Below, piece by piece: positions 1-64,000 of a DNA stretch of 64,000 nucleotides. The notes beneath the pieces were generated by a model, which did no database searches, had not been told where the DNA came from, and worked only from the letters and a program-made list of their open reading frames with translations. Location of the stretch: positions 62,001 through 126,000 of the forward strand of contig NZ_JAUQSW010000005.1 of the NCBI RefSeq assembly GCF_030581075.1. Direction: 5' to 3'. Each line of letters begins with the position of its first letter. Positions within the stretch are counted from its first letter, which is position 1. The DNA is from Hymenobacter cheonanensis. GTDB taxonomy: Bacteria; Bacteroidota; Bacteroidia; Cytophagales; Hymenobacteraceae. The position numbers and the translations under genes are program-made.

Positions 1-2710
1 AGCTCAGCAGCACCGGCAGCGGCAGCAGCAGGCTTTCGTACTGCGCGGCCAGCAGCAGGTACACAAATGCCAACACTAGGGCAAACACGTAGAGCGCCTG
101 GTCGCCGCTCAGGATTTGCTCGCGGGTCATGCCGCTCCATTCGTAGCTGAAACCTTTGGGGAGCACGTCGGCGGCCACTTTTTCGATGGCCGCGATGGCA
201 TCGCCCGAGCTGTGGCCTGCGGCGGCGTCGCCGTTTATCATGGCCGAGGTGTACATGTTGTAGCGCGTGAGCTGGTCGGGGCCGAAAACGCGCTCCAGCT
301 TCACGAAGGTAGAAAAGGGCACCAGTTCGCCGCGCGTGTTTTTCACGTGCAGGGCTAGCAGGTCGTCGGGCCGGCCGCGGTACTCGGGGCCGGCCTGCAC
401 CATCACCTTATACATCTGGCCGAAGCGGATGAAGTTGGAGGCGTAGTAGCTACCCAGCAGCGTTTGCAGGGTGCTCATGGCCTTTTCCACGGTCACGCCT
501 TTTTTGGCGGCCATGTCCTGGTCGATGTGGATGAGGTACTGCGGGAAGTTGGGGTCGAAGCCCGTGAACGCGCCGTTGATGGCCGGCGACTTATCCAGCG
601 CCGCCAGGAAAGCCTGCGACACCCTGGCCGTTTGCTGCAAGTCGCCGCGGCCCGTTTTATCGAGGATGCGCAGCTCAAAGCCACTGCTGTTGCCGAAGCC
701 CGGCACCGTGGGCGGCGGCAAAAACTGGATGTCGGCGTCGGTAACCCCGGCCGTCTTCTTTTCCAGCTCCTTGATGATAGCGGCCACCGACTGCTCGCGC
801 TCGTCCCACGCCTTCAAGTTAATCATACCCATCCCGTAGCTCGACCCGGCCACGTCGTTCACCAAGCTGTAGCCGGCTAGGGTCGAAACCGACTCCACCG
901 GCCCCAGCTTCTGGGCAATGCGCTGCACCTGGGCCAGCACGGCCTCGGTGCGCTCCACGGTAGCGCCGGCCGGCGTGGTCACGTTGATGTACACCATGCC
1001 TTGGTCCTCGGTCGGGATAAAGCCTGAGGGCAGGATGCGGCTCACGCCCCAGGTAGCCCCGAAAAACAGCAGCAGCGCCCCGATAGTAACAAGCCGGCGG
1101 CCGGCAATGCCGCCCAGCAAGCGCTGGTAGCCGCCGGCTAGCCCCTCATACTTGTTGTTAAAGCCCTTAAAGAACCGGCCCACCAGCCCCGTGCGTTCGC
1201 CCTCGTGCTGCTTCAGCAGGAGCGCGCAGAGTGCGGGCGTGAGCGTCACGGCATTGACGCCCGAAATGACGATGGCGATGGCCAGCGTAAGCGAAAACTG
1301 GCGGTAGAACACGCCCACCGGCCCATCCATAAACGACACCGGAATGAACACCGCCGACATCACCAACGTGATGGCAATCAGCGAGCTACTGATTTCGTGC
1401 ATGGCCTCGAAGGTGGCGCTGCGGGCATCCATGTGCTTCTGCTGCATCTTGGCGTGCACGGCCTCCACCACCACAATGGCGTTATCGACCACGATGCCGA
1501 TGGCGAGTACCAACGCAAAGAGCGTGAGCAGGTTAATCGAAAAGCCCAGCATCTGCATGAAAGCGAGCGTGCCGATGAGTGCCACCGGCACCGCTAGGGC
1601 CGGAATGAGCGTGGAGCGCCAATCCTGCAAAAACAAATACACGATGACGAACACCAGTAAAAACGCCTCCACCAGCGTGCGCAGCACCTCGTGAATACTG
1701 GCGTCGAGGAAGCGCGACACGTCGTAGGCAATGCTGTACTTCATGCCGGGCGGGAAGCTCGTGGCTTGCAGCTCGGCCATGCGCTTTTTCACGTTGGCGA
1801 TTACGTCGCTAGCGTTCGAGCCGGGGCGCTGCTTGAGCATGATGGCCGCCGAGGGCTGCCCGTCGTTCTTCGACGACATGCCGTAGGTAAGCGAGCCAAA
1901 CTCGACATCGGCCACCGCCTTGAGGCGCAGCACCGAGCCGTCGGGGTTCGAGCGAATAACGATGTTGCGGTACTGCTCGGGCTCAAACAGCTTGCCCGTG
2001 TAGCGCAGCACGTACTGCAACTGCTGGGCCGCGCCGCCCGAGCTTTCGCCCGACTTGCCGGGGGCCGCCTCCACGTTCTGGGCCCTGATGGCTTCCACAA
2101 TCTCATCGGTGCCCACGTCGTAGGCGGCCATGCGGTCGGGCTTCAGCCACACCCGCATCGAGTATTCGCGCGAGCCCATAATCTCGGCAAAGCCCACGCC
2201 GTTGATGCGCTTAAGCTCCTGCAAGACGTTGATATCGGCAAAGTTGTAAATAAACTTCTCGCCCGCCGCCTTGTCGTCGCTCGTGATGTTGAGGTAGAGC
2301 AGCATCGAGTTTACCTCCTTCTCGGTCGTCACGCCGGCCTTGATAACCTCCTCGGGCAATTCGTCAATCACGGTCGTCACGCGGTTTTGCACGCCCACGG
2401 CCGCCAGGTCGGGGTCGGTGCCCACCTCGAAGAACACCGTGATAAGCGTCACGCCATTATTGGAGCTTACCGAGTTCATATAGGTCATGCCCGGCACGCC
2501 GTTGATGGCGCGCTCCAGCGGCGTAGCCACGGCCTTGGCGCACACCTCGGCGTTGGCGCCGGTGTACTTGGCCGTTACGGTCACCGAGGGCGGCACGATG
2601 TCTGGGAACTGCGTGATGGGCAGCGTGAACAGGGCTAGCCCGCCCAGCAGCACCAGAAACACGGAGATGACCAGCGAGAGTATCGGCCGGCGAATGAAGA
2701 TGTCGAACAT
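1..2710 (-). CDS. RND multidrug efflux permease, HAE1/AcrB family (partial)
   Basis: Inner-membrane proton-driven pump of a tripartite efflux system. The gene starts at an ATG at 2710 and leaves the window at position 1, so 903 of about 1,050 expected residues are visible. The N-terminus (MFDIFIRRPILSLVISVFL) is the standard first membrane helix. A TM4 motif IGIVVDNAIVVVEAV lies near residues 405-419; its first Asp (409) aligns with AcrB D407, but the next residue is Asn where AcrB has D408. Porter-domain sequence and the TM8 region are also readable. The adaptor gene lies directly upstream on the same strand, and a two-component system lies beyond it, so substrate-induced expression is likely. 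The substrate cannot be told from sequence: HAE1 pumps export drugs, dyes or bile acids. Family assignment is firm; the specific substrate is unknown. Confidence 0.95.
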   Translation of the reverse strand, partial: MFDIFIRRPILSLVISVFLVLLGGLALFTLPITQFPDIVPPSVTVTAKYTGANAEVCAKAVATPLERAINGVPGMTYMNSVSSNNGVTLITVFFEVGTDPDLAAVGVQNRVTTVIDELPEEVIKAGVTTEKEVNSMLLYLNITSDDKAAGEKFIYNFADINVLQELKRINGVGFAEIMGSREYSMRVWLKPDRMAAYDVGTDEIVEAIRAQNVEAAPGKSGESSGGAAQQLQYVLRYTGKLFEPEQYRNIVIRSNPDGSVLRLKAVADVEFGSLTYGMSSKNDGQPSAAIMLKQRPGSNASDVIANVKKRMAELQATSFPPGMKYSIAYDVSRFLDASIHEVLRTLVEAFLLVFVIVYLFLQDWRSTLIPALAVPVALIGTLAFMQMLGFSINLLTLFALVLAIGIVVDNAIVVVEAVHAKMQQKHMDARSATFEAMHEISSSLIAITLVMSAVFIPVSFMDGPVGVFYRQFSLTLAIAIVISGVNAVTLTPALCALLLKQHEGERTGLVGRFFKGFNNKYEGLAGGYQRLLGGIAGRRLVTIGALLLFFGATWGVSRILPSGFIPTEDQGMVYINVTTPAGATVERTEAVLAQVQRIAQKLGPVESVSTLAGYSLVNDVAGSSYGMGMINLKAWDEREQSVAAIIKELEKKTAGVTDADIQFLPPPTVPGFGNSSGFELRILDKTGRGDLQQTARVSQAFLAALDKSPAINGAFTGFDPNFPQYLIHIDQDMAAKKGVTVEKAMSTLQTLLGSYYASNFIRFGQMYKVMVQAGPEYRGRPDDLLALHVKNTRGELVPFSTFVKLERVFGPDQLTRYNMYTSAMINGDAAAGHSSGDAIAAIEKVAADVLPKGFSYEWSGMTREQILSGDQALYVFALVLAFVYLLLAAQYESLLLPLPVLLS

Positions 2711-2748
2711 GGATTCTGGGTATTAAATCTTGGTCGTTCTGGCGGGGT

Positions 2749-2854
2749 GCCCCACCCCCGGCCCCTCCCCTGCGGGGGAGGGGAGCCGAGCGTCAGGTCG
2801 CGTAAGTAGTCGTCAGGCTCCCCTCCCCCGCAGGGGAGGGGCCGGGGGTGGGGC
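2749..2854. repeat. Long G/C-rich inverted repeat between adaptor and pump genes
   Basis: Two perfectly complementary 39-nt arms (2749-2787 and 2816-2854) flank a 28-nt loop. Each arm itself carries C-runs followed by G-runs. It lies in the gap between adaptor and permease, inside what should be one operon. It may be a mobile REP-like element or an mRNA-stabilising or attenuating hairpin. No T-run follows it, so it is not a clear terminator. Confidence 0.85.
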
Positions 2855-2856
2855 TG

Positions 2857-4014
2857 CTACTGCGCGGCCACGGCCAGCGAGTCCATCACCACGGCCTTAG
2901 CCTTGATTACCTGCTTGTCGTGCAGCTCGGGCGCGCCCTCGTACACCACGCGCTCGCCGGGCTTCAGGCCTTCCTTCACCACGTAGAAATCGCCTAGCCG
3001 CGTTTGGGGCACGAAGCTGCGGGTGTGCACCATGCCGCCAGGGTCCACCACGTACACGTAGTTCTGGTCCTGAATCTCGAACACGGCCTTCTGCGGCAGC
3101 AGCAGCGCCGAAGGCAACTGGCTGGTCAGGCGGATTTTACCCGAGGCGCCGTGCTTGAGCAGGCGGTCGGGGTTGGGGAAGCGGGCGCGCAGGGCGATGG
3201 AGCCGGTATTGGGGTTGAACTCGCTCTCAGCCGTTTCGATGTGGCCGGCCAGGGGGTAGGGGTCGCCGTTGGCCAGGGTCAGGCGCACCGAGTCGGAGTG
3301 CAGCTCGGGGTGCTCGCGGCGGGCCTTGCTGTAGTTCATGTAGCTGCCCTCGGCCACGTCGAAGTAGGCAAAAACCGAGCTGAGGTCCGACACAGTAGTA
3401 AGTAAGGTGCCTTCCTCCACCACGCTGCCTACTTTGAGCGGAATGCGGTCGAGCACGCCATCGAAGGGCGAGCGCACCAGCGTGTAGCTCAGGCTAAGGC
3501 GGGCGGCGGCCTCACCGGCGCGGGCATCGGCCACGCGGGCGTCGGCCTCTTTTACCTTGCTCGTAGAAAGGGCCAGCTCGGTTTTGGCGATGATGTTCTT
3601 ATCGACCAGCAGGCGCACGCGGTCGCGCTCCACGCGCACGGCGGCGGCCTGGGCCAGGGCGCTGGCCACGGCGGCCTGGGCCTGGCTCAGCTTGTTCTGG
3701 TAAGCGCTGGCATTGAGGCGGAACAGCGGCTGGCCCTTCTTCACGGGCTTGCCCTCATCCACAAAAATCTGTTCCAGGAAACCCGCTACCTGGGCGCGCA
3801 CTTCCACGTTGCGCACGGCCTGCACGTCGGCCACGTAGTCGCGGTGCAGCTGCTGCTCCGAGGTTTTGAGCGTGACGACCGGCACCACGGGCGGGGCCTC
3901 GGCGGTGTCCTTTTCGGCCTTGGCCGAGCAGCCGCCCAGGCCCAGCGCCAGCAAGCCCGCCGCGCCGGCCGTGGCCAGGTAATGAAACAAAGAGCGGCTA
4001 CACAAGGGGTTCAT
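2857..4014 (-). CDS. Efflux RND transporter periplasmic adaptor subunit (MFP lipoprotein)
   Basis: Membrane fusion protein of the AcrA/MexA type that links the RND pump to an outer-membrane channel. The N-terminus is a lipoprotein signal ending in a LGLGGC lipobox, so the protein is probably lipid-anchored. Next come the barrel-sandwich/lipoyl half-motif (VRAQVAGFLEQIFVDEGKPV), an alpha-helical hairpin rich in Ala and Gln (around residues 100-170), the second half-motif (LVRSPFDGVLDRIPLKVGS) and a beta-barrel plus membrane-proximal domain. Length (385 aa) is typical. I chose the ATG at 4014; an upstream TTG at 4032 is in frame but less likely. The permease gene follows on the same strand; no outer-membrane factor gene is visible and it may lie beyond the left edge. 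Confidence 0.95.
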   Translation of the reverse strand: MNPLCSRSLFHYLATAGAAGLLALGLGGCSAKAEKDTAEAPPVVPVVTLKTSEQQLHRDYVADVQAVRNVEVRAQVAGFLEQIFVDEGKPVKKGQPLFRLNASAYQNKLSQAQAAVASALAQAAAVRVERDRVRLLVDKNIIAKTELALSTSKVKEADARVADARAGEAAARLSLSYTLVRSPFDGVLDRIPLKVGSVVEEGTLLTTVSDLSSVFAYFDVAEGSYMNYSKARREHPELHSDSVRLTLANGDPYPLAGHIETAESEFNPNTGSIALRARFPNPDRLLKHGASGKIRLTSQLPSALLLPQKAVFEIQDQNYVYVVDPGGMVHTRSFVPQTRLGDFYVVKEGLKPGERVVYEGAPELHDKQVIKAKAVVMDSLAVAAQ

Positions 4015-4051
4015 ATGGAAGGAGATATGCAAGTAAAAAAGCCCCGGCCCG

Positions 4052-4324
4052 CTACTGGGCCGAGGTAGCGGCCGTGGGCACGGCCTGAGGGAGAGTGGTA
4101 GGCCGCAAGGCCAGTAGGCTGTCCTGCTGCTGGTGGTCGGCCTGGCAGCGAGCCAGTAAGCGCTGTGTGAGGCGCAGGTCGGCTTCGGTTTCTTGCAGGT
4201 CGTCGTAGTCGGCCGCTACTAGCGGCCGGCTGTAGAGTAGAAACCCGTTGAGTACCAGCGACAATGCCAATGCTCCGGCCAGCAGCATCGATAAAAAATT
4301 TAGGGACCGGAAGGAGCGGGGCAT
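4052..4324 (-). CDS. Small single-pass membrane protein in the efflux operon
   Basis: Unrecognised protein of about 90 aa. It has one hydrophobic helix near the N-terminus (SMLLAGALALSLVLNGFLLY), then a polar, Gln/Arg-rich, probably helical segment and a Pro/Thr/Ala-rich tail. An in-frame ATG at 4372 would add 16 residues. The gene sits 37 nt upstream of the adaptor gene on the same strand and downstream of the sensor kinase, so it is probably co-expressed with the efflux system. It may be an accessory or membrane-anchoring peptide, but no family is recognised and the function is unknown. Confidence 0.6.
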   Translation of the reverse strand: MPRSFRSLNFLSMLLAGALALSLVLNGFLLYSRPLVAADYDDLQETEADLRLTQRLLARCQADHQQQDSLLALRPTTLPQAVPTAATSAQ

Positions 4325-4460
4325 GGCAAAGCGGGGCAGTGGCAACTGCCCGCAAAGCACTCCAGCCGACATTAAAACGGTATGAGAACCGGATTAGAAA
4401 ACATGAAAATGGAGTGAAGGCACCATCGGCATGGCGTTTTTTCGGAGAATCACTTGTTTG

Positions 4461-5837
4461 CTACACCGGCAGCGCCGGCAGCCACACCGTGGCTGTGGTG
4501 CCCTCGCCCACCGCCGAGGCCAGCTCCAGCCGGCCACCGTGGCGTTGCACAATGCGCTGGGTAAGGGGCAGGCCTAGCCCATAGCCGGGGCGGCCCACCG
4601 CGCCGGCCGCCCGGTAGAGCGGCTCGTAAATGTGGCTCAGCTCGTCGGGGCTGAGGCCGGGGCCGGCGTCGGTGACGCGCACGCGCAGGGTGGCGGGGCT
4701 GGCGTAGCCCAGCTCGGCCACTACCGGGCCGGCCGAATATTTGGCGGCATTGTCGAGCAGGTTGAGCAGGGCCGTGGTGAGCAGCTCAGCGTTGCCGGGC
4801 AACATAAAGATGTCGCCCTCGGGCTCATTGGGTAAGGTGCCGAAGGCTAGCCGCAGGTCGCGGCCGGGGTACTTGGCGCGGGCAAAGTCCAGGGCCTGGT
4901 TCAGGCACTCATCGAGGCGCACCGGCGTGAAGGTGGGCAGGGTGCCATCGGCTTTGGCCAGGGCTAGGAGGCTAGCGGTGAGGCTCTGCAAGTGGCGGGC
5001 GGCATCGAGCGAGTGGGCCAGGCTCTCGCGGGCGGCGGGCAGATTATCATCATAGGCCAAGGCCGTTTCGAGGGTGCCGGTGAGGGTGGTGAGGGGCGTG
5101 CGCAGCTCGTGCGAGGCGTGGGCCAGGAAGCTTTTTTGAGCCTCAAAGGCCTGCTCCAGCCCGGCCAGCATCTCATTGAAAACGCGGGCTAGCTGCGCCA
5201 GCTCATCGCGGCCATTGCCCTCAGATAAGCGCCGGCCCAGGCTGGTAGCCGAAATGCGCCCCGCCTGCCGGCTGATGCGCGCTACCGGCGCCAGCGCCGC
5301 GCCCGCGAAGTACCACCCGGCTAAAATGGTGAGCGCCAGCGCTCCTACGTTGCCCACCAGCAGCAGCAGCCCCAGCTGGTGCAGCCGCGCCCAGCCCACC
5401 TGGTCCTCAGCCGAGACGAAAATGCCGTATTGCTCGCCCTCGTGGCGGTAACCCATGCCCACGGTTTCGCGCTGCTGGCCGGTGGCAAAGGCGGTGGGCT
5501 GGTCGGGCCGCAGGCTAGCCAGGTGCGCCTGGTTCAGGGCCTGGTCAATGTCGTCGGCGCTGCTGTAGCGCAGGTTGCCGTCGGGGCCGTAAATGCTTAT
5601 CTGCTCGTTGGTTAAAGTCAGCAAATCGCGGCGGCGCAGGCTGCCCAGCTTGCCGGTTTCGAGCTTGCCAGGGCGGATAAGCAGCCGCGCCGCTAGGGTT
5701 ACGCTCGTGCCCAGCCGGTGCTCGAAGCGCTGCGCCCGCGTGCTGGCATTGAAGTAATAGATGAACGCCGAGAAGCTGACCTGAATAGCCAGCACCACCA
5801 GCGTAAAGCGCAGCATCAGCTTATTGCGAATCAGCAT
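4461..5837 (-). CDS. Sensor histidine kinase (CusS/OmpR-partner type)
   Basis: Membrane histidine kinase of 458 aa. It has an N-terminal helix (around residues 8-30), a periplasmic domain, a second helix (LLLLVGNVGALALTILAGWYF), a HAMP domain, and HisKA with phospho-acceptor H243 in SHELRTPL. The HATPase_c domain has an N-box LLNLLDNAAKYS and G-boxes DAGPGLS and GYGLGLPL. The ATG at 5837 is preferred over an upstream TTG at 5852. The response regulator gene lies upstream on the same strand (6000-6677), with a palindromic repeat element in between, and the efflux operon lies downstream. By context it senses envelope stress, a metal or a drug and controls the pump; the ligand is not predictable. 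Confidence 0.93.
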   Translation of the reverse strand: MLIRNKLMLRFTLVVLAIQVSFSAFIYYFNASTRAQRFEHRLGTSVTLAARLLIRPGKLETGKLGSLRRRDLLTLTNEQISIYGPDGNLRYSSADDIDQALNQAHLASLRPDQPTAFATGQQRETVGMGYRHEGEQYGIFVSAEDQVGWARLHQLGLLLLVGNVGALALTILAGWYFAGAALAPVARISRQAGRISATSLGRRLSEGNGRDELAQLARVFNEMLAGLEQAFEAQKSFLAHASHELRTPLTTLTGTLETALAYDDNLPAARESLAHSLDAARHLQSLTASLLALAKADGTLPTFTPVRLDECLNQALDFARAKYPGRDLRLAFGTLPNEPEGDIFMLPGNAELLTTALLNLLDNAAKYSAGPVVAELGYASPATLRVRVTDAGPGLSPDELSHIYEPLYRAAGAVGRPGYGLGLPLTQRIVQRHGGRLELASAVGEGTTATVWLPALPV

Positions 5838-5863
5838 GGGTAGCAGATACAAAGTAGAAAACA

Positions 5864-5967
5864 GTCGTCATGCTGAACCCAGTGAAGCATCTCGCCCGAA
5901 TTGTTGAGCAGAGCGGATGAGGCGAGCGAGATGCTTCACTGCGTGGACGCCAGATAGGAATGACGAC
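5864..5967. repeat. Imperfect palindromic intergenic repeat, GTCATGCTGA/GAAGCATCTC family (copy 1)
   Basis: Outer arms GTCGTCATGCTG and (further right) AATGACGAC pair, and inner arms GTGAAGCATCTCGC and GCGAGATGCTTCAC pair exactly. The middle is divergent. It separates the response regulator and sensor kinase genes. It shares its core words with elements at 9616 and 11514 and its layout with 7294. Confidence 0.8.
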
Positions 5968-5999
5968 CTTATCCTTGTGTTAATGCCGAGCAGTTGACT

Positions 6000-6677
6000 T
6001 TATCCCTCGCGCATCACGTAGCCCATGCCCACCACGGTATGGATGAGCTTGGGCGAAAAATCACGGTCGAGCTTCTTGCGCAAGTAGCTTACGTACACGT
6101 CGATAACATTAGTCGTCGTGTCGAAGTCCAGGTCCCAGACGCGCTCGGCAATGTCTACGCGCGAGATGACGCGGCCGCGGTTGCGCAGCAGGTGCTCCAG
6201 CAGCGAGTATTCGCGAGTGGTGAGGTCGATGCGCTGGCCGGCGCGGGTCACGGTTTTGGCGTCGAGGTCGAGCACGAGGTCGGCCATGCGCAGCTCGCGG
6301 CGCTCGCCGTTGGCCACGGCGTAGCGCTGGGTGAGGGCGCGGGCGCGCATCAGCAACTCTCTGAATTCGAAGGGCTTGACTAGGTAGTCGTCGGCCCCGG
6401 CGGCAAAACCGGCCTCCTTGTCGTCGAGGCTATCGAGGGCCGTGAGCAGCAGCAGCGGCACGCGCTGGCTAGCCCCCCTAATGCGGCGGCACAGCTCCAC
6501 GCCGTTCACGTAGGGCAGGTTTACATCGAGAATGACCAGGTCGTAGGGCTGCTGCTCGTAGAGCGACCAGCCGGTGCGCCCGTCGTAGGCCACGGTCACG
6601 TCGTATCCCTCGTGCTCGAAGCCTTTTTTCACAAACGAGGCCAGCGGCGGCTCGTCCTCAACCAGCAGAATTTTCAT
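6000..6677 (-). CDS. OmpR/PhoB-family response regulator
   Basis: DNA-binding response regulator of 225 aa. The receiver domain (residues 1-115) has the acidic pair E7/D8, phospho-acceptor D51 in LVILDVNLPY, a conserved Thr in LLLLTALD and Lys in YLVKPFEF. The C-terminal winged helix (around 125-222) contains TTREYSLLEHLLRNRG and VYVSYLRKKLD, which are typical of the OmpR/CusR class. It precedes the sensor kinase gene on the same strand and almost certainly forms its cognate pair. Its likely targets are its own operon and the downstream adaptor/RND genes. Confidence 0.95.
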   Translation of the reverse strand: MKILLVEDEPPLASFVKKGFEHEGYDVTVAYDGRTGWSLYEQQPYDLVILDVNLPYVNGVELCRRIRGASQRVPLLLLTALDSLDDKEAGFAAGADDYLVKPFEFRELLMRARALTQRYAVANGERRELRMADLVLDLDAKTVTRAGQRIDLTTREYSLLEHLLRNRGRVISRVDIAERVWDLDFDTTTNVIDVYVSYLRKKLDRDFSPKLIHTVVGMGYVMREG

Positions 6678-6714
6678 AAGCTACAAGGCTAGCCAGCACG
6701 GCAAAGCGCCAGCC

Positions 6715-6758
6715 CGAAAACCAAAACAGGCCGCCCCGCAAGCTAGTGCCGGGCGGCC
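6715..6758 (-). terminator. Intrinsic terminator after the DinB-like gene
   Basis: Arms GGCCGCCC (6729-6736) and GGGCGGCC (6751-6758) pair. On the minus strand the hairpin is followed by a T-rich run. It lies just past the stop of the gene at 6781-7272. Confidence 0.6.
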
Positions 6759-6780
6759 CGCTAGGGCACTAACAAAAGGC

Positions 6781-7272
6781 TTATAATTGCGGCGCTACCT
6801 GGCCGGCCTGCTCGCGGCAGTAGGTGATAAAATCAGAGTTAACGGGCTCCAGGCCCGCCTCGCGCATTTTCACGGCTACCTGGCCGCGGTGGTAGCTGGC
6901 GTGCACCACGCAGTGGGTCAGGATGTCGCTCACCTCCGAGTCGAAGGCATCGCCCTGCGAGTTGGTATACTGAATGTGGCGGGTCAGCTCGGCCTCGTCG
7001 GTGGTGGCGCAGAGGTCGGCAAACTTCTGCGACGTTTGCTCGTGCCAGTGGTGCAGGCCGGCCAGGTCGTGCTCTTGCCACACTTTGAGAGGGCTAGCCG
7101 TGCCGGTGAGGCGGGCAATCCAGATGGCCTGGGCATTGATAACGTGGCTGAAAATGCGCAGCGCGGCCTTGGGCTCCTCGTGGCCGGCGGCTACTGATGA
7201 GTCGAGGCGGCGCAGCAGCGTTTCGTTGGCCCACACGTTGAAAACGCCGAGCTTGGCGATGGTATTAATCAT
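6781..7272 (-). CDS. DinB-like four-helix-bundle protein
   Basis: 163-aa protein resembling the DinB/YfiT metal-binding helical-bundle superfamily. Candidate metal-binding histidines appear in the pattern FSHVINAQAIW, a central HW, and TDILTHCVVHASYHRGQV (read here as SDILTHCVVHASYHRGQV). The last motif, H followed by HxxxHRGQ, is the family hallmark. Superfamily members include bacillithiol- or mycothiol-dependent transferases, and many are uncharacterised. An in-frame ATG lies further upstream, but those extra codons come from the palindromic repeat at 7294-7388, so I placed the start at 7272 (MINTIAKLG). It probably forms its own transcription unit. Confidence 0.85.
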   Translation of the reverse strand: MINTIAKLGVFNVWANETLLRRLDSSVAAGHEEPKAALRIFSHVINAQAIWIARLTGTASPLKVWQEHDLAGLHHWHEQTSQKFADLCATTDEAELTRHIQYTNSQGDAFDSEVSDILTHCVVHASYHRGQVAVKMREAGLEPVNSDFITYCREQAGQVAPQL

Positions 7273-7293
7273 GAGATAGATGAAAAATGAGCG

Positions 7294-7388
7294 TTTGTCA
7301 TTGCGAGCGCAGCGAAGCAATCGCATCAGCACGTAATCGTTCGGGTATCGTGCTGATGCGATTGCTTCGCTGCGCTCGCAATGACAAA
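7294..7388. repeat. Perfect 39-bp palindromic repeat (GTCATTGCGAG/GAAGCAATCGC type, copy 2)
   Basis: Arms 7294-7332 and 7350-7388 are perfectly complementary over 39 nt with a 17-nt loop. The arm reads GTCATTGCGAGCGCAGCGAA and continues GCAATCGC. It fills the gap between the DinB-like gene and a lipoprotein gene and has the same layout as the other repeat copies. Confidence 0.9.
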
Positions 7389-7398
7389 AGTAAATGCC

Positions 7399-7860
7399 CT
7401 AGCGGGGGTCTTGCCACACGAGCTGCTCGTTGGTTTTGCGCTTGTCGAAGCTGGCGCACTTGCCATCGCCCTTGCCGGTAATCCCGCCCTCGGGGTGGCA
7501 CAGGACTTTGCCCTTGGCATCGTACAAAACCGACTGCTGGTCGCAGCACGGGGCCGTTTCGTAATACACAGTTTGGCCCTCGTACTGGTAGCGCGAAATA
7601 CGGATAATGGGGTTGCGCTTGCGCGTGGCCAGAATATTCTGAATGCGGCTTTGCAGCCACTGCGGCCGGGCGGTGCTGTCGAGGCGCATGTCGCGGGCGG
7701 GCACGGCGTCCACGGTGTTGGTGCTGGTAGGGGCGGGCGTATTGGGCTCACTCACAAAGCCTTCGGCGGGCGGCGTGGTGGGCGTGTTCACCACCACATC
7801 TTGCTGGCAGGCGCCCAGTAGCAGGGCTAGCGCGGTAAACGGAATAAATGAACGGCGCAT
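7399..7860 (-). CDS. Putative lipoprotein, unknown function
   Basis: 153-aa protein with a lipoprotein signal (MRRSFIPFTALALLLGACQ) and a lipidated Cys at about residue 18. A Pro/Thr linker follows, then a compact domain with PQWLQSRIQNIL, RISRYQYEGQTVYY and a CC pair (TAPCCDQQS), plus further Cys residues near CHPEGGITGKGDGKC. The layout resembles small Bacteroidota lipoprotein families of unknown function in which a strand bearing RYQYxGQ precedes CCDxxS. I do not assign a function. The start at 7860 gives a proper signal peptide; a longer in-frame reading is less plausible. Confidence 0.8.
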   Translation of the reverse strand: MRRSFIPFTALALLLGACQQDVVVNTPTTPPAEGFVSEPNTPAPTSTNTVDAVPARDMRLDSTARPQWLQSRIQNILATRKRNPIIRISRYQYEGQTVYYETAPCCDQQSVLYDAKGKVLCHPEGGITGKGDGKCASFDKRKTNEQLVWQDPR

Positions 7861-7923
7861 GGTAACGGGAGGTAGAAAAGCAGGCGTAAAACTGCGTATG
7901 CTTACGCCAACGGCCCCCAATAG

Positions 7924-8328
7924 TTAGCGCCCCCATATGGCCCATATTTTGGGCCCGAACACCAGGGCGCCCACGGCCAGCGCGCCAAATGCGGCCAGCA
8001 GCACGCCGGCCGCCGCCACATCCTTGGTTTTGCCCGCTAGGGGGTGGTACTCGGGCGATACCAGGTTGGTAAGCGTTTCGATGGCCGTGTTGAACAGCTC
8101 GGCGGCCCACACGCCCGCCACGGCCAGCGCCACCAGGGCCCACTCAGTAGCAGTGAGCCCGAAGTACAGCCCCAGCCCCAGCACCGCCGCCGAGGCCACG
8201 GCGTGAAACTGCAAGTGCAGCTCGGAGCGCAGGGCCACCCCCACGCCCCGAAAGGCGTGCCCGAAGCTGGCGATGCGGCGGCGCAGCAGCCCGGGCCGGG
8301 CGGGCGGGCGGGGGCTAGCCACGGGCAT
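7924..8328 (-). CDS. dgkA: Diacylglycerol/undecaprenol kinase, DgkA family
   Basis: Integral-membrane lipid kinase of 134 aa. It phosphorylates undecaprenol or diacylglycerol at the inner face of the membrane for lipid-carrier recycling. The family signature is clear: FRGVGVALRSELHLQFH, the catalytic/metal-binding helix ELFNTAIETLTNLV, and YHPLAGKTKDVAAAGVLLAA. Three membrane helices are predicted. An upstream TTG at 8340 is possible, but the ATG at 8328 is better. The start overlaps the stop of the GNAT gene by 14 nt, so translation is probably coupled. Gram-positive-type DgkA proteins act on undecaprenol; which substrate applies here is inference. Confidence 0.9.
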   Translation of the reverse strand: MPVASPRPPARPGLLRRRIASFGHAFRGVGVALRSELHLQFHAVASAAVLGLGLYFGLTATEWALVALAVAGVWAAELFNTAIETLTNLVSPEYHPLAGKTKDVAAAGVLLAAFGALAVGALVFGPKIWAIWGR

Positions 8329-8908
8329 CAAACTCGGCAAACGTGGTGCGGCGCAGCTCGGGCCACTCGGGCCGGATGATGCTGAAAATCACCGTGTCGC
8401 GCCGCCCGCCGCCCTGCGTGAGGCGGTGGCTGCGCAGGGTGCCTTCCTCGGTGGCGCCCATGCGGCGCATGGCGGTTTGCGACTTGTGGTTGCGGCTGTC
8501 GGTTTCAAGCTCTACGCGCTCGTAGTTCAGCTGGTCGAAGGCGTGGGTGAGCAGCAGGTGCTTGGCCGCCCGGTTGAGGCCGGTGCGCTGAAAATCGGTG
8601 CCCACCCAGGTGTAGCCGATGCTCAGCTTCTGGTTTTCGGGGTCTACGTTGTAGTAGCTGGTGCTGCCCGCCAGCCGCCCGCTAGCCCGGTCAATGATGG
8701 CAAAGGCGTAGCGGCGGCCCGCCTGGCGGTCCTGCGCAGCCTGGGCCAGGTAGTCGGCCAGGCTCAGGGCATCGTCGGCGCGGGTGATGGTGAACGCCCA
8801 GATTTCGGGCTCGAAAGCGATAGCCTTCAACTCCTCAAAATCGGCGGTGTCGAGCGGGCGCAGGCGCACGCGGCTATTTTCCAGAACGAGGTTTTGGGCG
8901 AAATCCAT
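8315..8908 (-). CDS. GNAT-family N-acetyltransferase (RimJ/RimL-like)
   Basis: 197-aa acetyl-CoA-dependent acetyltransferase. It contains LRPLDTADFEELKAIAF at the start, the strand YAFAIIDRASGRLAGSTSYY, the acetyl-CoA-binding region WVGTDFQRTGLNRAAKHLLL and ERVELETDSRNHKSQTAMRR, all typical of the RimJ/RimL protein N-terminal or small-molecule branch. It overlaps the lipid kinase gene by 14 nt, which suggests a two-gene operon without an obvious functional link. The acceptor is unknown. Confidence 0.9.
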   Translation of the reverse strand: MDFAQNLVLENSRVRLRPLDTADFEELKAIAFEPEIWAFTITRADDALSLADYLAQAAQDRQAGRRYAFAIIDRASGRLAGSTSYYNVDPENQKLSIGYTWVGTDFQRTGLNRAAKHLLLTHAFDQLNYERVELETDSRNHKSQTAMRRMGATEEGTLRSHRLTQGGGRRDTVIFSIIRPEWPELRRTTFAEFDARG

Positions 8909-8974
8909 AGCGCAGCAGGCAGGATGGTAGGCCGCAAAGATGCGAAAAAACCGCGCCCAACCGCCGGCTAGCCC

Positions 8975-9586
8975 TCACGGTTGCGCCGGGCAGTGGCTAG
9001 CCACGTAGGCTTTGTACTCGGCATAGGTAGGCTCCTGCACCAGGCTTTTGAGGGCGCGCACGTGCGGGTCGGCGAGGTCGTTGGACTGGCTGCGCAGCAG
9101 CATAAACCGCAACCCGGTTTGCAGCGGCGCGCAGTCGCCAGCCTCGGCCAGGGCCTTGGTTTTCAGTAAGGAATAATCAAACGCCGCCCGCTCGCTAGCC
9201 TGCGTATCGCGCTGGCCGGGCGGCACCTGGCTGAAATAATGCAGGTGCCCCACCTCGTGGTACAGCACCACTACCAGCCGGTTGTCATCAAAGCCCGGCT
9301 GTGAGCTTTCCAAAAAACGACGGTCGAGCCGCACGGCCCCGTTGCCGAACGCGGCGGCCGGCGAGCCCAGCGGCCCCGCATTCGTCACCACCACAAAGCG
9401 CCGCAGCAGCGGGTCGTGCTCGCGCACATCGGCCAGCGCCGCCGTGAACTTGGGGTACTGCCGCGCCGCCTGAGCCAGCACCGCCTGCGCCGTGGCCGCA
9501 TCGACGGGCACCGCCTGCGCCATCTGGGCGCGGCTGGCCAGTGGAGCGAGGCCTAGCAACAGGCCGAAAATCAACAAGTGGCGCAT
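8975..9586 (-). CDS. Secreted HExxH protein, putative zinc metallopeptidase
   Basis: 203-aa protein with a cleavable signal peptide (ends near LASRAQ) and a zincin-like motif HEVGHLHYF around residues 109-117, in which two His and the Glu would bind and activate zinc. A downstream acidic candidate (SERAAFDYSLLKTKAL) could supply the third ligand, as in ExxxD zincins. A conserved-looking strand (VVTNAGPLGSPAAAFGNGAV) precedes it. It acts outside the cytoplasm. Flanked on the upstream side by a palindromic repeat. Activity is inferred from the motif alone; it could be an inactive peptidase-like protein. Confidence 0.75.
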   Translation of the reverse strand: MRHLLIFGLLLGLAPLASRAQMAQAVPVDAATAQAVLAQAARQYPKFTAALADVREHDPLLRRFVVVTNAGPLGSPAAAFGNGAVRLDRRFLESSQPGFDDNRLVVVLYHEVGHLHYFSQVPPGQRDTQASERAAFDYSLLKTKALAEAGDCAPLQTGLRFMLLRSQSNDLADPHVRALKSLVQEPTYAEYKAYVASHCPAQP

Positions 9587-9615
9587 ACCTGATTAATAAT
9601 AAAAAAACGTCCGAC

Positions 9616-9717
9616 AAAAACGTCCGTCATGCTGAGCTTGCCGAAGCATCTCTACCGAGCAACACCCAAGCGGTGCGGTAGAGATGCTTCGACAAGCTCA
9701 GCATGACGGACGTTTTT
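9616..9717. repeat. Palindromic intergenic repeat, GTCATGCTGAGCTTG type (copy 3)
   Basis: Arms begin AAAAACGTCCGTCATGCTGA and continue GCTTGCCGAAGCATCTCTACCG; the right arm is the reverse complement with one mismatch (C/T) in the arm. The loop is about 13-16 nt. It lies between the fumarase gene and the HExxH gene, both on the minus strand. Confidence 0.88.
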
Positions 9718-9751
9718 ATCTTTTAGTTAAGAGGTTATCTTAATTCTAAAA

Positions 9752-11161
9752 CTAGCCCACGTTAATCTCGCCCACCATGTCCTCAGGCTTCAACCATTGG
9801 TCAAACTGCTCGGGCGTGACGTAGCCGAGTTGCACGGCGGTTTCCTTCAGGGTCGAGTTGTTTTTGTGGGCCGTTTGGGCAATTTCGGCGGCTTTGTAGT
9901 AGCCGATGTGCGGGTTGAGGGCCGTCACGAGCATCAGGCTGCTATCCACGTGCTTTTTGATATTGGGCAAAATAGGCGTGATGCCCACGGCGCACTTGTC
10001 GTTGAAGGCCACGCACACGTCGCCGATGAGGCGGGCCGAGTGCAGGAAGTTGAAAATCATGACCGGCTTAAACACGTTCAGCTCGAAGTGGCCCATCGAG
10101 CCGCCCACCGTGATGGCCACGTCATTGCCCATCACCTGGGCGGCCACCATCGTCATGGCCTCGCACTGGGTAGGGTTCACCTTGCCGGGCATGATGCTGG
10201 AGCCGGGCTCGTTGTCGGGAATTGAGATTTCGCCGATGCCCGCGCGCGGGCCGCTGCTGAGCATGCGCACGTCGTTGGCGATTTTCATCAAGCTCACAGC
10301 CACCGTTTTAAGGGCGCCGTGGGCTTCCACGATGGCATCGTGGGCGGCCAGGGCCTCAAACTTGTTTTCGGCCGTGATGAAGGGCAGGCCCGTGAGGTCG
10401 GCAATGTGCTTGGCCACGTTTTCGGAGTAGCCGGCGGGCGTGTTGATGCCGGTGCCCACGGCAGTGCCGCCCAGCGCCAGCTCGCTCAGGTGGGCTAGGG
10501 TGTTGTGGATGGCGCGCAGGCCGTGGTCAAGCTGCGAGGCATAGCCCGAAAACTCCTGGCCCAAGGTCAGCGGCGTGGCATCCATGAAGTGGGTGCGGCC
10601 GATTTTAACGATGTCCTTGAACTCGATAGCCTTGGCCTTCAGCGTGTCGCGCAGCTTGGTGATGCCTGGAATCGTAGTTTCAACTAGAATCTTGTAGGCC
10701 GCGATGTGCATGGCCGTCGGGAAGGTATCGTTGCTCGACTGCGACTTATTTACGTCGTCGTTCGGGGCCAGAAACTTCTTCTCATCACCCAGCAGGCCGC
10801 CGTGCAGCACGTGGCCGCGGTAGGCAATGACCTCGTTCATGTTCATGTTGCTCTGCGTGCCCGAGCCGGTCTGCCACACCACCAGCGGAAACTGGTCGGC
10901 CAGCTTGCCGTCCAGAATCTCGTCGGCCACGCGGCCAATCAACTCGGCTTTTTCGGCCTCCAGAATGCCCGCGTCGCGATTGGTGAGGGCGGCGGCTTTC
11001 TTGAGGTAGGCGAAGGCTTTGATGATTTCCTTCGGCATCTTATTGATATCCTGCGCAATCGGGAAATTTTCGATGCTGCGCTGGGTTTGGGCGCCCCAAT
11101 AGGCGTCGGCGGGCACTTGCACCTGGCCCATGGTATCTTTTTCGGTGCGGAACTGGCTCAT
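9752..11161 (-). CDS. fumC: Fumarate hydratase, class II
   Basis: Cytoplasmic tetrameric enzyme that interconverts fumarate and malate in the citric acid cycle. 469 aa is the normal class II length. Visible motifs include the substrate-binding [13 protein letters not shown], the catalytic-His segment [16 protein letters not shown] (about residues 186-201) and the fumarase/aspartase signature [15 protein letters not shown] (around 317), whose Ser is the catalytic base. Start ATG at 11161 gives [12 protein letters not shown], matching the family; a longer in-frame extension upstream is not used. A TACTTTTG element lies 44-51 nt upstream. It complements the 2-oxoglutarate dehydrogenase genes further right. 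Confidence 0.97.
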
Positions 11162-11204
11162 TTGAACGATGTAGGAGTGGGAAAACTGCCTCTGGCAACG
11201 GCCG

Positions 11205-11212
11205 CAAAAGTA
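11205..11212 (-). promoter_or_regulatory. Bacteroidota-type -7 element for fumC
   Basis: TACTTTTG on the minus strand matches the TAnnTTTG consensus and lies 44 nt upstream of the fumC ATG. No clear -33 TTG is present at the expected distance. Confidence 0.5.
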
Positions 11213-11301
11213 CACCGGCGGGCGGGCGCGGGGCGGGGCCCGGCAGCCATTGGCGGGGCTAGCCCGTACACCCGGCAGTTTCCCCACTGTTTTCCACGAT
11301 T

Positions 11302-11478
11302 ATGAACCAGCCCACGCCCACTTCCGACCCCCACACCGAGCCGCCCGTACCCACCGAAGGCAACGGCGTGCCCGATTACTCGCACCTCGAAATCCACACC
11401 GAGTCGGACCTGCCCACGCCCGACAAAGCCGGCGGTAGCGCCACCGAGCCCGAAAGCGGCGGCGGCTACAGCGGCTAG
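11302..11478 (+). CDS. Small acidic Pro/Glu-rich protein, unknown
   Basis: A 58-aa reading frame (MNQPTPTSDPHTEPPVPTEG...) ends in a Gly/Ser-rich tail, SGGGYSG. It is strongly acidic and Pro/Thr/Glu-rich, probably disordered, with no signal peptide or membrane segment. It is divergent from fumC and followed by a palindromic repeat that could end its transcript. Codon use matches the neighbours. No homologue is recognised, and it could be spurious. Confidence 0.45.
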   Translation: MNQPTPTSDPHTEPPVPTEGNGVPDYSHLEIHTESDLPTPDKAGGSATEPESGGGYSG

Positions 11479-11513
11479 GGGCTGCTGTTAGTATTGGCAA
11501 AAAGCAACTGCAA

Positions 11514-11600
11514 CTGTCATGCTGACGAAGGAAGCATCTCATCAGGTTTGCACCACAACGGCGCTACCCTGATGAGATGCTTCCTTCGTCAGCATGACAG
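11514..11600. repeat. Palindromic intergenic repeat, GTCATGCTGACGAAGGAAGC type (copy 4)
   Basis: Arms starting CTGTCATGCTGACGAAGGAA and reaching GCATCTCATCAGG pair perfectly with the right arm across a loop of about 21 nt. It carries the same GTCATGCTGA and GAAGCATCTC words as copies 1 and 3. It separates the small acidic gene from the S33 peptidase-like gene. Confidence 0.9.
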
Positions 11601-11679
11601 CCATTTTTAAGCTCGTACCTAAAATCCTGGCTAGCTTGGTAGCCCGGTACGAACGCCCGTGCCGCAGCATCCCTGCCTC

Positions 11680-12756
11680 ATGTCGATTTCTACCCTAGCC
11701 CGCGCTGCCGCTAGCCTGCTACTGGCTGCCGCCGTGGCCGGCTGCCAATCCGGCGCTAGTACTTCTGCTACCTCAACTGCCGCCGGCCCCAGCCTCACCG
11801 CTTACTTTCCGGCGCCCGAGGCGGGCGTGAAAACGGGCGGCATCCAGGTTGTTCCGATAACGACGCCCAAGGGCAGGTTCAACGTCTGGACCAAGCGCTT
11901 CGGCAACAACCCCAAAATCAGGGTGTTGCTGCTCAATGGCGGGCCGGGCGCCACGCACGAGTATTTCGAGTGCATGGAGAGCTTTTTGCCCCAGGAAGGC
12001 ATCGAGTTTATCTATTACGACCAGCTAGGGTGCGGCAACTCCGACAACCCCCGCGATACCAGCATGTGGAGCCTGCCGCGCTACGTGGAAGAAGTGGAGC
12101 AGGTGCGCCAGGCGCTGAAGCTGGATAAAAACAACTTCTACCTGCTGGGCCACAGCTGGGGCGGCATCCTGGCCGCCGAGTACGCCTTCAAGTATCAGCA
12201 AAATCTCAAGGGGCTCATCATCAGCAACATGATGATGAGCTGCCCCGCCTACGGCAAGTACGCCGACGAGGTGCTGGCCAAGCAGATGAAGCCCGCAGTG
12301 CTCAAGGAAATCCGCCAGATTGAGGCCAAGAAGGATTTCAGCAACCCGCGCTACATGGGCCTGCTGGAGCCCAATTTCTACGCCCAGCACCTGTGCCGCA
12401 TTGTGCCCAACCCCGAGCCCGTGACCCGCGCCATGAGCAAGATTAATCAGTCGCTCTACGTGACGATGCAGGGGCCTAGCGAGTTCGGCATCTCGGGCAA
12501 GCTCACCACCTGGGACCGCACCAGGGACCTGCCGAAGCTCACCATTCCGGTGCTCAGCATCGGCGGCAAGTACGATACCATGGACCCCGCCCACATGGCC
12601 TGGATAGCCACCCAGGTGAAGCAGGGCGCGTCGCTCATCTGCCCGCAGGGCAGCCACATGAGCATGTACGACGACCAGCAAACCTACATGACAGGCTTCG
12701 TCAAATTCCTAAAAACGGTGGACGACGGCTCGTTCAGGGCCGGCACCAAGCTGTAG
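11680..12756 (+). CDS. Lipoprotein alpha/beta hydrolase, proline iminopeptidase (S33)-like
   Basis: 358-aa protein with a lipoprotein signal (MSISTLARAAASLLLAAAVA then GC), so it is probably anchored in the envelope. The hydrolase fold shows the oxyanion segment LLLNGGPGATHEYFE, DQLGCGNSDNP, the nucleophile elbow GHSWGG (Ser about 159), an acid in GGKYDTMDP (Asp about 299) and the catalytic His in QGSHMSMYDD (about 326). The GGPG and DQxGxGxS patterns are those of family S33 prolyl aminopeptidases. ATG 11680 is chosen because it begins the signal peptide. It converges with the next gene, with only 6 nt between stops. Substrate is inferred, not shown. Confidence 0.88.
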   Translation: MSISTLARAAASLLLAAAVAGCQSGASTSATSTAAGPSLTAYFPAPEAGVKTGGIQVVPITTPKGRFNVWTKRFGNNPKIRVLLLNGGPGATHEYFECMESFLPQEGIEFIYYDQLGCGNSDNPRDTSMWSLPRYVEEVEQVRQALKLDKNNFYLLGHSWGGILAAEYAFKYQQNLKGLIISNMMMSCPAYGKYADEVLAKQMKPAVLKEIRQIEAKKDFSNPRYMGLLEPNFYAQHLCRIVPNPEPVTRAMSKINQSLYVTMQGPSEFGISGKLTTWDRTRDLPKLTIPVLSIGGKYDTMDPAHMAWIATQVKQGASLICPQGSHMSMYDDQQTYMTGFVKFLKTVDDGSFRAGTKL

Positions 12757-12762
12757 GGCCAG

Positions 12763-13854
12763 CTACTCAAACACCACCGGCACGTCCACAACCTGCGCCG
12801 CCCGCCGCCCGCCGCTGATGCCGGGCACCCAGCTAGGGCCTTCTTGCAGCAGGCGCACGGCCTCGGCGTCGTAGTCGGGGCGCAGCTTGCGCACGGCCTC
12901 GGCCTGCTCAATCTTGCCATCGGCCCCCAGGTGCAGGCGCACCAGCACCCGGCCCGCCTGGCGGCCGCCATCGCGGCTTTCGGGTTCAAATTCGGCCGCG
13001 CCTTTTTTCAGGTACTCGCGCAGGGCCGCGTAGCCGCCGGTGGGGCTGGCCGGCAGGGCCGGCGGTGGCGGCATGGCCGCCCGCAGCTTGGCCAGCGGCT
13101 CGCTCACGCGGGCGGGCGCGGCGGCTACGGGCGGCGCAGTAGCCGCCGGAGCCGCTACGGGGGTGTTAACCTCGGCCAGCACGGCCGAATCACGGGTAGG
13201 GCTGGCGGCCGGCGTGGGGCTAGCCACCGCAGCCGGCGGGGCCGCTGCCACCGGGCGCGAGCGGGCCGCTGGGCGCCTGGCCACCGCCGGGGCCGTGGTG
13301 GCGCGTGGGCGCGGGGGCACGGCGGCCACTGGGGCAGGGGCAGCTGGCGCAGCACCGGCTGCGGCAGAAGCTGCCGGGGCAGAAGATACTGCTGCCACCT
13401 CTGGCGCTGCCGGTGCCGATGGGGCGGCGGGCGCCACCCGGGGCGCGGTGGTGGCCGTGATGCGAGCCGTGGCCGGGGCCTGCTGCCGCTGCTGCCAGGC
13501 CCACCAGCCGCCGGCCACCAGCCCCAGCAGCAAGGCCGCCGCGGCCGCTAGCTGCGGGGCTAGCCAGCGGTGGCGCCGTGGCATGGCCACTTGCCGCGCC
13601 GGAGCGGCCTGCTGCTGCACGCGCTGGCGCAGGCGCTGCTGCAGCTGGGCCAGGGCCTGGTCGGTGGTGGCGGGCGAGGTTTGCAGCAGGCCATCCAAAA
13701 TGTCGGCGCAGCGGGGGCAGGCCAGCGTGTGGGCCTCCACGCGGTGCTGGGCCGCCGGGGCTAGTGTGCCCGCTGCATACTGGCGCAGCAGCGCCACCGG
13801 CAGGTGCGGGCCGGCCGGGGCAGTAGCGTTCAGCAGCGGGTTGGTGGGCAGCAT
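12763..13854 (-). CDS. Anti-sigma-factor-like protein fused to TonB-type C-terminal domain
   Basis: 363-aa protein. The N-terminus carries a zinc-binding anti-sigma motif with H42, C46 and C49 (HTLACPRC). A single membrane helix (about residues 96-119, LAAAAALLLGLVAGGWWAW) is followed by a long Ala/Pro-rich linker (about 120-275). A C-terminal domain of about 80 residues resembles the TonB C-terminus: GRVLVRLHLGADGKIEQAEA, then YDAEAVRLLQEGPSWVPG and VDVPVVFE. It lies directly downstream of an ECF sigma gene on the same strand, so it is the likely cognate membrane anti-sigma factor. The TonB-like tail is periplasmic and could couple signal perception or an outer-membrane receptor to sigma release. 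Domain order is visible; the joint function is inference. Confidence 0.8.
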   Translation of the reverse strand: MLPTNPLLNATAPAGPHLPVALLRQYAAGTLAPAAQHRVEAHTLACPRCADILDGLLQTSPATTDQALAQLQQRLRQRVQQQAAPARQVAMPRRHRWLAPQLAAAAALLLGLVAGGWWAWQQRQQAPATARITATTAPRVAPAAPSAPAAPEVAAVSSAPAASAAAGAAPAAPAPVAAVPPRPRATTAPAVARRPAARSRPVAAAPPAAVASPTPAASPTRDSAVLAEVNTPVAAPAATAPPVAAAPARVSEPLAKLRAAMPPPPALPASPTGGYAALREYLKKGAAEFEPESRDGGRQAGRVLVRLHLGADGKIEQAEAVRKLRPDYDAEAVRLLQEGPSWVPGISGGRRAAQVVDVPVVFE

Positions 13855-13959
13855 TGGGGTTAATTAGGAGTTATAAAGTATGAATTATGAGTTGGCGAGG
13901 CGGTGTAGCAGCGTTGAAGTGGGTGAAGTGAAATGAAGTACAAGGCAACTTTTACTCCT

Positions 13960-14634
13960 TTATTCCTCACTCTTCATCCTCAGTTCCTTACTTAAGGTGC
14001 GCTTGAGCATACGGCGGCCGTTTTGCAGGTGGCTTTTCACAAGGTTGAGGGCTAGCCCGGTGGCGGCTACTATTTCCTGATACGATTTTTCTTCGAGGTA
14101 AAACAACTCCAGGCAGCGGCGCTGCTCGGGCGGCAGCTGGCTGAGGGCCAGTTCCAGGGCTTGCAGGTCGGCCTCGTGCTGGCTGGCCTCTTCGGCCTCG
14201 GCCCCGGCATCGGGCAGATGCCGGGCGGCCGCGTTTTCCACATCGCTGGCCTCGGGCAGCAGCACCAGCGGGCCGCCGCTGGCCGTGCCACGCTGCCGGG
14301 CGCGCAGCTCCATGAGGCAAAAATTGCGGGCCGTGGTGTAGAGCCAGGCGCCAAAATTTTCGGGTGCGTGGGTGCGCAGCTTGGTCACGAGCTGCTCGAA
14401 AAGCTGCATGGTAGCATCCTGGGCGTCCTCATCGGGCGGGGCCAGGTAGCGGCGGCACACCGCAAACACCTCGGGCAGGTGCCGCTCGTAGAGCAGGCCT
14501 AGCGCGGCCACGTCGCCGCCCTGGCGGTAGCGCGCCAGCACCTCCTGGTCGGAGAGGGCAGCGGCAGGAACGGCGGAGGCACGGCGGCGAAAGAACACGG
14601 CAGCAAAATACGCTCCGCCGGCCCGTTGGCGCAC
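13960..14634 (-). CDS. ECF-type RNA polymerase sigma factor
   Basis: Sigma-70 family, extracytoplasmic-function type, about 210-224 aa. Region 2 includes ALGLLYERHLPEVFAVCRRY and DAQDATMQLFEQL; region 4 includes ALSQLPPEQRRCLELFYLEE, then SYQEIVAATGLALNLVKSHL, the recognition helix-turn-helix. There is no ATG at the 5' end; the candidate starts are GTG at 14634 or GTG at 14598, and the second begins closer to the usual family start. The anti-sigma fusion gene follows about 105 nt downstream. It probably directs a small envelope-related regulon. Confidence 0.9.
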   Translation of the reverse strand: MRQRAGGAYFAAVFFRRRASAVPAAALSDQEVLARYRQGGDVAALGLLYERHLPEVFAVCRRYLAPPDEDAQDATMQLFEQLVTKLRTHAPENFGAWLYTTARNFCLMELRARQRGTASGGPLVLLPEASDVENAAARHLPDAGAEAEEASQHEADLQALELALSQLPPEQRRCLELFYLEEKSYQEIVAATGLALNLVKSHLQNGRRMLKRTLSKELRMKSEE

Positions 14635-14661
14635 AAAAAAGCCCGCGCCGGGGGCGCGGGC
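14635..14661 (-). terminator. Terminator after KMDAA-repeat lipoprotein gene
   Basis: Arms GCCCGCGCC (14641-14649) and GGCGCGGGC (14653-14661) with a 3-nt loop, followed on the minus strand by six T. The plus strand also has a T-run, so it could act in both directions. Confidence 0.75.
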
Positions 14662-14681
14662 TTTTCTTCGGCAGGCAATGA

Positions 14682-15086
14682 TTACTGCTTAGCGGCAGCT
14701 TTCATGTTCTCCTTAGTCTGGCGGGCCGACTTGGCGGCGGCGTCGCCCATGGCATTCATTTTGTCGCCGGCGGCATCCATTTTGGCATCCATTTTAGCAC
14801 CGGCCTCCTTAGCGTTCATTTTAGCGCGGTCGGCGGCGGCGTCCATCTTGGCACCGGCGGCGTCCATTTTAGCGCCCATTTTCTCGCCGGCAGCATCCAT
14901 TTTGTCGCCGGCGCGGTCGGCGGCGGCGTCCATTTTAGCACCTACCGAGTCGGCGCTGGGGGTGGTTACCTCGGTGGTCGTGGTGGTGGTGCCGTCGGCG
15001 TTCTTGGTGGTGTCGGTGTCGGTAGAGCAGGCGGTGAAGCTCAGAGCCACTGCAGCGGCAAACAGGGTTTTCAGCGAAGTAGTCAT
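14682..15086 (-). CDS. Lipoprotein with Ala/Lys/Met/Asp helical repeats
   Basis: 134-aa protein with a lipoprotein signal (MTTSLKTLFAAAVALSFTAC, Cys at 20), a Thr-rich linker (KNADGTTTTTTEVTT) and then about 75 residues built from KMDAA-type units (GAKMDAAADRA, GDKMDAAGEKM, GAKMDAA). The repeats are alanine-rich, amphipathic and highly charged, resembling LEA or apolipoprotein-like helices. The C-terminus is basic (ENMKAAAKQ). The protein is probably tethered to a membrane. Family is not recognised; an envelope-spacing or desiccation role is speculation. ATG 15086 gives the signal peptide; a longer in-frame reading through the intergenic region is rejected. Confidence 0.8.
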   Translation of the reverse strand: MTTSLKTLFAAAVALSFTACSTDTDTTKNADGTTTTTTEVTTPSADSVGAKMDAAADRAGDKMDAAGEKMGAKMDAAGAKMDAAADRAKMNAKEAGAKMDAKMDAAGDKMNAMGDAAAKSARQTKENMKAAAKQ

Positions 15087-15230
15087 AAGTAATGAAAAAG
15101 AGGGGGTGGTGAAACTGTGCGCCTTAATTAGCTCAAAGTCTAAAAGGTAACCTTTGCCGGCCGGGGCACCCACCAACTTTTTTGGGGTGGGCCTAGTATA
15201 GCCAGCCAACGTTACTTTCCCCCCCTGCTC

Positions 15231-15632
15231 ATGGACTCTACTGCCTCGACCCCCCATTCCGCCCCCGCGCCCGAAATTCAGCTGCACGTCAGCGACGAGC
15301 AAAGCACGGCCTTGCTCACCGATACCCTCAACCTGCTGGGCCAGGGCCTGCCCAATGCCGACGGGGCCACCGGCCTGCACGAGCTGGAGCGCTGGGAAAC
15401 CGTGCTGGCCGCCAGCGACCGCCCCGGCCTGGCCAAGATAAAGCAGGAAGTAAGCCTGTTGCGCCGCATGCTAAGCTCCGAAGATACCCAGAGCCACGAG
15501 GTGGCCGAGGTGCTGGCCAGCCTCGGCGCCGAAGCCGCCAAGGTGGCCGACGAGTCGGGCAACGGCTACGCCGACCCGCTGCATAACCTGAGCAAAGTGC
15601 TCATCAAGGCCAGCAATCTGCTCTCGCGCTAG
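15231..15632 (+). CDS. Conserved hypothetical helical protein
   Basis: 133-aa soluble, acidic, mostly helical protein with no signal peptide or membrane segment. It contains SDEQSTALLTDTLNLLGQGL and ends in a helix, NLSKVLIKASNLLSR. No family or catalytic motif is recognised. It converges with the T9SS gene cluster at its 3' side, with a strong hairpin between them. Codon usage fits the genome, and the ATG is the first in frame. Confidence 0.7.
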   Translation: MDSTASTPHSAPAPEIQLHVSDEQSTALLTDTLNLLGQGLPNADGATGLHELERWETVLAASDRPGLAKIKQEVSLLRRMLSSEDTQSHEVAEVLASLGAEAAKVADESGNGYADPLHNLSKVLIKASNLLSR

Positions 15633-15653
15633 GGTACCTGGCTTCTCATAAGC

Positions 15654-15692
15654 AGCAAGCCCCACCGATGTTGAAAGTCGGTGGGGCTTGCT
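15654..15692. terminator. Bidirectional hairpin between convergent genes
   Basis: Perfect 15-bp stem (15654-15668 with 15678-15692; arm AGCAAGCCCCACCGA) and a 9-nt loop, located between the stops of two convergent genes. The T-tracts are short. Confidence 0.65.
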
Positions 15693-15711
15693 GGTTTCAT
15701 ACTGTTTCAGG

Positions 15712-15867
15712 TTAGGCACTGCTGCCCGCGCGGGCGTTGGCTACGGGCTGCTGGTGCACACTCTCCACCACTTGGCCACTGACGGTAGTCGTGCCCGTAG
15801 TCGGGTCCTGGCTGCAACTGCCTAATAGGGCCAGCAGCAATACGGCGAAGACGTGGAAAATTTTCAT
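15712..15867 (-). CDS. Short lipoprotein with truncated regulatory-like (CarboxypepD_reg) start
   Basis: A 51-aa frame that begins MKIFHVFAVLLLALLGSCSQ, a clear lipoprotein signal with lipobox LLGSC. It continues TTVSGQVVESVHQQPVANA, which looks like the first strands of a carboxypeptidase-regulatory-like domain (normally about 80 residues), and then stops. It lies in the same frame as the upstream T9SS protein with no stop codon in between, so it can be translated either as its own small lipoprotein or as a C-terminal tail of that protein. An independent small lipoprotein, possibly truncated, seems more likely. Confidence 0.55.
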   Translation of the reverse strand: MKIFHVFAVLLLALLGSCSQDPTTGTTTVSGQVVESVHQQPVANARAGSSA

Positions 15868-18800
15868 CGGAGTAAATTTAAAATATTGAAAAATAAGGCA
15901 ATAACAGGGGTGGTACAGCCGCCCCTGTTTTAGTTGCTGCGTAATCTTGAGCTGCTGGCGGCTCAGCACCTGCTGGCCGCGCATGATGTGCACGAAGTAG
16001 AGGCCGGCGGGCAGCTTATCGGTTTTCAGGCGCAGCACTTGTTCGCCGTGGCTCTGCTGCTCGGCGCGGGGCCGGCCCTGCCCATCGAAAAGGCGCACCG
16101 TGATGGGGTTTTTGGCCGAGGCCGAGGCGGCGCTGCCTGGGCTCAGATGCACTTCCACCGCCTCGCGGGCGGGGTTGGGGTAGAGCGTGGCCGTGGACTC
16201 AGTAGTGGGGCCGGTCAGGTTATTGGCGCAGTCCGCGTCGTGGGTCACGTGGAAGTAGCTGGTGGCTTGCAGCGGGTTGGGGCCCGCGCAAGCCGAGCTT
16301 ACCGCTACCGTCACGGGTAGGTAGTCGATGGCCGGGTCGGTGGGCAGGGTGTAGTTTACTTCGGTCTGCCCGTTAAACTGCGGCTGCGCCTGCCCGTTAA
16401 TCACCCAGCGGTAGTCGGTGCCCAGGTTGTCGCCGCTGGCCGTAAGCGTAGCCGGCAGCCCGGCGCAGTCGCCCGTGATGCCCACGTAGAGGCTGGCCGT
16501 GCAGGGCGGGGGCTGGCAGGCCAGCCCGGTCAGGCCCAGCGCCGGGTTGGCGTAGGGGTGCGCGGTGGGGGCTAGCGAAAACTGGCCCGTAACGGCCAGA
16601 TTGAGGCTGGCCGAGTTCTCGATGCAGACAAAGCCACCGTCTTCTACCAGCAGCCGGCCACTTAGGTTCAGGCTGGCGCCCTGGCGCACTACCAGCGTGG
16701 CCCCGGCCGCCACGCGCAGCACCGAGCCGGCGCTCACGCTCAGCTGCCCGCCGCTGCGCAGGTCGAGCAGGCTGTTGGCGGCCAGCAGCAGCGTGGCGGT
16801 GTAAGTGCTGCCGGTGCCCACCGCCACCTGCCCGCTATTGTTGACCTGCACCACCGTGGCGCAGTTGGAGGTGTACACGTCGAAGTTGCCCTGGGGTGGG
16901 TTGGCCTGGGTGGCCGGCGTGCCGCCGCTCACGGGCAGGCTGCCGTTGTTGAGGTACAGCCGCCCGCCCGCGTTCACCTGCACCGAGGCCAGCAGGTGCC
17001 GGTAGGGGCTGCCAAAGTTGTAGGCCGTGGTGAGCGCGGCCGGCAGCCGGTGCGCCGACTCGCGCAGCTCGTTCTGAATCCAGGTAGTATTGTCGGTGTA
17101 GTACGACGTGTTGTAGGCGCTGGGATAGGCCGAGCCCTGGCCGTTGGTTATTTGCAGGTGCGGCTCGTTTACGCCACCGGCTGCGAAATAGGCATCAAAA
17201 GCATATTTAGCACGATTAGGTCGGTCATTAGGATGAATCTGATTCTTAACATTATACCCAAAGTTCGGACTGTTAATCGGCCCGGCGTCCTGCACATCCA
17301 GGGTGCTGATGGTGGGCATGAAGGTATTGGTATTGCCGCCCGACACCAGGCAGTGGCCGCTCACGTCCTGGGCATCGCCGGCCGTGCGCTCGCTGGAGCC
17401 GGGCGCGGTGTCGTAGTTGCCCCAGTTGGGGTCATAGGTCTTCGTGTGCTGGTAAATGCTAAACGGCCTCTGCCAGTAAAGCACCGTATGGTCGCTGCGG
17501 CCCATGGCGTAGGCAAAGTTGGTTCCGACCACATAAGGAGTGCCTCTGAACGGATTAACGCTGGTGCGCAGCATCAGCATGCCCGGCGACATATCGGGCG
17601 GGAAGGCCGCCTGCCCGCTGCCGTTGGCCACGGCCACCTTGCGCAGCAGCGAGGGGTAGCTGCCCGGCGAGGCCTGCCAGGCCTGCCAGGCCGTGCGGTA
17701 GGGCGTGGCCATGTCGGCGAAGTGAAACACAATCATCTGCATGGTGGCCTCGCGCAGCAGCTTGGTATGCACCACTTCCTCGACACTGCCGGCGCCTATC
17801 CAGGCGCCCTGCAGCCGGTCAAACAGGTATTGCAGGCCCAGCGGCACGTTGGCCCCGCGGTGGGGCGAGTCGAACGAGACGTAGAGGCGGCTGTTGTGGC
17901 ACAGCTGCTGCTGCTCCATCCAGGCCAGGGCAAAGCGCGAAACCTGCCCGCCCATGCTGGCCCCGATTACCAGCGTCTCGTCGGCGTCGGCGGTGCGGTT
18001 GGCGGGCTGGTTTATCCATTGCAGCAGCTCCACCAGCACCATGGCATTGTGCTGAAGCAGGCTGGCCCCGTCCGAAAAATCGAGGTAGATAATGTCGTAG
18101 TTGCCCCCGTTGATGCCGTTGGGAAACGTTTGGGTGGCCGGCGCCTGCAGCTGCGCCCGCAGCGCCGGAAACTGCTCCAGGTTTTTGTAGCCGTCGTTGT
18201 AGTCCACCATCTCGTTCCAGCCGGCCGTGCCGTTGCGGTAGCCGCCAAACTGCTGGGCCGGCCCGGTTTCAAAGTCGCTGAGCGGCAGCGGCCCCGTTTG
18301 GGCAATGTAGTGGTTGAGGCCCGAGGCCCCGGCCGCGTTGCGGTAGGCCGGAAAGTCAATGCCTTCCACAAATACCAGCGGGTGGCGCAGCCGGTGAGTA
18401 CCATCGGGCAGCGCGGGGTTGTCATCAGCATACTTTATCCAGGCAATGGCCGAAGCCCGGCCATTGGGCCCCGATACCACGCCCGCCGGCGGCACGAAGG
18501 TGCCCCACTGGCGGCTGGCTACCAGGCCCAGGGCCACATCGGGGCGGGTAGTAGCCAGCGTGGTGGCACTCAGCCTGGCCGCTCCTATATACCCCGTAGC
18601 CGGGTTGCTCACCAGCAAAATGCTGCCACTGCTTACGCTGGGCGGGGGCACGTAGGAGATGCCCGCGCCGGCTGTGCCAGCGCCCGGCTGGGGGGCAGCC
18701 GGGGTCAGCCCAGCCAGCCCGGCCGGGGTTATCTGCACCTGAATAGTCGAGCCCATGGCCACGGTGCGCGCGCCGTAGCCATCGCCAAAGTCGAGGCGCA

Positions 18801-19425
18801 CGGTGGCTGGTACCGCGGTGGTGCCCAGCCAGAACTCGGGCCCCACGTAGAGGCTCAGCGTGCCGCCGGCCGCCGGTAGGGGCAGCGCCACCGAAAAAAA
18901 CTGCCCCGTGGTGTAGGGGCTCCGGCTCCTATCGGGGCCGTCGGCCACGCGCTCGTTCACCGAGTCGATGGTAATAAGCCGGTCGCGGGCGGCGGTAGCC
19001 GCAAGTTCATTGTAGGTGTAGCTCAGCATAAGCAGCGGCACGCTGCCCTGCTGTACGCGCTGGGCTACGCGCCCTTGCAGCGTGGCCAGGGTCGGAAACC
19101 GGGTAGTATCGAGCGCCGCGTGGTAAAACTCCCAGTACTGCTGCTCAAACGTGCGGTAGCTGGTGGTAGTGTCGCCCTGCCCGGCGTAGCGGTGCGGGTT
19201 GGTAATGAACAGCATCCGGTTTAGCAGCACCCCGGTCGGGATGCGCGCGGAATTGAGGCCGCCCAGGGCGGCCCGTAACTCCTTGAGCGGGTTGCCCATG
19301 TCGGCAGTGGCTGCCTGCTGGCTCCAGCCAAGCGTATAAGTTGTGGACTCATACAGAAAAGAGAAAAAGGTGAAAAAAGAAGCGTATGGAGCAGGCCGCA
19401 GCCTGACGAAGCTGCCGGGTAGCAA
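15868..19425 (-). CDS. Large secreted lipase-like protein with T9SS sorting domain
   Basis: About 1,180-residue secreted protein. The central region contains a serine-hydrolase nucleophile elbow, VIGASMGGQVSRFALAW (Ser about 489), followed by SFDSPHRGANVPLGLQYLFD, as in PGAP1/lipase-type alpha/beta hydrolases. Upstream is a HxPLVFVEGIDFP segment. The second half has a beta-helix-like stretch (SLLDLRSGGQLSVSAGSVLR), an adhesion-like domain, then the sorting domain (YPNPAREAVEVHL ... LPAGLYFVHIMRGQ). The start is uncertain: TTG at 19425 or ATG at 19299; neither gives a perfect signal peptide. The reading frame has no stop between the sorting domain (about 15940) and the lipoprotein ATG at 15867, and the open frame runs on to 15712. 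A good promoter lies upstream at 19476-19505. Confidence 0.8.
15903..15929 (-). terminator. Hairpin at the end of the T9SS sorting domain
   Basis: Arms AACAGGGG and CCCCTGTT pair (15903-15910 and 15922-15929) with a T-rich region beyond on the minus strand. It lies inside the read-through part of the T9SS reading frame, where a stop codon and terminator would be expected. Confidence 0.4.
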
Positions 19426-19475
19426 GGCAGTATGGGCAAGCAGTGCCCTGGCCTGGCACCGCGCTGCTTCGGAAG

Positions 19476-19505
19476 CAAACGTAGCCGGGGGGGCCAGCCA
19501 GGCAA
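19476..19505 (-). promoter_or_regulatory. Bacteroidota promoter for the T9SS lipase-like gene
   Basis: On the minus strand TTG (19503-19505), a 19-nt spacer and TACGTTTG (19476-19483) match the sigma-ABfr consensus TTG-N19-TAnnTTTG exactly. The TTG start at 19425 would lie about 45 nt downstream of the expected transcription start. Confidence 0.7.
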
Positions 19506-19777
19506 TTTTTTTAGTTTGCTTTAGTAGACTCTTATAGAGCAGGCTTTTCCAAGTTAAAATTCTGATAATAAATAAATTATATGAAATAATTCTGGCACCA
19601 GAAAAGTATGGGCTAGCTGCATGTCAAAAATATTCTGTTGCTGTAATACCAGAAAAGTAAATACGCCAACCGGCCGATTAGTAGCACCAAAGGCCAGGCT
19701 GGCTGGCAAGGAGCTAGCCCGGCGCCCGCATTTCGCCCCCGGCGGCCCGACCTTTGCGCCCGCAAGTAGCCTAGCCC

Positions 19778-20806
19778 ATGATTACCCTCTACGACCCCTT
19801 CGAGGGGATGCAGTTCGGCCCCGGCCGCTGCTTTCTTACCGGCCAGCCCGTGGGCCCGGCCGATACCATCCCGGTGTTTGCCGAGTGGCTGCAAGCTGCC
19901 TATGGCCTGGCCGGGCGCCCGCTCTACCTGCTCGACCAGAGCCAGACTACCTACGGCGCCCTGCGCCTGCCGCTAGCCCCCGCGCTGCACCCACGCCTGG
20001 CTGAGCTAGAAGCTGAAATTCAAGTAGCCGCCCAGGCCGGCCCCACCGCGCTGCGCGCCCTGCCGCCCGCCCGGCTGTGGCAGTGGCTGGCCAAAATGTT
20101 CTACGGCATCTTCGTCACGGAGCTGTTGCAGCAGCAGGCGCCGCTCATCAAGCCCCAGTACCCGCTGGTCGAGAACGCGCAGCTGGTGCAGCGGTTTCGG
20201 GCGTTTTTTCAGCTGCTGCAAGGCCTGCGCGTGCCCACCGACTACGCCGATTTTGTACCCGGCTCAGTGTTCGTGCTGGAGGCCGATGGCGCGTATGAGG
20301 CGCCGGCCTTTGAGCTGGACGATGACCTCAATACCTTGGTTATGAGCATCAAGCTTGGGCAGTCGGTAATCGTGGCTACGCTCGTCGATATCGGCCTCAT
20401 CGGCCAGGCCATGCGCCAGGTAGTTGCCGATGCCCAGCGGCCGCTGCACCCGGCGCAGGTGGCCGAGTTCAAGGCCCGCGCCTACTACGCGGCCTACCTG
20501 CTGGCGGTGGTGCCCGACATCTACCCGCGCCGCCCCACGCCCGCCGATGCGCCCGGCGCCGAGCTGGTGCTCGATGCCCTGGTGGACGACGTGACGTCGG
20601 CCATCTTCAGCCCTTGGGACAACCTGGGCTACGGCCACACCCTCACCGGCCTGTGGCCGCGCTGGGGCCTCACCGAAGCCCAGATTCTGGCCAACCCCTT
20701 TCAACCACTCACCCTGCTCTACGATGCCGCTGGCCAGCCCCAGCCTGCCGCCGAGGCAGCCGAGCAGCTGGCCGTGCTCACCTACCAAAATAAAGCGCAG
20801 CTATAA
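19778..20806 (+). CDS. Conserved hypothetical protein
   Basis: 342-aa soluble protein beginning MITLYDPFEGMQFGPGRCFL. It has a possible small zinc or nuclease-like N-terminal patch (RCFLTGQPV) but no second Cys/His pair nearby, then a largely helical body (WLQAAYGLAGRPLYLLDQSQ; RLWQWLAKMFYGIFVTELLQ) and PWDNLGYGHTLTGLWPRWG near the C-terminus. I recognise no family. It has no signal peptide and probably works in the cytoplasm. A GACCTTTG element 22 nt upstream resembles a -7 box. The stop is followed by a terminator, so it forms a single-gene unit. Confidence 0.75.
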   Translation: MITLYDPFEGMQFGPGRCFLTGQPVGPADTIPVFAEWLQAAYGLAGRPLYLLDQSQTTYGALRLPLAPALHPRLAELEAEIQVAAQAGPTALRALPPARLWQWLAKMFYGIFVTELLQQQAPLIKPQYPLVENAQLVQRFRAFFQLLQGLRVPTDYADFVPGSVFVLEADGAYEAPAFELDDDLNTLVMSIKLGQSVIVATLVDIGLIGQAMRQVVADAQRPLHPAQVAEFKARAYYAAYLLAVVPDIYPRRPTPADAPGAELVLDALVDDVTSAIFSPWDNLGYGHTLTGLWPRWGLTEAQILANPFQPLTLLYDAAGQPQPAAEAAEQLAVLTYQNKAQL

Positions 20807-20847
20807 GCAAGCTCAACCGAACGGCTAGCCCCCGCTGCCCGTATGCC

Positions 20848-20886
20848 AAACCCCGGCCCTGCTTCCAGGTCGGGGTTTTTCTTTTC
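20848..20886 (+). terminator. Intrinsic terminator
   Basis: Stem AAACCCCG/CGGGGTTT (20848-20855, 20871-20878) followed by a T-rich run, 42 nt after the stop of the preceding gene. Confidence 0.75.
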
Positions 20887-20898
20887 CTGTTCCACTTT

Positions 20899-22080
20899 AT
20901 GCGCTCCGTTCTTTTCTCTTCCTGCGCCGTGGCGGCGGCCGGCTTGCTGCTGGCTGGCTGCAATTCGGGCTCCTCTACTGCCGACAAGCCGCGCGGCACT
21001 ATGCCCGCCGACTCGACCGCCGCCCACGTGCCGGCCCCGGTGCCCGCGGGCTCGCCGCTCACCATCGTGGCCGAGTTTGATGCGCCCCAGGTAACCGGCG
21101 TGGCCGTGGCGCCGGGCGGCAAAGTCTTTGCCTTTTCGCCGCGCTGGGATTATAACCCTACCTACCCCGTGGCCGTGGTGGGGCCTAGCAACACCCTCAC
21201 GCCCTACCCCGATGCCGGCTGGTGCATGTGGAATGACTCGGTGAAAACGGAACCCCTCAAGCACTGGATTTGCCCGCAGGCCGGCTACGTCGATAAGCAG
21301 GGTATGCTTTGGATTATTGACCCCGCCGCCCCCGGCCTCAAGTTCACGGTGCCCGGCGGCGTGAAACTGGTCAAGACCGACCCCAAAACCAATAAGGTAG
21401 TGCAGGTTATTCCTTTTCCGGAGAGCGTGGCGCCGCGCCACTCATACCTCAACGATGTGCGCATCGACCTGCAAAACAACTACGCCTACCTCACCGACTC
21501 GGGCACTGGCGCGCTGGTGGTAGTCGACTTGAAAACCACCAAATCGCGCCAGCTGCTGGCCAAACAGCCGGCTACGTTGCCCGATAAGAACTTCATTACC
21601 AAGGCCCAGGGCAAAGCCCTGTACGACCCCATGGGCAAGCCCGGCCAGTTTAAGGCCGACGGCATTGCGCTCAGCACCGACAACCAGTACCTGTATTTCC
21701 GCGCCTTGTCGGGCCACTCGCTCTACCGCATCAAAACCGCCGCCCTGCGCGACGCTAGCCTGAGCACGGCCCAGCTAACGGCCCAGCTCGAAAAGCTGCC
21801 CGATGCCCCCGCCTGCGACGGCATGGAGCTTGACAGCAAGAACAATCTCTACCTCACAGGCTTCGAAACCGGCTCCATCCTGCGCCGCACACCCGCGGGC
21901 AAAATCGAAACCGTAGTGCAGGAGCAGCGTCTCGAATGGCCCGATACCTTTGCCTGGGACCCCGACGGCAATACTATCTACTTCACCACCTCGGCCATTC
22001 ATAAGCAGCCGAACTGGAATAAAGGCGTGGGCCAGCCCCACGAGCCCTACCGCATCTACAAAATGGCGCTGGCGAAATAA
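20899..22080 (+). CDS. Major royal jelly/yellow-family lipoprotein
   Basis: 393-aa lipoprotein (signal ending LLLAGCNSGS) with a beta-propeller of the MRJP/yellow type. Recognisable blocks are VTGVAVAPGGKVFAFSPRWD, YPDAGWCMWNDS, GYVDKQGMLWIIDPA, LNDVRIDLQNNYAYLTDSG and the last blade WPDTFAWDPDGNTIYFTTSA. Members are annotated as L-dopachrome-tautomerase-related or major royal jelly proteins; bacterial substrates are largely unknown. It probably sits at the envelope. The gene ends 25 nt inside the 3' end of the oppositely oriented 3D-domain gene. Confidence 0.88.
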   Translation: MRSVLFSSCAVAAAGLLLAGCNSGSSTADKPRGTMPADSTAAHVPAPVPAGSPLTIVAEFDAPQVTGVAVAPGGKVFAFSPRWDYNPTYPVAVVGPSNTLTPYPDAGWCMWNDSVKTEPLKHWICPQAGYVDKQGMLWIIDPAAPGLKFTVPGGVKLVKTDPKTNKVVQVIPFPESVAPRHSYLNDVRIDLQNNYAYLTDSGTGALVVVDLKTTKSRQLLAKQPATLPDKNFITKAQGKALYDPMGKPGQFKADGIALSTDNQYLYFRALSGHSLYRIKTAALRDASLSTAQLTAQLEKLPDAPACDGMELDSKNNLYLTGFETGSILRRTPAGKIETVVQEQRLEWPDTFAWDPDGNTIYFTTSAIHKQPNWNKGVGQPHEPYRIYKMALAK

Positions 22081-22733
22081 TCCTTCCGCTTGGTTTTAGC
22101 CAGGAAAAGGCCGCGTTCGCTAGCGTTCGCGGCTTTTTTGAGCCTGGCCAGCGAGATAGCGCGCATCGGACTGGCGGCCAGGCTGGAGTCGGGGGCACTG
22201 GTGGCCGCTACCAGCTTGATTTTTACGTTCTTCGTGCAAATGTCGATTTTCTCGCGGGTGTGCGTCAGAATATCGAGGCAATGCCGATGGCGCTTGTTCA
22301 TGGTGTCGTGTACCGTGTACACGCCATCCAGCGTCGGCGAAATACCCGTGATGGATACTTGGTCGCCGTACTGAAAGTCGCCGCCCCAGCGCGCCAGCAA
22401 ATCACGCGAAAGAGCCAGCCACCGGGTGCGGCTGCTGTAGTGGGGCTTGATGGTAGAGTTATCAGCTGTCGTAAATGGCTCGTTATCGGTTTGATTAACA
22501 ACAGGTTGATAAGCAGTGGCCGTAACCGTGTAGGTGAATGGCTCGGCCAGCGGCACCGGGTGGGCGGCGGCCTTAGCAGCTGGTTGCAGGTCGTGGTAAG
22601 CGCCCTCCGTTGTAAGAAAAGCAGCCAGCTTGATGCCCACCATTGTTTGGCTCTGGCTTTGACGCCGGTGGTGGGCTACGCTGAGGGTAGCCATCGCTAA
22701 GAGCAGAAAGGTTATTAGTTTAGCATTGTGCAT
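22056..22733 (-). CDS. Secreted 3D-domain (double-psi barrel) protein
   Basis: 225-aa protein with a signal peptide (MHNAKLITFLLLAMATLSVA). Its domain of about 95 residues starts FTYTVTATAYQPVVNQT and includes WLALSRDLLARWGGDFQYGD, then DGVYTVHDTMNKRHRHCLDI; the VHDTMN...H..DI arrangement with acidic residues matches the 3D domain of resuscitation-factor-associated and MltA-like cell-wall enzymes. It may act on peptidoglycan, though the family is broad. The C-terminal 40 residues are basic and unusual; they are encoded antisense to the 3' end of the royal-jelly gene and span its terminator. The real end of translation may therefore differ. Confidence 0.8.
   Translation of the reverse strand: MHNAKLITFLLLAMATLSVAHHRRQSQSQTMVGIKLAAFLTTEGAYHDLQPAAKAAAHPVPLAEPFTYTVTATAYQPVVNQTDNEPFTTADNSTIKPHYSSRTRWLALSRDLLARWGGDFQYGDQVSITGISPTLDGVYTVHDTMNKRHRHCLDILTHTREKIDICTKNVKIKLVAATSAPDSSLAASPMRAISLARLKKAANASERGLFLAKTKRKDYFASAIL
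22105..22139 (+). terminator. Terminator of the royal-jelly-like gene, inside the opposite gene
   Basis: Stem GCCGCG/CGCGGC (22110-22115, 22128-22133) with an internal CGCTAGCG and a T6 tail, 30 nt after the stop of the gene at 20899-22080. It overlaps the coding region of the 3D-domain gene. Confidence 0.65.
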
Positions 22734-23179
22734 TGGTAAGTAGGTGAGTTAGCTGCCATTTAAGCCTGGCATCGCGGGCTGCTAGCTGCGGCAAACGCAG
22801 AAAGTCCTTAACAGTGAAGGAGATGCATTGGTTATTGAAAAAAAGGATTGTCCAATAGCTGCGAACTCTTGTAGCCACAGGAGGCAGATTGGTCTTGGAA
22901 AATTTATTAAAATTCACGATTTGTGAATATCGATGTCAGGTGTGCTGCATTGTTAGCCTAGCATCGGCAACTGTGCTGCCGCCCTAGCCCAGGCAGGGCA
23001 AAGCCACCATGCTGGCTATTTCGCTTAAATTAGCCGTACTACAAAATGGTCAGCAGCTTTCGACAAACATAATCTGCTGACTATCAAACAAATTTGTGAA
23101 ACCGCATGTAGGTTTTTGACTTATTGCCAATTACTTTACTTTTGCAGGTAATTCAGCCTGACCTTTTCAAATTCCCGTC
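22734..23179. other. 446-bp non-coding intergenic region upstream of sucA
   Basis: Divergent spacer between the 3D-domain gene and sucA. It is noticeably AT-richer than the surroundings in its middle part. It contains the sucA promoter at 23115-23144. A 65-codon minus-strand frame (22720-22917) overlaps the 3D-domain start and lacks coding character. No repeat or RNA gene is evident. Confidence 0.6.
23115..23144 (+). promoter_or_regulatory. Bacteroidota promoter for sucA
   Basis: TTTG (23115-23118), an 18-nt spacer and TACTTTTG (23137-23144) match the TTTG/TAnnTTTG consensus; the sucA ATG is at 23180, leaving a leader of about 30 nt. Confidence 0.75.
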
Positions 23180-26107
23180 ATGGATACTTACTCTTATATC
23201 GCCAATGCTGACGCGGCGGCCATCGAAACGCTTTATCAAGCGTACCGAAACAACCCCGAATCCGTCGATTTTGGCTGGCGTAAGTTCTTTGAGGGGTTTG
23301 ATTTTTCGCAGCAGTTTCCCGAAGGAGCGTCGGTGCTGCCCGCCACTGGTACTGTGCCGGCCGCCAATGGCAGCTCGCCCAAAACCGCCGCTAGTCCCGC
23401 GCCCGGCCCTGTGCCTCAGCCCGATGGCTACGGGGTGCTGAGCACCGAGGCTTCTACCAACGATGCCCCTGGGCTAGCCACCGGCGCGGTAGCCAGCGAC
23501 AAGGAAACGGCCGTGCGCAATCTTATTCAGGCTTTCCGGAGCCGCGGCCACCTGCGCGCCAAAACCAACCCGGTGCGCGAGCGCAAAGACCGCAAAGAGC
23601 GCCTTAACCTGGCCGATTTTGGCCTGAGCGAGGCTGACCTGGACACCAAATTTCGGCAGGGCGAAGACCTGGGCCTGGGCCAGGGCGCCACGCTGCGCGA
23701 GATTGTGGCGGCGCTCACGAGCATCTATGCCGGCACCGTGGGCTTCGAGTACACCTACATCCGCGACCCGCAGGTGCTGGAGTGGTTCCAGCAAAAAACC
23801 GAGCACGACGCGCTGGCTTTCAACCCCGATGTTGAGTATAAGAAGCGCATTCTGAAGAAGTTGAATGAGGCCGTGGTCTTCGAAAACTTCCTGCACACCA
23901 AGTTTCTGGGGCAGAAGCGCTTCTCGCTCGAAGGTGGCGAAACGACGATTCCGGCCCTCGATGCCATCATCAACCGGGGCGCCGAGCTAGGGGTGAAGGA
24001 AGTGATGATTGGCATGGCCCACCGCGGCCGCCTGAACGTGCTGGCCAACATCATGGGCAAAACCTACGAGCAGATTTTCTCGGAGTTTGAGGGCACGGCC
24101 ACGCCCGACCTCACGATGGGCGACGGCGACGTGAAGTACCACATGGGCTACTCGTCGGAGGTAGAAGCCATTAATGGTCAGAAAGTTAACCTGAAGCTAG
24201 CCCCCAACCCCTCGCACCTGGAGGCGGTGAACCCGGTGGTGGAGGGCTTCGTGCGGGCCAAGATTGAGCACCAGTACGGCGGCGACTACCACCAGATTCT
24301 GCCCATCCTCATCCACGGCGACGCGGCCCTGGCCGGCCAGGGTATCGGCTACGAGGTAACGCAGATGTCGCAGCTGGAAGGCTACAAAACGGGCGGCACA
24401 ATTCACTTCGTGATTAATAATCAGGTGGGCTTTACCACTGATTTTGAGGACGCTCGCTCGTCTATCTACAGCACCGACCTGGCCAAGATTATCGACGCGC
24501 CGGTGATTCACGTGAACGGCGACGACCCCGAGGCGGTGGTGTTTGCGGTGCGGCTAGCCACCGAATACCGGCAGCAGTTCCACGCCGATATCTTCATCGA
24601 CATGGTGTGCTACCGCCGCCACGGCCACAACGAGTCGGACGAGCCCAAATTCACGCAGCCCACGCTCTATAACGTTATCTCGAAGCACCCCAACCCGCGC
24701 GAGGTGTACAACGCCCGCCTGGTAGAGCGCGGCGACGTAGACGCGCAGCTGGCGGCCCAGATGGACAAGGAGTTTCGCGACACGCTACAGGCCCGCCTCG
24801 ACCAGGTGAAGCAGCAGCCGCTACCGTATAAGTACCAGGCGCTCGAAAACGAGTGGCGCACGCTGCGCCGCAGCACCAACGAAGACTTTGAGCAGTCGCC
24901 CGAAACCGGTATTTCGGCCGAAACGGTGGAGCGCGTGGCGAAGGCGCTGACCACGATTCCCGAGAATTTCCGGCCCATTAAGCAGATTGATAACCTGCTG
25001 AAGGAGCGCCGCAAAATGTTCTACGAAACCCGCGTGCTAAACTGGGCGGCCGGCGAACTGCTCGCCTACGGCTCGCTGCTGACCGAGAAGCACATTGTGC
25101 GCGTGAGCGGCCAGGATGTGCAGCGCGGCACGTTCTCGCACCGCCACGCGGTGCTGCACGACGCGGAGACGTCGGCCCCCTACAACTCGCTCAACCACCT
25201 GGAGGGTGAACACGAGCAGCTGAGCATCTACAACTCGCTGCTGAGCGAGTACGCCGTGCTAGGCTTCGAATTTGGCTACGGCATGGCCAACCCCACGGCC
25301 CTGGTGGTGTGGGAGGCGCAGTTTGGGGACTTCGCCAACGGCGCCCAGACTATGATTGACCAGTTTGTAGTGAGCAGCGAAAGCAAGTGGCAGCGCATGA
25401 ACGGCCTCGTAATGCTGCTGCCCCACGGCTACGAAGGCCAGGGCCCCGAGCACTCCAATGCCCGCCCCGAGCGCTTTTTGCAGCTGGCCGCCGAAAACAA
25501 CATCGTGGTGGCCAACATCACGACGCCGGCCAACTTCTTCCACGCCCTGCGCCGCCAGCTGACGTGGAGCTTCCGCAAACCGCTGGTGGTGATGTCGCCC
25601 AAGTCGATGCTGCGCAACCCACTGTGCGTGTCGCCCATCGAGGACTTCACGAGCGGCCGCTTCCAGGAGGTGCTGGGCGATGGCTTTGCCGATGCCAAGA
25701 AAGTGAAGCGCGTGCTACTGTGCTCGGGCAAGGTATACTACGACCTGCTCGACGAGCAGCAGCAGTCCGACCGCAAGGACGTGGCCATTGTGCGCCTTGA
25801 GCAACTGCACCCCTTCCCCAAAAAGCAGCTCGACGCGGAGCTGGCCAAGTACCCCAAAGCCAAGGTATACTGGGTGCAGGAAGAGCCCGAAAACATGGGC
25901 TACTGGAACTACCTGCTGCGCTTCATGCGCCGCGACCTCGAAGACGTGGTGGCCCGCAAGCCCTCGGCTTCGCCCGCCACCGGCTACAACAAGGTGCACG
26001 TGAAGGAGCAGAAGGAAATAGTGGCCCGCGCCTTCGACAAGCCCAAGGAAGCCGTGGCCGACGAGCAGATTAAGGAAACCAGCGCCGTCGCCAAGACGCT
26101 CGACTAG
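23180..26107 (+). CDS. sucA: 2-oxoglutarate dehydrogenase E1 component
   Basis: Thiamine-diphosphate-dependent decarboxylase of the 2-oxoglutarate dehydrogenase complex, citric acid cycle, 975 aa. It carries the N-terminal E1o segment (IETLYQAYRNNPESVDFGW), the substrate motif GMAHRGRLNVLANIMGK, the ThDP/Mg region (HGDAALAGQGIGYEVTQMSQ; IHFVINNQVGFTT) and the transketolase pyrimidine and C-terminal domains (FEFGYGMANPTALVVWEAQF; LLPHGYEGQGPEHSNARPER). Length matches E. coli SucA (about 930) with a Pro/Ala-rich insertion near residues 55-100. The E2 gene follows 140 nt downstream, and E3 is about 3.8 kb after that. A consensus promoter lies upstream. Confidence 0.98.
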   Translation: MDTYSYIANADAAAIETLYQAYRNNPESVDFGWRKFFEGFDFSQQFPEGASVLPATGTVPAANGSSPKTAASPAPGPVPQPDGYGVLSTEASTNDAPGLATGAVASDKETAVRNLIQAFRSRGHLRAKTNPVRERKDRKERLNLADFGLSEADLDTKFRQGEDLGLGQGATLREIVAALTSIYAGTVGFEYTYIRDPQVLEWFQQKTEHDALAFNPDVEYKKRILKKLNEAVVFENFLHTKFLGQKRFSLEGGETTIPALDAIINRGAELGVKEVMIGMAHRGRLNVLANIMGKTYEQIFSEFEGTATPDLTMGDGDVKYHMGYSSEVEAINGQKVNLKLAPNPSHLEAVNPVVEGFVRAKIEHQYGGDYHQILPILIHGDAALAGQGIGYEVTQMSQLEGYKTGGTIHFVINNQVGFTTDFEDARSSIYSTDLAKIIDAPVIHVNGDDPEAVVFAVRLATEYRQQFHADIFIDMVCYRRHGHNESDEPKFTQPTLYNVISKHPNPREVYNARLVERGDVDAQLAAQMDKEFRDTLQARLDQVKQQPLPYKYQALENEWRTLRRSTNEDFEQSPETGISAETVERVAKALTTIPENFRPIKQIDNLLKERRKMFYETRVLNWAAGELLAYGSLLTEKHIVRVSGQDVQRGTFSHRHAVLHDAETSAPYNSLNHLEGEHEQLSIYNSLLSEYAVLGFEFGYGMANPTALVVWEAQFGDFANGAQTMIDQFVVSSESKWQRMNGLVMLLPHGYEGQGPEHSNARPERFLQLAAENNIVVANITTPANFFHALRRQLTWSFRKPLVVMSPKSMLRNPLCVSPIEDFTSGRFQEVLGDGFADAKKVKRVLLCSGKVYYDLLDEQQQSDRKDVAIVRLEQLHPFPKKQLDAELAKYPKAKVYWVQEEPENMGYWNYLLRFMRRDLEDVVARKPSASPATGYNKVHVKEQKEIVARAFDKPKEAVADEQIKETSAVAKTLD

Positions 26108-26247
26108 CCCTTTCCTGCGTAGTGTAAGCCGTAGCCGGTGGTGGCTCGTTTGCTGCCGGCGCCTATTCCTTCTTCTTTGTGGCCAGCAGCCGGCTGCTCT
26201 GTGCGTAGCGCTGTTTCTTTGCCTTTAATACCCTCTGCCATCCTCCC

Positions 26248-27918
26248 ATGCCCACCGAAATTAAAATTCCCGCCGTCGGCGAATCCATCACCGAAGTCAC
26301 CATTGCCAAGTGGCTGAAAAAAGACGGCGAGGCCGTGAAGCGCGACGAAGTAATCGCCGAGCTGGAATCGGACAAGGCTACCTTTGAGCTGCCTGCCGAA
26401 GCCGACGGCACGCTCAAAATACTAGTGGCTGAGGGCGAAACCATTGGCATCGGCACCGCCATTGCCCAGCTCGACGGCGCCGGGGCTAGCCCCGCGCCGG
26501 CCGGAGCCCCCGCGCCGGCGGCCCCCGCGGCCGCGTCAGCCGACCCCGTTTCGCAGGGCGAGCAAAACCCGCAGGCCAGCGACCAGAGCGGCTACGGCGG
26601 CACGCCCGCCGACCGCCCCGCCAGCGACCCGGCCACGCCCGGCGCGCCGGCTTCGGCGCCCGCTGCTAGCCCCGCCGCCGGGGGGGGCGTGGTAGAAATG
26701 AAAATTCCCGCCGTGGGCGAGTCTATCACCGAAGTAACGGTGGCCAAATGGCTGAAGCCCGATGGTGCCCAGGTGAGCCGCGATGAGGTAATTGCCGAAC
26801 TGGAATCGGACAAGGCCACCTTTGAGCTGCCCGCCGAAGGCAGCGGCACCCTGCGCCACGCCGTGAAAGAAGGCGAAACCATTGGTATCGGCGCGCTCAT
26901 CGCTCGCATCGAAGGTGGTAGCGGTGCGGCTGCGGCTCCGACCGCCAGCGCCCCTGCGCCGGCCGCTGCTGCTCCGGCAGCTTCCCCGCTGGTCAGCAGT
27001 GGGGCCAGTACCTACGCTACCGGCGTGCCCTCACCGGCCGCTGGCAAAATTCTGGGCGAGAAAGGCATCAGCCCTGCCGACGTGGCCGGCTCGGGCCGCG
27101 ACGGCCGCATTACGAAGGAAGACGCCCAGAATGCCCAGGCCAAGCCCGCAGCTGCCCCAGCGGCGGCTACTGCCACTGCCCCGGCGGCGGCTAGCCCTGC
27201 TGCGGCCCCGGCCGGCGAGCGCGGCCAGCGCCGCGAGCGCATGAGCAACCTGCGCAAGACGGTAGCCCGCCGCCTGGTAACGGTGAAAAACGAAACGGCC
27301 ATGCTCACCACCTTCAACGAGGTGAACATGCAGCCCATCATGGACCTGCGCACCAAGTTCAAAGACAAGTTTAAGGAGAAGAATGGCGTGAACCTGGGCT
27401 TTATGTCCTTCTTCACCAAGGCCGTGTGCGTGGCCTTGCAGGAGTGGCCGGCCGTGAATGCCTACATCGACGGCGACAGCATCGTGTACTCCGATTTCTG
27501 CGACATCAGCATCGCCGTATCGGCCCCCAAGGGCCTGGTAGTGCCGGTCATCCGCAACGCCGAAAAGCTGAGCTTTGACGGGGTAGAAAAGGAAGTGGTG
27601 CGCCTGGCCGGGCTAGCCCGCGACAACAAGCTAACCATTGAGCAGATGACGGGCGGCACGTTTACCATCACCAACGGCGGCATCTTCGGCTCCATGCTGA
27701 GCACGCCCATTATTAACGCCCCGCAGTCGGCCATTCTGGGCATGCACAACATCATTCAGCGCCCCATCGCCGAGAACGGCCAGGTGGTTATTCGCCCCAT
27801 GATGTACCTGGCCCTGAGCTACGACCACCGCATTATCGACGGCCGCGAGTCGGTGTCGTTCCTGGTGCGGGTGAAGGAACTGCTCGAAGACCCGACCCGT
27901 TTGCTGCTTGGTGTTTAG
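26248..27918 (+). CDS. sucB: 2-oxoglutarate dehydrogenase E2, dihydrolipoyl succinyltransferase (two lipoyl domains)
   Basis: Core E2 enzyme of the complex, 556 aa. Two lipoyl domains, with lipoylated lysines K43 and about K189 in the context [10 protein letters not shown], are separated by a Pro/Ala-rich linker. A peripheral subunit-binding domain follows ([20 protein letters not shown] then RITKEDA), another flexible linker, and the acyltransferase domain. The latter has [20 protein letters not shown] near the C-terminus with the catalytic His about 525. E. coli SucB has only one lipoyl domain. Operon with sucA (140-nt gap) and ended by a strong terminator. Confidence 0.97.
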
Positions 27919-27940
27919 AAAATATAAAATTGTGTTTTAT

Positions 27941-27973
27941 AAAGGCTGCCTCTGAAAAGAGGCAGCCTTTTTT
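27941..27973 (+). terminator. Terminator of the sucAB operon
   Basis: Perfect 13-bp stem AAAGGCTGCCTCT/AGAGGCAGCCTTT (27941-27953, 27958-27970) followed by T-run, 23 nt after the sucB stop. Confidence 0.88.
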
Positions 27974-28074
27974 ATAAAATATTCATTTTATAAAAATCTG
28001 ATTTTCAGGCATTAAAAAAAGCAAGTTTCCTTTTGCTACGTATTTATACATAACCTGTGCTAGTGGTTAAGTGG

Positions 28075-28082
28075 TATCTTTG
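28075..28082 (+). promoter_or_regulatory. -7 promoter element of the Crp/Fnr regulator gene
   Basis: TATCTTTG matches TAnnTTTG and lies 30 nt upstream of the ATG at 28113. No clear -33 element is visible. Confidence 0.5.
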
Positions 28083-28112
28083 ATTGATTCTAATATTGTA
28101 AAACCAGCTAGT

Positions 28113-28823
28113 ATGAGCCGTTTTGCTTCTCCAAACTGTCATTCTTGCCCTAGCCGCCAAAGCCCGCTGCTGGGGTGCTGCCTGGCTGATGAATTGGAAT
28201 TTATCGCCACCACTAAGTCGGCGCAGTTTTACCAAAAGGGCCAGGCTATCTACCAGCAGGGCAACCCCGTGCTTGGCATGCACTGCATTCATCAGGGTAA
28301 GGTGAAGCTGGCCAAAGTGGGCGGCGATGGCAAGGAGCACATTACGCGGCTGGTGCACCACGGCGATGTGCTGGGCGTGCGGGCAATGCTGAGCGGCGGG
28401 CAGTACTCGACCTCGGCAGTGGCGCTCGATGACTGCGTGGTGTGTTTTGTGCCGCGGCCCGATGTGCTGCGGCTTATCCAGTCCAACCGGCAGTTTTCCA
28501 ACACGCTGCTTCAAATGCTGGCTACCAGCCTGGGCGAAGCCGAAGAGCAGCTGCTGCGCTTGGCCTACAAGCCCGTGCGCGAGCGCCTGGCCGAAGCCCT
28601 GCTGCTGGTGCGCCGCACCTTCGACTCGGCCGGGGCGCCGGGCGAGCCGTTCACCATTGCCCTCTCGCGCGAAGACCTGGCCGCCCTGGTGGGCACGGCC
28701 AAAGAAACCGTGAGCCGCCTGCTCACCGAATACAAGGATGCAGGCATTGTGGCCACCCGGGGCAGCCAGATAATGCTGCTCGAAGAAGGGCGGCTGCTCG
28801 CCATCTCTACCCGCTACGACTAA
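28113..28823 (+). CDS. Crp/Fnr-family transcription regulator with N-terminal Cys cluster
   Basis: 236-aa regulator. An N-terminal cysteine-rich tag has C9, C12, C22 and C23 (NCHSCPSRQSPLLGCC), resembling the Fe-S ligands of FNR (C-x2-C-x5-C). A cyclic-nucleotide-binding-type beta barrel (about residues 35-140) includes CIHQGKVKLAKVGGDGKEH and a further Cys pair in DDCVVCFVPRP, where FNR has its fourth ligand. The dimerisation helix and C-terminal helix-turn-helix follow: ALSREDLAALVGTAKETVSR; the E-x2-SR pattern matches the FNR recognition helix. It may therefore respond to oxygen, nitric oxide or redox. Start ATG 28113 is used, as the upstream extension is not supported. Confidence 0.9.
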   Translation: MSRFASPNCHSCPSRQSPLLGCCLADELEFIATTKSAQFYQKGQAIYQQGNPVLGMHCIHQGKVKLAKVGGDGKEHITRLVHHGDVLGVRAMLSGGQYSTSAVALDDCVVCFVPRPDVLRLIQSNRQFSNTLLQMLATSLGEAEEQLLRLAYKPVRERLAEALLLVRRTFDSAGAPGEPFTIALSREDLAALVGTAKETVSRLLTEYKDAGIVATRGSQIMLLEEGRLLAISTRYD

Positions 28824-28848
28824 GCCCGAGCCTACGTCACCCGCTTCT

Positions 28849-28893
28849 AAAAAGGCCAGCAACCGGATACGCTCCCGGTTGCTGGCCTTTTTT
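28849..28893 (+). terminator. Terminator of the Crp/Fnr regulator gene
   Basis: 18-bp stem (28849-28866 with 28875-28892; arm includes GGCCAGCAACCGG) and T-run, 25 nt after the stop codon. Confidence 0.85.
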
Positions 28894-28967
28894 GGGAATA
28901 GTAGGAAAACAGATTTCATATTTTATAAATAAAGTACAATTTCATAATTTGCTCATCATTAATTATT

Positions 28968-28981
28968 TTGACGAAAGTCAA
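28968..28981. promoter_or_regulatory. Palindrome TTGAC-N4-GTCAA, FNR/CRP-like operator (site 1)
   Basis: TTGACGAAAGTCAA is a perfect 5+4+5 inverted repeat, the spacing of FNR/DNR-type boxes (TTGAT-N4-ATCAA). It lies 145 nt after the stop of a Crp/Fnr regulator gene and 228 nt before the Roadblock-like gene start. Binding is inferred. Confidence 0.65.
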
Positions 28982-28989
28982 AGAAATAT

Positions 28990-29003
28990 TTGACGAATGT
29001 CAT
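28990..29003. promoter_or_regulatory. Palindrome TTGAC-N4-GTCAT, FNR/CRP-like operator (site 2)
   Basis: TTGACGAATGTCAT repeats site 1 with one outer mismatch. Centre-to-centre distance to site 1 is 22 bp, about two helical turns, so two dimers could sit on the same face of the DNA. Confidence 0.6.
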
Positions 29004-29209
29004 TTTTTATAATATGCCTGTAATAGAGCTTTGTAACAGCTGAAAGGGACGTTTTAACGCTTGCTAAGCCCGCTTGCTTTGTCGGCATAAAATGCGCTGT
29101 TCAGTATGTCTCATAAATTTTATCCTATTAGCCAAATTCAACAACGGCTTGCCTGGCAGGTACACGCTGCCCGGCAAAACCCCGGCGGGACCTCAGTTGC
29201 CCGTGCGCT

Positions 29210-29653
29210 ATGAAGTTACCTTTTCTCCGCTACCTGCCCGGCCTGGGCAGCCCGCCGGTTCGCCAGGTGGTGGGCGGGCCCGGCACCCCTAGTGCCCCGG
29301 CCGAAGCCGCCCTGCACTACTTGCTGGCCGAGCTGCCCGAGCTGTTGCTGGCAGCCGTGCTGGACCTGCCTACGGGCCAGCTGCTGGCTACTTATGCGGC
29401 CGAGCGCGGCTATCAGCCCAGCCTGCTGGCGGCCCCGGTGGCGGCGGTGGTGCAGCTGCTACAGCAGCAAAGCCCGCCCCCCGAGCAGCCGGTTGAAGTG
29501 CTGCTGACGCTGGCCAGCCAGCTGCACCTGGTGCGGCTGCGCTCGGGTAGCCAGCAGGTGCTGTTTCTGGCCGTCGGCAGCCACGATACCAACCTGGCGC
29601 TGCTGCGCCAGCTGGCCGAAAATGCCGTGCAGCTACTCGAAACTACTAGCTAA
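29210..29653 (+). CDS. Roadblock/LC7-like small protein A
   Basis: 147-aa protein with the fold pattern of Roadblock/LC7 proteins: an N-terminal helix (AALHYLLAELPELLLAAVLD), a strand and turn with PTGQLLATYA, a helix with Gln/Pro, strand pair VEVLLTLASQLHLVRLRSG and VLFLAVGSHDTNLALLRQLA at the C-terminus. The core of the gene at 30567-30947 shares the same architecture and the DTNLA motif, so the two are paralogues. Roadblock proteins usually regulate small GTPases (e.g. MglB with MglA); no GTPase gene is in this cluster. It precedes a membrane protein gene by 63 nt and could be cotranscribed. Confidence 0.65.
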   Translation: MKLPFLRYLPGLGSPPVRQVVGGPGTPSAPAEAALHYLLAELPELLLAAVLDLPTGQLLATYAAERGYQPSLLAAPVAAVVQLLQQQSPPPEQPVEVLLTLASQLHLVRLRSGSQQVLFLAVGSHDTNLALLRQLAENAVQLLETTS

Positions 29654-29715
29654 GGCGCTGCTCGCGCTCCGCTTTCTTCCTCCCGCTTTTCACCTTTTTT
29701 CCCTCCCTCTTTTCT

Positions 29716-30414
29716 ATGAAGCTCACGGCTACCCCTTTCGACCCTCAGACCGGCGAACTCCTGCCCGTGTACCGCGATGCGTATCTGCGCGGCGATTTGG
29801 CCCGGGCTTCGGCCCAAGCCGTGGAGGACTACCTGCACCGCGATGCCGGCCAGGCGCACTCCACCGTTACGCGCTGGCACCAGCTGCATACCGAAGAGGC
29901 CGCGGCCGCCCCTGGCTGGGTGCAGCAGCAGCTCACCTTCATCCGCGAGCAGCCCCAGCGCTTCCGCCGCCGCGCCCTGAGCCTGGTAACGGTGAGCGCC
30001 CTGCTGGCCGGCGTGAGCATGGCCGCCACCAACCACCCATCCAACGTGCTGCCCATCACCAGGCTGCCCGTGGCCAGCGCCCTGCCCGCCGTGGCCAGCC
30101 TCGAAGCGGTGGCCCCCAGCGCCGCCTCAGCCGCGGCCGCCAGCCGCACCGTGCTGCTGCACGGCCGCATCCTGAACGAGAAAGGCCAGCCGCTGGCCGG
30201 CGCCACCGTGCTGCGCAAAGGCACCAGCCAGGGCACCAGCACCGATGCCCAGGGCAACTACTCGCTGCGCGTGCCCGCCGATGGCCTGGCCACGCTGCAA
30301 TACGGCTACGGGGGCTATACCGAGCAGGAAGTAGCCGCTGGCCAGGCCAAGGCCGGCGAAGCCGTGACGCTGCAGCCTAAAGCTCCTAAGCGCAAGCACT
30401 GGCTCTTTTTCTAA
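29716..30414 (+). CDS. Single-pass membrane protein with CarboxypepD_reg-like C-terminus
   Basis: 232-aa protein. The N-terminal 85 residues are cytoplasmic and helical (EDYLHRDAGQAHSTVTRWHQ; VQQQLTFIREQPQRFRRRAL). A helix about 90-107 (LSLVTVSALLAGVSMAA) anchors it, then a Pro/Ala-rich linker leads to a periplasmic carboxypeptidase-regulatory-like (beta-sandwich) domain: VLLHGRILNEKGQPLAGATV, TSTDAQGNYSLRVPADGLAT and a final RKHWLFF-type basic/aromatic tail. It lies between two Roadblock-like genes on the same strand. By position it may be a membrane partner of both, but the role is unknown. Confidence 0.7.
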   Translation: MKLTATPFDPQTGELLPVYRDAYLRGDLARASAQAVEDYLHRDAGQAHSTVTRWHQLHTEEAAAAPGWVQQQLTFIREQPQRFRRRALSLVTVSALLAGVSMAATNHPSNVLPITRLPVASALPAVASLEAVAPSAASAAAASRTVLLHGRILNEKGQPLAGATVLRKGTSQGTSTDAQGNYSLRVPADGLATLQYGYGGYTEQEVAAGQAKAGEAVTLQPKAPKRKHWLFF

Positions 30415-30566
30415 TACTTTGACTTACCAGGGCCTAGCCGCCCTTGCCCGACGACGTGAAAGCGAAAACCTACCGCAAACTAGTCGCCCGCAAACTCCAA
30501 GAAGACGCACTAAAACTGCAGCAAGCTTTACCCATTACCCCCCCTAATACCCCTTCCTTAGCCAAC

Positions 30567-30947
30567 ATGGCCTACTCTAAGAATAGCCCCGCCGGGCAAG
30601 CAGTTGAAGCAATTATTACCGATTTGCCGGGCCTGATGGCCGTGGCCATAGTAGATGTTCAGTCGGGCATGGCCCTGGCTTCGCACTCCAACACGCCCAG
30701 CATCAACCCGGAAACCGCCGCCGCCTACAATACCGAAGTAGTAAAGCAAAAGCAGAAAGCTATGGCCGCTCTCAAGCTGCAGGGCGAAACGATTGAGGAC
30801 ATCCTCATCACCCTCACCAACCAGCTGCACCTGCTCAAGCTGAACCCGGCCGGCAGCAAGTTTATTTACCTCGTGGTGAATTCGCGTGATACCAACCTGG
30901 CCATTGCCCGCGAGGTGCTGCGCTCGCACGCGGCCAGCATCAACTAA
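30567..30947 (+). CDS. Roadblock/LC7-like small protein B
   Basis: 126-aa cytoplasmic protein, MAYSKNSPAGQAVEAIITDL, with VAIVDVQSGMALASHS (the strand-turn of Roadblock folds), a long helix with KQKQKAMAALKLQGETIEDI, then ILITLTNQLHLLKLNPAG and FIYLVVNSRDTNLAIAREVL. It matches the gene at 29210-29653 in motif order, including the QLHLxxL and RDTNLA or HDTNLA ends. ATG 30567 is preferred; an in-frame extension to 30444 has no ATG and is probably the spacer. Followed by a terminator at 30981. Confidence 0.7.
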   Translation: MAYSKNSPAGQAVEAIITDLPGLMAVAIVDVQSGMALASHSNTPSINPETAAAYNTEVVKQKQKAMAALKLQGETIEDILITLTNQLHLLKLNPAGSKFIYLVVNSRDTNLAIAREVLRSHAASIN

Positions 30948-30980
30948 CCTGTTTCCTGCGCTAAAACACGGCTAGCACGA

Positions 30981-31007
30981 GCCCGGTCGCCCAGCGGCCG
31001 GGCTTTT
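30981..31007 (+). terminator. Terminator of the Roadblock cassette
   Basis: Stem GCCCGG/CCGGGC (30981-30986, 30998-31003) followed by TTTT, 34 nt after the stop. Confidence 0.65.
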
Positions 31008-31076
31008 GCGTGGGCGGGGTGGCCGTTTTGAGGGGCTTTGCGTTTAATCGCAAATCCTTTTCCGATTCTCCCCTTC

Positions 31077-31595
31077 ATGAAATCCAAGAAGTCGAAAGCT
31101 CCGGCCGCGCCCCGCGCCGCCAAGTTTTGGCCCGCGCTGGGCTTTGCCGCCCTCACAGGCTCGCGCGCTACCAGCGGCCCCATGTTTCTCAGCGATTATC
31201 TGTCGAGCCGCGCGCTGGCGCCGGGCATGGCTAAGTCGCCGTTGCGCCTGCTGGCCAAGCCCGGCGTGGCTAGCCTGCTCAAGGTGCTGACGGCCGGCGA
31301 GCTGGTGGGCGATAAGTTGCCCAACACCCCCAACCGCATTGTACCGCAGCAGCTTACCACCCGCGCCGCCTCGGGCGCGCTGGTAGGGGCCACCTGGTAC
31401 AAGAGCCAGGGCGGTAGTGCCCTCAAAGGGGCTCTAGTGGGCAGCCTGGGTGCCGTGGCCGCCACCTTCCTGACCTTTTACTTGCGCAAGGGTATCAGCG
31501 AAAAAACGGGTATCGACTCCGCCACCGTCGGGGCGGGCGAGGATGCCCTGGTGCTGGCCGGCGGCGTGGCCCTCAGCCCCAAGCCCAAGCGCTAA
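31077..31595 (+). CDS. DUF4126-like membrane protein
   Basis: 172-aa protein with a Lys-rich start (MKSKKSKAPAAPRAAKFWPA) and several short hydrophobic helices. LLKVLTAGELVGDKLPNTPN, then RAASGALVGATWYKSQGG and ALKGALVGSLGAVAATFLTF, closely follow the DUF4126 pattern (GExxGDKLPxTPxR, small-residue membrane helices). Function of the family is unknown. ATG 31077 chosen because it begins just before the basic segment; an upstream in-frame start adds 13 unlikely residues. Confidence 0.75.
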   Translation: MKSKKSKAPAAPRAAKFWPALGFAALTGSRATSGPMFLSDYLSSRALAPGMAKSPLRLLAKPGVASLLKVLTAGELVGDKLPNTPNRIVPQQLTTRAASGALVGATWYKSQGGSALKGALVGSLGAVAATFLTFYLRKGISEKTGIDSATVGAGEDALVLAGGVALSPKPKR

Positions 31596-31648
31596 CGATT
31601 GCAGCAAAAAGCGCGGGCTTCGGGGGCTAGGTGCCCCCGGGGCCCGCG

Positions 31649-31656
31649 TATCTTTG
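31649..31656 (+). promoter_or_regulatory. -7 element of lpdA
   Basis: TATCTTTG, a perfect TAnnTTTG match, 39 nt upstream of the lpdA ATG. No -33 TTG at the expected spacing, but GC-rich sequence precedes. Confidence 0.5.
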
Positions 31657-31694
31657 CCGGAACCTACCGGCGGCTTCGGCCTGTTTTCGTGCTT

Positions 31695-33101
31695 ATGAAT
31701 CAATACGACGTTACCGTTATCGGCTCGGGGCCGGGCGGCTATGTGGCGGCCATTCGCTGCGCCCAGCTAGGGCTCAAAACTGCCCTCATCGAGAAATACC
31801 CCACACTAGGGGGCACCTGCCTCAACGTGGGCTGCATTCCCAGCAAAGCCCTGCTCGACAGCACCGAGCACTACCACAATGCCCACACCACCTTCAAGGA
31901 GCACGGCATTGAGCTGGAAAACCTGGCGGTGAACATGAACCAGATGATAGACCGGAAAAACGGCGTCGTGAAGGCCAATGTGGACGGCATCGCCTACCTG
32001 ATGAAGAAAAACAAAATCGACGTGCTGCGGGGCGTCGGTTCGTTTGTCGATAAGAACCACCTCAGCATCGCGCCCACCGAGGGCGGCGAGACGCAGCAGA
32101 TTGAAACCAAGAACGTTATCATCGCCACCGGCTCCAAGCCCACGGTGCTGCCGTTCATTCAGCAGGACAAGCAGCGCATCATCACGAGCACCGAGGCCTT
32201 GAACATCCGTGAAGTGCCCAAGCACCTCATCGTGATTGGCGGCGGCGTTATCGGCCTCGAAATGGCCTCGGTGTACGCTAGGGTCGGCGCCAAGGTGAGC
32301 GTAGTTGAGTTCACCGACAGCCTCATCCCGACGATGGACCTAGCGCTGGGCAAGGAGTTGAAGCGCATTCTGGGCAAAATCGGCATTGAGTTTTACCTCG
32401 GCCACAAGGTAACCAGCGCCACCCGCGCGGGCGATACCGTGACCGTGACCGCCACCACGCCCAAGGGTGAGGAGCTGAAGCTGGAAGGCGACTACTGCCT
32501 CGTGGCCGTGGGCCGTGCGCCCTACACGGCCGGCCTCAACCTCGAAGCCGCCGGCGTAGAGCTGGAAGAACGGGGCCGCATCAAGGTCGATGCGCACCTG
32601 CAAACCAACGTGCCCGGCATCTACGCCATCGGCGACGTAATTCGCGGGGCCATGCTAGCCCATAAGGCTGAGGAAGAAGGTACCTACGTGGCCGAAACCA
32701 TCGTGGGCCAGAAGCCGCACATCAACTACCTGCTCATCCCCGGCGTGGTGTACACCTGGCCCGAGGTGGCCGGCGTGGGCTTCACCGAAGAACAGCTTAA
32801 GCAGGAAGGCCGCGCCTACAAGGTGGGCTCGTTCCCGTTTAAGGCCAGCGGGCGCGCCCGCGCCAGCATGGACACCGACGGCTTCGTGAAAGTGCTGGCC
32901 GACAAGACGACCGACGAAATTCTGGGCGTGCACATGATAGGCCCGCGCATCGCCGACCTCATTGCGGAGGCCGTGACGGCCATGGAGTTCCGCGCCTCGG
33001 CCGAGGATGTGGCCCGCATGAGCCACGCCCACCCCACGTATGCCGAGGCCATGAAGGAAGCCTGCCTGGCGGCTACCGAGAACCGGGCTATTCACATGTA
33101 G
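31695..33101 (+). CDS. lpdA: Dihydrolipoyl dehydrogenase (E3)
   Basis: FAD-dependent flavoprotein of the 2-oxoacid dehydrogenase complexes, 468 aa. FAD-binding GSGPGGYVAAIRCAQLG and redox-active disulfide GGTCLNVGCIPSK (C42-C47), NAD-binding GGGVIGLEMASVYARVGAKV, and the C-terminal catalytic His-Glu pair in HPTYAEAMKEAC (H445, about E450). It regenerates oxidised lipoamide on the E2 encoded at 26248. The gene is separate from sucAB, with its own -7 box and terminator, as expected for E3 shared by several complexes. Confidence 0.97.
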   Translation: MNQYDVTVIGSGPGGYVAAIRCAQLGLKTALIEKYPTLGGTCLNVGCIPSKALLDSTEHYHNAHTTFKEHGIELENLAVNMNQMIDRKNGVVKANVDGIAYLMKKNKIDVLRGVGSFVDKNHLSIAPTEGGETQQIETKNVIIATGSKPTVLPFIQQDKQRIITSTEALNIREVPKHLIVIGGGVIGLEMASVYARVGAKVSVVEFTDSLIPTMDLALGKELKRILGKIGIEFYLGHKVTSATRAGDTVTVTATTPKGEELKLEGDYCLVAVGRAPYTAGLNLEAAGVELEERGRIKVDAHLQTNVPGIYAIGDVIRGAMLAHKAEEEGTYVAETIVGQKPHINYLLIPGVVYTWPEVAGVGFTEEQLKQEGRAYKVGSFPFKASGRARASMDTDGFVKVLADKTTDEILGVHMIGPRIADLIAEAVTAMEFRASAEDVARMSHAHPTYAEAMKEACLAATENRAIHM

Positions 33102-33121
33102 CCCGTTGGTTTTGCAACGCG

Positions 33122-33159
33122 AAAGCGGCTGAAACTCTGGGAGCTTCAGCCGCTTTTTT
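33122..33159 (+). terminator. Terminator of lpdA
   Basis: Perfect 12-bp stem AAAGCGGCTGAA/TTCAGCCGCTTT (33122-33133, 33145-33156) and a T-run, 21 nt after the stop. Confidence 0.9.
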
Positions 33160-33179
33160 GTGCCATTACGCGTGCCAGG

Positions 33180-33567
33180 CTAGCGGGAGTAGGGCGCCTC
33201 AAAGGCCACCAGGTCTTTAGGGTCTTGCCCGTATTGGTTGGGGCCCAGGTCGTCGGCGGTGCAATCCAGAACCAGCAGCCACATAATACCGACAAAGGGC
33301 ACGAGCACAATGAGCGTGAACCAGCCGCTCTTCCCTACGTCGTGCAGCCGGCGCACCCCCACGGCGAGGCCGGGAAAGAACATGGCCAGGGAATAGAGGC
33401 TGGAAATAAATCCGGCTGCATTGGGCGATGGGTCGATAATACTATCCAGAAAAAAAAGCTACTATCCCGAAAATGAGCTGAAAAAGCACAAACATCCAAT
33501 ACTCTTTGCGGCGAGCCCGGCCACTAAAGACGAAGTAATTTTTTAGAGCGTGTAGAAAATACTGCAT
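33180..33567 (-). pseudogene. DUF805 membrane protein gene, frameshifted in an A8/T8 run
   Basis: The 3' part (from 33383) encodes MFFPGLAVGVRRLHDVGKSG followed by WFTLIVLVPF, the DUF805 membrane signature. The 5' part from ATG 33567 encodes the other half of the family (NYFVFSGRARRKEYWMFVLF), but runs into TAG 38 codons later. Removing one base from the 8-nt homopolymer at 33450-33457 restores a single frame of about 129 residues joining AFFLDSIIDPSPNAAGF to the 3' part. As sequenced the gene is broken; a sequencing error or phase variation are alternatives. Confidence 0.85.
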
Positions 33568-33800
33568 TAGCAATTCAAGCTTTACTTCCTTACTCGTAAG
33601 GCTTTTCAGGCGGCCCCCCGTTTATTAAAGTGGGTTCTGGCCTCCACTCGCAAACATAGATACTACGCAGGCGCCCGCCGGGCAACTTTCTCGCCCCGGC
33701 TTGCGAATACGCTAGCCCACCGGCGGCCCACCTGTCGCCCAGTTTCACTATGGCCTTTCCGTTAGAGTTTCTCCTCACCCAAGCTTTACGCCACACACTC

Positions 33801-34088
33801 ATGCCAAAGGATAAAAAGAAACACTCGAAAAAAGACGAGCTGTCGGGCGATATTCTGGAGATGGCGGCCCTCTCGCTCAAGAAGTTTCGCAAGGTGACCA
33901 AGCAAATTGGCAAGCTCAGCACCGGCCAGAAGGTAGTGGGCGGCCTGGCCCTGCTGGCCGCCGGCCTCACCTACCTGGCCCAGCAGCAAGCCGATGAGCC
34001 CAGCGCAAGCGACGATGAAATGACATCGGCCGTGGACTTCTCTGCGCCGCGCAAGCGCAAAAAGGGCACCAGCCCCGATGCCGAATAG
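33801..34088 (+). CDS. Small single-pass membrane protein (paralogue 1)
   Basis: 95-aa protein with a very basic N-terminus (MPKDKKKHSKKDELSGD), then a stretch with VTKQIGKLSTGQKVVGGLAL and one membrane helix (VVGGLALLAAGLTYLA), followed by an acidic tail and a Lys/Arg-rich C-terminal stretch (APRKRKKGTSPD). The segment GKLSTxQKVxxG followed by a helix recurs in the next gene, so the two are related. No family is recognised. The MAFPLEF start 17 codons earlier is in frame but less likely, as it lacks the paralogue's pattern. Confidence 0.6.
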   Translation: MPKDKKKHSKKDELSGDILEMAALSLKKFRKVTKQIGKLSTGQKVVGGLALLAAGLTYLAQQQADEPSASDDEMTSAVDFSAPRKRKKGTSPDAE

Positions 34089-34201
34089 CCTGGCTGCCGC
34101 CCGGTGCCGAGGGAGGCTAGCCGGTATTGCACAACCTTTTGCGGGTGGCTGCGAATACCCGGCGTGCGCTAGCCCTGCGCTCATCCTTAGACCCTAGCCC
34201 C

Positions 34202-34462
34202 ATGAAAAAGAACAAGAAAAAGAAAGCTGCCAAGAAAGCCGCCCTGCTCGGCGGCACCGCCAAGTCGCTCAGGAAGCTGAGTAAAAACAGTGTGGGCAAG
34301 CTCAGCACCACTCAAAAAGTATTGGCCGGCGCCACGCTGGGCGTGCTAGGGGTGCGCTACTTAGTGAAAAAGCTGGGCAAGCCCAAGGCTACCACGGCCG
34401 AAGCCGACTACGCCAGCGCGGGCGCCAGCAACGATACCTTTGGTACAGCAGCCAGTGAGTAG
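34202..34462 (+). CDS. Small single-pass membrane protein (paralogue 2)
   Basis: 86-aa protein beginning MKKNKKKKAAKKAALLGGTA, strongly basic, then LSKNSVGKLSTTQKVLAGAT and a hydrophobic helix (LAGATLGVLGVRYLV), ending in an acidic, Ala/Ser/Thr-rich tail. It shares the layout and the GKLSTxQKV motif with the gene at 33801-34088. Probably an inner-membrane protein with its basic tail in the cytoplasm; function unknown. Confidence 0.65.
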   Translation: MKKNKKKKAAKKAALLGGTAKSLRKLSKNSVGKLSTTQKVLAGATLGVLGVRYLVKKLGKPKATTAEADYASAGASNDTFGTAASE

Positions 34463-34472
34463 CCTGCAGCGG

Positions 34473-35045
34473 CTACGCTAGCAGCCAGAAGCGCCAGCCT
34501 CCCCAGTAGCGGCTGTACTGCTGCCAGAAGGATTGCATTTCGCTGCTGGGCGGTAAGCCCCGCGGCGCGGCGTAGGCGCTGTAGTTCAGGCTGTCGGTAA
34601 ATACGTGATGCTCCTTGGTTATCAGATTGTAAGTGAAGTAAGAAGTTCTTTCGGCCTTCGCACACAGTATCTCATCAGCTACCTGAAATTTATCGACTTG
34701 CTGAGAGCCAGCCATATCTGACACCGTAAAAGGTACGCTGCCCTCGAAATAAGCATCGGTGCCATTTATCTGCTGCATCTCCTCGCCGTGGCCTAGCGGA
34801 ATGCGCGCTGAATCGCCCAGGCCGTGGTCGCCCCAGTAGGTGCACGAAAACAGAAACAGCGCCGCATAAGCCACCACAAAGCTGCGCCGCCAAAGCCGCC
34901 ACCCCTGGCGGCTGGCCCATAACCAAGCTAGGTTTGCCGGCCAAGTGTTGGCCAGCCAGGCTAGCCCGCACGCCAGGGCAGCGTAGAAGCTGGCCTGAAT
35001 AGCAATTTTGACCAGGGTAAAAACGAAGCCGAATAAGTATTCCAT
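34473..35045 (-). CDS. Membrane protein, unknown function
   Basis: 190-aa protein with three to four hydrophobic segments in its first half (YLFGFVFTLVKIAIQASFYA; SFVVAYAALFLFSCTYW). The remainder is soluble, containing YFEGSVPFTVSDMAGSQQVD and YFTYNLITKEHHVFTDSLNY, likely facing the periplasm. No family or catalytic motif is recognised. It converges with the upstream plus-strand gene (10-nt gap). Confidence 0.65.
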   Translation of the reverse strand: MEYLFGFVFTLVKIAIQASFYAALACGLAWLANTWPANLAWLWASRQGWRLWRRSFVVAYAALFLFSCTYWGDHGLGDSARIPLGHGEEMQQINGTDAYFEGSVPFTVSDMAGSQQVDKFQVADEILCAKAERTSYFTYNLITKEHHVFTDSLNYSAYAAPRGLPPSSEMQSFWQQYSRYWGGWRFWLLA

Positions 35046-35090
35046 AAAAGCCGAACCGGCGCTGCCCGATTGCCCGGCTAAGTACCGACC

Positions 35091-35143
35091 AAAACTAAAA
35101 AAGCGTCGGCCACCCCACGGGTGGCCGACGCTTTTTTAGTTTT
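35091..35143. terminator. Perfect 24-bp bidirectional terminator hairpin
   Basis: Arms 35091-35114 and 35120-35143 are exactly complementary (core AAGCGTCGGCCACC) with a 5-nt loop and T-runs on both strands. It ends the cold-shock gene (minus strand, 35165) and precedes the next minus gene. Confidence 0.9.
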
Positions 35144-35164
35144 GGCTGGGCTGGCAGCGAAGCG

Positions 35165-35623
35165 CTAGGCGCTCATCTTTACGCGCACGGCGGTCGGGCC
35201 TTTCATGCCCGGCTCTACCTCAAACGTTACTTTGTTGCCTTCAAGCAGCGTGAGGCCCCCGAGGGCGTTGGCGTGCACGAAAATGCTTTCCTGGCTCACG
35301 GCATCCTTAATGAAGCCGTAGCCCTTCGACGAGTTGAAGAACGTAACCGTGCCGGTGCGCTGGGTATCTTCCGGCTCGCGGTCTTCCTGCTTGGGCACCC
35401 CAATCTGGATGTCCTCCAGGTTGATTTCCTTTTTCTTTTTAGTAGGGTCGGGCGGCGTGGTGGTGATGTTGCCGTTCTCATCGACGTAGGCCAGCATCTC
35501 TTCCAGGCTGGAATCCTTCTTGTTGGCTTGGCGCTCTTCGCGGCGCTCAGCTTTCTCCTGCTGCTTTTTCAGCCGCTTTTTTTCGTTTTCTTTCTTGCTG
35601 AAACTCTCTTGCGCTCTGGCCAT
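35165..35623 (-). CDS. Cold-shock-domain protein with basic N-terminal extension
   Basis: 152-aa nucleic-acid-binding protein. Residues 1-80 are highly charged (KKENEKKRLKKQQEKAERRE) and probably helical or disordered. The C-terminal cold-shock domain (about 85-152) has RTGTVTFFNSSKGYGFIKD (RNP1) and SIFVHANALGG (RNP2), followed by EGNKVTFEVEPGMKGPTAVRV. Likely an RNA chaperone or single-stranded-nucleic-acid binder. It is a single-gene unit between terminators. Confidence 0.93.
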   Translation of the reverse strand: MARAQESFSKKENEKKRLKKQQEKAERREERQANKKDSSLEEMLAYVDENGNITTTPPDPTKKKKEINLEDIQIGVPKQEDREPEDTQRTGTVTFFNSSKGYGFIKDAVSQESIFVHANALGGLTLLEGNKVTFEVEPGMKGPTAVRVKMSA

Positions 35624-35722
35624 AGGGGGTTGATAGGGTATTCGGCTGCTGCCGGCGTGAAACCAGCACCGGGCGGCAACGGACTATTGTAGAACCACCT
35701 TGCACCGGAATAAGTCCCGAAT

Positions 35723-36331
35723 TTACTCCTTATTTTCTGAAAAACTGCTGACCTCCCGGCTAGCCCCGGCCGGCAGGCCCGCGAGCAGCACCTCGCCCAC
35801 GCGCACGCGCACCAGCCGCAGGGTCGGAAAACCCACAGCGGCCGTCATTTTGCGCACCTGCCGGAACTTGCCTTCCGTCACGACGATGGCCACCCAGCTC
35901 GTGGGCCCGTGGCGGTCGTCGCGAATGCGCCGGCCCCGCGGCGGCAGGTCGGGCACTTCTGCCAGCAGGCGCGCCTGGCAGGGCAGGGTGCGGTAGGGTG
36001 TGCCCTGAATGCTGATGTCGACGCCCGTTTGCAGGCTAGTCAGCGCCTCGGGCGTGAGCAAGCCATCAACCTGGGCGTAGTATTCCTTCTCCACGTGGCG
36101 GCTGCGCACCTGCTCGCTCACGCGGCCATCGGTGGTAAGCAGCAGCAGGCCCTCGCTGTCCTCATCGAGCCGCCCGATGGCCATGGTGCCGGCCGGAAAA
36201 TCACCAAGCTCGCCCAGAAAGTGCTTCTTTTTCACCTCCTTGGCAAACTCGCTGGTAAACTGGCTGAGGTAGCCCCAGGGCTTGTGCAGCACAAAGTGGC
36301 GGTGGGCGGGCGGGTCGGTAGCTAGGGGCAT
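35723..36331 (-). CDS. Pseudouridine synthase, RsuA/RluE family
   Basis: 202-aa enzyme that converts uridine to pseudouridine in rRNA. HFVLHKPWGYLSQFTSE (RNA-binding start), catalytic D56 in GRLDEDSEGLLLLTTDG, GKFRQVRKMTAAVGFPTLRL and RVRVGEVLLAGLPAG are the RsuA/RluB/E/F motifs. The S4 domain of RluB/F is missing, as in RluE (23S rRNA position 2457 in E. coli), which supports an RluE-like role. ATG at 36331 used; an extension to 36451 is not supported. It is followed by an SGNH-like gene 31 nt upstream on the same strand. Confidence 0.92.
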   Translation of the reverse strand: MPLATDPPAHRHFVLHKPWGYLSQFTSEFAKEVKKKHFLGELGDFPAGTMAIGRLDEDSEGLLLLTTDGRVSEQVRSRHVEKEYYAQVDGLLTPEALTSLQTGVDISIQGTPYRTLPCQARLLAEVPDLPPRGRRIRDDRHGPTSWVAIVVTEGKFRQVRKMTAAVGFPTLRLVRVRVGEVLLAGLPAGASREVSSFSENKE

Positions 36332-36362
36332 GGCCGGCAAAAATACGGCCCCGGGCCGCCGG

Positions 36363-37106
36363 CTACAGCAGCGCGTCGAGGTTGGCCAGCACGGCGGTGG
36401 CCAGGCCATAGGCCAGTACCTGGTGCGCGCGCCGGTTGAGGTGGCTGGCATCGACGAAAAGCTGCTGGCTAGGGCGCAGCAGGCGGTGCGAATCGAGCCA
36501 GTGGCAATTGGCGCGGGCCACTAGCCGGCGGCGCAGCAGCCAGCCGCCCACCCGCCGCACGGCGTTTTGGGTGGGGTGCAGGCTCGGGAAGGGAGACAGA
36601 AAAATGAAGCTGGTGCCTGGATGCCGCCGAATGCAGGCATTGAGGGCCCAAAAGCTGCGCCGGTGCGCCGGCGAGAGCAGCCACAGCAGCGTTGTAAGCA
36701 GGCTGAGGCCGCCCACCCGCAGCCAGTGCCGCACCTGGGCCGCCGGCAAAGGCCAGGCGCTGGCCGCGGCCGCCGGGGGCGCCGTAGGTTTGGGCGGCTT
36801 CGTCGTGTGGCCGGCCCCGGCTGGCTCTGGCGGCTGCGGCCAAAGCACCGCGCGCAGCTGCCGCAGCAAGGGCCGGAAGCTGTCGGCAAACTCATGGTTG
36901 CCAAGCTGCAACACCACGTGCGTAGGCTGTAGCTGGTCGATAAGCCGCAGGTGCTCGGGCAGGCGCGTAAATTTCAGGTGCGCCACCTGCCCCACGAGCT
37001 GGCCCCCTAGCAGCTCGTTCAGCTGCGCTGGAAAGGCCTGGCTGTGCCCAATGGGGTAGCCGGCCACGTGGCAGCCGCCCAACACAACTAGCGCTACAGG
37101 TTTCAT
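36363..37106 (-). CDS. SGNH-hydrolase-like protein lacking the block-I serine
   Basis: 247-aa protein with the layout of SGNH/GDSL hydrolases: block I position reads VLGGCHVAGYPIG where GDSxS is expected, block III is LQLGNHEFADSF, and the C-terminal D-x2-H motif is FVDASHLNRRAHQVL. The Ser nucleophile appears replaced by Cys/His. A short helical segment (HWLRVGGLSLLTTLLWLL) and Pro/Ala-rich insertion lie in the middle. It could be a cysteine variant or inactive. It precedes the pseudouridine synthase gene on the same strand. Confidence 0.6.
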   Translation of the reverse strand: MKPVALVVLGGCHVAGYPIGHSQAFPAQLNELLGGQLVGQVAHLKFTRLPEHLRLIDQLQPTHVVLQLGNHEFADSFRPLLRQLRAVLWPQPPEPAGAGHTTKPPKPTAPPAAAASAWPLPAAQVRHWLRVGGLSLLTTLLWLLSPAHRRSFWALNACIRRHPGTSFIFLSPFPSLHPTQNAVRRVGGWLLRRRLVARANCHWLDSHRLLRPSQQLFVDASHLNRRAHQVLAYGLATAVLANLDALL

Positions 37107-37326
37107 GGGTGCCAGGCGGGTAAGTAGGGTACTTAGAAGCCGCCCGGCGCCCGGCGTTTAAGCGCGTGCCAGAAAAAAATGTTAAAAGGTAATATTTGCT
37201 TGGTTGTGAAGTATTGATGAGCCATGCAACGGGCTAGCCGGCGCATGGCCGCCGCGCCAGAGCCAACCTCTTAGCTTACCTGCCGTTAGGATAAGTCATT
37301 TAATTTTCTGAAGCCTTACCTTTTCC

Positions 37327-38196
37327 ATGTCTGATAAACCCACCATTTTCCCGCCCCAGCACCAGGACGCGGGCGCCGGCAAGCCCGGCCTCGAATACAA
37401 GATGACCCCCGAGCCCGAATACATTCGCGAAGGCTACAAGGGGGCCGATAAGCTCAAGGGCAAAGCGGCCCTCATCACGGGCGGCGACTCGGGCATCGGG
37501 CGGGCCGTGGCCGTGCACTTTGCCCGCGAAGGCGCCGACGTGGCCATCGTGTACTTCCCTACCGAGCAGCAGGATGCCGAAAAAGTGCAGCAGCTGGTGC
37601 AGGCCGAAGGCCGCCGCTGCCTGCTGCTGCCCGGCGACCTGAAAGTGTCCGCCTTCTGCGACGAAGTGGTGGCCCGCACCGTGGCCGAGTACGGCCAGCT
37701 CGATGTTGTGGTGAACAACGCCGCCGAGCAAAACTGGCACGACACCATCGAGGAGATTACCGACGATGAGCTTGATAGCATCTTCAACCTCAACATCATC
37801 GCGCAGTTCCGCATTGTGCGCTCGGCCCTGAAGCACCTCAAAGAGGGCGCGGCCATCATCAATACCACCTCGGTAAACGCTTATAAGGGCAACGAGGCGC
37901 TGCTCGACTACACCTCGACCAAGGGCGCTATTGAGGCCTTCACCAGGGCCTTGTCGCTGCAGCTTATCAAGAAAGGCATTCGGGTAAACTCGGTAGCGCC
38001 GGGCCCCATCTGGACGCCGTTTGTGACGGGCGTGGGCTTGCTCAAGCTGCCGCTTTTTGGCCACGATGTGCCCATGGGCCGCGCCGGCCAGCCCTCCGAG
38101 GTGGCGCCCGCCTACGTGTTCCTGGCTTCGGAAGACGCCTCGTACTTCTCGGGCCAGACGCTGCACCCCAACGGGGGCTCGGTAGTGAACGCCTAG
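37327..38196 (+). CDS. SDR-family NAD(P)-dependent oxidoreductase
   Basis: 289-aa short-chain dehydrogenase with an N-terminal extension (MSDKPTIFPPQHQDAGAGKP), as in general-stress SDRs of the YhdF/YhxC type. Cofactor motif GGDSGIGRAVAVHFAREGA (about residues 52-70), NNAAEQNW, the active-site triad with INTTS, Tyr195 and Lys199 in DYTSTKGA, and NSVAPGPIWTPF, with the tetrameric C-terminus SGQTLHPNGGSVVNA. Substrate is unknown; homologues are glucose/ribitol-type oxidoreductases and are often induced by salt or desiccation stress. Confidence 0.92.
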   Translation: MSDKPTIFPPQHQDAGAGKPGLEYKMTPEPEYIREGYKGADKLKGKAALITGGDSGIGRAVAVHFAREGADVAIVYFPTEQQDAEKVQQLVQAEGRRCLLLPGDLKVSAFCDEVVARTVAEYGQLDVVVNNAAEQNWHDTIEEITDDELDSIFNLNIIAQFRIVRSALKHLKEGAAIINTTSVNAYKGNEALLDYTSTKGAIEAFTRALSLQLIKKGIRVNSVAPGPIWTPFVTGVGLLKLPLFGHDVPMGRAGQPSEVAPAYVFLASEDASYFSGQTLHPNGGSVVNA

Positions 38197-38320
38197 CTAG
38201 GCGCTTGCAGTAAAATAGTAGATGCCAGCTCTTTACATAGGGGCTGGCAACTACGTTTTCAACCCGGCCGTATTACGGCAAAACCAGGCGACAAGCCGCA
38301 CCTTACTTGCTCTTAAACTC

Positions 38321-38989
38321 ATGAAATCCAACCTCCTTCTGCTGGCTACGGCCGCTACGGTTGCCCTAGCCTCCTGCTCGCAGGAAAAGAAGACCGAAAC
38401 CACCGAAACGACGACCGTGCCCGGCGGCACGGCTGAAACTACTACTACCACCACTACGGACACCACCAGCTACCGCAGCAGCGCCGACCAGCTGGCCAAC
38501 CAGGTAGCCACCGACGTGCGCGCTACCGATGCCGCTACCAAGGCCCGCCTCCAGCAGATTTACTACAGCCGTGGCCGCGCCCTGCGCGACCTCGACGCCC
38601 GCACCGATACCGTGGGCCGCTACGCCGCCGTGCGCAACCTCAACGACATGACCACCCGCGAGGTGAAAACCGTGGTGACGGACCCCGCCGCCTACAGCAC
38701 CTACACCGCCAACCAGGGCAACTACTACGCCGGCCCCTACACGGCCGCTACCACCACCACCACGACCACCACTACTACCGCCGCCCGCCCCGGCGTGCGC
38801 GCCAGCGTAAGCCAGGGCACGGCCGTGAAAAAGCTTGAGAACAAAGACGATAGCCACAAGGTGAAATACGAAAATGGCGGTAAAATCAAGCGCCACGACG
38901 ATGGCTCGGTGAAAATCAAGCGCGCCGACGGCACCAAGATTAAAATTGACGAGAACGGTCACCGCACCGTGAAAAAAGGCTTGTTTTAA
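38321..38989 (+). CDS. Putative lipoprotein with Thr-rich linkers and basic C-terminus
   Basis: 222-aa lipoprotein: signal MKSNLLLLATAATVALASCS (Cys about 19), Glu/Thr-rich region, a helical domain (RLQQIYYSRGRALRDLDART) followed by a Thr-rich linker and a basic, repetitive C-terminus (KIKRHDDGSVKIKRADGTKI) that could bind nucleic acid or acidic polymer. Poly-Thr tracts (ACC repeats) encode TTTTTT-type linkers. It ends in a terminator. Function is unknown. Confidence 0.75.
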   Translation: MKSNLLLLATAATVALASCSQEKKTETTETTTVPGGTAETTTTTTTDTTSYRSSADQLANQVATDVRATDAATKARLQQIYYSRGRALRDLDARTDTVGRYAAVRNLNDMTTREVKTVVTDPAAYSTYTANQGNYYAGPYTAATTTTTTTTTTAARPGVRASVSQGTAVKKLENKDDSHKVKYENGGKIKRHDDGSVKIKRADGTKIKIDENGHRTVKKGLF

Positions 38990-39009
38990 GCCACTCGCTT
39001 CTTCCGTAG

Positions 39010-39044
39010 AAAGGCCCGCTTCCAGCTCGGAGGCGGGCCTTTTT
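39010..39044 (+). terminator. Terminator of the preceding lipoprotein gene
   Basis: Stem AAAGGCCCGC/GCGGGCCTTT (39010-39019, 39033-39042) followed by further T, 21 nt past the stop. Confidence 0.8.
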
Positions 39045-39196
39045 GTGCTCAATGCCCTTGAAAATCCCGGCCGGAGAAAGCGGCGGCTTAAACAGTCCGT
39101 CAGGCCGCGCCTAATGTGCAATACATTGCTGTATCTTTCAACTCCTCAACCGGATAGGCCGGATGTATTGCCAGCCGTCGCGGCCTTTTCCACCCC

Positions 39197-40654
39197 ATGT
39201 CTGCACTTGCCCCTAGCCCCGCCGCGCCCTCGGTAGCCCCCGACAGCCCCAACCGCTTCGCCGCCGAGTTTGCGGCCCTGCGGGCCAATGCACCCGCGCT
39301 GCGGGCCGAGGGCGCGGCGGCGCGGCGGCAGCGGCTGGCCCGGCTGGCCGATTGGCTGCTGGCCAACCGCCTGGCCATTCAGCAGGCTTTGTATCAAGAT
39401 TTTAAAAAGCCGCCCGAGGAAACCGACCTCACCGAAATCTGGCCCTCGCTCACCGAGCTGCGACACACGGGCCGCCAGCTCAAAAAGTGGCTGGCCCCGC
39501 GGGCCGTGGGCACCCCGCTGGCCCTGGTGGGTGCCCGGGGCTGGGTGCAGCCCGAGCCCAAGGGCGTGGTGCTCATTATCGCGCCCTGGAACTACCCGTT
39601 TTACCTGGCCCTCGACCCGCTGGCCTCGGCCATTGCGGCCGGCAACGCCGTGGTGGTGAAGCCCGCCGAGCAAACGCCCGCTACCTCGGCCCTGCTGCGC
39701 CGCTTGGCCGAGGAGCTGTTTCGGCCCGATGAGGTGCTGGTGCTGGAAGGCGGCAAGGAGGTGGCCGGCGAGCTGCTGCGCCTGCCCTGGAACCACATTT
39801 TCTTCACCGGCTCGCCGCAGATTGGCAAAATTGTGATGCGCGCCGCCGCCGAGCACCTTAGCGGCATTACGCTGGAGCTAGGGGGCAAAAGCCCGGTGAT
39901 AGTGGACGAAACGGCCAACCTGCGCGACGCGGCCGAGAAAATAGTGTGGGGCAAGTTCTTGAATGCCGGCCAAACCTGCGTGGCGCCCGACTACCTGCTG
40001 GTGCACGCCAGCGTGCACGAGGCGCTGCTAGCCGAGCTGCAACGAGCCATTCACAACTACTACGGGCCCGATAATGAGGCTATTAAAGCGTCAGGTTCCT
40101 TCGCCCGCATTGTTAATACCCACCACTTTGCCCGCCTGGCCGCGCTGCTCGAAGATGCCCAGGCGCGCGGCGCCACCGTGGCCCAGGGCGGCAGCCTCGA
40201 CGAGCACCAGCTGTACTTCGAGCCCACCATCCTGACCCAGGTGCCGGCCGGCGCGGCCGTGCTCGAAGAAGAAATATTTGGCCCGCTGCTGCCGGTGCTC
40301 ACCTTCGAGCGCCTGCCCGAGGCGGCGGCCTACGTGAATGCCCGCCTGCCGCCGCTGGCGCAGTACGTGTTCACGGCTAGCCCCGCCAACCGCCGCTACC
40401 TGCTCGATACGGTGGCCGCCGGCGGCGCGGCGGTGAACGAGACGATTATTCAGCTCGCGCACCCCGACTTGCCCTTTGGCGGGGTGGGCAACAGCGGCCT
40501 GGGCAAGGCCCACGGCCACGCGGGCTTTCTGGCGTTCAGCAACGAGAAGGCGGTGTTGCAGCAGCGGGTGGGCCTCACCGGCATCAAGCAGTTTTACCCG
40601 CCCTACACCGGGCGGGTGCGCCGCCTGCTAGGCCTGCTGCTGAAGTACTTGTAG
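39197..40654 (+). CDS. Aldehyde dehydrogenase (class 3-like)
   Basis: 485-aa NAD(P)-dependent aldehyde dehydrogenase. LIIAPWNYPFYLALDPLASA, GNAVVVKPAEQTPATSALL, FFTGSPQIGKIVMRAAAEH, catalytic Glu in LELGGKSPVIVDE (about 227) and catalytic Cys in NAGQTCVAPDY (C261), then PFGGVGNSGLGKAHGHAGF. The shorter length and the C-terminal tail (GLTGIKQFYPPYTGRVRRLL) match class 3 and fatty-aldehyde dehydrogenases, which often act at membranes. Substrate specificity is not determined. Confidence 0.95.
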   Translation: MSALAPSPAAPSVAPDSPNRFAAEFAALRANAPALRAEGAAARRQRLARLADWLLANRLAIQQALYQDFKKPPEETDLTEIWPSLTELRHTGRQLKKWLAPRAVGTPLALVGARGWVQPEPKGVVLIIAPWNYPFYLALDPLASAIAAGNAVVVKPAEQTPATSALLRRLAEELFRPDEVLVLEGGKEVAGELLRLPWNHIFFTGSPQIGKIVMRAAAEHLSGITLELGGKSPVIVDETANLRDAAEKIVWGKFLNAGQTCVAPDYLLVHASVHEALLAELQRAIHNYYGPDNEAIKASGSFARIVNTHHFARLAALLEDAQARGATVAQGGSLDEHQLYFEPTILTQVPAGAAVLEEEIFGPLLPVLTFERLPEAAAYVNARLPPLAQYVFTASPANRRYLLDTVAAGGAAVNETIIQLAHPDLPFGGVGNSGLGKAHGHAGFLAFSNEKAVLQQRVGLTGIKQFYPPYTGRVRRLLGLLLKYL

Positions 40655-40799
40655 CCGCTGGCCGGGCAATAGCCGGGGCGCTGCCAGGCCGGGCAGAAGT
40701 GGTTGGCCAGCAACCGTTTTGTTACTGGCCCCCGCGGGCTCGCAGCGTCCGTAGTTGCGGGTACGCAGCCGCTAGGGTCAGGCTGGTGGCCTGGCCGTG

Positions 40800-40807
40800 T
40801 ACATTTG
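40800..40807 (+). promoter_or_regulatory. -7 element of the Uma2 gene
   Basis: TACATTTG matches TAnnTTTG and lies 17 nt before the ATG at 40824. Confidence 0.5.
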
Positions 40808-40823
40808 GAGAAAATTATTCCGC

Positions 40824-41423
40824 ATGGACCAAGCTGCTTCACCCCCGCGCCACTACACGCTGAAAGAATACTTCGCGCTGCAAGAAAAGAGCGCCGTGCG
40901 GCACGAATACCTGGAGGGCGAAGTGTTTGCAGTTGAGGGTAATAGCATTGCGCACAACATTATTAAGGGCAACCTGGTGGCCGCCCTGCGGCCCGAGGCC
41001 CGGCGCCGCGCCTGCCGCGTGCTCGACGAGAGCGTGCTGCTGGTGGTGCGCGCCAACGCCTTTTATACCTACCCCGACGTGCTGGTGACCGGCGACCCCG
41101 CCGACCTGCGCGATGCCTACCTGGTGCGCCACCCGGTGCTGGTGGCGGAAATTCTGTCGTCGGCCACGGCCGAGTACGACCGCACCGAGAAGTTTGCCAA
41201 CTACCAGCAGCTGCCTAGCTTGCGCCACTACGTGCTGGTGTCGCAAACGGCCTGGGTGGTCGAATGGTTTCGGCGCGATGAGGCCGGGCAGTGGGTCTAC
41301 ACTCTGCTCACCACCGCCGAGAGCGTACTCAGAATCCCCGACCTGGGCCTGGTGCTGGCCCTGCGCGACCTCTACGACGACACCGACGTGGCGCCCCGCC
41401 GCGTGCTGCCGAGCCTGGAGTAG
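40824..41423 (+). CDS. Uma2-family putative endonuclease (DUF820)
   Basis: 199-aa protein of the PD-(D/E)XK-like Uma2/DUF820 family, abundant in cyanobacteria and Bacteroidota. It has HYTLKEYFALQEKSAVRHEY, LEGEVFAVEGNSIAHNIIKG, YTYPDVLVTGDP (the conserved PDV aspartate), HPVLVAEILSSATAEYDRTE, KFANYQQLPSLRHYVLVSQT and a C-terminal WVYTLLTTAESVLRIPDL. The D...ExL pattern with a following lysine forms the nuclease core. Cellular role of the family is unclear; they may be mobile or stress-related nucleases. ATG 40824 matches the family start. Confidence 0.9.
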   Translation: MDQAASPPRHYTLKEYFALQEKSAVRHEYLEGEVFAVEGNSIAHNIIKGNLVAALRPEARRRACRVLDESVLLVVRANAFYTYPDVLVTGDPADLRDAYLVRHPVLVAEILSSATAEYDRTEKFANYQQLPSLRHYVLVSQTAWVVEWFRRDEAGQWVYTLLTTAESVLRIPDLGLVLALRDLYDDTDVAPRRVLPSLE

Positions 41424-41473
41424 GCAGCGGGGCAGGCTATCAACCCTTGGCTCGTTCTCAAAAGCAGCCCTGG

Positions 41474-41890
41474 TTAGCGCCTCTGCTGCATCTCAGCCTG
41501 AATCTGGGCCCGCTTCACCTGCATTTCGCGGTAGGAGGTGGGGCCAAGTATCTGGCGCAACTGCTTATCGGACGAGGCATTGATGCGGGCCAGGGCCGCG
41601 TTGAGCTGCGGCGACTGCGCCGGGTACTGCTGGCGCGCGGCGTTTACCTGCTCCACGGTCGAGTTTAGTACCTGGCGGGCGCGGGTGGTCTGGTCGGGGC
41701 GCAGGTGCAGCACGGTCGTCATGGCATCGGCCAGGTCGCGGGCGGCGGTGGGCGGCGTGGGCGAGTCGGTGGTGCGCACGGGCTCAACTACTACGGGCGC
41801 GGCCTCGGGGCGGTGCCGGTGAAAGACGGAGCAGCTGGAAGCCGCCAGGCTAAGCGTGAGGGCGGCAAGAAAGAAGCGGGCAGGTGTCAT
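41474..41890 (-). CDS. Small lipoprotein, Spy/CpxP-like helical body
   Basis: 138-aa protein with lipoprotein signal (LTLSLAASSCS, Cys about 20) and a Pro/Thr-rich linker, then a helical region: MTTVLHLRPDQTTRARQVLN, LNAALARINASSDKQLRQIL and TSYREMQVKRAQIQAEMQQR. The Leu...Gln/Arg periodicity and the LxPxQxxxxxxL pattern resemble Spy/CpxP-type periplasmic proteins. No family is assigned with confidence. It lies beside a second small lipoprotein-like gene on the same strand. Confidence 0.6.
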   Translation of the reverse strand: MTPARFFLAALTLSLAASSCSVFHRHRPEAAPVVVEPVRTTDSPTPPTAARDLADAMTTVLHLRPDQTTRARQVLNSTVEQVNAARQQYPAQSPQLNAALARINASSDKQLRQILGPTSYREMQVKRAQIQAEMQQRR

Positions 41891-41972
41891 GGCGAAAGAA
41901 GGGCGAAAAAGCGCGTTTGCCTACGGTACGCAAAAGCCGCCCACCCGGGTAAAGCCGGCCGGCTAAAACACC

Positions 41973-42323
41973 CTAGCGGTAGCCCCGGGGCGGGCGCCGC
42001 GGATAGCGCAGCGGCAAAACCGACTGGCCTGACTGCCGCAGCCGCTCATACTGCGCCGGGCTTAGCAGCCGGCACTGGGCGGCGTGGGCACTGTCGACGA
42101 TGCGCGCGGCGGCGCGGTTGGCTTCGCCGGCCGGCAGCCCGCGCAGGGCCTGAAACTTGGTATGCACACTGTCGTCGAGGCGCCGCAATTGGCTTACCTG
42201 CTCCACCGTGACGCCCGGCCCTAGCACCCGGTACACATTCTGCGTGCAATTACCAAAAACCAACAGCGCGGCTAGCCCCAGCAGGGCTAGCCGCGCGGCG
42301 GATATTTTAGGTAAGCGTTTCAT
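41973..42323 (-). CDS. Small secreted/lipoprotein-like protein
   Basis: 116-aa protein with a hydrophobic N-terminus (AARLALLGLAALLVFGNCTQ) ending in a plausible lipobox. The rest is helical and charged (VTVEQVSQLRRLDDSVHTKF; SPAQYERLRQSGQSVLPLRY) and Arg/Pro-rich at the end. It shares overall layout with the 41474-41890 protein: lipoprotein signal, short helical domain, Arg-rich tail. Function unknown. ATG at 42323 is preferred over the ATG three codons earlier. Confidence 0.55.
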   Translation of the reverse strand: MKRLPKISAARLALLGLAALLVFGNCTQNVYRVLGPGVTVEQVSQLRRLDDSVHTKFQALRGLPAGEANRAAARIVDSAHAAQCRLLSPAQYERLRQSGQSVLPLRYPRRPPRGYR

Positions 42324-42369
42324 CAGCGGCAAGTTAGCGCCGCTGGCGCTGGTGCGCCGGTTAGGCGGG

Positions 42370-45309
42370 CTAGGCCACCAGCAGGCGGGTCATCACCTTT
42401 TTTTCCTGCAGGTCGAGCGCAATCTGGGCTAGCGCCTCGCGCAGGCACTCCTCTACCGCATCAACGAGTACTTGCAGCTGCTCGGTGGCAAACTCGCCGG
42501 CCCAGGTATCGAGCTTTTCTACCGACGACAGCGGCTGCCAGGCGTTGAGGTGCTGCAGGCTCGGCTTCAGCATATGGGCCGTGTCTTTCAGCAGGTTCAG
42601 GTCGGCGGTGAGCAGGCCCCGGCGCAGGTCTTGCAGCGCCTCCTCGCAGCTCTCGGTAAAGGTTTGCAGCATAAATACCACAAACTCGGGGTCGCCCTGG
42701 CCCGCCTTCAACAGGTCGTCGATGCTGTACAGATTGGGGCTGCTTACGAGGCGCGCGGGCTCGGCAGCGGGCTCGGCCGGGCCGGCGGCTTCCTGGGCCG
42801 CAACCTCGCCGGTGGGCAGCACCCAATCGTGCAGCAGCTGCAGCAGCTGTAGCTCCTGAAACGGCTTGGCCAGGTAGCCGTTCATGCCGGCGGCCAGGCA
42901 TTTCTCGCGCTCCCCATTAATGGCGTTGGCCGTGAGAGCGATAATGGGCGTGGTGATGGCGAGCTGCTGGCGCAGCAGCGCCGTGGCCGCGTAGCCGTCC
43001 ATCACGGGCATTTGCACATCCATCAAAATCAGGTCGAAGCGCTGGCGCTGCACGGCCTCTACGGCCTGCGCCCCGTGCTCGGCTTCGATAACATCGACCT
43101 CGGCTTGCGTAAGGAACGACTTGGCAATCTGACGGTTAAACATGTTGTCCTCTACCAGCAGCACGCGCTTGCCGCGCAGGTGCTCGCGCTGCTGGGGCGT
43201 GAGCGGCGGCATTTTGCGCCGCTTCACCGATTGCGCCGAGCCGATGGGCAGGTGCAGCGTGAAGCAGGTGGTGGTGCCCTTGTTTTTCTGGCTGCTCACA
43301 TCCACCTCGCTGCCCATGAGGCGCACCAGGTCGCGGCAAATGCTGAGGCCTAGCCCCGTGCCCCCAAACCGGCGCGTCACCGACGTATCGGCCTGGCTGA
43401 ACTCGGTGAACATGGTGGCCATGTACTCGGGCTCAATGCCGATGCCCGTGTCGGTAACCCGAAACTCGACGGCCACCGTGTCGGCGGGGGCGTCGGGCTT
43501 GCTGGGTTTCAGCGCACACTCTACCGTTACCATGCCTTTGTGGGTGAATTTCAAGGCATTATCGGCCAGGTTAAGCAGCACCTGCCGAATGCGGTAGGGG
43601 TCGCCGAGCAGCACCGGCGGCACCTGTGGGCTCAGTATCGTGACGAGGCCCAGCCCCTTTTCGGCGGCCTTAAAGCGCAGCGTTTGCTCGACCTGGGCCA
43701 GCAGGTGCGCCGGCGAGAAGCCGATAATCTCCAGCATCAGCTTGCCGGCTTCGAGCTTCGAGAGGTCCAGCACGTCGTTGATGATGACGAGCAGGTTCTC
43801 GGCCGAGGTAGTGATGGCCTGCTGGTAGCTGAGCTGGTCGTGGGCGAGCGGCGTTTTGGCCAGCAGCTGGCTCATGCCCAGAATGGCGTTCATGGGCGTG
43901 CGAATTTCGTGGCTCATGTTGGCCAGAAAAGCCTCCTTGAGCCGCGACGACTCCTCGGCCGCCAGCTTGGCCTGGGTCAGCGTTTGCTCGGCCTCCACGC
44001 GCTCCGTAATGTCGAGCCCGTAGCCCACAATGAGGTGCAGCGACCCATCGGGGTGAAACACCGGGTGCAGGCAGCGCAGCTGGTGGCGGGTGCCATCGGG
44101 GCGCTCAAAGCTTTCTTCGTAGGTGATAACCCGGCGCGCGCGCACAGCCTGTTCCAGCTGGCCGTGGCGCGTTTCGGCCATGGCGCGGGGCCGGTTGGTG
44201 CGCTCAAAGTACGCGAAGTTGTCCTTGCCAATTACCCATTGCCGCACTTCCGGGTCTTTGATACCGCACTCATTCACAAACACGTACCGGAATTGCGCGT
44301 CGAATACGCCAATGTCGGTCGGCAATTGGTTAAGCACAAACTCGTAGAACGCCTGCTGCTCGGTGAGCTTCTGCTCGGCCAGCCGCTGGGCGGTGGTGTC
44401 TACGCCGGTGCCCACCATCAGGCGCAGGGTGCCATCGGGGCCATACAGGGGCTGAAACAGCCGCTGCCAGTGCTGCGGGCCCTGGTCGCTCGGGATGGTT
44501 TCTTCCCACTGCACGGCCGCCTGGCCGTGGCGGGCTTCCTCGAAGCGGGCGCGGCGCGCGGCGGCCACCTCGGCGGGCAGCCGGCGGTAGGCGCAGTAGT
44601 CGTCGTCGGTTTTGCCGATGGCCCACTCGCGCACGGCCAGCGTTTTGATGGCGCGGGTATTGATAAAGCGGAAGCGGTGCTCGGCGTCGAACACGACCAC
44701 ATCCACGGCCAGCGAATTGAGGATGGCCTCGTAAAACTCGTGCTGCTCGGCCAGGCGCTGCTCGGTGGCGTGCAGGGCCTCGCTGCTGGTAAGGTAGAGC
44801 GTGGCGCAGGTGTCGCCGGGGCCGGGCACGGCCTGCACCGAGTACCAGCGGTCGGCCAGCGTCACGTCTTGCTGCTGGGTGGTGCCCAGGCGCAGGGCCG
44901 CCCGCACCAGCGGCAGCAAGTGGCCGTTCGACCGCCCGGCGTGGGTGAGCACGCGGCCCAGCGCCAGGGCGGCGGGGTTGGCATAGCGCACCTGGCCGGT
45001 GGCCGTGAGGCGCAGCACCGGGTGCGGGTTTTGGTCGCTCAGCGGCTGCCCTTCCTGCTGGCCCGGCTCGGTGGCCGGGGTAGCAAATGGGGCAGGGGCG
45101 GCAATGGCCGGCCCGCTGGCCTCGGCCGGCGCGGTGCCCAGCAGCGCCAGCAGGCGGCCGCTTTGCACTTCCAGCTGGGTTTGCGCCAGGGCTAGGGCCT
45201 GGCGAAGCTCAGCAATCTGGGCTTCGGCCTGCACTCGCCAGCTCTTATCATCTTCGGAGGTAATACTAGATGCAGAAGAGGTAGTAGTAGAATCAAATGC
45301 AATTGACAT
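42370..45309 (-). CDS. Hybrid sensor histidine kinase with PAS, REC and HPt domains
   Basis: 979-aa multi-domain signalling protein. A coiled-coil start is followed by two or three PAS domains ([60 protein letters not shown]). HisKA has phospho-acceptor H467 ([20 protein letters not shown]), the HATPase domain has [20 protein letters not shown] and [18 protein letters not shown] has D764 ([20 protein letters not shown]), and the C-terminal HPt has H912 ([13 protein letters not shown]). No membrane helices, so it is cytoplasmic. No partner regulator gene is adjacent; the phosphorelay output is unknown. Confidence 0.95.
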
Positions 45310-45567
45310 ATAAAGAGCAGGCACAGATAGACTAGTAGCAAATATACGAGAAAGATGTGCGCTAAGGTCTTTACCAGCTGGCTTTTAATTTTTTCATCAA
45401 TAGTATTATGGGTTAAGCAAATTATGATTTTTCTAATTTTGGCAGATTGACTTTTTACCTATGTGCCTTAGGCTCTAGCGAGTAGGTAATCAAGAGGTAT
45501 CTAGCAGGTTTTGCAAAAAGAAAAATGACGCGCGCCGCACCAGCACCGTGGCCGTGGGCTAGGCTGC

Positions 45568-47574
45568 TCAGTTAGTGGTAGTTGCCTTCAGGCCCTGCGC
45601 CGTATAATGAGCCAGCGCCATGATGGTAAGCATGGGGTTGGCGCCGCTGCACGCCGGAAATGCCGAGCCATCGGCCACGTAGAGGCCGCGTACCTCCACG
45701 GTTTCGCCGCTGGGCTTGGTGGGGTGGGTGCGGGCCTGGCCGCCGAGGCGGCAGGTGCTCATCTGGTGGGCGCTGTAGAGGCCGTAGCGGTTGGGCTGCC
45801 AGGGCAGGCTGGCGAGCCGGGCCAGCAGCTCGGGGTTTTGGAGCACGCCGCCGTGGGCGTGCAGCGTGGGCAGCGTGCCGTGGGGCAGGTACACGGTGTA
45901 GGCCCCGGCCGCCACGTGAATTTCGGCGGCGGCGCGCACGCCGGCTAGCATACTGGCGCGGTCGAAGGCCGACAGGCGGTAGTCGATGAGCGGGGCGCCG
46001 TGGCGGTCGGTGCGCACCCGGCCGCCGTCGCGGTCGCGTGTCAGCACGATAAACGAGCCCAGGTGGTCGGCGGCCTGCAATAATTGCCGGTGCTGCTCGC
46101 CCGAGCGCCAGGGCAGCACCATGGCCAGCAGGCCGGGGTGGGTGGGCGGCGTTTCGAGCTTCACACCAAAGTTGCTGCCGCCCAGGCGCGTAAAGGTGTC
46201 ATTCACCACGCTCATGCTAGGGCCGTGCCACGAGTGCATGGGGTGCGGGTAGTGCGCGGCCACCGCCACAGTGGGGTGCAGGTGCAGGTGCCGCCCCAGG
46301 TGCGGGTGCCGCAGCCCCGAGCGCAGCAGCAAAGCCGGCGTTTGGATGGCGCCGCCCGCCACCACCACGCGCTCGGCCCGCACGCTGATGCGCACCCGCT
46401 GGCCGGTGGCGGTGGTGTGCACGGCCTCGGCGCCGGTGGCGCGGCCCGCTACTGTGGTTACGCGCTCGGCCCGGGTATTGGGCAGCAGCCGGGCGCCGTG
46501 GGCGGCGGCGGTGCGCAGGTAGGTGTTGAGGGTGCCCTGCTTGTGGCCGTGGGCATCGCCCAGCGTAGAGTAGCCCAGGCCCCGAAAATGCTGGTCCGAG
46601 TCGGTCACACCCTTTTCGTTGCGCGGAATGAGGCTAGTGGCCTGCCCCAGCCGGGCCGAGCCGTCGCGCAGGGCCTGGTTCTGGCCGTTGTGGCGCGGGT
46701 AGTCGGTATTCACGCTCAGCGCGGCGGCCACCGCATCGAGGCTTTTTTGAAAATCGGGGCCCGTGAAGTGCGGCGCGTCGTGCTCGCCAGCCCATTCTGC
46801 CAGCACATAATCGGGGGTGCGGAAGGCGCCGGCCCAGTTTACGGTAGTGCCGCCGCCCAGGCAGGCGCCGGCCAGGATGCCCACGCTGCCATCGCGGGTG
46901 CTGAGGGCGCCGCGCGCGTCGTAGAGGCGCCCCAGCATATCCACCTCGCGCTGCGTAAAGTCGGGGCCGTGCAGGTAGGGGCCAGCCTCCAGCACCAGCA
47001 CGTCGTGGCCGGCCTGGGCCAGCTCGCCGGCCACCACGCCGCCGCCCGCCCCCGAGCCAATTACCAGCACCTGGCAGTGGTAGGTGGTATCGGTGGTGGG
47101 GGCTAGCGGCCGCAGAGGGTGCCCGGTGGCGCCGGGCGGGGTGCCATCGGGGGCAGGCTGGGGGCCGGGGTAGCCCAGGGCAATCCAGGCTGGGTTGGGC
47201 GAGCCATCGGCCGGGCTGTCGCCGTAGTACAGAAAGGTGCACAGCTTGCGCAGCACCTGAAAGCCCTGGCGCAGCGACGCCAGCCGCGAGCCGGCCCAGC
47301 TTTGCAGCAGGTGCTCGCGCTGGGCGGGGGCCAGGGCCCGAAACGGCCGCAGCGGCCCCCACCACGTGAGGCCGGCCAGCGGCTTGTTCAGGATATCAAG
47401 CAGCTGCCCAAACTCGGCCTGTGCCCCCAGCGGCTGCGCCTGAATGGCGGCGGCCAGCTTGGCCAGGTCAACCAGAGCCGAGCCGGGCGGCGGGCTGCCC
47501 GCCGGCCCGGCTGGGATAAACGTGTCGGCCAGGGCGCGCAGGGTGGCGGCACGGGCAGGAGTGAGCACAAACAT
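45568..47574 (-). CDS. GMC-family oxidoreductase (FAD-dependent alcohol oxidase-like)
   Basis: 668-aa FAD enzyme of the glucose-methanol-choline family. An N-terminal domain of about 160 residues (ADTFIPAGPAGSPPPGSALV; WAGSRLASLRQGFQVLRKLC) resembles gluconate-2-dehydrogenase subunit 3 or fatty alcohol oxidase N-termini. FAD binding is VLVIGSGAGGGVVAGELAQA at about residue 170. GGGTTVNWAGAFRTPDYVLA, RVVVAGGAIQTPALLLRSGL and the C-terminal catalytic segment YSAHQMSTCRLG...VADGSAFPACSGANPMLTIM complete the family. Long-chain alcohol oxidation is a guess. The divergent thioesterase gene starts 182 nt away. Confidence 0.93.
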   Translation of the reverse strand: MFVLTPARAATLRALADTFIPAGPAGSPPPGSALVDLAKLAAAIQAQPLGAQAEFGQLLDILNKPLAGLTWWGPLRPFRALAPAQREHLLQSWAGSRLASLRQGFQVLRKLCTFLYYGDSPADGSPNPAWIALGYPGPQPAPDGTPPGATGHPLRPLAPTTDTTYHCQVLVIGSGAGGGVVAGELAQAGHDVLVLEAGPYLHGPDFTQREVDMLGRLYDARGALSTRDGSVGILAGACLGGGTTVNWAGAFRTPDYVLAEWAGEHDAPHFTGPDFQKSLDAVAAALSVNTDYPRHNGQNQALRDGSARLGQATSLIPRNEKGVTDSDQHFRGLGYSTLGDAHGHKQGTLNTYLRTAAAHGARLLPNTRAERVTTVAGRATGAEAVHTTATGQRVRISVRAERVVVAGGAIQTPALLLRSGLRHPHLGRHLHLHPTVAVAAHYPHPMHSWHGPSMSVVNDTFTRLGGSNFGVKLETPPTHPGLLAMVLPWRSGEQHRQLLQAADHLGSFIVLTRDRDGGRVRTDRHGAPLIDYRLSAFDRASMLAGVRAAAEIHVAAGAYTVYLPHGTLPTLHAHGGVLQNPELLARLASLPWQPNRYGLYSAHQMSTCRLGGQARTHPTKPSGETVEVRGLYVADGSAFPACSGANPMLTIMALAHYTAQGLKATTTN

Positions 47575-47669
47575 GAATGAGCAGGCTAGGGGCTTAGGCG
47601 CAGAGGTTGAGGCGGAAAAGATAAGCCGCGATTCGCAAAGTAGTAGGCGTGCCGAGTAGTTTGCCTATA

Positions 47670-47737
47670 GGGTAAGCTCCGGCTTGCTGAGCGCTAGGGG
47701 AGCGATGGCCATGCGCCCAGCAAGCCAAAGCTTACCC
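47670..47737. repeat. 20-nt inverted repeat in the promoter of the thioesterase gene
   Basis: Arms GGGTAAGCTCCGGCTTGCTG (47670-47689) and CAGCAAGCCAAAGCTTACCC (47718-47737) are complementary at 18 of 20 positions, with a 28-nt loop. It lies between the divergent GMC and thioesterase genes and just upstream of the thioesterase -7 element. It may be an operator or a hairpin. Confidence 0.7.
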
Positions 47738-47744
47738 TGCATTT

Positions 47745-47752
47745 TACCTTTG
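47745..47752 (+). promoter_or_regulatory. -7 element of the thioesterase gene, almost at its ATG
   Basis: TACCTTTG ends 4 nt before the ATG at 47757, so the transcript would start at or within a few bases of the start codon (leaderless). Confidence 0.55.
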
Positions 47753-47756
47753 CCCG

Positions 47757-48281
47757 ATGGCCAAGCTTTTGCGCACCCCCGAAACCCAGCACCGCGTTCA
47801 CTTCCAGGACTGCGATATGCTGGGGCATCTCAATAATGCCCGCTACCTCGACTATTTCCTCAACGCCCGCGAAGACCAGGTGGCCGAGCACTACACCCTG
47901 AACATGGGTGAGCTGGCCCGCGAGCAGCAGGCGGCCTGGGTTATTACCAAGCACCACCTCAGCTACCTCAAGCCCGCGCGGCAGGGCGTGCTGGTGCGCA
48001 TCAGCAGCCAGATTATCCACTTCGACAACTCTAACCTGGTGGTAGAGATGCAGATGCGTAGCGACGATGGCCAGCGCCTGCTAGCCCTGCTGTGGTCGGA
48101 AATGGCCTTCGTGAAGCTGCCCGCCGGCACCCGCACCGACCACGCCGACGCCCTCATGGACCTGCTCGAGGAGCTGGATGTGCCGGGCATCGACTACGAC
48201 CCCGATGGCTTCGACGACCGGGTGAAGGCCGTGCGCCAGGAGCTGAAAAAGGTGCGCCGTGCCGCCGGCCAGCCCGACTAG
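47757..48281 (+). CDS. Acyl-CoA thioesterase, 4HBT hot-dog family
   Basis: 174-aa hot-dog-fold protein. The 4-hydroxybenzoyl-CoA-thioesterase-type active site HFQDCDMLGHLNNARYLDYF (about residues 15-34) carries the catalytic Asp and the HxN motif. Then VITKHHLSYLKPARQGVLVR and ALLWSEMAFVKLPAGTRTDH. It hydrolyses acyl-CoA or a related thioester. It is divergent from the GMC oxidoreductase and is followed on the same strand by a PfpI gene 94 nt away. Confidence 0.9.
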   Translation: MAKLLRTPETQHRVHFQDCDMLGHLNNARYLDYFLNAREDQVAEHYTLNMGELAREQQAAWVITKHHLSYLKPARQGVLVRISSQIIHFDNSNLVVEMQMRSDDGQRLLALLWSEMAFVKLPAGTRTDHADALMDLLEELDVPGIDYDPDGFDDRVKAVRQELKKVRRAAGQPD

Positions 48282-48375
48282 GCCCGGCCCCGGCCACAAC
48301 CCCGCGCCAAGGCAGGGCGTAAAGTGGAAACCCCCGGCGGCGAACTCCCGCCGCCTTTCCTTTTCCACCAGTACT

Positions 48376-48936
48376 ATGTCCCTTTTCAGCAGCGATAAGC
48401 TTAAAGGCAAGCGCATTGCCATTCTGGCCACCGATGGCTTCGAGCAGGTAGAACTTACCGAGCCCCAGAAATTTCTTAAAAACGAAGGCGCCACGGTCGA
48501 CGTTATTTCCCTTAAGTCAGGCTCCATTAAAGGCTGGGACATGACGGACTGGGGCGATAAAGTAGACGTGGATAAAACCCTCGACGACGCCAAAGTAGCC
48601 GACTACGACGCCCTGGTGCTACCCGGCGGCCAGATAAACCCCGACAAGCTGCGCGTAGAGCCCAAGGCCGTGGATTTTGTGCGCGACTTTGCCCACTCGG
48701 GCAAGCTGGTGGCCGCCATTTGCCACGGCTCCTGGACGCTGATTGAGGCCGACGTGGTGCGCGGCCGGCACATGACAAGCTGGCCCAGCGTGAAAACCGA
48801 CCTGCGCAACGCCGGCGCCGAGTGGCAGGATGCGGAAGTGGTGGTTGATGGCAACTTCATCACCAGCCGCAAGCCCGAGGACCTCGACGCCTTCAATAAG
48901 AAAATTGAGGAGAAGCTGCTCGGCACGGCCAGCTAG
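48376..48936 (+). CDS. DJ-1/PfpI-family protein (YhbO/PfpI-like)
   Basis: 186-aa class I glutamine-amidotransferase-like protein. KGKRIAILATDGFEQVELTE, DALVLPGGQINPDKLRVEPK and the nucleophile elbow AAICHGSWTLIEADVVRGR (C116, His beside it), ending TSWPSVKTDLRNAGAEWQDA. The E in FEQVEL and the C/H form the family's acid-Cys-His site. Members act as proteases, glyoxalases or deglycases in stress protection. The MSLFSSDKL start matches; earlier codons are not used. Confidence 0.93.
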   Translation: MSLFSSDKLKGKRIAILATDGFEQVELTEPQKFLKNEGATVDVISLKSGSIKGWDMTDWGDKVDVDKTLDDAKVADYDALVLPGGQINPDKLRVEPKAVDFVRDFAHSGKLVAAICHGSWTLIEADVVRGRHMTSWPSVKTDLRNAGAEWQDAEVVVDGNFITSRKPEDLDAFNKKIEEKLLGTAS

Positions 48937-48962
48937 GGCTGCTTAACCCGCACAAGCAAGCG

Positions 48963-49002
48963 AAAACGCCTGTCATTGCGCACGCAATGACAGGCGTTTT
49001 TA
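48963..49002 (+). terminator. Terminator with GTCATTGCG core
   Basis: 18-nt arms AAAACGCCTGTCATTGCG and CGCAATGACAGGCGTTTT (48963-48980, 48983-49000) with only 2 nt between them (a few closing pairs must open), then T. It contains the same GTCATTGCG word as the repeat at 7294. Confidence 0.75.
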
Positions 49003-49018
49003 TATGAAAATGAGTGGC

Positions 49019-49510
49019 TTAGCGCCCTAAAATCCACCACATAGCCACATCAAATATCAGCAAGAAGGCGCCTTGCAGCTGCACCGAGCGGCCGTAGCCG
49101 TAGAGGCGCTCGGGGCGCCTGGCGCTGGGGTAAGTGGCCCGGTTGAGCAGCCACAGCGCCACCATGAGGTAGCCAATGTCGAGGATGGCGTTGAAGAGAA
49201 AAATCTGGCCGGTAAGGTGCATATCGGCCAGCGCCCCGGAGGGGCCGAAGCCCACCGGCGGCCGGCCGGGGTGCGTGCGCAAAATGCCCACCGCCGCCAG
49301 CACGGCATTGACGAACGCCCAGGCGCAGTTCATGAGGTGAAAGTGGTGGGCCGACTCGCGGCGGTCGGTGCGCGGCAGGTGGTAGCCACTCACCGCCAGG
49401 TTGAGCAGGGCCCAAACGCCGAGTACGCTCAGGCCCCGGCCCAGTAGCAGCTCGTGGTGCTGGTAGGCCGCCAGCCAGGCCGGCGCGGCCACAAGAGTAG
49501 AAAGCAGCAT
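49019..49510 (-). CDS. Membrane protein, unknown (four-helix)
   Basis: 163-aa integral membrane protein. Helices include TLVAAPAWLAAYQHHELLLG, LSVLGVWALLNLAVSGYHL, HLMNCAWAFVNAVLAAVGIL and AILDIGYLMVALWLLNRA, with final LQGAFLLIFDVAMWWILGR. The GYHLPRTDRR and HHFHLMNC region is histidine-rich and could bind metal. Family not recognised. ATG 49510; an upstream GTG at 49516 adds two residues. Both candidate starts fit. Confidence 0.7.
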   Translation of the reverse strand: MLLSTLVAAPAWLAAYQHHELLLGRGLSVLGVWALLNLAVSGYHLPRTDRRESAHHFHLMNCAWAFVNAVLAAVGILRTHPGRPPVGFGPSGALADMHLTGQIFLFNAILDIGYLMVALWLLNRATYPSARRPERLYGYGRSVQLQGAFLLIFDVAMWWILGR

Positions 49511-49536
49511 AGCCACAAAGTACGCCCCCGGCCCGG

Positions 49537-50220
49537 CTAGTGCGCAATGCCGATGCCCAGGTACACCTGCAGCACCGAGTTGCGAATGTTAGGGTCCGTT
49601 ACGAGCGTGCTCAGCGGCTGGCCGTTGTAGGTGAGAGCCGCGCCATCCTTATACAGGTTGGCAAAGCTGAGGTCGTAGCGCACGCCCAGGCGGGCGGGGC
49701 CCAGCCGGGCCTCGGCCCCCAGCACGCCCCCAAAATCGAAGCGGTGGTAGCCGCTCTGGCTCACGTCGAGGTCCTGGCCACCGCTGCGGGCGCCGGTAAG
49801 CACCGACACCTGCGGGCCCAGGTGAAAACTCAGCGTTTCGGTGATGTTGCCCACAAATAGCACCGGCACCGCCACGTAGTCGAGGCGGTTATCCTGCTGG
49901 CCGCCGCTAGCCGCCGTGGTGCTCTGGAAGCCCTTGCGCGAGTACAGCGCCTCCACCTGCACCGAGGCAAAATGCGTGAAGCCGTACTGCCCGTACACGC
50001 CGGCGTGGAAAGTCTTCAGCTGGTCGCGGCTGGTAAAAATGCTGGTGCCGCTGCCCTGCAAGTCGCTGTAGCTCAGGCCACCCTTAATACCGAAGCCGGT
50101 GTTGCGCGAGGTAGTGCCTTGGCCTTCGGAATAATCGCTGGCCGAGGGCAGGCCCCGTACCTGGGCGTGGGCCGCGCCAGTGGCCGCGAGCGCGGCGAGA
50201 AGCAACAATGCGTGTTTCAT
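49537..50220 (-). CDS. Outer-membrane beta-barrel protein (PorT-like)
   Basis: 227-aa secreted protein: signal MKHALLLLAALAATGAAHA, then an outer-membrane beta-barrel-13-type sequence: GFGIKGGLSYSDLQGSGTSI, YGQYGFTHFASVQVEALYSR, RLDYVAVPVLFVGNITETLS and terminal LGVRYDLSFANLYKDG, ending in VLQVYLGIGIAH. Alternating polar and hydrophobic residues and a terminal aromatic strand fit a small barrel in the outer membrane. Ligand unknown. It is the last ordinary gene before the tRNA-Val. Confidence 0.85.
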   Translation of the reverse strand: MKHALLLLAALAATGAAHAQVRGLPSASDYSEGQGTTSRNTGFGIKGGLSYSDLQGSGTSIFTSRDQLKTFHAGVYGQYGFTHFASVQVEALYSRKGFQSTTAASGGQQDNRLDYVAVPVLFVGNITETLSFHLGPQVSVLTGARSGGQDLDVSQSGYHRFDFGGVLGAEARLGPARLGVRYDLSFANLYKDGAALTYNGQPLSTLVTDPNIRNSVLQVYLGIGIAH

Positions 50221-50284
50221 GCTTTCCCAACGCCCAGCTAGCCCGAAAGTTGCGGGCAATAGCGCGGCAACTGCCCCGCCGGCG

Positions 50285-50292
50285 TACTTTTG
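50285..50292 (+). promoter_or_regulatory. -7 element of tRNA-Val
   Basis: TACTTTTG, a TAnnTTTG match, 33 nt upstream of the first tRNA base. No -33 TTG at the expected spacing. Confidence 0.5.
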
Positions 50293-50324
50293 CGCCCGGC
50301 GGGCCTGGCGCGCCGCCCGGTTTT

Positions 50325-50401
<77 letters not shown>

Positions 50402-50434
50402 ATACCCTCTCTACCTCGTGTGGAGAGGGTATTT
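50402..50434 (+). terminator. Terminator of tRNA-Val
   Basis: Stem ATACCCTCTC/GAGAGGGTAT (50402-50411, 50423-50432) and T-run immediately after the CCA end. Confidence 0.8.
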
Positions 50435-50563
50435 ACTATTAATGCCCCCGGTTTTGCCCCCGGTTTCTTTCGACTGCCTTCTTTTGTTGGTGTGATTTAA
50501 GTGCCTATTTCTCGGCACGAGTGCACTAAGGAGTAAGGGTAAAACCATGCTTGGTAGCTTATC

Positions 50564-51253
50564 ATGCTAACCCCTTCTCTTAACAACCTGCCCATTTTTC
50601 GCATTGAGCACAGAGACAACTTGCCCTATATTTTAGAGCACGGGATGCACACAAGCGGTCATGCGCAACTCAACCCAAATCACATTTTCATTGGGAATGC
50701 AAAGATTACAGCTGATAGGCACAGCAAGGCGGTGCGGCCTGTAGATGTGAGCCCTGAACAAGCTCACCAGTACGGTAATCTTGGAGATTACGTGCCTTTC
50801 TACTTTGGGCCACGTTCGCCAATGCTAGGCTCTATTATGCTTGGTACCGAGGGGGTGTTGCAACGGCCTCAAAAAGAGATAGTTTATCTGTGTTGCCGAT
50901 TCAGGACGGTACTAGAAACTGGTTGGCAGTATGCCTTTACGGACGGGCAAGCCAAGATGACAATCACAGCATTCTATCATAATCCGGACTCTCTAAATAA
51001 GCTTCATTGGGACACTATCTACGCCCGTCAGTGGTTTAATACAACAGAAGAATTTGACCGGCGAAGGCGCAAACAAGCTGAATTATTGGTGCATTCACAT
51101 GTCCCACCTAGCTGGATTGAAGCAATCGTTGTGTATGATGACGATGTGCGTACATTCGCTCAAGCTGTCGTTGACCGCTTGAACCACCCAGCCGTTATTC
51201 GAGTAAACCCTCCCACCCCGAAGCTTAATAACTGCGGTTTTTACTATCCATGA
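50564..51253 (+). CDS. darT: DarT-type DNA ADP-ribosyltransferase toxin (DUF4433)
   Basis: 229-aa DUF4433/DarT protein. Family motifs: IFRIEHRDNLPYILEHGMHT at the start, GDYVPFYFGPRSPMLGSIML, WQYAFTDGQAKM, HWDTIYARQWFNTTEEFDRR and the catalytic-Glu segment KQAELLVHSHVPPSWIEAI (E172). DarT uses NAD+ to add ADP-ribose to bases of single-stranded DNA, blocking replication, and acts in phage defence. The gene overlaps the DarG gene by 4 nt (ATGA). Lower GC than the chromosome around it and position just past a tRNA suggest acquisition by transfer. Confidence 0.9.
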   Translation: MLTPSLNNLPIFRIEHRDNLPYILEHGMHTSGHAQLNPNHIFIGNAKITADRHSKAVRPVDVSPEQAHQYGNLGDYVPFYFGPRSPMLGSIMLGTEGVLQRPQKEIVYLCCRFRTVLETGWQYAFTDGQAKMTITAFYHNPDSLNKLHWDTIYARQWFNTTEEFDRRRRKQAELLVHSHVPPSWIEAIVVYDDDVRTFAQAVVDRLNHPAVIRVNPPTPKLNNCGFYYP

Positions 51254-52305
51254 TTACCTACCACACCGGCGATTTGCTGCAAGCTCCTGCCCAAGCTCTC
51301 GTTAACACCGTCAACACTGTTGGCGTGATGGGGAAGGGCATTGCCTTGCAGTTCAAGGAGCAGTTTAAAGAAAACCTGCGTGCTTACTTGAAGGCATGTA
51401 AAGAAGGTACGATTGAGCCTGGTAAGTTGTTGGTTGTGCGCGACCACACACTTGAGGGCGGGGAAAAAGTGATTATTAACTTCCCTACAAAGACGAACTG
51501 GAAACAGAAGTCCAAGTACTCGTACATAGAAGACGGGCTACGAGATTTAGCCCGCATCATTCCCGAGTATGGGATTACAAGCATAGCTATTCCTCCCCTA
51601 GGTTGCGGCAATGGTGGCCTGGAATGGGACATAGTTAAGCCTTTGATGGAACAGTATTTAGGTGGCCTGGCCGATGTGAATGTCCAGATTTTCGAACCTA
51701 ATGATGCTGTGAAGTCTGTTTTACAGCAACAGAGCGTCACCAAAACAGTGTCCCTGACCCCAGCAAGGGCCATATTTCTCTACAGCATGTTCGCCTATGA
51801 AGCGCTAGGGGAGCCAGCCAGTCTGTTTGTAGCGAATAAATTAGCCTATTTCCTCCAACGCATGGGAGAAGATATGCGTCTCAAGTTTACGGCTGCTAGA
51901 TATGGGCCGTATGCTGATGGCGTACGCCATGTACTATACCGACTCAATGGGACTTACCTGATGGGACTGGAGCAGCAGAGCATTAAGCCCTTTGAACCCG
52001 TACAGCTTAATTATGACAGGTTGGAGGAAGTCGTGAGCTTCATCTCTAAAGAGCTAAGCTTCGAACAGCAGCAGAGGCTAAGAGACATGCTAAAACTGAT
52101 TACTGGCTTTGAGTCAGCGCTGTCTCTTGAGGTGCTAGGCACAGTTGCCTTTATCCTAGAAAAGCAGCCTACCTATAATCAGGAGCAAGTTCTCGAAGCA
52201 GTGGGCAAGTGGTCTGAACGCAAAAAAGCAATCATGCCCAAAAAGTACATTGATATTGCTTATAGCCACTTGCATACATACAAAAGTGATATGGCTTTTG
52301 CTTAG
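51250..52305 (+). CDS. darG: DarG-type antitoxin, macro-domain ADP-ribosylglycohydrolase
   Basis: 351-aa antitoxin. An N-terminal macrodomain (residues 1-155) has ALVNTVNTVGVMGKGIALQF and IAIPPLGCGNGGLEWDIVKP (ADP-ribose binding, GCGNGGL motif) and would remove ADP-ribose from DNA. The C-terminal half (about 175-345: ARAIFLYSMFAYEALGEPAS; KLAYFLQRMGEDMRLKFTAA; GPYADGVRHVLYRLNGTYLM) matches the DarG C-terminal domain that binds and inhibits DarT. It overlaps DarT by 4 nt, the standard order of this toxin-antitoxin system, and is followed by a terminator at 52322. Confidence 0.93.
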   Translation: MITYHTGDLLQAPAQALVNTVNTVGVMGKGIALQFKEQFKENLRAYLKACKEGTIEPGKLLVVRDHTLEGGEKVIINFPTKTNWKQKSKYSYIEDGLRDLARIIPEYGITSIAIPPLGCGNGGLEWDIVKPLMEQYLGGLADVNVQIFEPNDAVKSVLQQQSVTKTVSLTPARAIFLYSMFAYEALGEPASLFVANKLAYFLQRMGEDMRLKFTAARYGPYADGVRHVLYRLNGTYLMGLEQQSIKPFEPVQLNYDRLEEVVSFISKELSFEQQQRLRDMLKLITGFESALSLEVLGTVAFILEKQPTYNQEQVLEAVGKWSERKKAIMPKKYIDIAYSHLHTYKSDMAFA

Positions 52306-52321
52306 TAGAGGATTTAAAGTT

Positions 52322-52355
52322 AAGCCCCGCCAGCACACGCCAGCGGGGCTTTTTT
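52322..52355 (+). terminator. Terminator of darTG
   Basis: Stem AAGCCCCGC/GCGGGGCTT (52322-52330, 52343-52351) followed by TTTT, 17 nt after the darG stop. It overlaps no other gene. Confidence 0.85.
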
Positions 52356-52356
52356 G

Positions 52357-52494
52357 TTACCCTCGCTTCTTGGGCTTCGCCTGAGCCAGCGCCGTAGCAG
52401 CTAGCCGCCGGGCGATGGCTGAAGAGTTGGGGTTGCTGAGGACTCGGCTGGCGAGGCTAGCCATTTTGGCGGAGGTGGTTTTGTTGCTGACCAT
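52357..52494 (-). CDS. Small basic protein (45 aa)
   Basis: 45-aa protein starting MVSNKTTSAKMASLASRVLS, ending in the basic tail AQAKPKKRG. It is Ala/Ser/Lys-rich, soluble and helical. The layout (KTTSxxMASLASxVLxxPxxSxIARxLAxxALAQ) resembles small conserved proteins of unknown function in many bacteria that carry an SxxASxxL repeat. It converges with darG, separated by a terminator. Too short for reliable family assignment. Confidence 0.6.
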   Translation of the reverse strand: MVSNKTTSAKMASLASRVLSNPNSSAIARRLAATALAQAKPKKRG

Positions 52495-52615
52495 GGTGAG
52501 ACAGGGTTTTAGTGGAACCATGCCGCAAGGGTAGCAGGCGACCCCGCGGGGCCGGAAATTGGTGTGCCTCGTTTGGCCATAGTTGGAAAGCCAGCCGCTC
52601 CCGTAGCTTGCCGTA

Positions 52616-53110
52616 GTGAAAGCTTGGTTACTCCTCTTCCTACTTCTGGCTAGCCCCGCTGCAGCGCAGCGCCCCACAGCCGAAGCAGCAAAGCCAGCTG
52701 TGTCCTTCTGGCCCATCAACTACCCCACAGGCACAGTGGTATTCACGGCGCCCACCTCGCACCCGCTGGCGCCGGCCCTCTCTCAGGCTGAGCACCTACG
52801 CGCTTGGCTTACTATCACCTGCTCGATGTGGACGGAGCTGCAAACGCAGGCCGACTCAACCCAGCTGTACCAAGGCCAGCTGCGTGGCGTGCACGCGGGC
52901 GTAGCACTGCGGTTTGCCGTGCAGGTGCGTCGGGAGCGGGCTGGCTGGAAATACCTGCTTCTCGCTTTTCATGTGCGCTCGCCCACAGGTAACCCTGACC
53001 TCGTGCACTGGTTGCCTCTAGAGCGCTTGCTTGACGACCGAGACTTTGGCCCTGACATCAGGAGTTTTCAACAGCAGCTACAGCGTGCCTTGCCAAATTT
53101 GGGTAGGTAG
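52616..53110 (+). CDS. Secreted hypothetical protein (GTG start)
   Basis: 164-aa protein that begins at GTG with a signal peptide (KAWLLLFLLLASPAAAQ). The mature part has no recognised domain: SFWPINYPTGTVVFTAPTSH, LQTQADSTQLYQGQLRGVHA, RRERAGWKYLLLAFHVRSPT and LPLERLLDDRDFGPDIRSFQ. Probably periplasmic or outer-membrane-associated. The divergent small gene at 52357 shares the upstream region. No ATG alternative retains the signal peptide. Confidence 0.65.
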   Translation: MKAWLLLFLLLASPAAAQRPTAEAAKPAVSFWPINYPTGTVVFTAPTSHPLAPALSQAEHLRAWLTITCSMWTELQTQADSTQLYQGQLRGVHAGVALRFAVQVRRERAGWKYLLLAFHVRSPTGNPDLVHWLPLERLLDDRDFGPDIRSFQQQLQRALPNLGR

Positions 53111-53159
53111 AAAATCGAGTATCGGCTTTACCAGTTCTTGGTCAGCAGGCCGTTGCCCT

Positions 53160-53459
53160 TCAGAAACAGGCTACCTCGTGGACAGCATGGTCAGAGAACA
53201 TCTGTAGCATCCCCCACGCTATGTAGAATGCGCACGTGTAGTAAAGGCCGGCCCCGACTAACACAACCCAGAGGAGCCAGTAAAGGGGCGTGTTGACTTT
53301 AGACCGGAAGACGAGTGGCAGTAGCGTGACGGGGAGGGCCAGCCCAAAATAAAGAGAGTAGTCGGTAGCCATTGCCGGAAATAGCGCCATCTGCATGCCC
53401 AGTAAGGTAAGTGGCAGTAGTATGAGCAGCCAACGAAGCAGCAGTTTCAGGGTGCGCAT
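53160..53459 (-). CDS. Small three-helix membrane protein
   Basis: 99-aa protein with basic N-terminus and hydrophobic helices LLLRWLLILLPLTLLGMQMA, YSLYFGLALPVTLLPLVF and YWLLWVVLVGAGLYYTCAFYI. The tail is short and His/Cys-containing. No family recognised. It is convergent with the secreted gene at 52616 (49-nt gap). Confidence 0.55.
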   Translation of the reverse strand: MRTLKLLLRWLLILLPLTLLGMQMALFPAMATDYSLYFGLALPVTLLPLVFRSKVNTPLYWLLWVVLVGAGLYYTCAFYIAWGMLQMFSDHAVHEVACF

Positions 53460-53540
53460 GGGCCAGTAGGGTTGGGTTGCTACTTCATTACACCAGCGGC
53501 TAATTGGTAACCCATACTTAAGGCCTGTATAGCGCGAGCA

Positions 53541-53681
53541 TCAGACTAGCGTAGTCGACGGCACTGGTACCGGGTGCTGAACTCGCCAACTACGCCACAC
53601 AGCAAGTAGGAGCAGCACGAGGGCCAGAGCGAAGCGACGGGGCCAGCGAGTGAGGTAGCGGTGGCGACGGTGGGTGAGCAT
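53541..53681 (-). CDS. Possible tiny membrane peptide (46 aa)
   Basis: A 46-aa frame starting MLTHRRHRYLTRWPRRFALA, with a basic N-terminus and one hydrophobic stretch (FALALVLLLLAVW). ATG at 53681, right after the terminator of the T9SS gene. Could be a real small membrane protein; no homologue is recognised and the frame may be accidental. Confidence 0.3.
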   Translation of the reverse strand: MLTHRRHRYLTRWPRRFALALVLLLLAVWRSWRVQHPVPVPSTTLV

Positions 53682-53686
53682 GGGGC

Positions 53687-53728
53687 AAAGAAAAGCCCCA
53701 GCCCAAATGTGGACTGGGGCTTTTCTGA
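53687..53728 (-). terminator. Terminator after the T9SS protein gene
   Basis: 13-bp stem (53689-53701 with 53714-53726; arm AGAAAAGCCCCAG) and T-run on the minus strand, 10 nt beyond the stop. Confidence 0.85.
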
Positions 53729-53735
53729 CCTAACA

Positions 53736-54995
53736 TCAGTGGGTTACGGATAATGGCTTATCTAATAATTGCTTGCCATCTTTAAACAGGCGCACATGGT
53801 AGATGCCAGTAGGCAGGGATAGAGTATTGATGGAGGAACTCACACTTCCAGTCGGGAATACAACCTCTCTTACAACAGCGCCGATATTATTGTAAATAAT
53901 AGCTTTCCCTCCTTCTCCTAAATTAACGGTTATTTGGCTTGTTGCTGGATTAGGGTAGAAGGCAGGCTCTGCTTGCGCTGACTCAACGGGACTGCTACCT
54001 TCCAAGGTGGATACTTTTCCAAAGTCTTGCGTGCTTGGTGGGGGAGGGCTGCTTATGTAATAACTGCTGATAGCCTTAGTGCGCGTCTGTTGCTGCCCAC
54101 ACGCGTCTGTGTAAGTCAATATTATATTTCCACTATAATAATTATTATCTACCTGAACTTTGACATAAGCAGTACCCTGCCCTTCGGTAATATACCACCC
54201 ATTCGGGAAAGACCAACTGTAGTTGAACAGGTCAGTAGCGGCGGCGTACTGAGCGAACGTTCCACCTGGCATGGTATCAAGACCATCAATGGCTATTCCT
54301 CCAGCTGTGCGATTTATGATAAATGTCTCGGTCGAACTAGTTGATGGACATCCACTATTATTAGCCGTCACTGTTACCTGACCAGAGGTTGCGGTTGAAT
54401 TAGCAGTAGAAAATATAACTCCTGCGTGACCACCTGACACATAAGTACTGCTTATTACCCAGCCCATAGTATTTTGCCAAGTATACGAATCTGCTCCAGG
54501 CACAACAGGAATGTAGATACTTGGGTGTGCTAAATCGCAATTCGTTTCATAAGATGATATGGTCGTAGTACCTGTGATATCAGGTGAGCCAACCGCAATC
54601 TCGTAAGTACGGTCTCCATGATTGTTATTCCAACCGAAACCATCATTCGAGGTGGTAACATGAAGGTGGCCTAGAGTGCCGCGTACATTAGTCCATCTGA
54701 TTGTAACAGATAATTGACCATTAAAATTTGTATATCCATAAGTGGAAATCTCCTGCAAACTGACATTAGAATATTTATTGCCCCTATAGTCAGTCCAAGC
54801 TACTATTGTACCGGCATCAGCATTGATTTTAATATTAAAGCCGTTTGCTGCGTCACCAGCAATGGAATAAGTAGACGTTGTCCCAGGGCAAGGCTGGGTA
54901 TCCCCTCCAATGTAAACGTCAAATAGGACATCTGAAGCCCATGCGATGTTACCTGTCAAGAGAAAAAAAACGAAGAGTGGTAGAAAGAATTTCAT
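53736..54995 (-). CDS. Secreted T9SS-sorted protein, AT-rich
   Basis: 419-aa secreted protein with signal MKFFLPLFVFFLLTGNIAWA and a mature chain rich in beta-structure, e.g. GHLHVTTSNDGFGWNNNHGD, with PKD-like or adhesin-type segments. The C-terminal domain is a clear type A sorting signal: FYPNPATSQITVNLGEGGKA, then YNNIGAVVREVVFPTG and LPTGIYHVRLFKDGKQLLDK. It therefore travels through the outer membrane by the type IX system. Its GC content is visibly lower than the surrounding genes, so it may be an acquired cell-surface protein. Target unknown. Confidence 0.85.
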   Translation of the reverse strand: MKFFLPLFVFFLLTGNIAWASDVLFDVYIGGDTQPCPGTTSTYSIAGDAANGFNIKINADAGTIVAWTDYRGNKYSNVSLQEISTYGYTNFNGQLSVTIRWTNVRGTLGHLHVTTSNDGFGWNNNHGDRTYEIAVGSPDITGTTTISSYETNCDLAHPSIYIPVVPGADSYTWQNTMGWVISSTYVSGGHAGVIFSTANSTATSGQVTVTANNSGCPSTSSTETFIINRTAGGIAIDGLDTMPGGTFAQYAAATDLFNYSWSFPNGWYITEGQGTAYVKVQVDNNYYSGNIILTYTDACGQQQTRTKAISSYYISSPPPPSTQDFGKVSTLEGSSPVESAQAEPAFYPNPATSQITVNLGEGGKAIIYNNIGAVVREVVFPTGSVSSSINTLSLPTGIYHVRLFKDGKQLLDKPLSVTH

Positions 54996-55418
54996 TCGGC
55001 TATCTTGGGAAAGTGAGGAAAAATTTTCTGTAATAATACTACGGATATGCTAGTTATAATAAGGATTGTAAAGTTTTACATTTCAGTTTTCTAGTGCTCA
55101 GTCAGGGAAGCTAGTTGCCTTAATTTCTGGTAGTGGCGGTAATCTGCTAGTAGCTTACGGCCAGATTCTTCTGCCACGTAGGACGTGCCTAAAGTAGCCT
55201 ACCGCAGTACACAGGCACCAGCAGTAGAGAAATCCAATAATGACAACTACTAGGTTGGCCACTCAAAACTCAACTGAATAGGTGGTTATATGCCGGCCCT
55301 GCTGAAAGTCATCTAGCTAGGCGCCGCCCAAGAAAAACAGGCTGCCAACTACATAGTAGCCGAATACGACTAGCACAACTCCAACAAAAAGTAGTCAAGG
55401 CAGGAAAAAGGACGCACT
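54996..55418. other. 423-bp intergenic region with a decayed membrane-protein remnant
   Basis: On the minus strand, 55317-55391 still reads LFVGVVLVVFGYYVVGSLFF followed by LGGA and a stop, with no start codon and an in-frame stop just before it. Further along (about 55180-55250) another hydrophobic stretch, LVVVIIGFLYCWCLC, appears in a different frame. Together they look like remnants of a small membrane protein gene. The rest is AT-rich, with no repeat or RNA gene seen. Confidence 0.4.
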
Positions 55419-55664
55419 TTATTCGAGTAGAAACTTAATGCCATGTGCGTAATCCTCCGGCGGCCCACTGCTCACGAAGCTCCCGAGCACCACCGCCTGC
55501 CCCTGGCCATCATCCACGCCGACCTCGACAAAGAAGCCGCGTCCCTCATCGGCGCAGTGGTAGAGGTTGACGCCGCCGTCCTCGTCCCAGCGCTGGGCCA
55601 GGAAGGTGCCGTGCTTGAGCACCCAGTAGAGCTGCACCACGGGCGAGAGCAGGCGGAAGGCCAT
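55419..55664 (-). CDS. Small conserved hypothetical protein
   Basis: 81-aa soluble protein: FRLLSPVVQLYWVLKHGTFL, DEDGGVNLYHCADEGRGFFV, EVGVDDGQGQAVVLGSFVSS. The pattern is beta-strand-rich and compact, without a signal peptide. Family not recognised. Its ATG is 2 nt past the stop of the protease-like gene, so the pair is translationally coupled. Confidence 0.7.
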   Translation of the reverse strand: MAFRLLSPVVQLYWVLKHGTFLAQRWDEDGGVNLYHCADEGRGFFVEVGVDDGQGQAVVLGSFVSSGPPEDYAHGIKFLLE

Positions 55665-55666
55665 GG

Positions 55667-56557
55667 CTATTTAGGCTGCAGGGAGTAGAACTGCCGACGC
55701 CCGTAGTGAAAACTCACTACGACGTCCTGGCTGAGAAAGGAGAAGCCCAGCACCCCCTGGTAAGGCAGCGCCCGGCCACTGCTGGGGCGGGCCAGCGTGG
55801 CGAGCACTACCGGCAAATCATGCCAGTCATTTCCGCCCACGGTCAAGAAGGGTAGGAGGGCACGCTGCGCTGCCTGCCGGCCGGCCGCGCCAATCATCAC
55901 TTCGGACCCCAGTACGCGCGGCCGCGCGGGGGCAGGCAGGCGCTGGCTAAAGGCGGCGTCGAGGTTGTTGGCCATGGCACCCGTGTCGAGTAGCAACCAG
56001 ACCGGTACCTGGCCAATGGTGCCGGCTACTACAGGCAGACCTTTTTCCAGCGTGAAGGCCACGGAGTCGCGCCGCGTAAACGGGCGCGGCCCTGGTCGGC
56101 TCAGGGGGTAGCACGTCAGCTGCCGGTGGGCATAGTCCAGCACTACTTCGTACTCGCGCAGCACCCCGTAGCCTACCAGCCCCAGCAGATGCGGTACCGC
56201 CCGGCGGATGGGCGCCAGAGAAGTAGCGATTGCCGTCAGGTTGGCGTAGCGGGCGCTTCCAAGCTGAAAGCTGCGCACGCGCACCTGCTGCTGGGCAACT
56301 ACGCCCGTGGCGCTCAGCCCGCGGGTTGGGGCAGGCTGCAAGTGAGTGCTGAACGCGGCCTGGTCTAACAGCAGGCCGTATTGGCAGCCCGTATCGAGCA
56401 CGAAGTCCCCCTTTTGGTCATTGAGCGGCAGGTTGCGCAGCACAACCAGCCCCCCCACCAAATCAAAGGGCAGGCGGATAACGGCGGGCTGGGCGCGGCT
56501 TGGTGCCGCCAGTACCAGGAAGCTCAGCAGCGATAGTAGAAGCGTGGGGGCAGGCAT
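55667..56557 (-). CDS. Secreted retropepsin-like aspartyl protease
   Basis: 296-aa secreted protein: signal MPAPTLLLSLLSFLVLAAPS followed by RAQ. It carries two aspartic-protease motifs in one chain, FVLDTGCQYGLLLDQ (D55) and VWLLLDTGAMANNLDAAF (D191), like gag-pol-type or pepsin-like bilobal proteases (DTG/DTG). The Tyr-rich strand between them and EVVLDYAHRQLTCY support the fold. Extracytoplasmic peptidase role is probable. It is followed by the 81-aa gene in a two-gene unit. Confidence 0.85.
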   Translation of the reverse strand: MPAPTLLLSLLSFLVLAAPSRAQPAVIRLPFDLVGGLVVLRNLPLNDQKGDFVLDTGCQYGLLLDQAAFSTHLQPAPTRGLSATGVVAQQQVRVRSFQLGSARYANLTAIATSLAPIRRAVPHLLGLVGYGVLREYEVVLDYAHRQLTCYPLSRPGPRPFTRRDSVAFTLEKGLPVVAGTIGQVPVWLLLDTGAMANNLDAAFSQRLPAPARPRVLGSEVMIGAAGRQAAQRALLPFLTVGGNDWHDLPVVLATLARPSSGRALPYQGVLGFSFLSQDVVVSFHYGRRQFYSLQPK

Positions 56558-56676
56558 GGCGGCAAAGAAAAGCGCTGCTCGCTCGGTGAGGGCCTGGCTA
56601 CTGGCGGTAAGGCTGCCTGCGCCTGTTGGGGGCTGCCCTACTTCCGCCCGACCTTTGGGCGCTAACTACCCTTTCC

Positions 56677-57534
56677 ATGAAGTATACCTGGTTCCGCAGT
56701 GGCGCACTGGCTTTTGTCGCCCTGCTCGCCGTTTCCTGCGCTAAAACAGACGACGCCACCCCCTCGCCGGCAGCTGGCCGTGACGATAACCTGGCCCTGG
56801 GCAACCCTAGCGGCGCCGTGGCTAGCTCTGCCTCACCCACGAACTACCTCCTCGTAAAGGCCCAGTACACGCTATCCTATAATCGGGACCAGGGCAAGCC
56901 GAATTGGGTGAGCTGGCACCTGAGCAGCGCCTGGCTAGGCAGCGCGCCGCGGCAGGATGACTTTCGGGTGGATGCGGACCTGCCCAGTGGGTGGTACCAG
57001 GTGAAGGCCACTGACTACAGCGGCTCTGGCTTTGACCGTGGGCACAACTGCCCCAGCGCCGACCGCACGAGTACGGTAGCCGACAACTCGGCCACGTTCC
57101 TGATGAGTAACATGATGCCGCAGGCGCCGCAGAATAACCAGCAGACCTGGGCCAATCTCGAAAACTACGCCCGCTCGCTAGTCGACGCTGGCAACGAACT
57201 CTACATCATCTGTGGCTCCTACGGCAAGGGCGGCACGGGTAGCGCGGGCTACGAAACGACTATCGCCGGCGGCAAGGTGACGGTACCGGCGCGCTGCTGG
57301 AAAGTGCTGGTGGTGCTGCCGGTGGGTAACAACGACGTAAGCCGTATCACGGCCAGTACCCGGGTTATCGCTGTCAATACGCCCAATGATAATGCGCTCA
57401 GTTCAAATTGGGGCAGCTATCGTACCAGCGTCGATGCGATAGAATCTGCTACGGGTTACGACCTGCTTTCTACTCTGCCAATGAGTTTGCAAGCTACCCT
57501 CGAATCGCAAACGGATACCGGCCCAACTAACTGA
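56677..57534 (+). CDS. DNA/RNA non-specific endonuclease, lipoprotein (copy 1)
   Basis: 285-aa NUC1-family nuclease. A lipoprotein-type signal ends LLAVSCAKTD (Cys about 21). The His-Me finger core shows GSGFDRGHNCPSADRT (catalytic His about 122), TFLMSNMMPQAPQNNQQTWA, ENYARSLVDAGNELYIICGS and KVLVVLPVGNNDVSRI, all NUC1 blocks. It degrades DNA and RNA at the cell surface or outside. The gene directly downstream (58047) is a paralogue. ATG at 56677; earlier codons are unlikely. Confidence 0.93.
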   Translation: MKYTWFRSGALAFVALLAVSCAKTDDATPSPAAGRDDNLALGNPSGAVASSASPTNYLLVKAQYTLSYNRDQGKPNWVSWHLSSAWLGSAPRQDDFRVDADLPSGWYQVKATDYSGSGFDRGHNCPSADRTSTVADNSATFLMSNMMPQAPQNNQQTWANLENYARSLVDAGNELYIICGSYGKGGTGSAGYETTIAGGKVTVPARCWKVLVVLPVGNNDVSRITASTRVIAVNTPNDNALSSNWGSYRTSVDAIESATGYDLLSTLPMSLQATLESQTDTGPTN

Positions 57535-58046
57535 GCCGGGTGGGCCTACCTAAGGGAACGTACCTATAGATACGCTACAAATGAAAAAGCCCCAATGCTT
57601 CTGTATTGGGGCTTTTCAAATGCAAGACCTTCCAAGCCTTGCGCTAGTTGTCCGAATGACATAGGACCAAACAAAGGTAGAGTAGGAGTAAGAAAAGGGC
57701 AGCCTACTGAAAAAAATATTAGGTGCCACCCAGGACAGCCGTCACATAAGCCCAGACGGTGCAGTTCTTCCTCGTCCCCAATGTGCAATTGCTTCTTAAA
57801 TAGCTTCAAGCAGCTGAAAGCAAGTTAATTATCACCCACCTTCTAAGATTTGTAAGGCTCTCAATTCATAACATATTGTTAATACACCACTAGCATTGCT
57901 TTCATCATTTAGGTTTATTCAGCATAAATAGCAATTAATCAATTATTTAGCCCTCAAGCGGAAGTTGGTAAGCGCTGAGCGTTCTTTGTGTATTGCCTAT
58001 AATCCGGCAATAATGTCCGTCAGTAATTTCCACGTTTTTCGCTTTC
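57535..58046. other. 512-bp intergenic region between the two nuclease genes
   Basis: AT-rich spacer. It holds the terminator of the first nuclease gene (57583-57618). A minus-strand frame of about 80 codons (57564-57809) and an opposite one overlap this terminator and are not supported as genes. No promoter match of high quality was found for the second nuclease. Confidence 0.6.
57583..57618 (+). terminator. Terminator of the first nuclease gene
   Basis: 12-bp stem AAAAGCCCCAAT/ATTGGGGCTTTT (57585-57596, 57605-57616), 50 nt after the stop codon. Confidence 0.8.
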
Positions 58047-59375
58047 ATGAAGAATACTTTACGCCACTACTGTGCGCTTTTACTCTTGCCCCTGCTCGTC
58101 ATTCAGGCTAGGGGAGTCGCCGCGCAAACAGTAGCGCCAACCCAAGAGGCTTTCGAGTCGGGCACCAAGCCTGACTACGCTACCAGCACCGTTACGCTCA
58201 GTACCGGTGACTGGACGTTTACCGACGCGCTGCTCGGTACCGACGCCAACGACCACAAGGCCGGCGTTCAGGCCGCTCGCGTCGAAAACAATGGCAAGCT
58301 GACGATGAACTTCTACCTGCCGGGTGGGGCACAGGTCGTCACCGTTAGGCACGCCGCCTACGGCACCGATGCCAGCAGCGGCTGGGAATTGTGGGCGCAG
58401 GCGCAGAGCTGCGGCTGCAATAACTGGTCGAAGGTGGGGGCTACCGTTTTCAGCACCACCACCACGCTGCAAACGGCGGCCTTTACCGTAGCCATCCCTG
58501 GCAACGTCAAGTTCGAGATTCGCAAGGTCAGCGGCGGCAGCGCCCGCCTCAACCTCGACGACTTTTCCGTAACGGCCTACGGCCAGGTGCCCGCCTATCC
58601 CGACAACGACAACCTAGCGATGGGCAACCCCAGCGGGGCCACGCCCGATACAAACTTCCCCAACAACTACCTGTTGACCAAGTCGCAGTACGTGGTAGGC
58701 TACAATGCCAGCCAGGGCAAGCCTAACTGGGTCAGTTGGCACCTTGACAAGAGTAACCGCGGTGCGGTTGGGCGCGCAGGTGATTTTGCCAGCGACCCAT
58801 CGCTACCTACTGGTTTCTATCAGGTACAGCCTACCAGCTACTCGGGCACGGGCTTCGACCGGGGCCACAATTGCCCTAGTGCTGACCGTACCAACACCAT
58901 TCCTGACAACACGGCGACCTTTCTCATGTCCAACATGATGCCGCAGGCGCCGCGCAACAACCAGCAGACTTGGGCGGGGCTGGAAAACTACACCCGCACT
59001 TTTGTAGATACCGGTAATTACGAGGTCTACATTGTTTGCGGTAGCTACGGCAAGGGAGGTACCGGCGTGCTTACCAATGGTACCCTCGTGTATGCCGAAA
59101 CGATTGACCAAGGGCGCGTGCAGGTACCTAGTCGCACTTGGAAAGTCATTGTACTCTTGCCAGTCGGCAGCAATGACGTAGCCCGTGTGGACGCTAGCAC
59201 ACGCATCATTGCGGTTGACTTGCCTAACGATAACGGCCTCGATACCAACTGGGGTGTCTACCGCACCAGCGTCGATGCCATCGAGGCGGCCACCGGCTAC
59301 GACCTGCTGTCGGCCTTGCCTACGAGCGTGCAGGCCGTGGTGGAGGCCAAGGTTGATAACGGGCCCACCCAGTAA
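58047..59375 (+). CDS. DNA/RNA non-specific endonuclease with N-terminal beta-sandwich domain (copy 2)
   Basis: 442-aa secreted nuclease. The signal (LLLLPLLVIQARGVAAQ) is followed by a beta-rich domain of about 150 residues (ESGTKPDYATSTVTLSTGDW; VKFEIRKVSGGSARLNLDDF). The NUC1 nuclease domain begins near DNDNLAMGNPSGATPDTNFP and has the catalytic GTGFDRGHNCPSADRT (His about 274), NMMPQAPRNNQQTWAGLENY and VIVLLPVGSNDVARV. It is closely related to the nuclease encoded directly upstream and probably arose by tandem duplication, with an added domain. No sorting domain is visible at the C-terminus. Confidence 0.93.
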   Translation: MKNTLRHYCALLLLPLLVIQARGVAAQTVAPTQEAFESGTKPDYATSTVTLSTGDWTFTDALLGTDANDHKAGVQAARVENNGKLTMNFYLPGGAQVVTVRHAAYGTDASSGWELWAQAQSCGCNNWSKVGATVFSTTTTLQTAAFTVAIPGNVKFEIRKVSGGSARLNLDDFSVTAYGQVPAYPDNDNLAMGNPSGATPDTNFPNNYLLTKSQYVVGYNASQGKPNWVSWHLDKSNRGAVGRAGDFASDPSLPTGFYQVQPTSYSGTGFDRGHNCPSADRTNTIPDNTATFLMSNMMPQAPRNNQQTWAGLENYTRTFVDTGNYEVYIVCGSYGKGGTGVLTNGTLVYAETIDQGRVQVPSRTWKVIVLLPVGSNDVARVDASTRIIAVDLPNDNGLDTNWGVYRTSVDAIEAATGYDLLSALPTSVQAVVEAKVDNGPTQ

Positions 59376-59430
59376 GCGGCCTCGCCACATTCCCTTCTCG
59401 TCTTAGCCGGCGGTTCGCCCGCCTTTGTCT

Positions 59431-62400
59431 ATGTTCCTTTTTACTTTATCCCCCTTGCGCCGGTACTTGCCGGCGTTGCTTGCCTTGCTACCACTGCTGG
59501 CGCAGGCGCAGCTCAAGATTACGCAGGCTGCTACGCCAACTACTGAGAGTTTTGACGGCATGAATACCGCCGCCACAGTTGGGACGGCCGCGACACTACC
59601 CACCGGCTTTCAGCTAACGCCAACTGCTACTACGGCTGCCCCTACGCCCGTCTACGGCGCGTCCGGTAATACTACCGTAACAACCCAATCCACGACGTAC
59701 AAAAACAACTTCACAACTGGGGGTAGCTACAATTTTGGCGATGGTGGCACCAACGCAGCAAGTGCCACCGACCGGGCCCTGGGCTTTCTGCCGAGCAGCG
59801 GAGCCGGGGCCGGGTTGCCACGCTCCATCTTGGTAGCTATTCAGAATACGACGAGCTCCTCGATACAGGACTTGCAAGTGAAGTTCGACCTGGAACAATA
59901 CCGCATTGCCTCTGCGACCAATACCTACGCCTGGAGCTTCTTTTCTAGCACCGATGGCGCTGCCTGGACTAGTCGGCCTGACGGGGACCAGAGCTTTGCT
60001 GCAAACGCCGCCGCTTCCTCTAGCAATCCTATTTATTACTATCCCCCTAACGTTACCAACAAGGTTGTCACACTCTCTGGCGTGAACTTGGCGAGCGGCA
60101 GCACGCTGTACCTGCGCTGGACAATGTCAGGTAGCAGCAGCACCAGCGCCCAGGCCATCGGGCTCGACAATCTAGTGCTCACGCCTACGCTGGGCACTGG
60201 CGGTGGCGGTAGCACCACCCCGACAGCTAGCCTCAGCACCACAGCCAGCGCCTATGCCAGCCCCTATTGTGTTACAAGTAACGCTGGCAGCACTGCATTC
60301 AACGTGGCCTTTACCAGCAGCAATGTAGCTGCCGGCAGCACCTACGCCGCCCAACTCTCCGATGCCAGCGGTAGCTTCTCCACGGACTTAACCCAAAACC
60401 TTATCGGCTCGGGCAATAGCTCGCCCATCTCGGCCAGTATCCCCGCTGGCACACCCAGCGGCAGCGGCTACCGTATCCGCGTGGTCAGTGGCACGCTGGC
60501 CAGCGCCAATAACAACGGCACGGACATAGTCGTAACGCTGGCTCCCAGCACCAACCCAGTTACGCTCAACTCTACCGCCGCCCAGGTCTTCACGACCAAT
60601 ACCAGCGGTACGGCGCTGACTGCCAAGGCCAGCGTGGCCTCTACCTATGCCTGGTATTACGGCACCAGTACCGGTACCTACGCTACTGCCATCAGCGGGG
60701 CTACATCTGCCACCTACCAGCCTAAGGGCAGCGATTTCCCCGGTGCCGGCACGTACTACCTAGTAGCGCGGGCCACCAGCAACTGCGGCGCCGTGGTCGG
60801 CACCAGCGACCCGGTGCAGCTTACTATTTCCCCAGCTGCCACTGCCTTTACGTTGTCAGCTACCAGCCTGCCCGACTTCGGCAGCGTAGCCGTGGGCAGC
60901 ACCTCGGCCGTTAAGTCATTCTCTGTCTCGGCTACTTCTCTCACCGGGCCGCTCGTTATCACACCCCCGGCAGGCTTCGAAATCCGTACCGGCGCCACGG
61001 CCTTCGCCTGCTGCGCCATCACGCTCACGCCCGATGCTAACGGCAATGTGCCCGCCACTACTATCGATGTGCGCTTTGCTCCCCTCGCGGCTCAGCCCTA
61101 CAGCGCGCAGGTCGCTCTCACCACTAGCGGCCTGTCTGAGCAAGACGTGGCCGTGACGGGTACCGGTATCGCCCCGATTTACCCGGCCGCCGTGGCCAGC
61201 ATCGCCCCCAGCAACGTGGGTAAAACCTCCGCCACAGCCGGCGGCACCGTGACCGACGAGGGCGGTAGCCCTGTCACCAGCCGCGGGGTAGTGTACGGCT
61301 TCGGACCCGACCCGACCGTGAGCAGCGGCTCGGTGGCAGCCGGCAGCGGCCTGGGCACCTTCACGACCCAACTCACGGGGCTGCTGCCCGACAGTGTTTA
61401 CTACGTGCGTGCCTACGCCACCAACGCCTTGGGCACCAGCTACGGCGAGCAGTTTACGTTCACGACGCAGCCGCAGCCGCTCGATGCCGAGCCCACGACT
61501 CCGTCGATTATCGCCGTCAGCAACCAGCGTCCTACCCGCGTCCTGCTCACCTTCAGCGGTGGCCAGCCTGGCGTCAAGCATTTGGTGCTGGCCCGCCTCA
61601 ACGGTCCCGTTGCTGTTAAGCCGCAGGATGCCACCGCCTACACGGCTAGCCCCGTTTTCGGCCAGGGGCAGCTGCTGGGCACCGCCTCCTACGTCGTACT
61701 GTCGGCCGCTCAGGACACGGTAACCATCAAAGGCCTGCGGCCCAACACGCCCTACTCGTTTGCCGTGTATGACTACCAGGATTTGAACGGTACGCCCTAC
61801 GCTCAGAACTACCTGACTAGCGCGGCTGACTCGCTGACGCTCACCACCCCGGCGCTGCCCCCGACGCTGCTGCTGCGCGAAGACTTCGAGTACGCCGCCG
61901 GCACGGCCCTGACGGCCAACGGCTGGACAGCCCACAGCACGGGTAGCAATACGATTAACGTAGCCACGGGTAGCCTGACCTACGCAGGCTACAGCGACGG
62001 CAAGGGCAACTCGGCCGCGTTGCGCGCCAGCGGCGAGGACGTGAGCCGGCAGTTCACTACCGTTTACCCTCGCACGGCCGTGTACCTATCCTTCGTGGTG
62101 ACCGTGAGTAGCGTTAACACCACGGGCGATTATTTCCTGCACCTGGGCCCCACTACGCTCAGTTCTAACTTCCGGCCCCGTGTCTTCGTGCGCCAGGCCG
62201 CCTCGGGCAATGCCATTCAGTTCGGTGTCAGCGACAACGGCGCGGCCGTTTATACCACTGCCACCTACTCGCTCAACACGCCTTACTTGCTATTGGTCAA
62301 ATACAGCTTTGACGAAACCGGCAGCACGAGCGAACTCTACGTGAACCCGGACCCGAAAGGCAGCAGCGTCTATCGCGTGTCGGCCACGCCCGACGTAAGC

Positions 62401-63057
62401 GTGAGCGGCACCACGTCGCCTTCCGACATCGGTACGCTCGCCTTGCGGCAGGGCACCAGTTCGCCTGCCCTGGTAGTGGATGATATTCAGCTGGCCACGG
62501 CCTTCCCGCTCACCACGACTCCGCTGCCGGTTACGCTGACCCAGTTCACGGCTCAGGCCCAGGGCCGCGGTGTGCAGCTGGCCTGGCAAACGGCCAGCGA
62601 AGTGAACAGCGACCACTTCGTAGTGGAGCGCTCACTTGATGGGCGCACGTTCAGCCCGCTGCAAACCGTGCCCGCCGCGGGCAGCAGCAGCACGCCCCGC
62701 ACGTATGCCGCCCTTGACACCCAGGCCCAGGCCACCGGTGCTACCCAGCTCTACTACCGCCTGCGGAGCGTGGACCATGATGGCACCAGCACGTACTCGT
62801 CCGTGCAGGCCGTAATGCTGGCGCCCGCCGCTAGTGGGCTGGCCCTATTCCCGAATCCCATAGCCGGCGGCGCGACCACGCTTATGGGTGCCAGTGCTGG
62901 CGCCCGCGTGCAGGTGCTCGACGCGCTGGGGCGCGTAGTTGCCACGGCTACCGCAGATGCAGCCGGCACGGCGCACCTGACGCTGCCGGCGGGTGTGGCC
63001 AGCGGCGTGTACGTCGTGCGCACCGGGGCCCAGGCGCTGCGTCTGCTAGTCAATTAA
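59431..63057 (+). CDS. Large secreted multi-domain T9SS protein
   Basis: 1,208-aa protein with signal MFLFTLSPLRRYLPALLALL ending LLAQAQ. Domains include several beta-sandwich modules: a first segment with IQDLQVKFDLEQYRIASATN, an Ig-like stretch, a region with FTLSATSLPDFGSVAVGSTS resembling anchor-type modules, an Fn3-like part (GGSPVTSRGVVYGFGPDPTV; YVRAYATNALGTSYGEQFTF), a lectin/LamG-like domain (EDFEYAAGTALTANGWTAHS; LSFVVTVSSVNTTGDYFLHL) and SRLQLAWQTASEV-type modules (read here as GVQLAWQTASEVNSDHFVVE). The C-terminus ALFPNPIAGGATTLMGASAG and LPAGVASGVYVVRTGAQALR is a type A sorting domain. The ATG at 59431 replaces an upstream TTG. It follows two nuclease genes and probably forms part of their secreted set; catalytic activity is not evident. 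Confidence 0.85.
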   Translation: MFLFTLSPLRRYLPALLALLPLLAQAQLKITQAATPTTESFDGMNTAATVGTAATLPTGFQLTPTATTAAPTPVYGASGNTTVTTQSTTYKNNFTTGGSYNFGDGGTNAASATDRALGFLPSSGAGAGLPRSILVAIQNTTSSSIQDLQVKFDLEQYRIASATNTYAWSFFSSTDGAAWTSRPDGDQSFAANAAASSSNPIYYYPPNVTNKVVTLSGVNLASGSTLYLRWTMSGSSSTSAQAIGLDNLVLTPTLGTGGGGSTTPTASLSTTASAYASPYCVTSNAGSTAFNVAFTSSNVAAGSTYAAQLSDASGSFSTDLTQNLIGSGNSSPISASIPAGTPSGSGYRIRVVSGTLASANNNGTDIVVTLAPSTNPVTLNSTAAQVFTTNTSGTALTAKASVASTYAWYYGTSTGTYATAISGATSATYQPKGSDFPGAGTYYLVARATSNCGAVVGTSDPVQLTISPAATAFTLSATSLPDFGSVAVGSTSAVKSFSVSATSLTGPLVITPPAGFEIRTGATAFACCAITLTPDANGNVPATTIDVRFAPLAAQPYSAQVALTTSGLSEQDVAVTGTGIAPIYPAAVASIAPSNVGKTSATAGGTVTDEGGSPVTSRGVVYGFGPDPTVSSGSVAAGSGLGTFTTQLTGLLPDSVYYVRAYATNALGTSYGEQFTFTTQPQPLDAEPTTPSIIAVSNQRPTRVLLTFSGGQPGVKHLVLARLNGPVAVKPQDATAYTASPVFGQGQLLGTASYVVLSAAQDTVTIKGLRPNTPYSFAVYDYQDLNGTPYAQNYLTSAADSLTLTTPALPPTLLLREDFEYAAGTALTANGWTAHSTGSNTINVATGSLTYAGYSDGKGNSAALRASGEDVSRQFTTVYPRTAVYLSFVVTVSSVNTTGDYFLHLGPTTLSSNFRPRVFVRQAASGNAIQFGVSDNGAAVYTTATYSLNTPYLLLVKYSFDETGSTSELYVNPDPKGSSVYRVSATPDVSVSGTTSPSDIGTLALRQGTSSPALVVDDIQLATAFPLTTTPLPVTLTQFTAQAQGRGVQLAWQTASEVNSDHFVVERSLDGRTFSPLQTVPAAGSSSTPRTYAALDTQAQATGATQLYYRLRSVDHDGTSTYSSVQAVMLAPAASGLALFPNPIAGGATTLMGASAGARVQVLDALGRVVATATADAAGTAHLTLPAGVASGVYVVRTGAQALRLLVN

Positions 63058-63080
63058 GCGGGCCCGCAACGCGCAGGCAA

Positions 63081-63114
63081 GAAGCCCCCGGCCGTATGGT
63101 CGGGGGCTTCTTTA
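63081..63114 (+). terminator. Terminator of the large T9SS gene
   Basis: 10-bp stem GAAGCCCCCG/CGGGGGCTTC (63081-63090, 63101-63110) followed by TTT, 23 nt after the stop. Confidence 0.85.
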
Positions 63115-63291
63115 TAGTAGGGAAGTAATTAGTAACACTTTATGCACCTGCGTAAATTGGATGCCTGCGCTTCATGCTGGGTTACCACCAGCGTTCTTTG
63201 AGGCAGCAAACAAGGTGCTAGGGACGTAAGCCATTGAGTGGTCTTATGTTGCCTGAAGGAGAATAGCCCATACACGCCGTAGTTTGGCAAT

Positions 63292-64000
63292 ATGAAAGCT
63301 CGCCGTTGCCTACTGGCCTTGCTGCCGGCCGCTGCCCTTGCCTTTGGGACGCCTACCCCCAAGCCCCATCTGGCAGTTATCGCCTACTATGCAGGCGACG
63401 CCGCCGCCTTTCAGCAGTACCCTACCGAGAAGCTGACCCACATCATCTACAGCTTTCTGCACCTGCAAGGTACTCAGCTCGCCTTTGACAACGCACAGTC
63501 AGCCGCGACCGTGGCGGCGCTGGTAAAGCTAAAAGCGCAGCACCCGCAGCTAAAGGTGCTGCTCTCGCTCGGCGGCTGGACGGGCTGCCTCACCTGCTCA
63601 CAGGTATTTTCTACCGAACAGGGTCGCGCTACTTTCGCCGCGTCGGTGAAAAAGGTGCTGGAGGCGACCCACACGGACGGCATTGACTTGGATTGGGAGT
63701 ACCCCGCCATCGCCGGCCCACCCGGCCACCGCTTTGCGCCCGAGGACCGACACAATTTCACCCTGCTGGTTCAGACGCTGCGGGCTACGCTAGGCAGTCG
63801 ATACGAAATCAGCTTCGCCGCCGGGGGCTTCCCAGCCTACTTGCGTCATTCTGTGGAGTGGCCAGCCGTGATGGCGGTAGTGGACCGGGTCAATCTGATG
63901 AGCTACGATTTGGTCAATGGCTACAGTACCCGCACGGGCCACCATACGCCCTTGTACTCGACGCCACCGCAGCAGGAGTCGGTGGACGATGGAGTGCGCT
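63292..64000 (+). CDS. Glycoside hydrolase family 18, chitinase-like (partial)
   Basis: The visible 236 codons begin with a signal peptide (MKARRCLLALLPAAALAFG) and continue HLAVIAYYAGDAAAFQQYPT, KLTHIIYSFLHLQGTQLAFD, LKVLLSLGGWTGCLTCSQVF and the GH18 active-site motif DGIDLDWEYPAIAGPPGHRF (DxxDxDxE, catalytic E136), then RVNLMSYDLVNG. GH18 enzymes cleave chitin or other N-acetylglucosamine polymers with substrate-assisted catalysis. The gene leaves the window at the right edge, so any C-terminal binding or sorting domain is not visible. Confidence 0.95.
   Translation, partial: MKARRCLLALLPAAALAFGTPTPKPHLAVIAYYAGDAAAFQQYPTEKLTHIIYSFLHLQGTQLAFDNAQSAATVAALVKLKAQHPQLKVLLSLGGWTGCLTCSQVFSTEQGRATFAASVKKVLEATHTDGIDLDWEYPAIAGPPGHRFAPEDRHNFTLLVQTLRATLGSRYEISFAAGGFPAYLRHSVEWPAVMAVVDRVNLMSYDLVNGYSTRTGHHTPLYSTPPQQESVDDGVR

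Follow-up and report, generated by a model that had tools for sequence, protein, structure and literature searches.

Roadblock/LC7 proteins typically bind small GTPases, and they have mostly been studied as partners of these enzymes. Among the closest known counterparts of the family described below is MglC, a Roadblock homodimer that links RomR to MglB, with residues F25, D26 and I28 binding MglB and residues K104, R106 and R110 binding RomR (PMC10329633). Orphan Roadblock proteins are also common: none had been characterised as of 2014, and, since 328 of 749 MglB homologues are orphans, a GTPase partner is not obligatory (PMC4316618). Here, we analyzed a three-gene cassette of Hymenobacter cheonanensis in which two Roadblock-like proteins flank a membrane protein, and compared it with these systems.

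The cassette lies in a DNA stretch of 64,000 nucleotides (hereafter the window, meaning the whole stretch that was analyzed), and all of its genes are on the forward (+) strand. Gene A (29210-29653) encodes a protein of 147 aa that is a divergent, putative Roadblock paralogue of B, gene M (29716-30414) a single-pass membrane protein of 232 aa, and gene B (30456-30947) an MglC-like Roadblock protein of 163 aa with a basic N-terminal tail. The N-terminal motif of A, M-x-[IL]-P-F-[LF], was found in 45 of the 52 genes located directly upstream of M. The first-pass annotation of this DNA had placed the three genes on one strand and ended them in a terminator; the coordinates of A, M and B bear out the former, and a GC-rich hairpin of 12 bp with TTTT behind it on the same strand (30979-31005, z -3.3) is the probable terminator. 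The neighbours of the cassette are a CRP/FNR gene, a DUF4126 gene and lpd, and in most strains the main locus has odhAB and the CRP/FNR gene on one side and lpd on the other. The gene for the DUF4126-like membrane protein (31077-31595) is located between B and lpd and often adjoins the cassette in relatives.

Of the 48 loci in which a B-type gene follows M, 41 encode the tail VK[AP][KR][TS]YRK or something close to it, and the start of gene B was therefore placed at GTG 30456, which is likely to be correct and gives the 163-aa product. The start used in the first gene call, ATG 30567, was replaced since the conserved tail lies upstream of it; the ORF listing had read the gene from TTG 30444. 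In the AlphaFold model and in all multiple alignments, B begins at ATG 30567, so the tail is not included, and residue numbers within the Roadblock domain of B are also counted from this codon.

A whole-genome search indicated that A and B are the only two copies of their family in this genome and that they share 32% identity (E 5.6e-13), in agreement with the paralogy proposed at the outset. Scans of both proteins against Pfam, NCBIfam and PADLOC gave nothing useful, and Pfam Robl_LC7 (PF03259) did not match either of them even at E<=10. An AlphaFold model of the B domain, built with 72 sequences from the window and related loci (pLDDT 93.6, pTM 0.87), has the topology H-E-E-H-E-E-E-H, which matches the Roadblock/LC7 superfamily fold. 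When this model was searched against the PDB using Foldseek, 113 matches were obtained at E <= 0.001, the best 50 of which were all Roadblock-fold proteins with MglB in first place (E 4.6e-7); Asgard (archaeal) Roadblock proteins, MglC (7ct3) and Ragulator subunits are among the matches listed. HHalign comparisons with the Robl_LC7 alignment gave weak scores (probabilities of 52.6% for profile A7 and 19.7% for profile A4), and the Roadblock claim therefore rests on structure and genomic context. The fold was taken as decisive for membership of the superfamily, of which the Pfam model is one sequence profile. Judged by its predicted fold, B belongs to the Roadblock/LC7 superfamily, and the B family is a Roadblock family missed by Pfam, while A would be a Roadblock protein by its homology to B. 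The initial description of the small proteins as Roadblock-like was thus upheld by the model and PDB matches for B, whose fold did not turn out to be an unrelated one, and by homology for A, with Pfam silent on both.

Among profiles A1, A6 and A7 of the family, only A7, which was built from distant members, reached MglC: this protein (7ct3) was its best PDB match (E 6.5e-4), with nearly all of MglC covered, and neither the Hymenobacter profile (A1) nor the mixed one (A6) retrieved anything relevant from the PDB. A single family member also matched MglC in a phmmer comparison (E 8.3e-4). The positions of the FDI motif of MglC read V, Q and M in B, so that the motif is not kept. R106 and R110 of MglC align with Arg115, which is near-invariant, and Arg119 of B, and K104 aligns with I.

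The membrane protein M consists of a cytosolic domain, a single transmembrane (TM) segment and a periplasmic domain, a layout also found in membrane anti-sigma factors. Its predicted cytosolic part (residues 1-86; 29716-29973, + strand) is an anti-sigma-like domain preceded by a near-invariant segment, PF-x3-TGELLPVYRDAYLRGDL, which is seen at the N-terminus of M as GELLPVYRDAYLRGDL; the first 20 residues are near-invariant and, according to the alignment, not shared by the ECF-linked proteins described below. It is followed by the only hydrophobic segment (residues 87-105; 29974-30030, + strand; Kyte-Doolittle maximum at residue 87), which is Arg-rich on the N-terminal side, with an RFRRR motif at the cytosolic side, and corresponds to a helix at residues 80-103 in a moderate AlphaFold model (pLDDT 72.8, pTM 0.39). 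The periplasmic transthyretin-like/SusC-NTE domain (residues 145-219; 30148-30372, + strand) was detected by both Pfam (CarbopepD_reg_2, E 8e-14, residues 149-211) and Foldseek, whose best match was the NTE domain of SusC-dex (9hfj, E 4e-9, TM-score 0.90 by target). The single-pass architecture with a carboxypeptidase-regulatory-like periplasmic domain, as originally assigned to M, agrees with these results. In addition, the C-terminus of M carries a conserved tail of basic and aromatic residues, [KR]-[KR]-H-W-x-x-F (30390-30414).

When residues 1-107 of M were used as a profile, weak matches (E 0.001-0.1) appeared in nine genomes, none of them from the two genera that carry M; over approximately 290 genomes these E-values alone are not significant, and it is the sigma context of the matches that serves as evidence. 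This context was inspected in six of the nine genomes, and all six matching proteins are encoded directly downstream of ECF sigma genes. Pfam confirmed five of these sigma proteins, and the remaining one (L252) is an almost identical congener of L251. Some of the ECF-linked proteins also hit NCBIfam anti-sigma or Pfam RskA_C. Because the matching proteins sit directly downstream of ECF sigma genes, the cytosolic N-terminus of M appears to resemble ECF anti-sigma factors, a similarity that is weak in any single genome (E 0.001-0.08). No ECF sigma gene was found near M in the loci examined. Besides M itself, two genomes of the Hymenobacter group encode longer M-like proteins, with an anti-sigma-like N-terminus and a SusC-NTE-like C-terminus, directly beside a gene for a bacteriorhodopsin-like protein (L256:2646-4377 and L257:2148-3948).

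The cassette had first been reported to encode no GTPase, which was confirmed here and extends to the whole genome: no MglA-type GTPase and no Pfam Robl_LC7 protein was found in either the cassette or the genome. The MglA-like matches obtained with the Arf and Roc profiles were only the housekeeping GTPases IF-2, Der, Era, HflX and MnmE, which were identified by frame size, sequence or position. B relatives lie beside an MglA-family GTPase in five distant Bacteroidota loci (L177, L178, L217, L218 and L234), all but L217 of which also hold a second Roadblock protein of the Robl_LC7 type (above the cut-off at L178, L218 and L234, and by genome search for L177). The GTPases beside B relatives carry ATPGQ or GTPGQ in G3, and GTPGQ is a hallmark of MglA groups 2-5 (PMC4316618). 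Among 241 Cytophagales genomes, Robl_LC7 was detected above the cut-off in two (G202 and G265), which are exactly those with the GTPase-type operon. At L217 (8680-9501), a receiver domain is fused to a C-terminal B-like Roadblock domain beside the GTPase gene, an arrangement that recalls, by analogy, RomR and MglC united in a single polypeptide.

A SpoIIE-type phosphatase is encoded beside B relatives at three other loci (scored by Pfam at L179 and L181, and recognized by sequence at L180), together with SiaC at L179. In the latter locus (L179:230-2868), the B relative, a small protein, the phosphatase and SiaC are arranged in a row, much like a partner-switching unit of the SiaABC type that includes a Roadblock protein. 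Four loci from genomes of the same class (L219, L220, L223 and L224) possibly hold Roadblock-only pairs: each has a B relative and a small Robl_LC7-like protein, some of which score below the Pfam cut-off, with no GTPase and nothing else obvious. The co-occurrence with Robl_LC7 and GTPase genes independently supports the Roadblock assignment of the B family. Moreover, since distant B relatives sit in GTPase or phosphatase operons, an ancestral link of the family with GTPase or PP2C signalling is suggested.

Upstream of the cassette, a CRP/FNR-family regulator is encoded on the + strand (28071-28823; likely start ATG 28113), with matches to cNMP_binding (5e-22) and HTH_Crp_2 (1e-14) in Pfam and, as its best NCBIfam match, FnrL (1e-23, below the cut-off). 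The marks of an FNR-type protein, namely the CRP fold, conserved cysteines and an E-x2-SR helix, are all present: cysteines C23, C26, C36/C37 and C125 are at FNR-like positions, C23, C26, C37 and C125 occur in 47 of 48 regulator homologues, and the recognition helix is of the E-T-x-S-R type (KETVSR). The regulator gene lies directly upstream in 46 of the 52 M-containing loci and in none of the 25 other loci (two of which hold M without a preceding Roadblock gene). The sequence upstream of A contains a perfect FNR-type palindrome, TTGACGAAAGTCAA (28968-28981), and a second, conserved box, TTGACGAATGTCATTTT (28990-29006), with the consensus TGAY-N4-RTCATTTT. This consensus has three occurrences in the whole genome, as does the reversed control pattern, and the cassette copy is the only one of the three genome matches with both the TGAC and GTCA halves. 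The 500 bases preceding the first gene hold a perfect TGAC-N4-GTCA site at 17 of the 52 M loci and at none of the 25 others, the loci being related to each other. The FNR-like regulator is a probable controller of the cassette, acting via the two palindromes, and because of its FNR-like cysteines it is possibly oxygen-sensing. The start of B, the anti-sigma-like part of M, this regulator with its presumed operator, and the GTPase genes beside distant relatives are all additions to the first-pass annotation.

The genome search for the three-gene order that the first-pass annotation had proposed showed the order to recur in tens of species: of 77 related loci, 46 carry Roadblock-M-Roadblock on one strand, almost all of them from Hymenobacter, although the loci come from named genomes and are mutually related, so that such counts are not independent. 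This gene order is far beyond chance. M was found 54 times in the set of related loci, and the commonest locus form carries one more upstream Roadblock gene, which is absent in the window. Within the host's taxonomic family, 59 of the 150 genomes sampled (two of six genera) have B-family genes, usually in 2-10 copies; the corresponding figures are 47 of 390 sampled genomes for the order and 25 of 395 for the phylum Bacteroidota. The cassette-type M was observed only in Hymenobacter (g1) and in genus g5, which belongs to the same family, and the genomes with this M have B-family genes as well. Second M copies with B genes are located at unrelated loci (L045, L048 and L050), broken cassette copies were seen in two genomes (G053 and G098), and several Hymenobacter genomes have lost the cassette. 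In L078 (6001-6378 and 7809-8258), and also in L040 and L039, long stretches of the upstream stand-alone Roadblock copy are nearly identical to the downstream cassette copy of the same locus, which suggests gene conversion or recent partial duplication. No B-family relative was found in the viral contigs searched, leaving a phage origin unsupported, and a defence-system reading was rejected in view of the lack of PADLOC matches for A, M or B. In the literature searched on Roadblock proteins together with Hymenobacter, Bacteroidota or anti-sigma factors, no description of the cassette was found.

Our preferred reading, held tentatively and with slightly less than even confidence, is that A-M-B forms a membrane-tethered, GTPase-free MglC-like Roadblock adaptor module with M as its receptor or scaffold, apparently after loss of a GTPase. 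In favour of this reading are the fold of B, the MglC match, the two arginines of B that align with the RomR-binding surface of MglC, the anti-sigma resemblance of M, the operon partners of distant relatives, and the conservation of gene order, regulator and box; the moderate model of M, the weakness of the anti-sigma similarity, the lack of a nearby ECF sigma gene, the deviating cysteine spacing of the regulator, the presence of a perfect site in only 17 of 52 related loci and the missing FDI motif weigh against it. M would be placed in the inner membrane by its one TM helix, with the NTE/transthyretin-like domain in the periplasm and the anti-sigma-type domain in the cytosol, and A and B would probably pair with each other and probably associate with M at its cytosolic part. 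Bound in this way, they may serve as an adaptor platform, much as MglC bridges RomR and MglB, and not act on a small GTPase. The module would sense the envelope and pass the signal to a downstream output, and its level, set by the FNR-like regulator via the two palindromes, would follow the oxygen or redox state. A bolder version, which we regard as unlikely, is that the cassette is a convergent counterpart of Ragulator, in which a transmembrane anti-sigma-like protein holds a Roadblock heterodimer at the inner membrane as a GTPase-independent signalling platform, and expression under a dedicated FNR-like regulator lets envelope and redox signals be combined.

The main rival to the adaptor module, rather unlikely in our view, holds that M genuinely acts as an anti-sigma factor on an ECF sigma from another locus and that A and B are partner-switching regulators of its grip on sigma. 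The resemblance of the M N-terminus to ECF-linked anti-sigma proteins speaks for it, as do the SpoIIE phosphatase and SiaC genes that adjoin B relatives in other Bacteroidota; however, genes for ECF sigma and anti-sigma factors usually lie side by side, which is not the case in any of the M loci examined, and the near-invariant segment before the anti-sigma-like part of M is absent from the ECF-linked proteins. It is distinctly improbable that A and B regulate a GTPase in trans, either a housekeeping enzyme (for example HflX or Era) or one too divergent to recognize. Such a role would suit the usual partners of Roadblock proteins and the MglA-family GTPases that adjoin B relatives, but the Arf and Roc profiles reveal only housekeeping GTPases in this genome, and the orphan MglB homologues cited above are common.

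Since the cassette, together with the regulator, lies between odhAB and lpd in most strains, it might also be regarded as an expression-level or metabolic accessory of the flanking 2-oxoglutarate dehydrogenase locus; the second M copies at unrelated loci and the lack of any enzyme domain in A, M or B argue against this idea, and we give it little credence. Finally, the broken copies and the losses would be expected of a relic of a former GTPase system that evolves with little function, whereas the protein cores, tails, gene order and operator are conserved across tens of species and the family has repeatedly expanded, up to 10 copies per genome, making this the least probable of the explanations considered.

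The B family is a clean natural series in which one Roadblock lineage is found with an MglA-family GTPase, a PP2C phosphatase, a second Roadblock protein, or a membrane protein only. This series would allow a direct test of the role of a Roadblock protein without a GTPase, and of the re-use of an anti-sigma-type domain as a Roadblock receptor. At the same time, a Roadblock family that escapes the Pfam model comes to light across the sampled Bacteroidota.

Each part of the cassette has counterparts among known systems. The regulator shares with E. coli FNR and FnrL the CRP fold, an FNR-like cysteine set, the E-x2-SR helix and the TTGAC-N4-GTCAA half-site arrangement, but its C-x2-C-x10-C spacing differs from that of E. 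coli FNR, it falls below the NCBIfam equivalog cut-offs, and it is apparently dedicated to one locus. M is similar to membrane-anchored ECF anti-sigma factors (RskA-like and FecR-like) in having an N-terminal helical domain, one TM helix and a C-terminal periplasmic domain, and differs from them in the extra near-invariant N-terminal segment and in being accompanied by Roadblock genes instead of an adjacent ECF sigma gene. MglB and other Robl_LC7 GAP proteins, as well as CvnB of the Streptomyces conservons, have the same predicted fold as B, and distant B relatives share operons with Robl_LC7 and MglA-family GTPase genes as in MglB-type systems. In contrast, A and B are missed by Pfam Robl_LC7, and no GTPase, histidine kinase or DUF742 gene accompanies them; the conservon (Cvn) set of histidine kinase, Roadblock, DUF742 and GTPase in one operon was not found among the window ORFs by Pfam. 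Ragulator/LAMTOR of eukaryotes is comparable by analogy only, in that Roadblock pairs are held at a membrane, and the cassette differs in having no known p18/LAMTOR1 homologue and no Rag-type GTPase. MglC of Myxococcus xanthus (PDB 7ct3 and 7cy1; PMC7949163, PMC10329633) differs from the cassette in its FDI motif, which is lost in B, and in the N-terminal tails and the two paralogues flanking a membrane protein, and the cassette genome differs from that of MglC in that no MglA or Robl_LC7 protein was found. Nevertheless, MglC likewise has a single Roadblock domain of approximately 120 aa and a second Roadblock partner, and two of its three basic residues that contact RomR (R106 and R110) are kept in B. 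Thus, B is not classed as MglC, but it plausibly works like MglC, as an adaptor.
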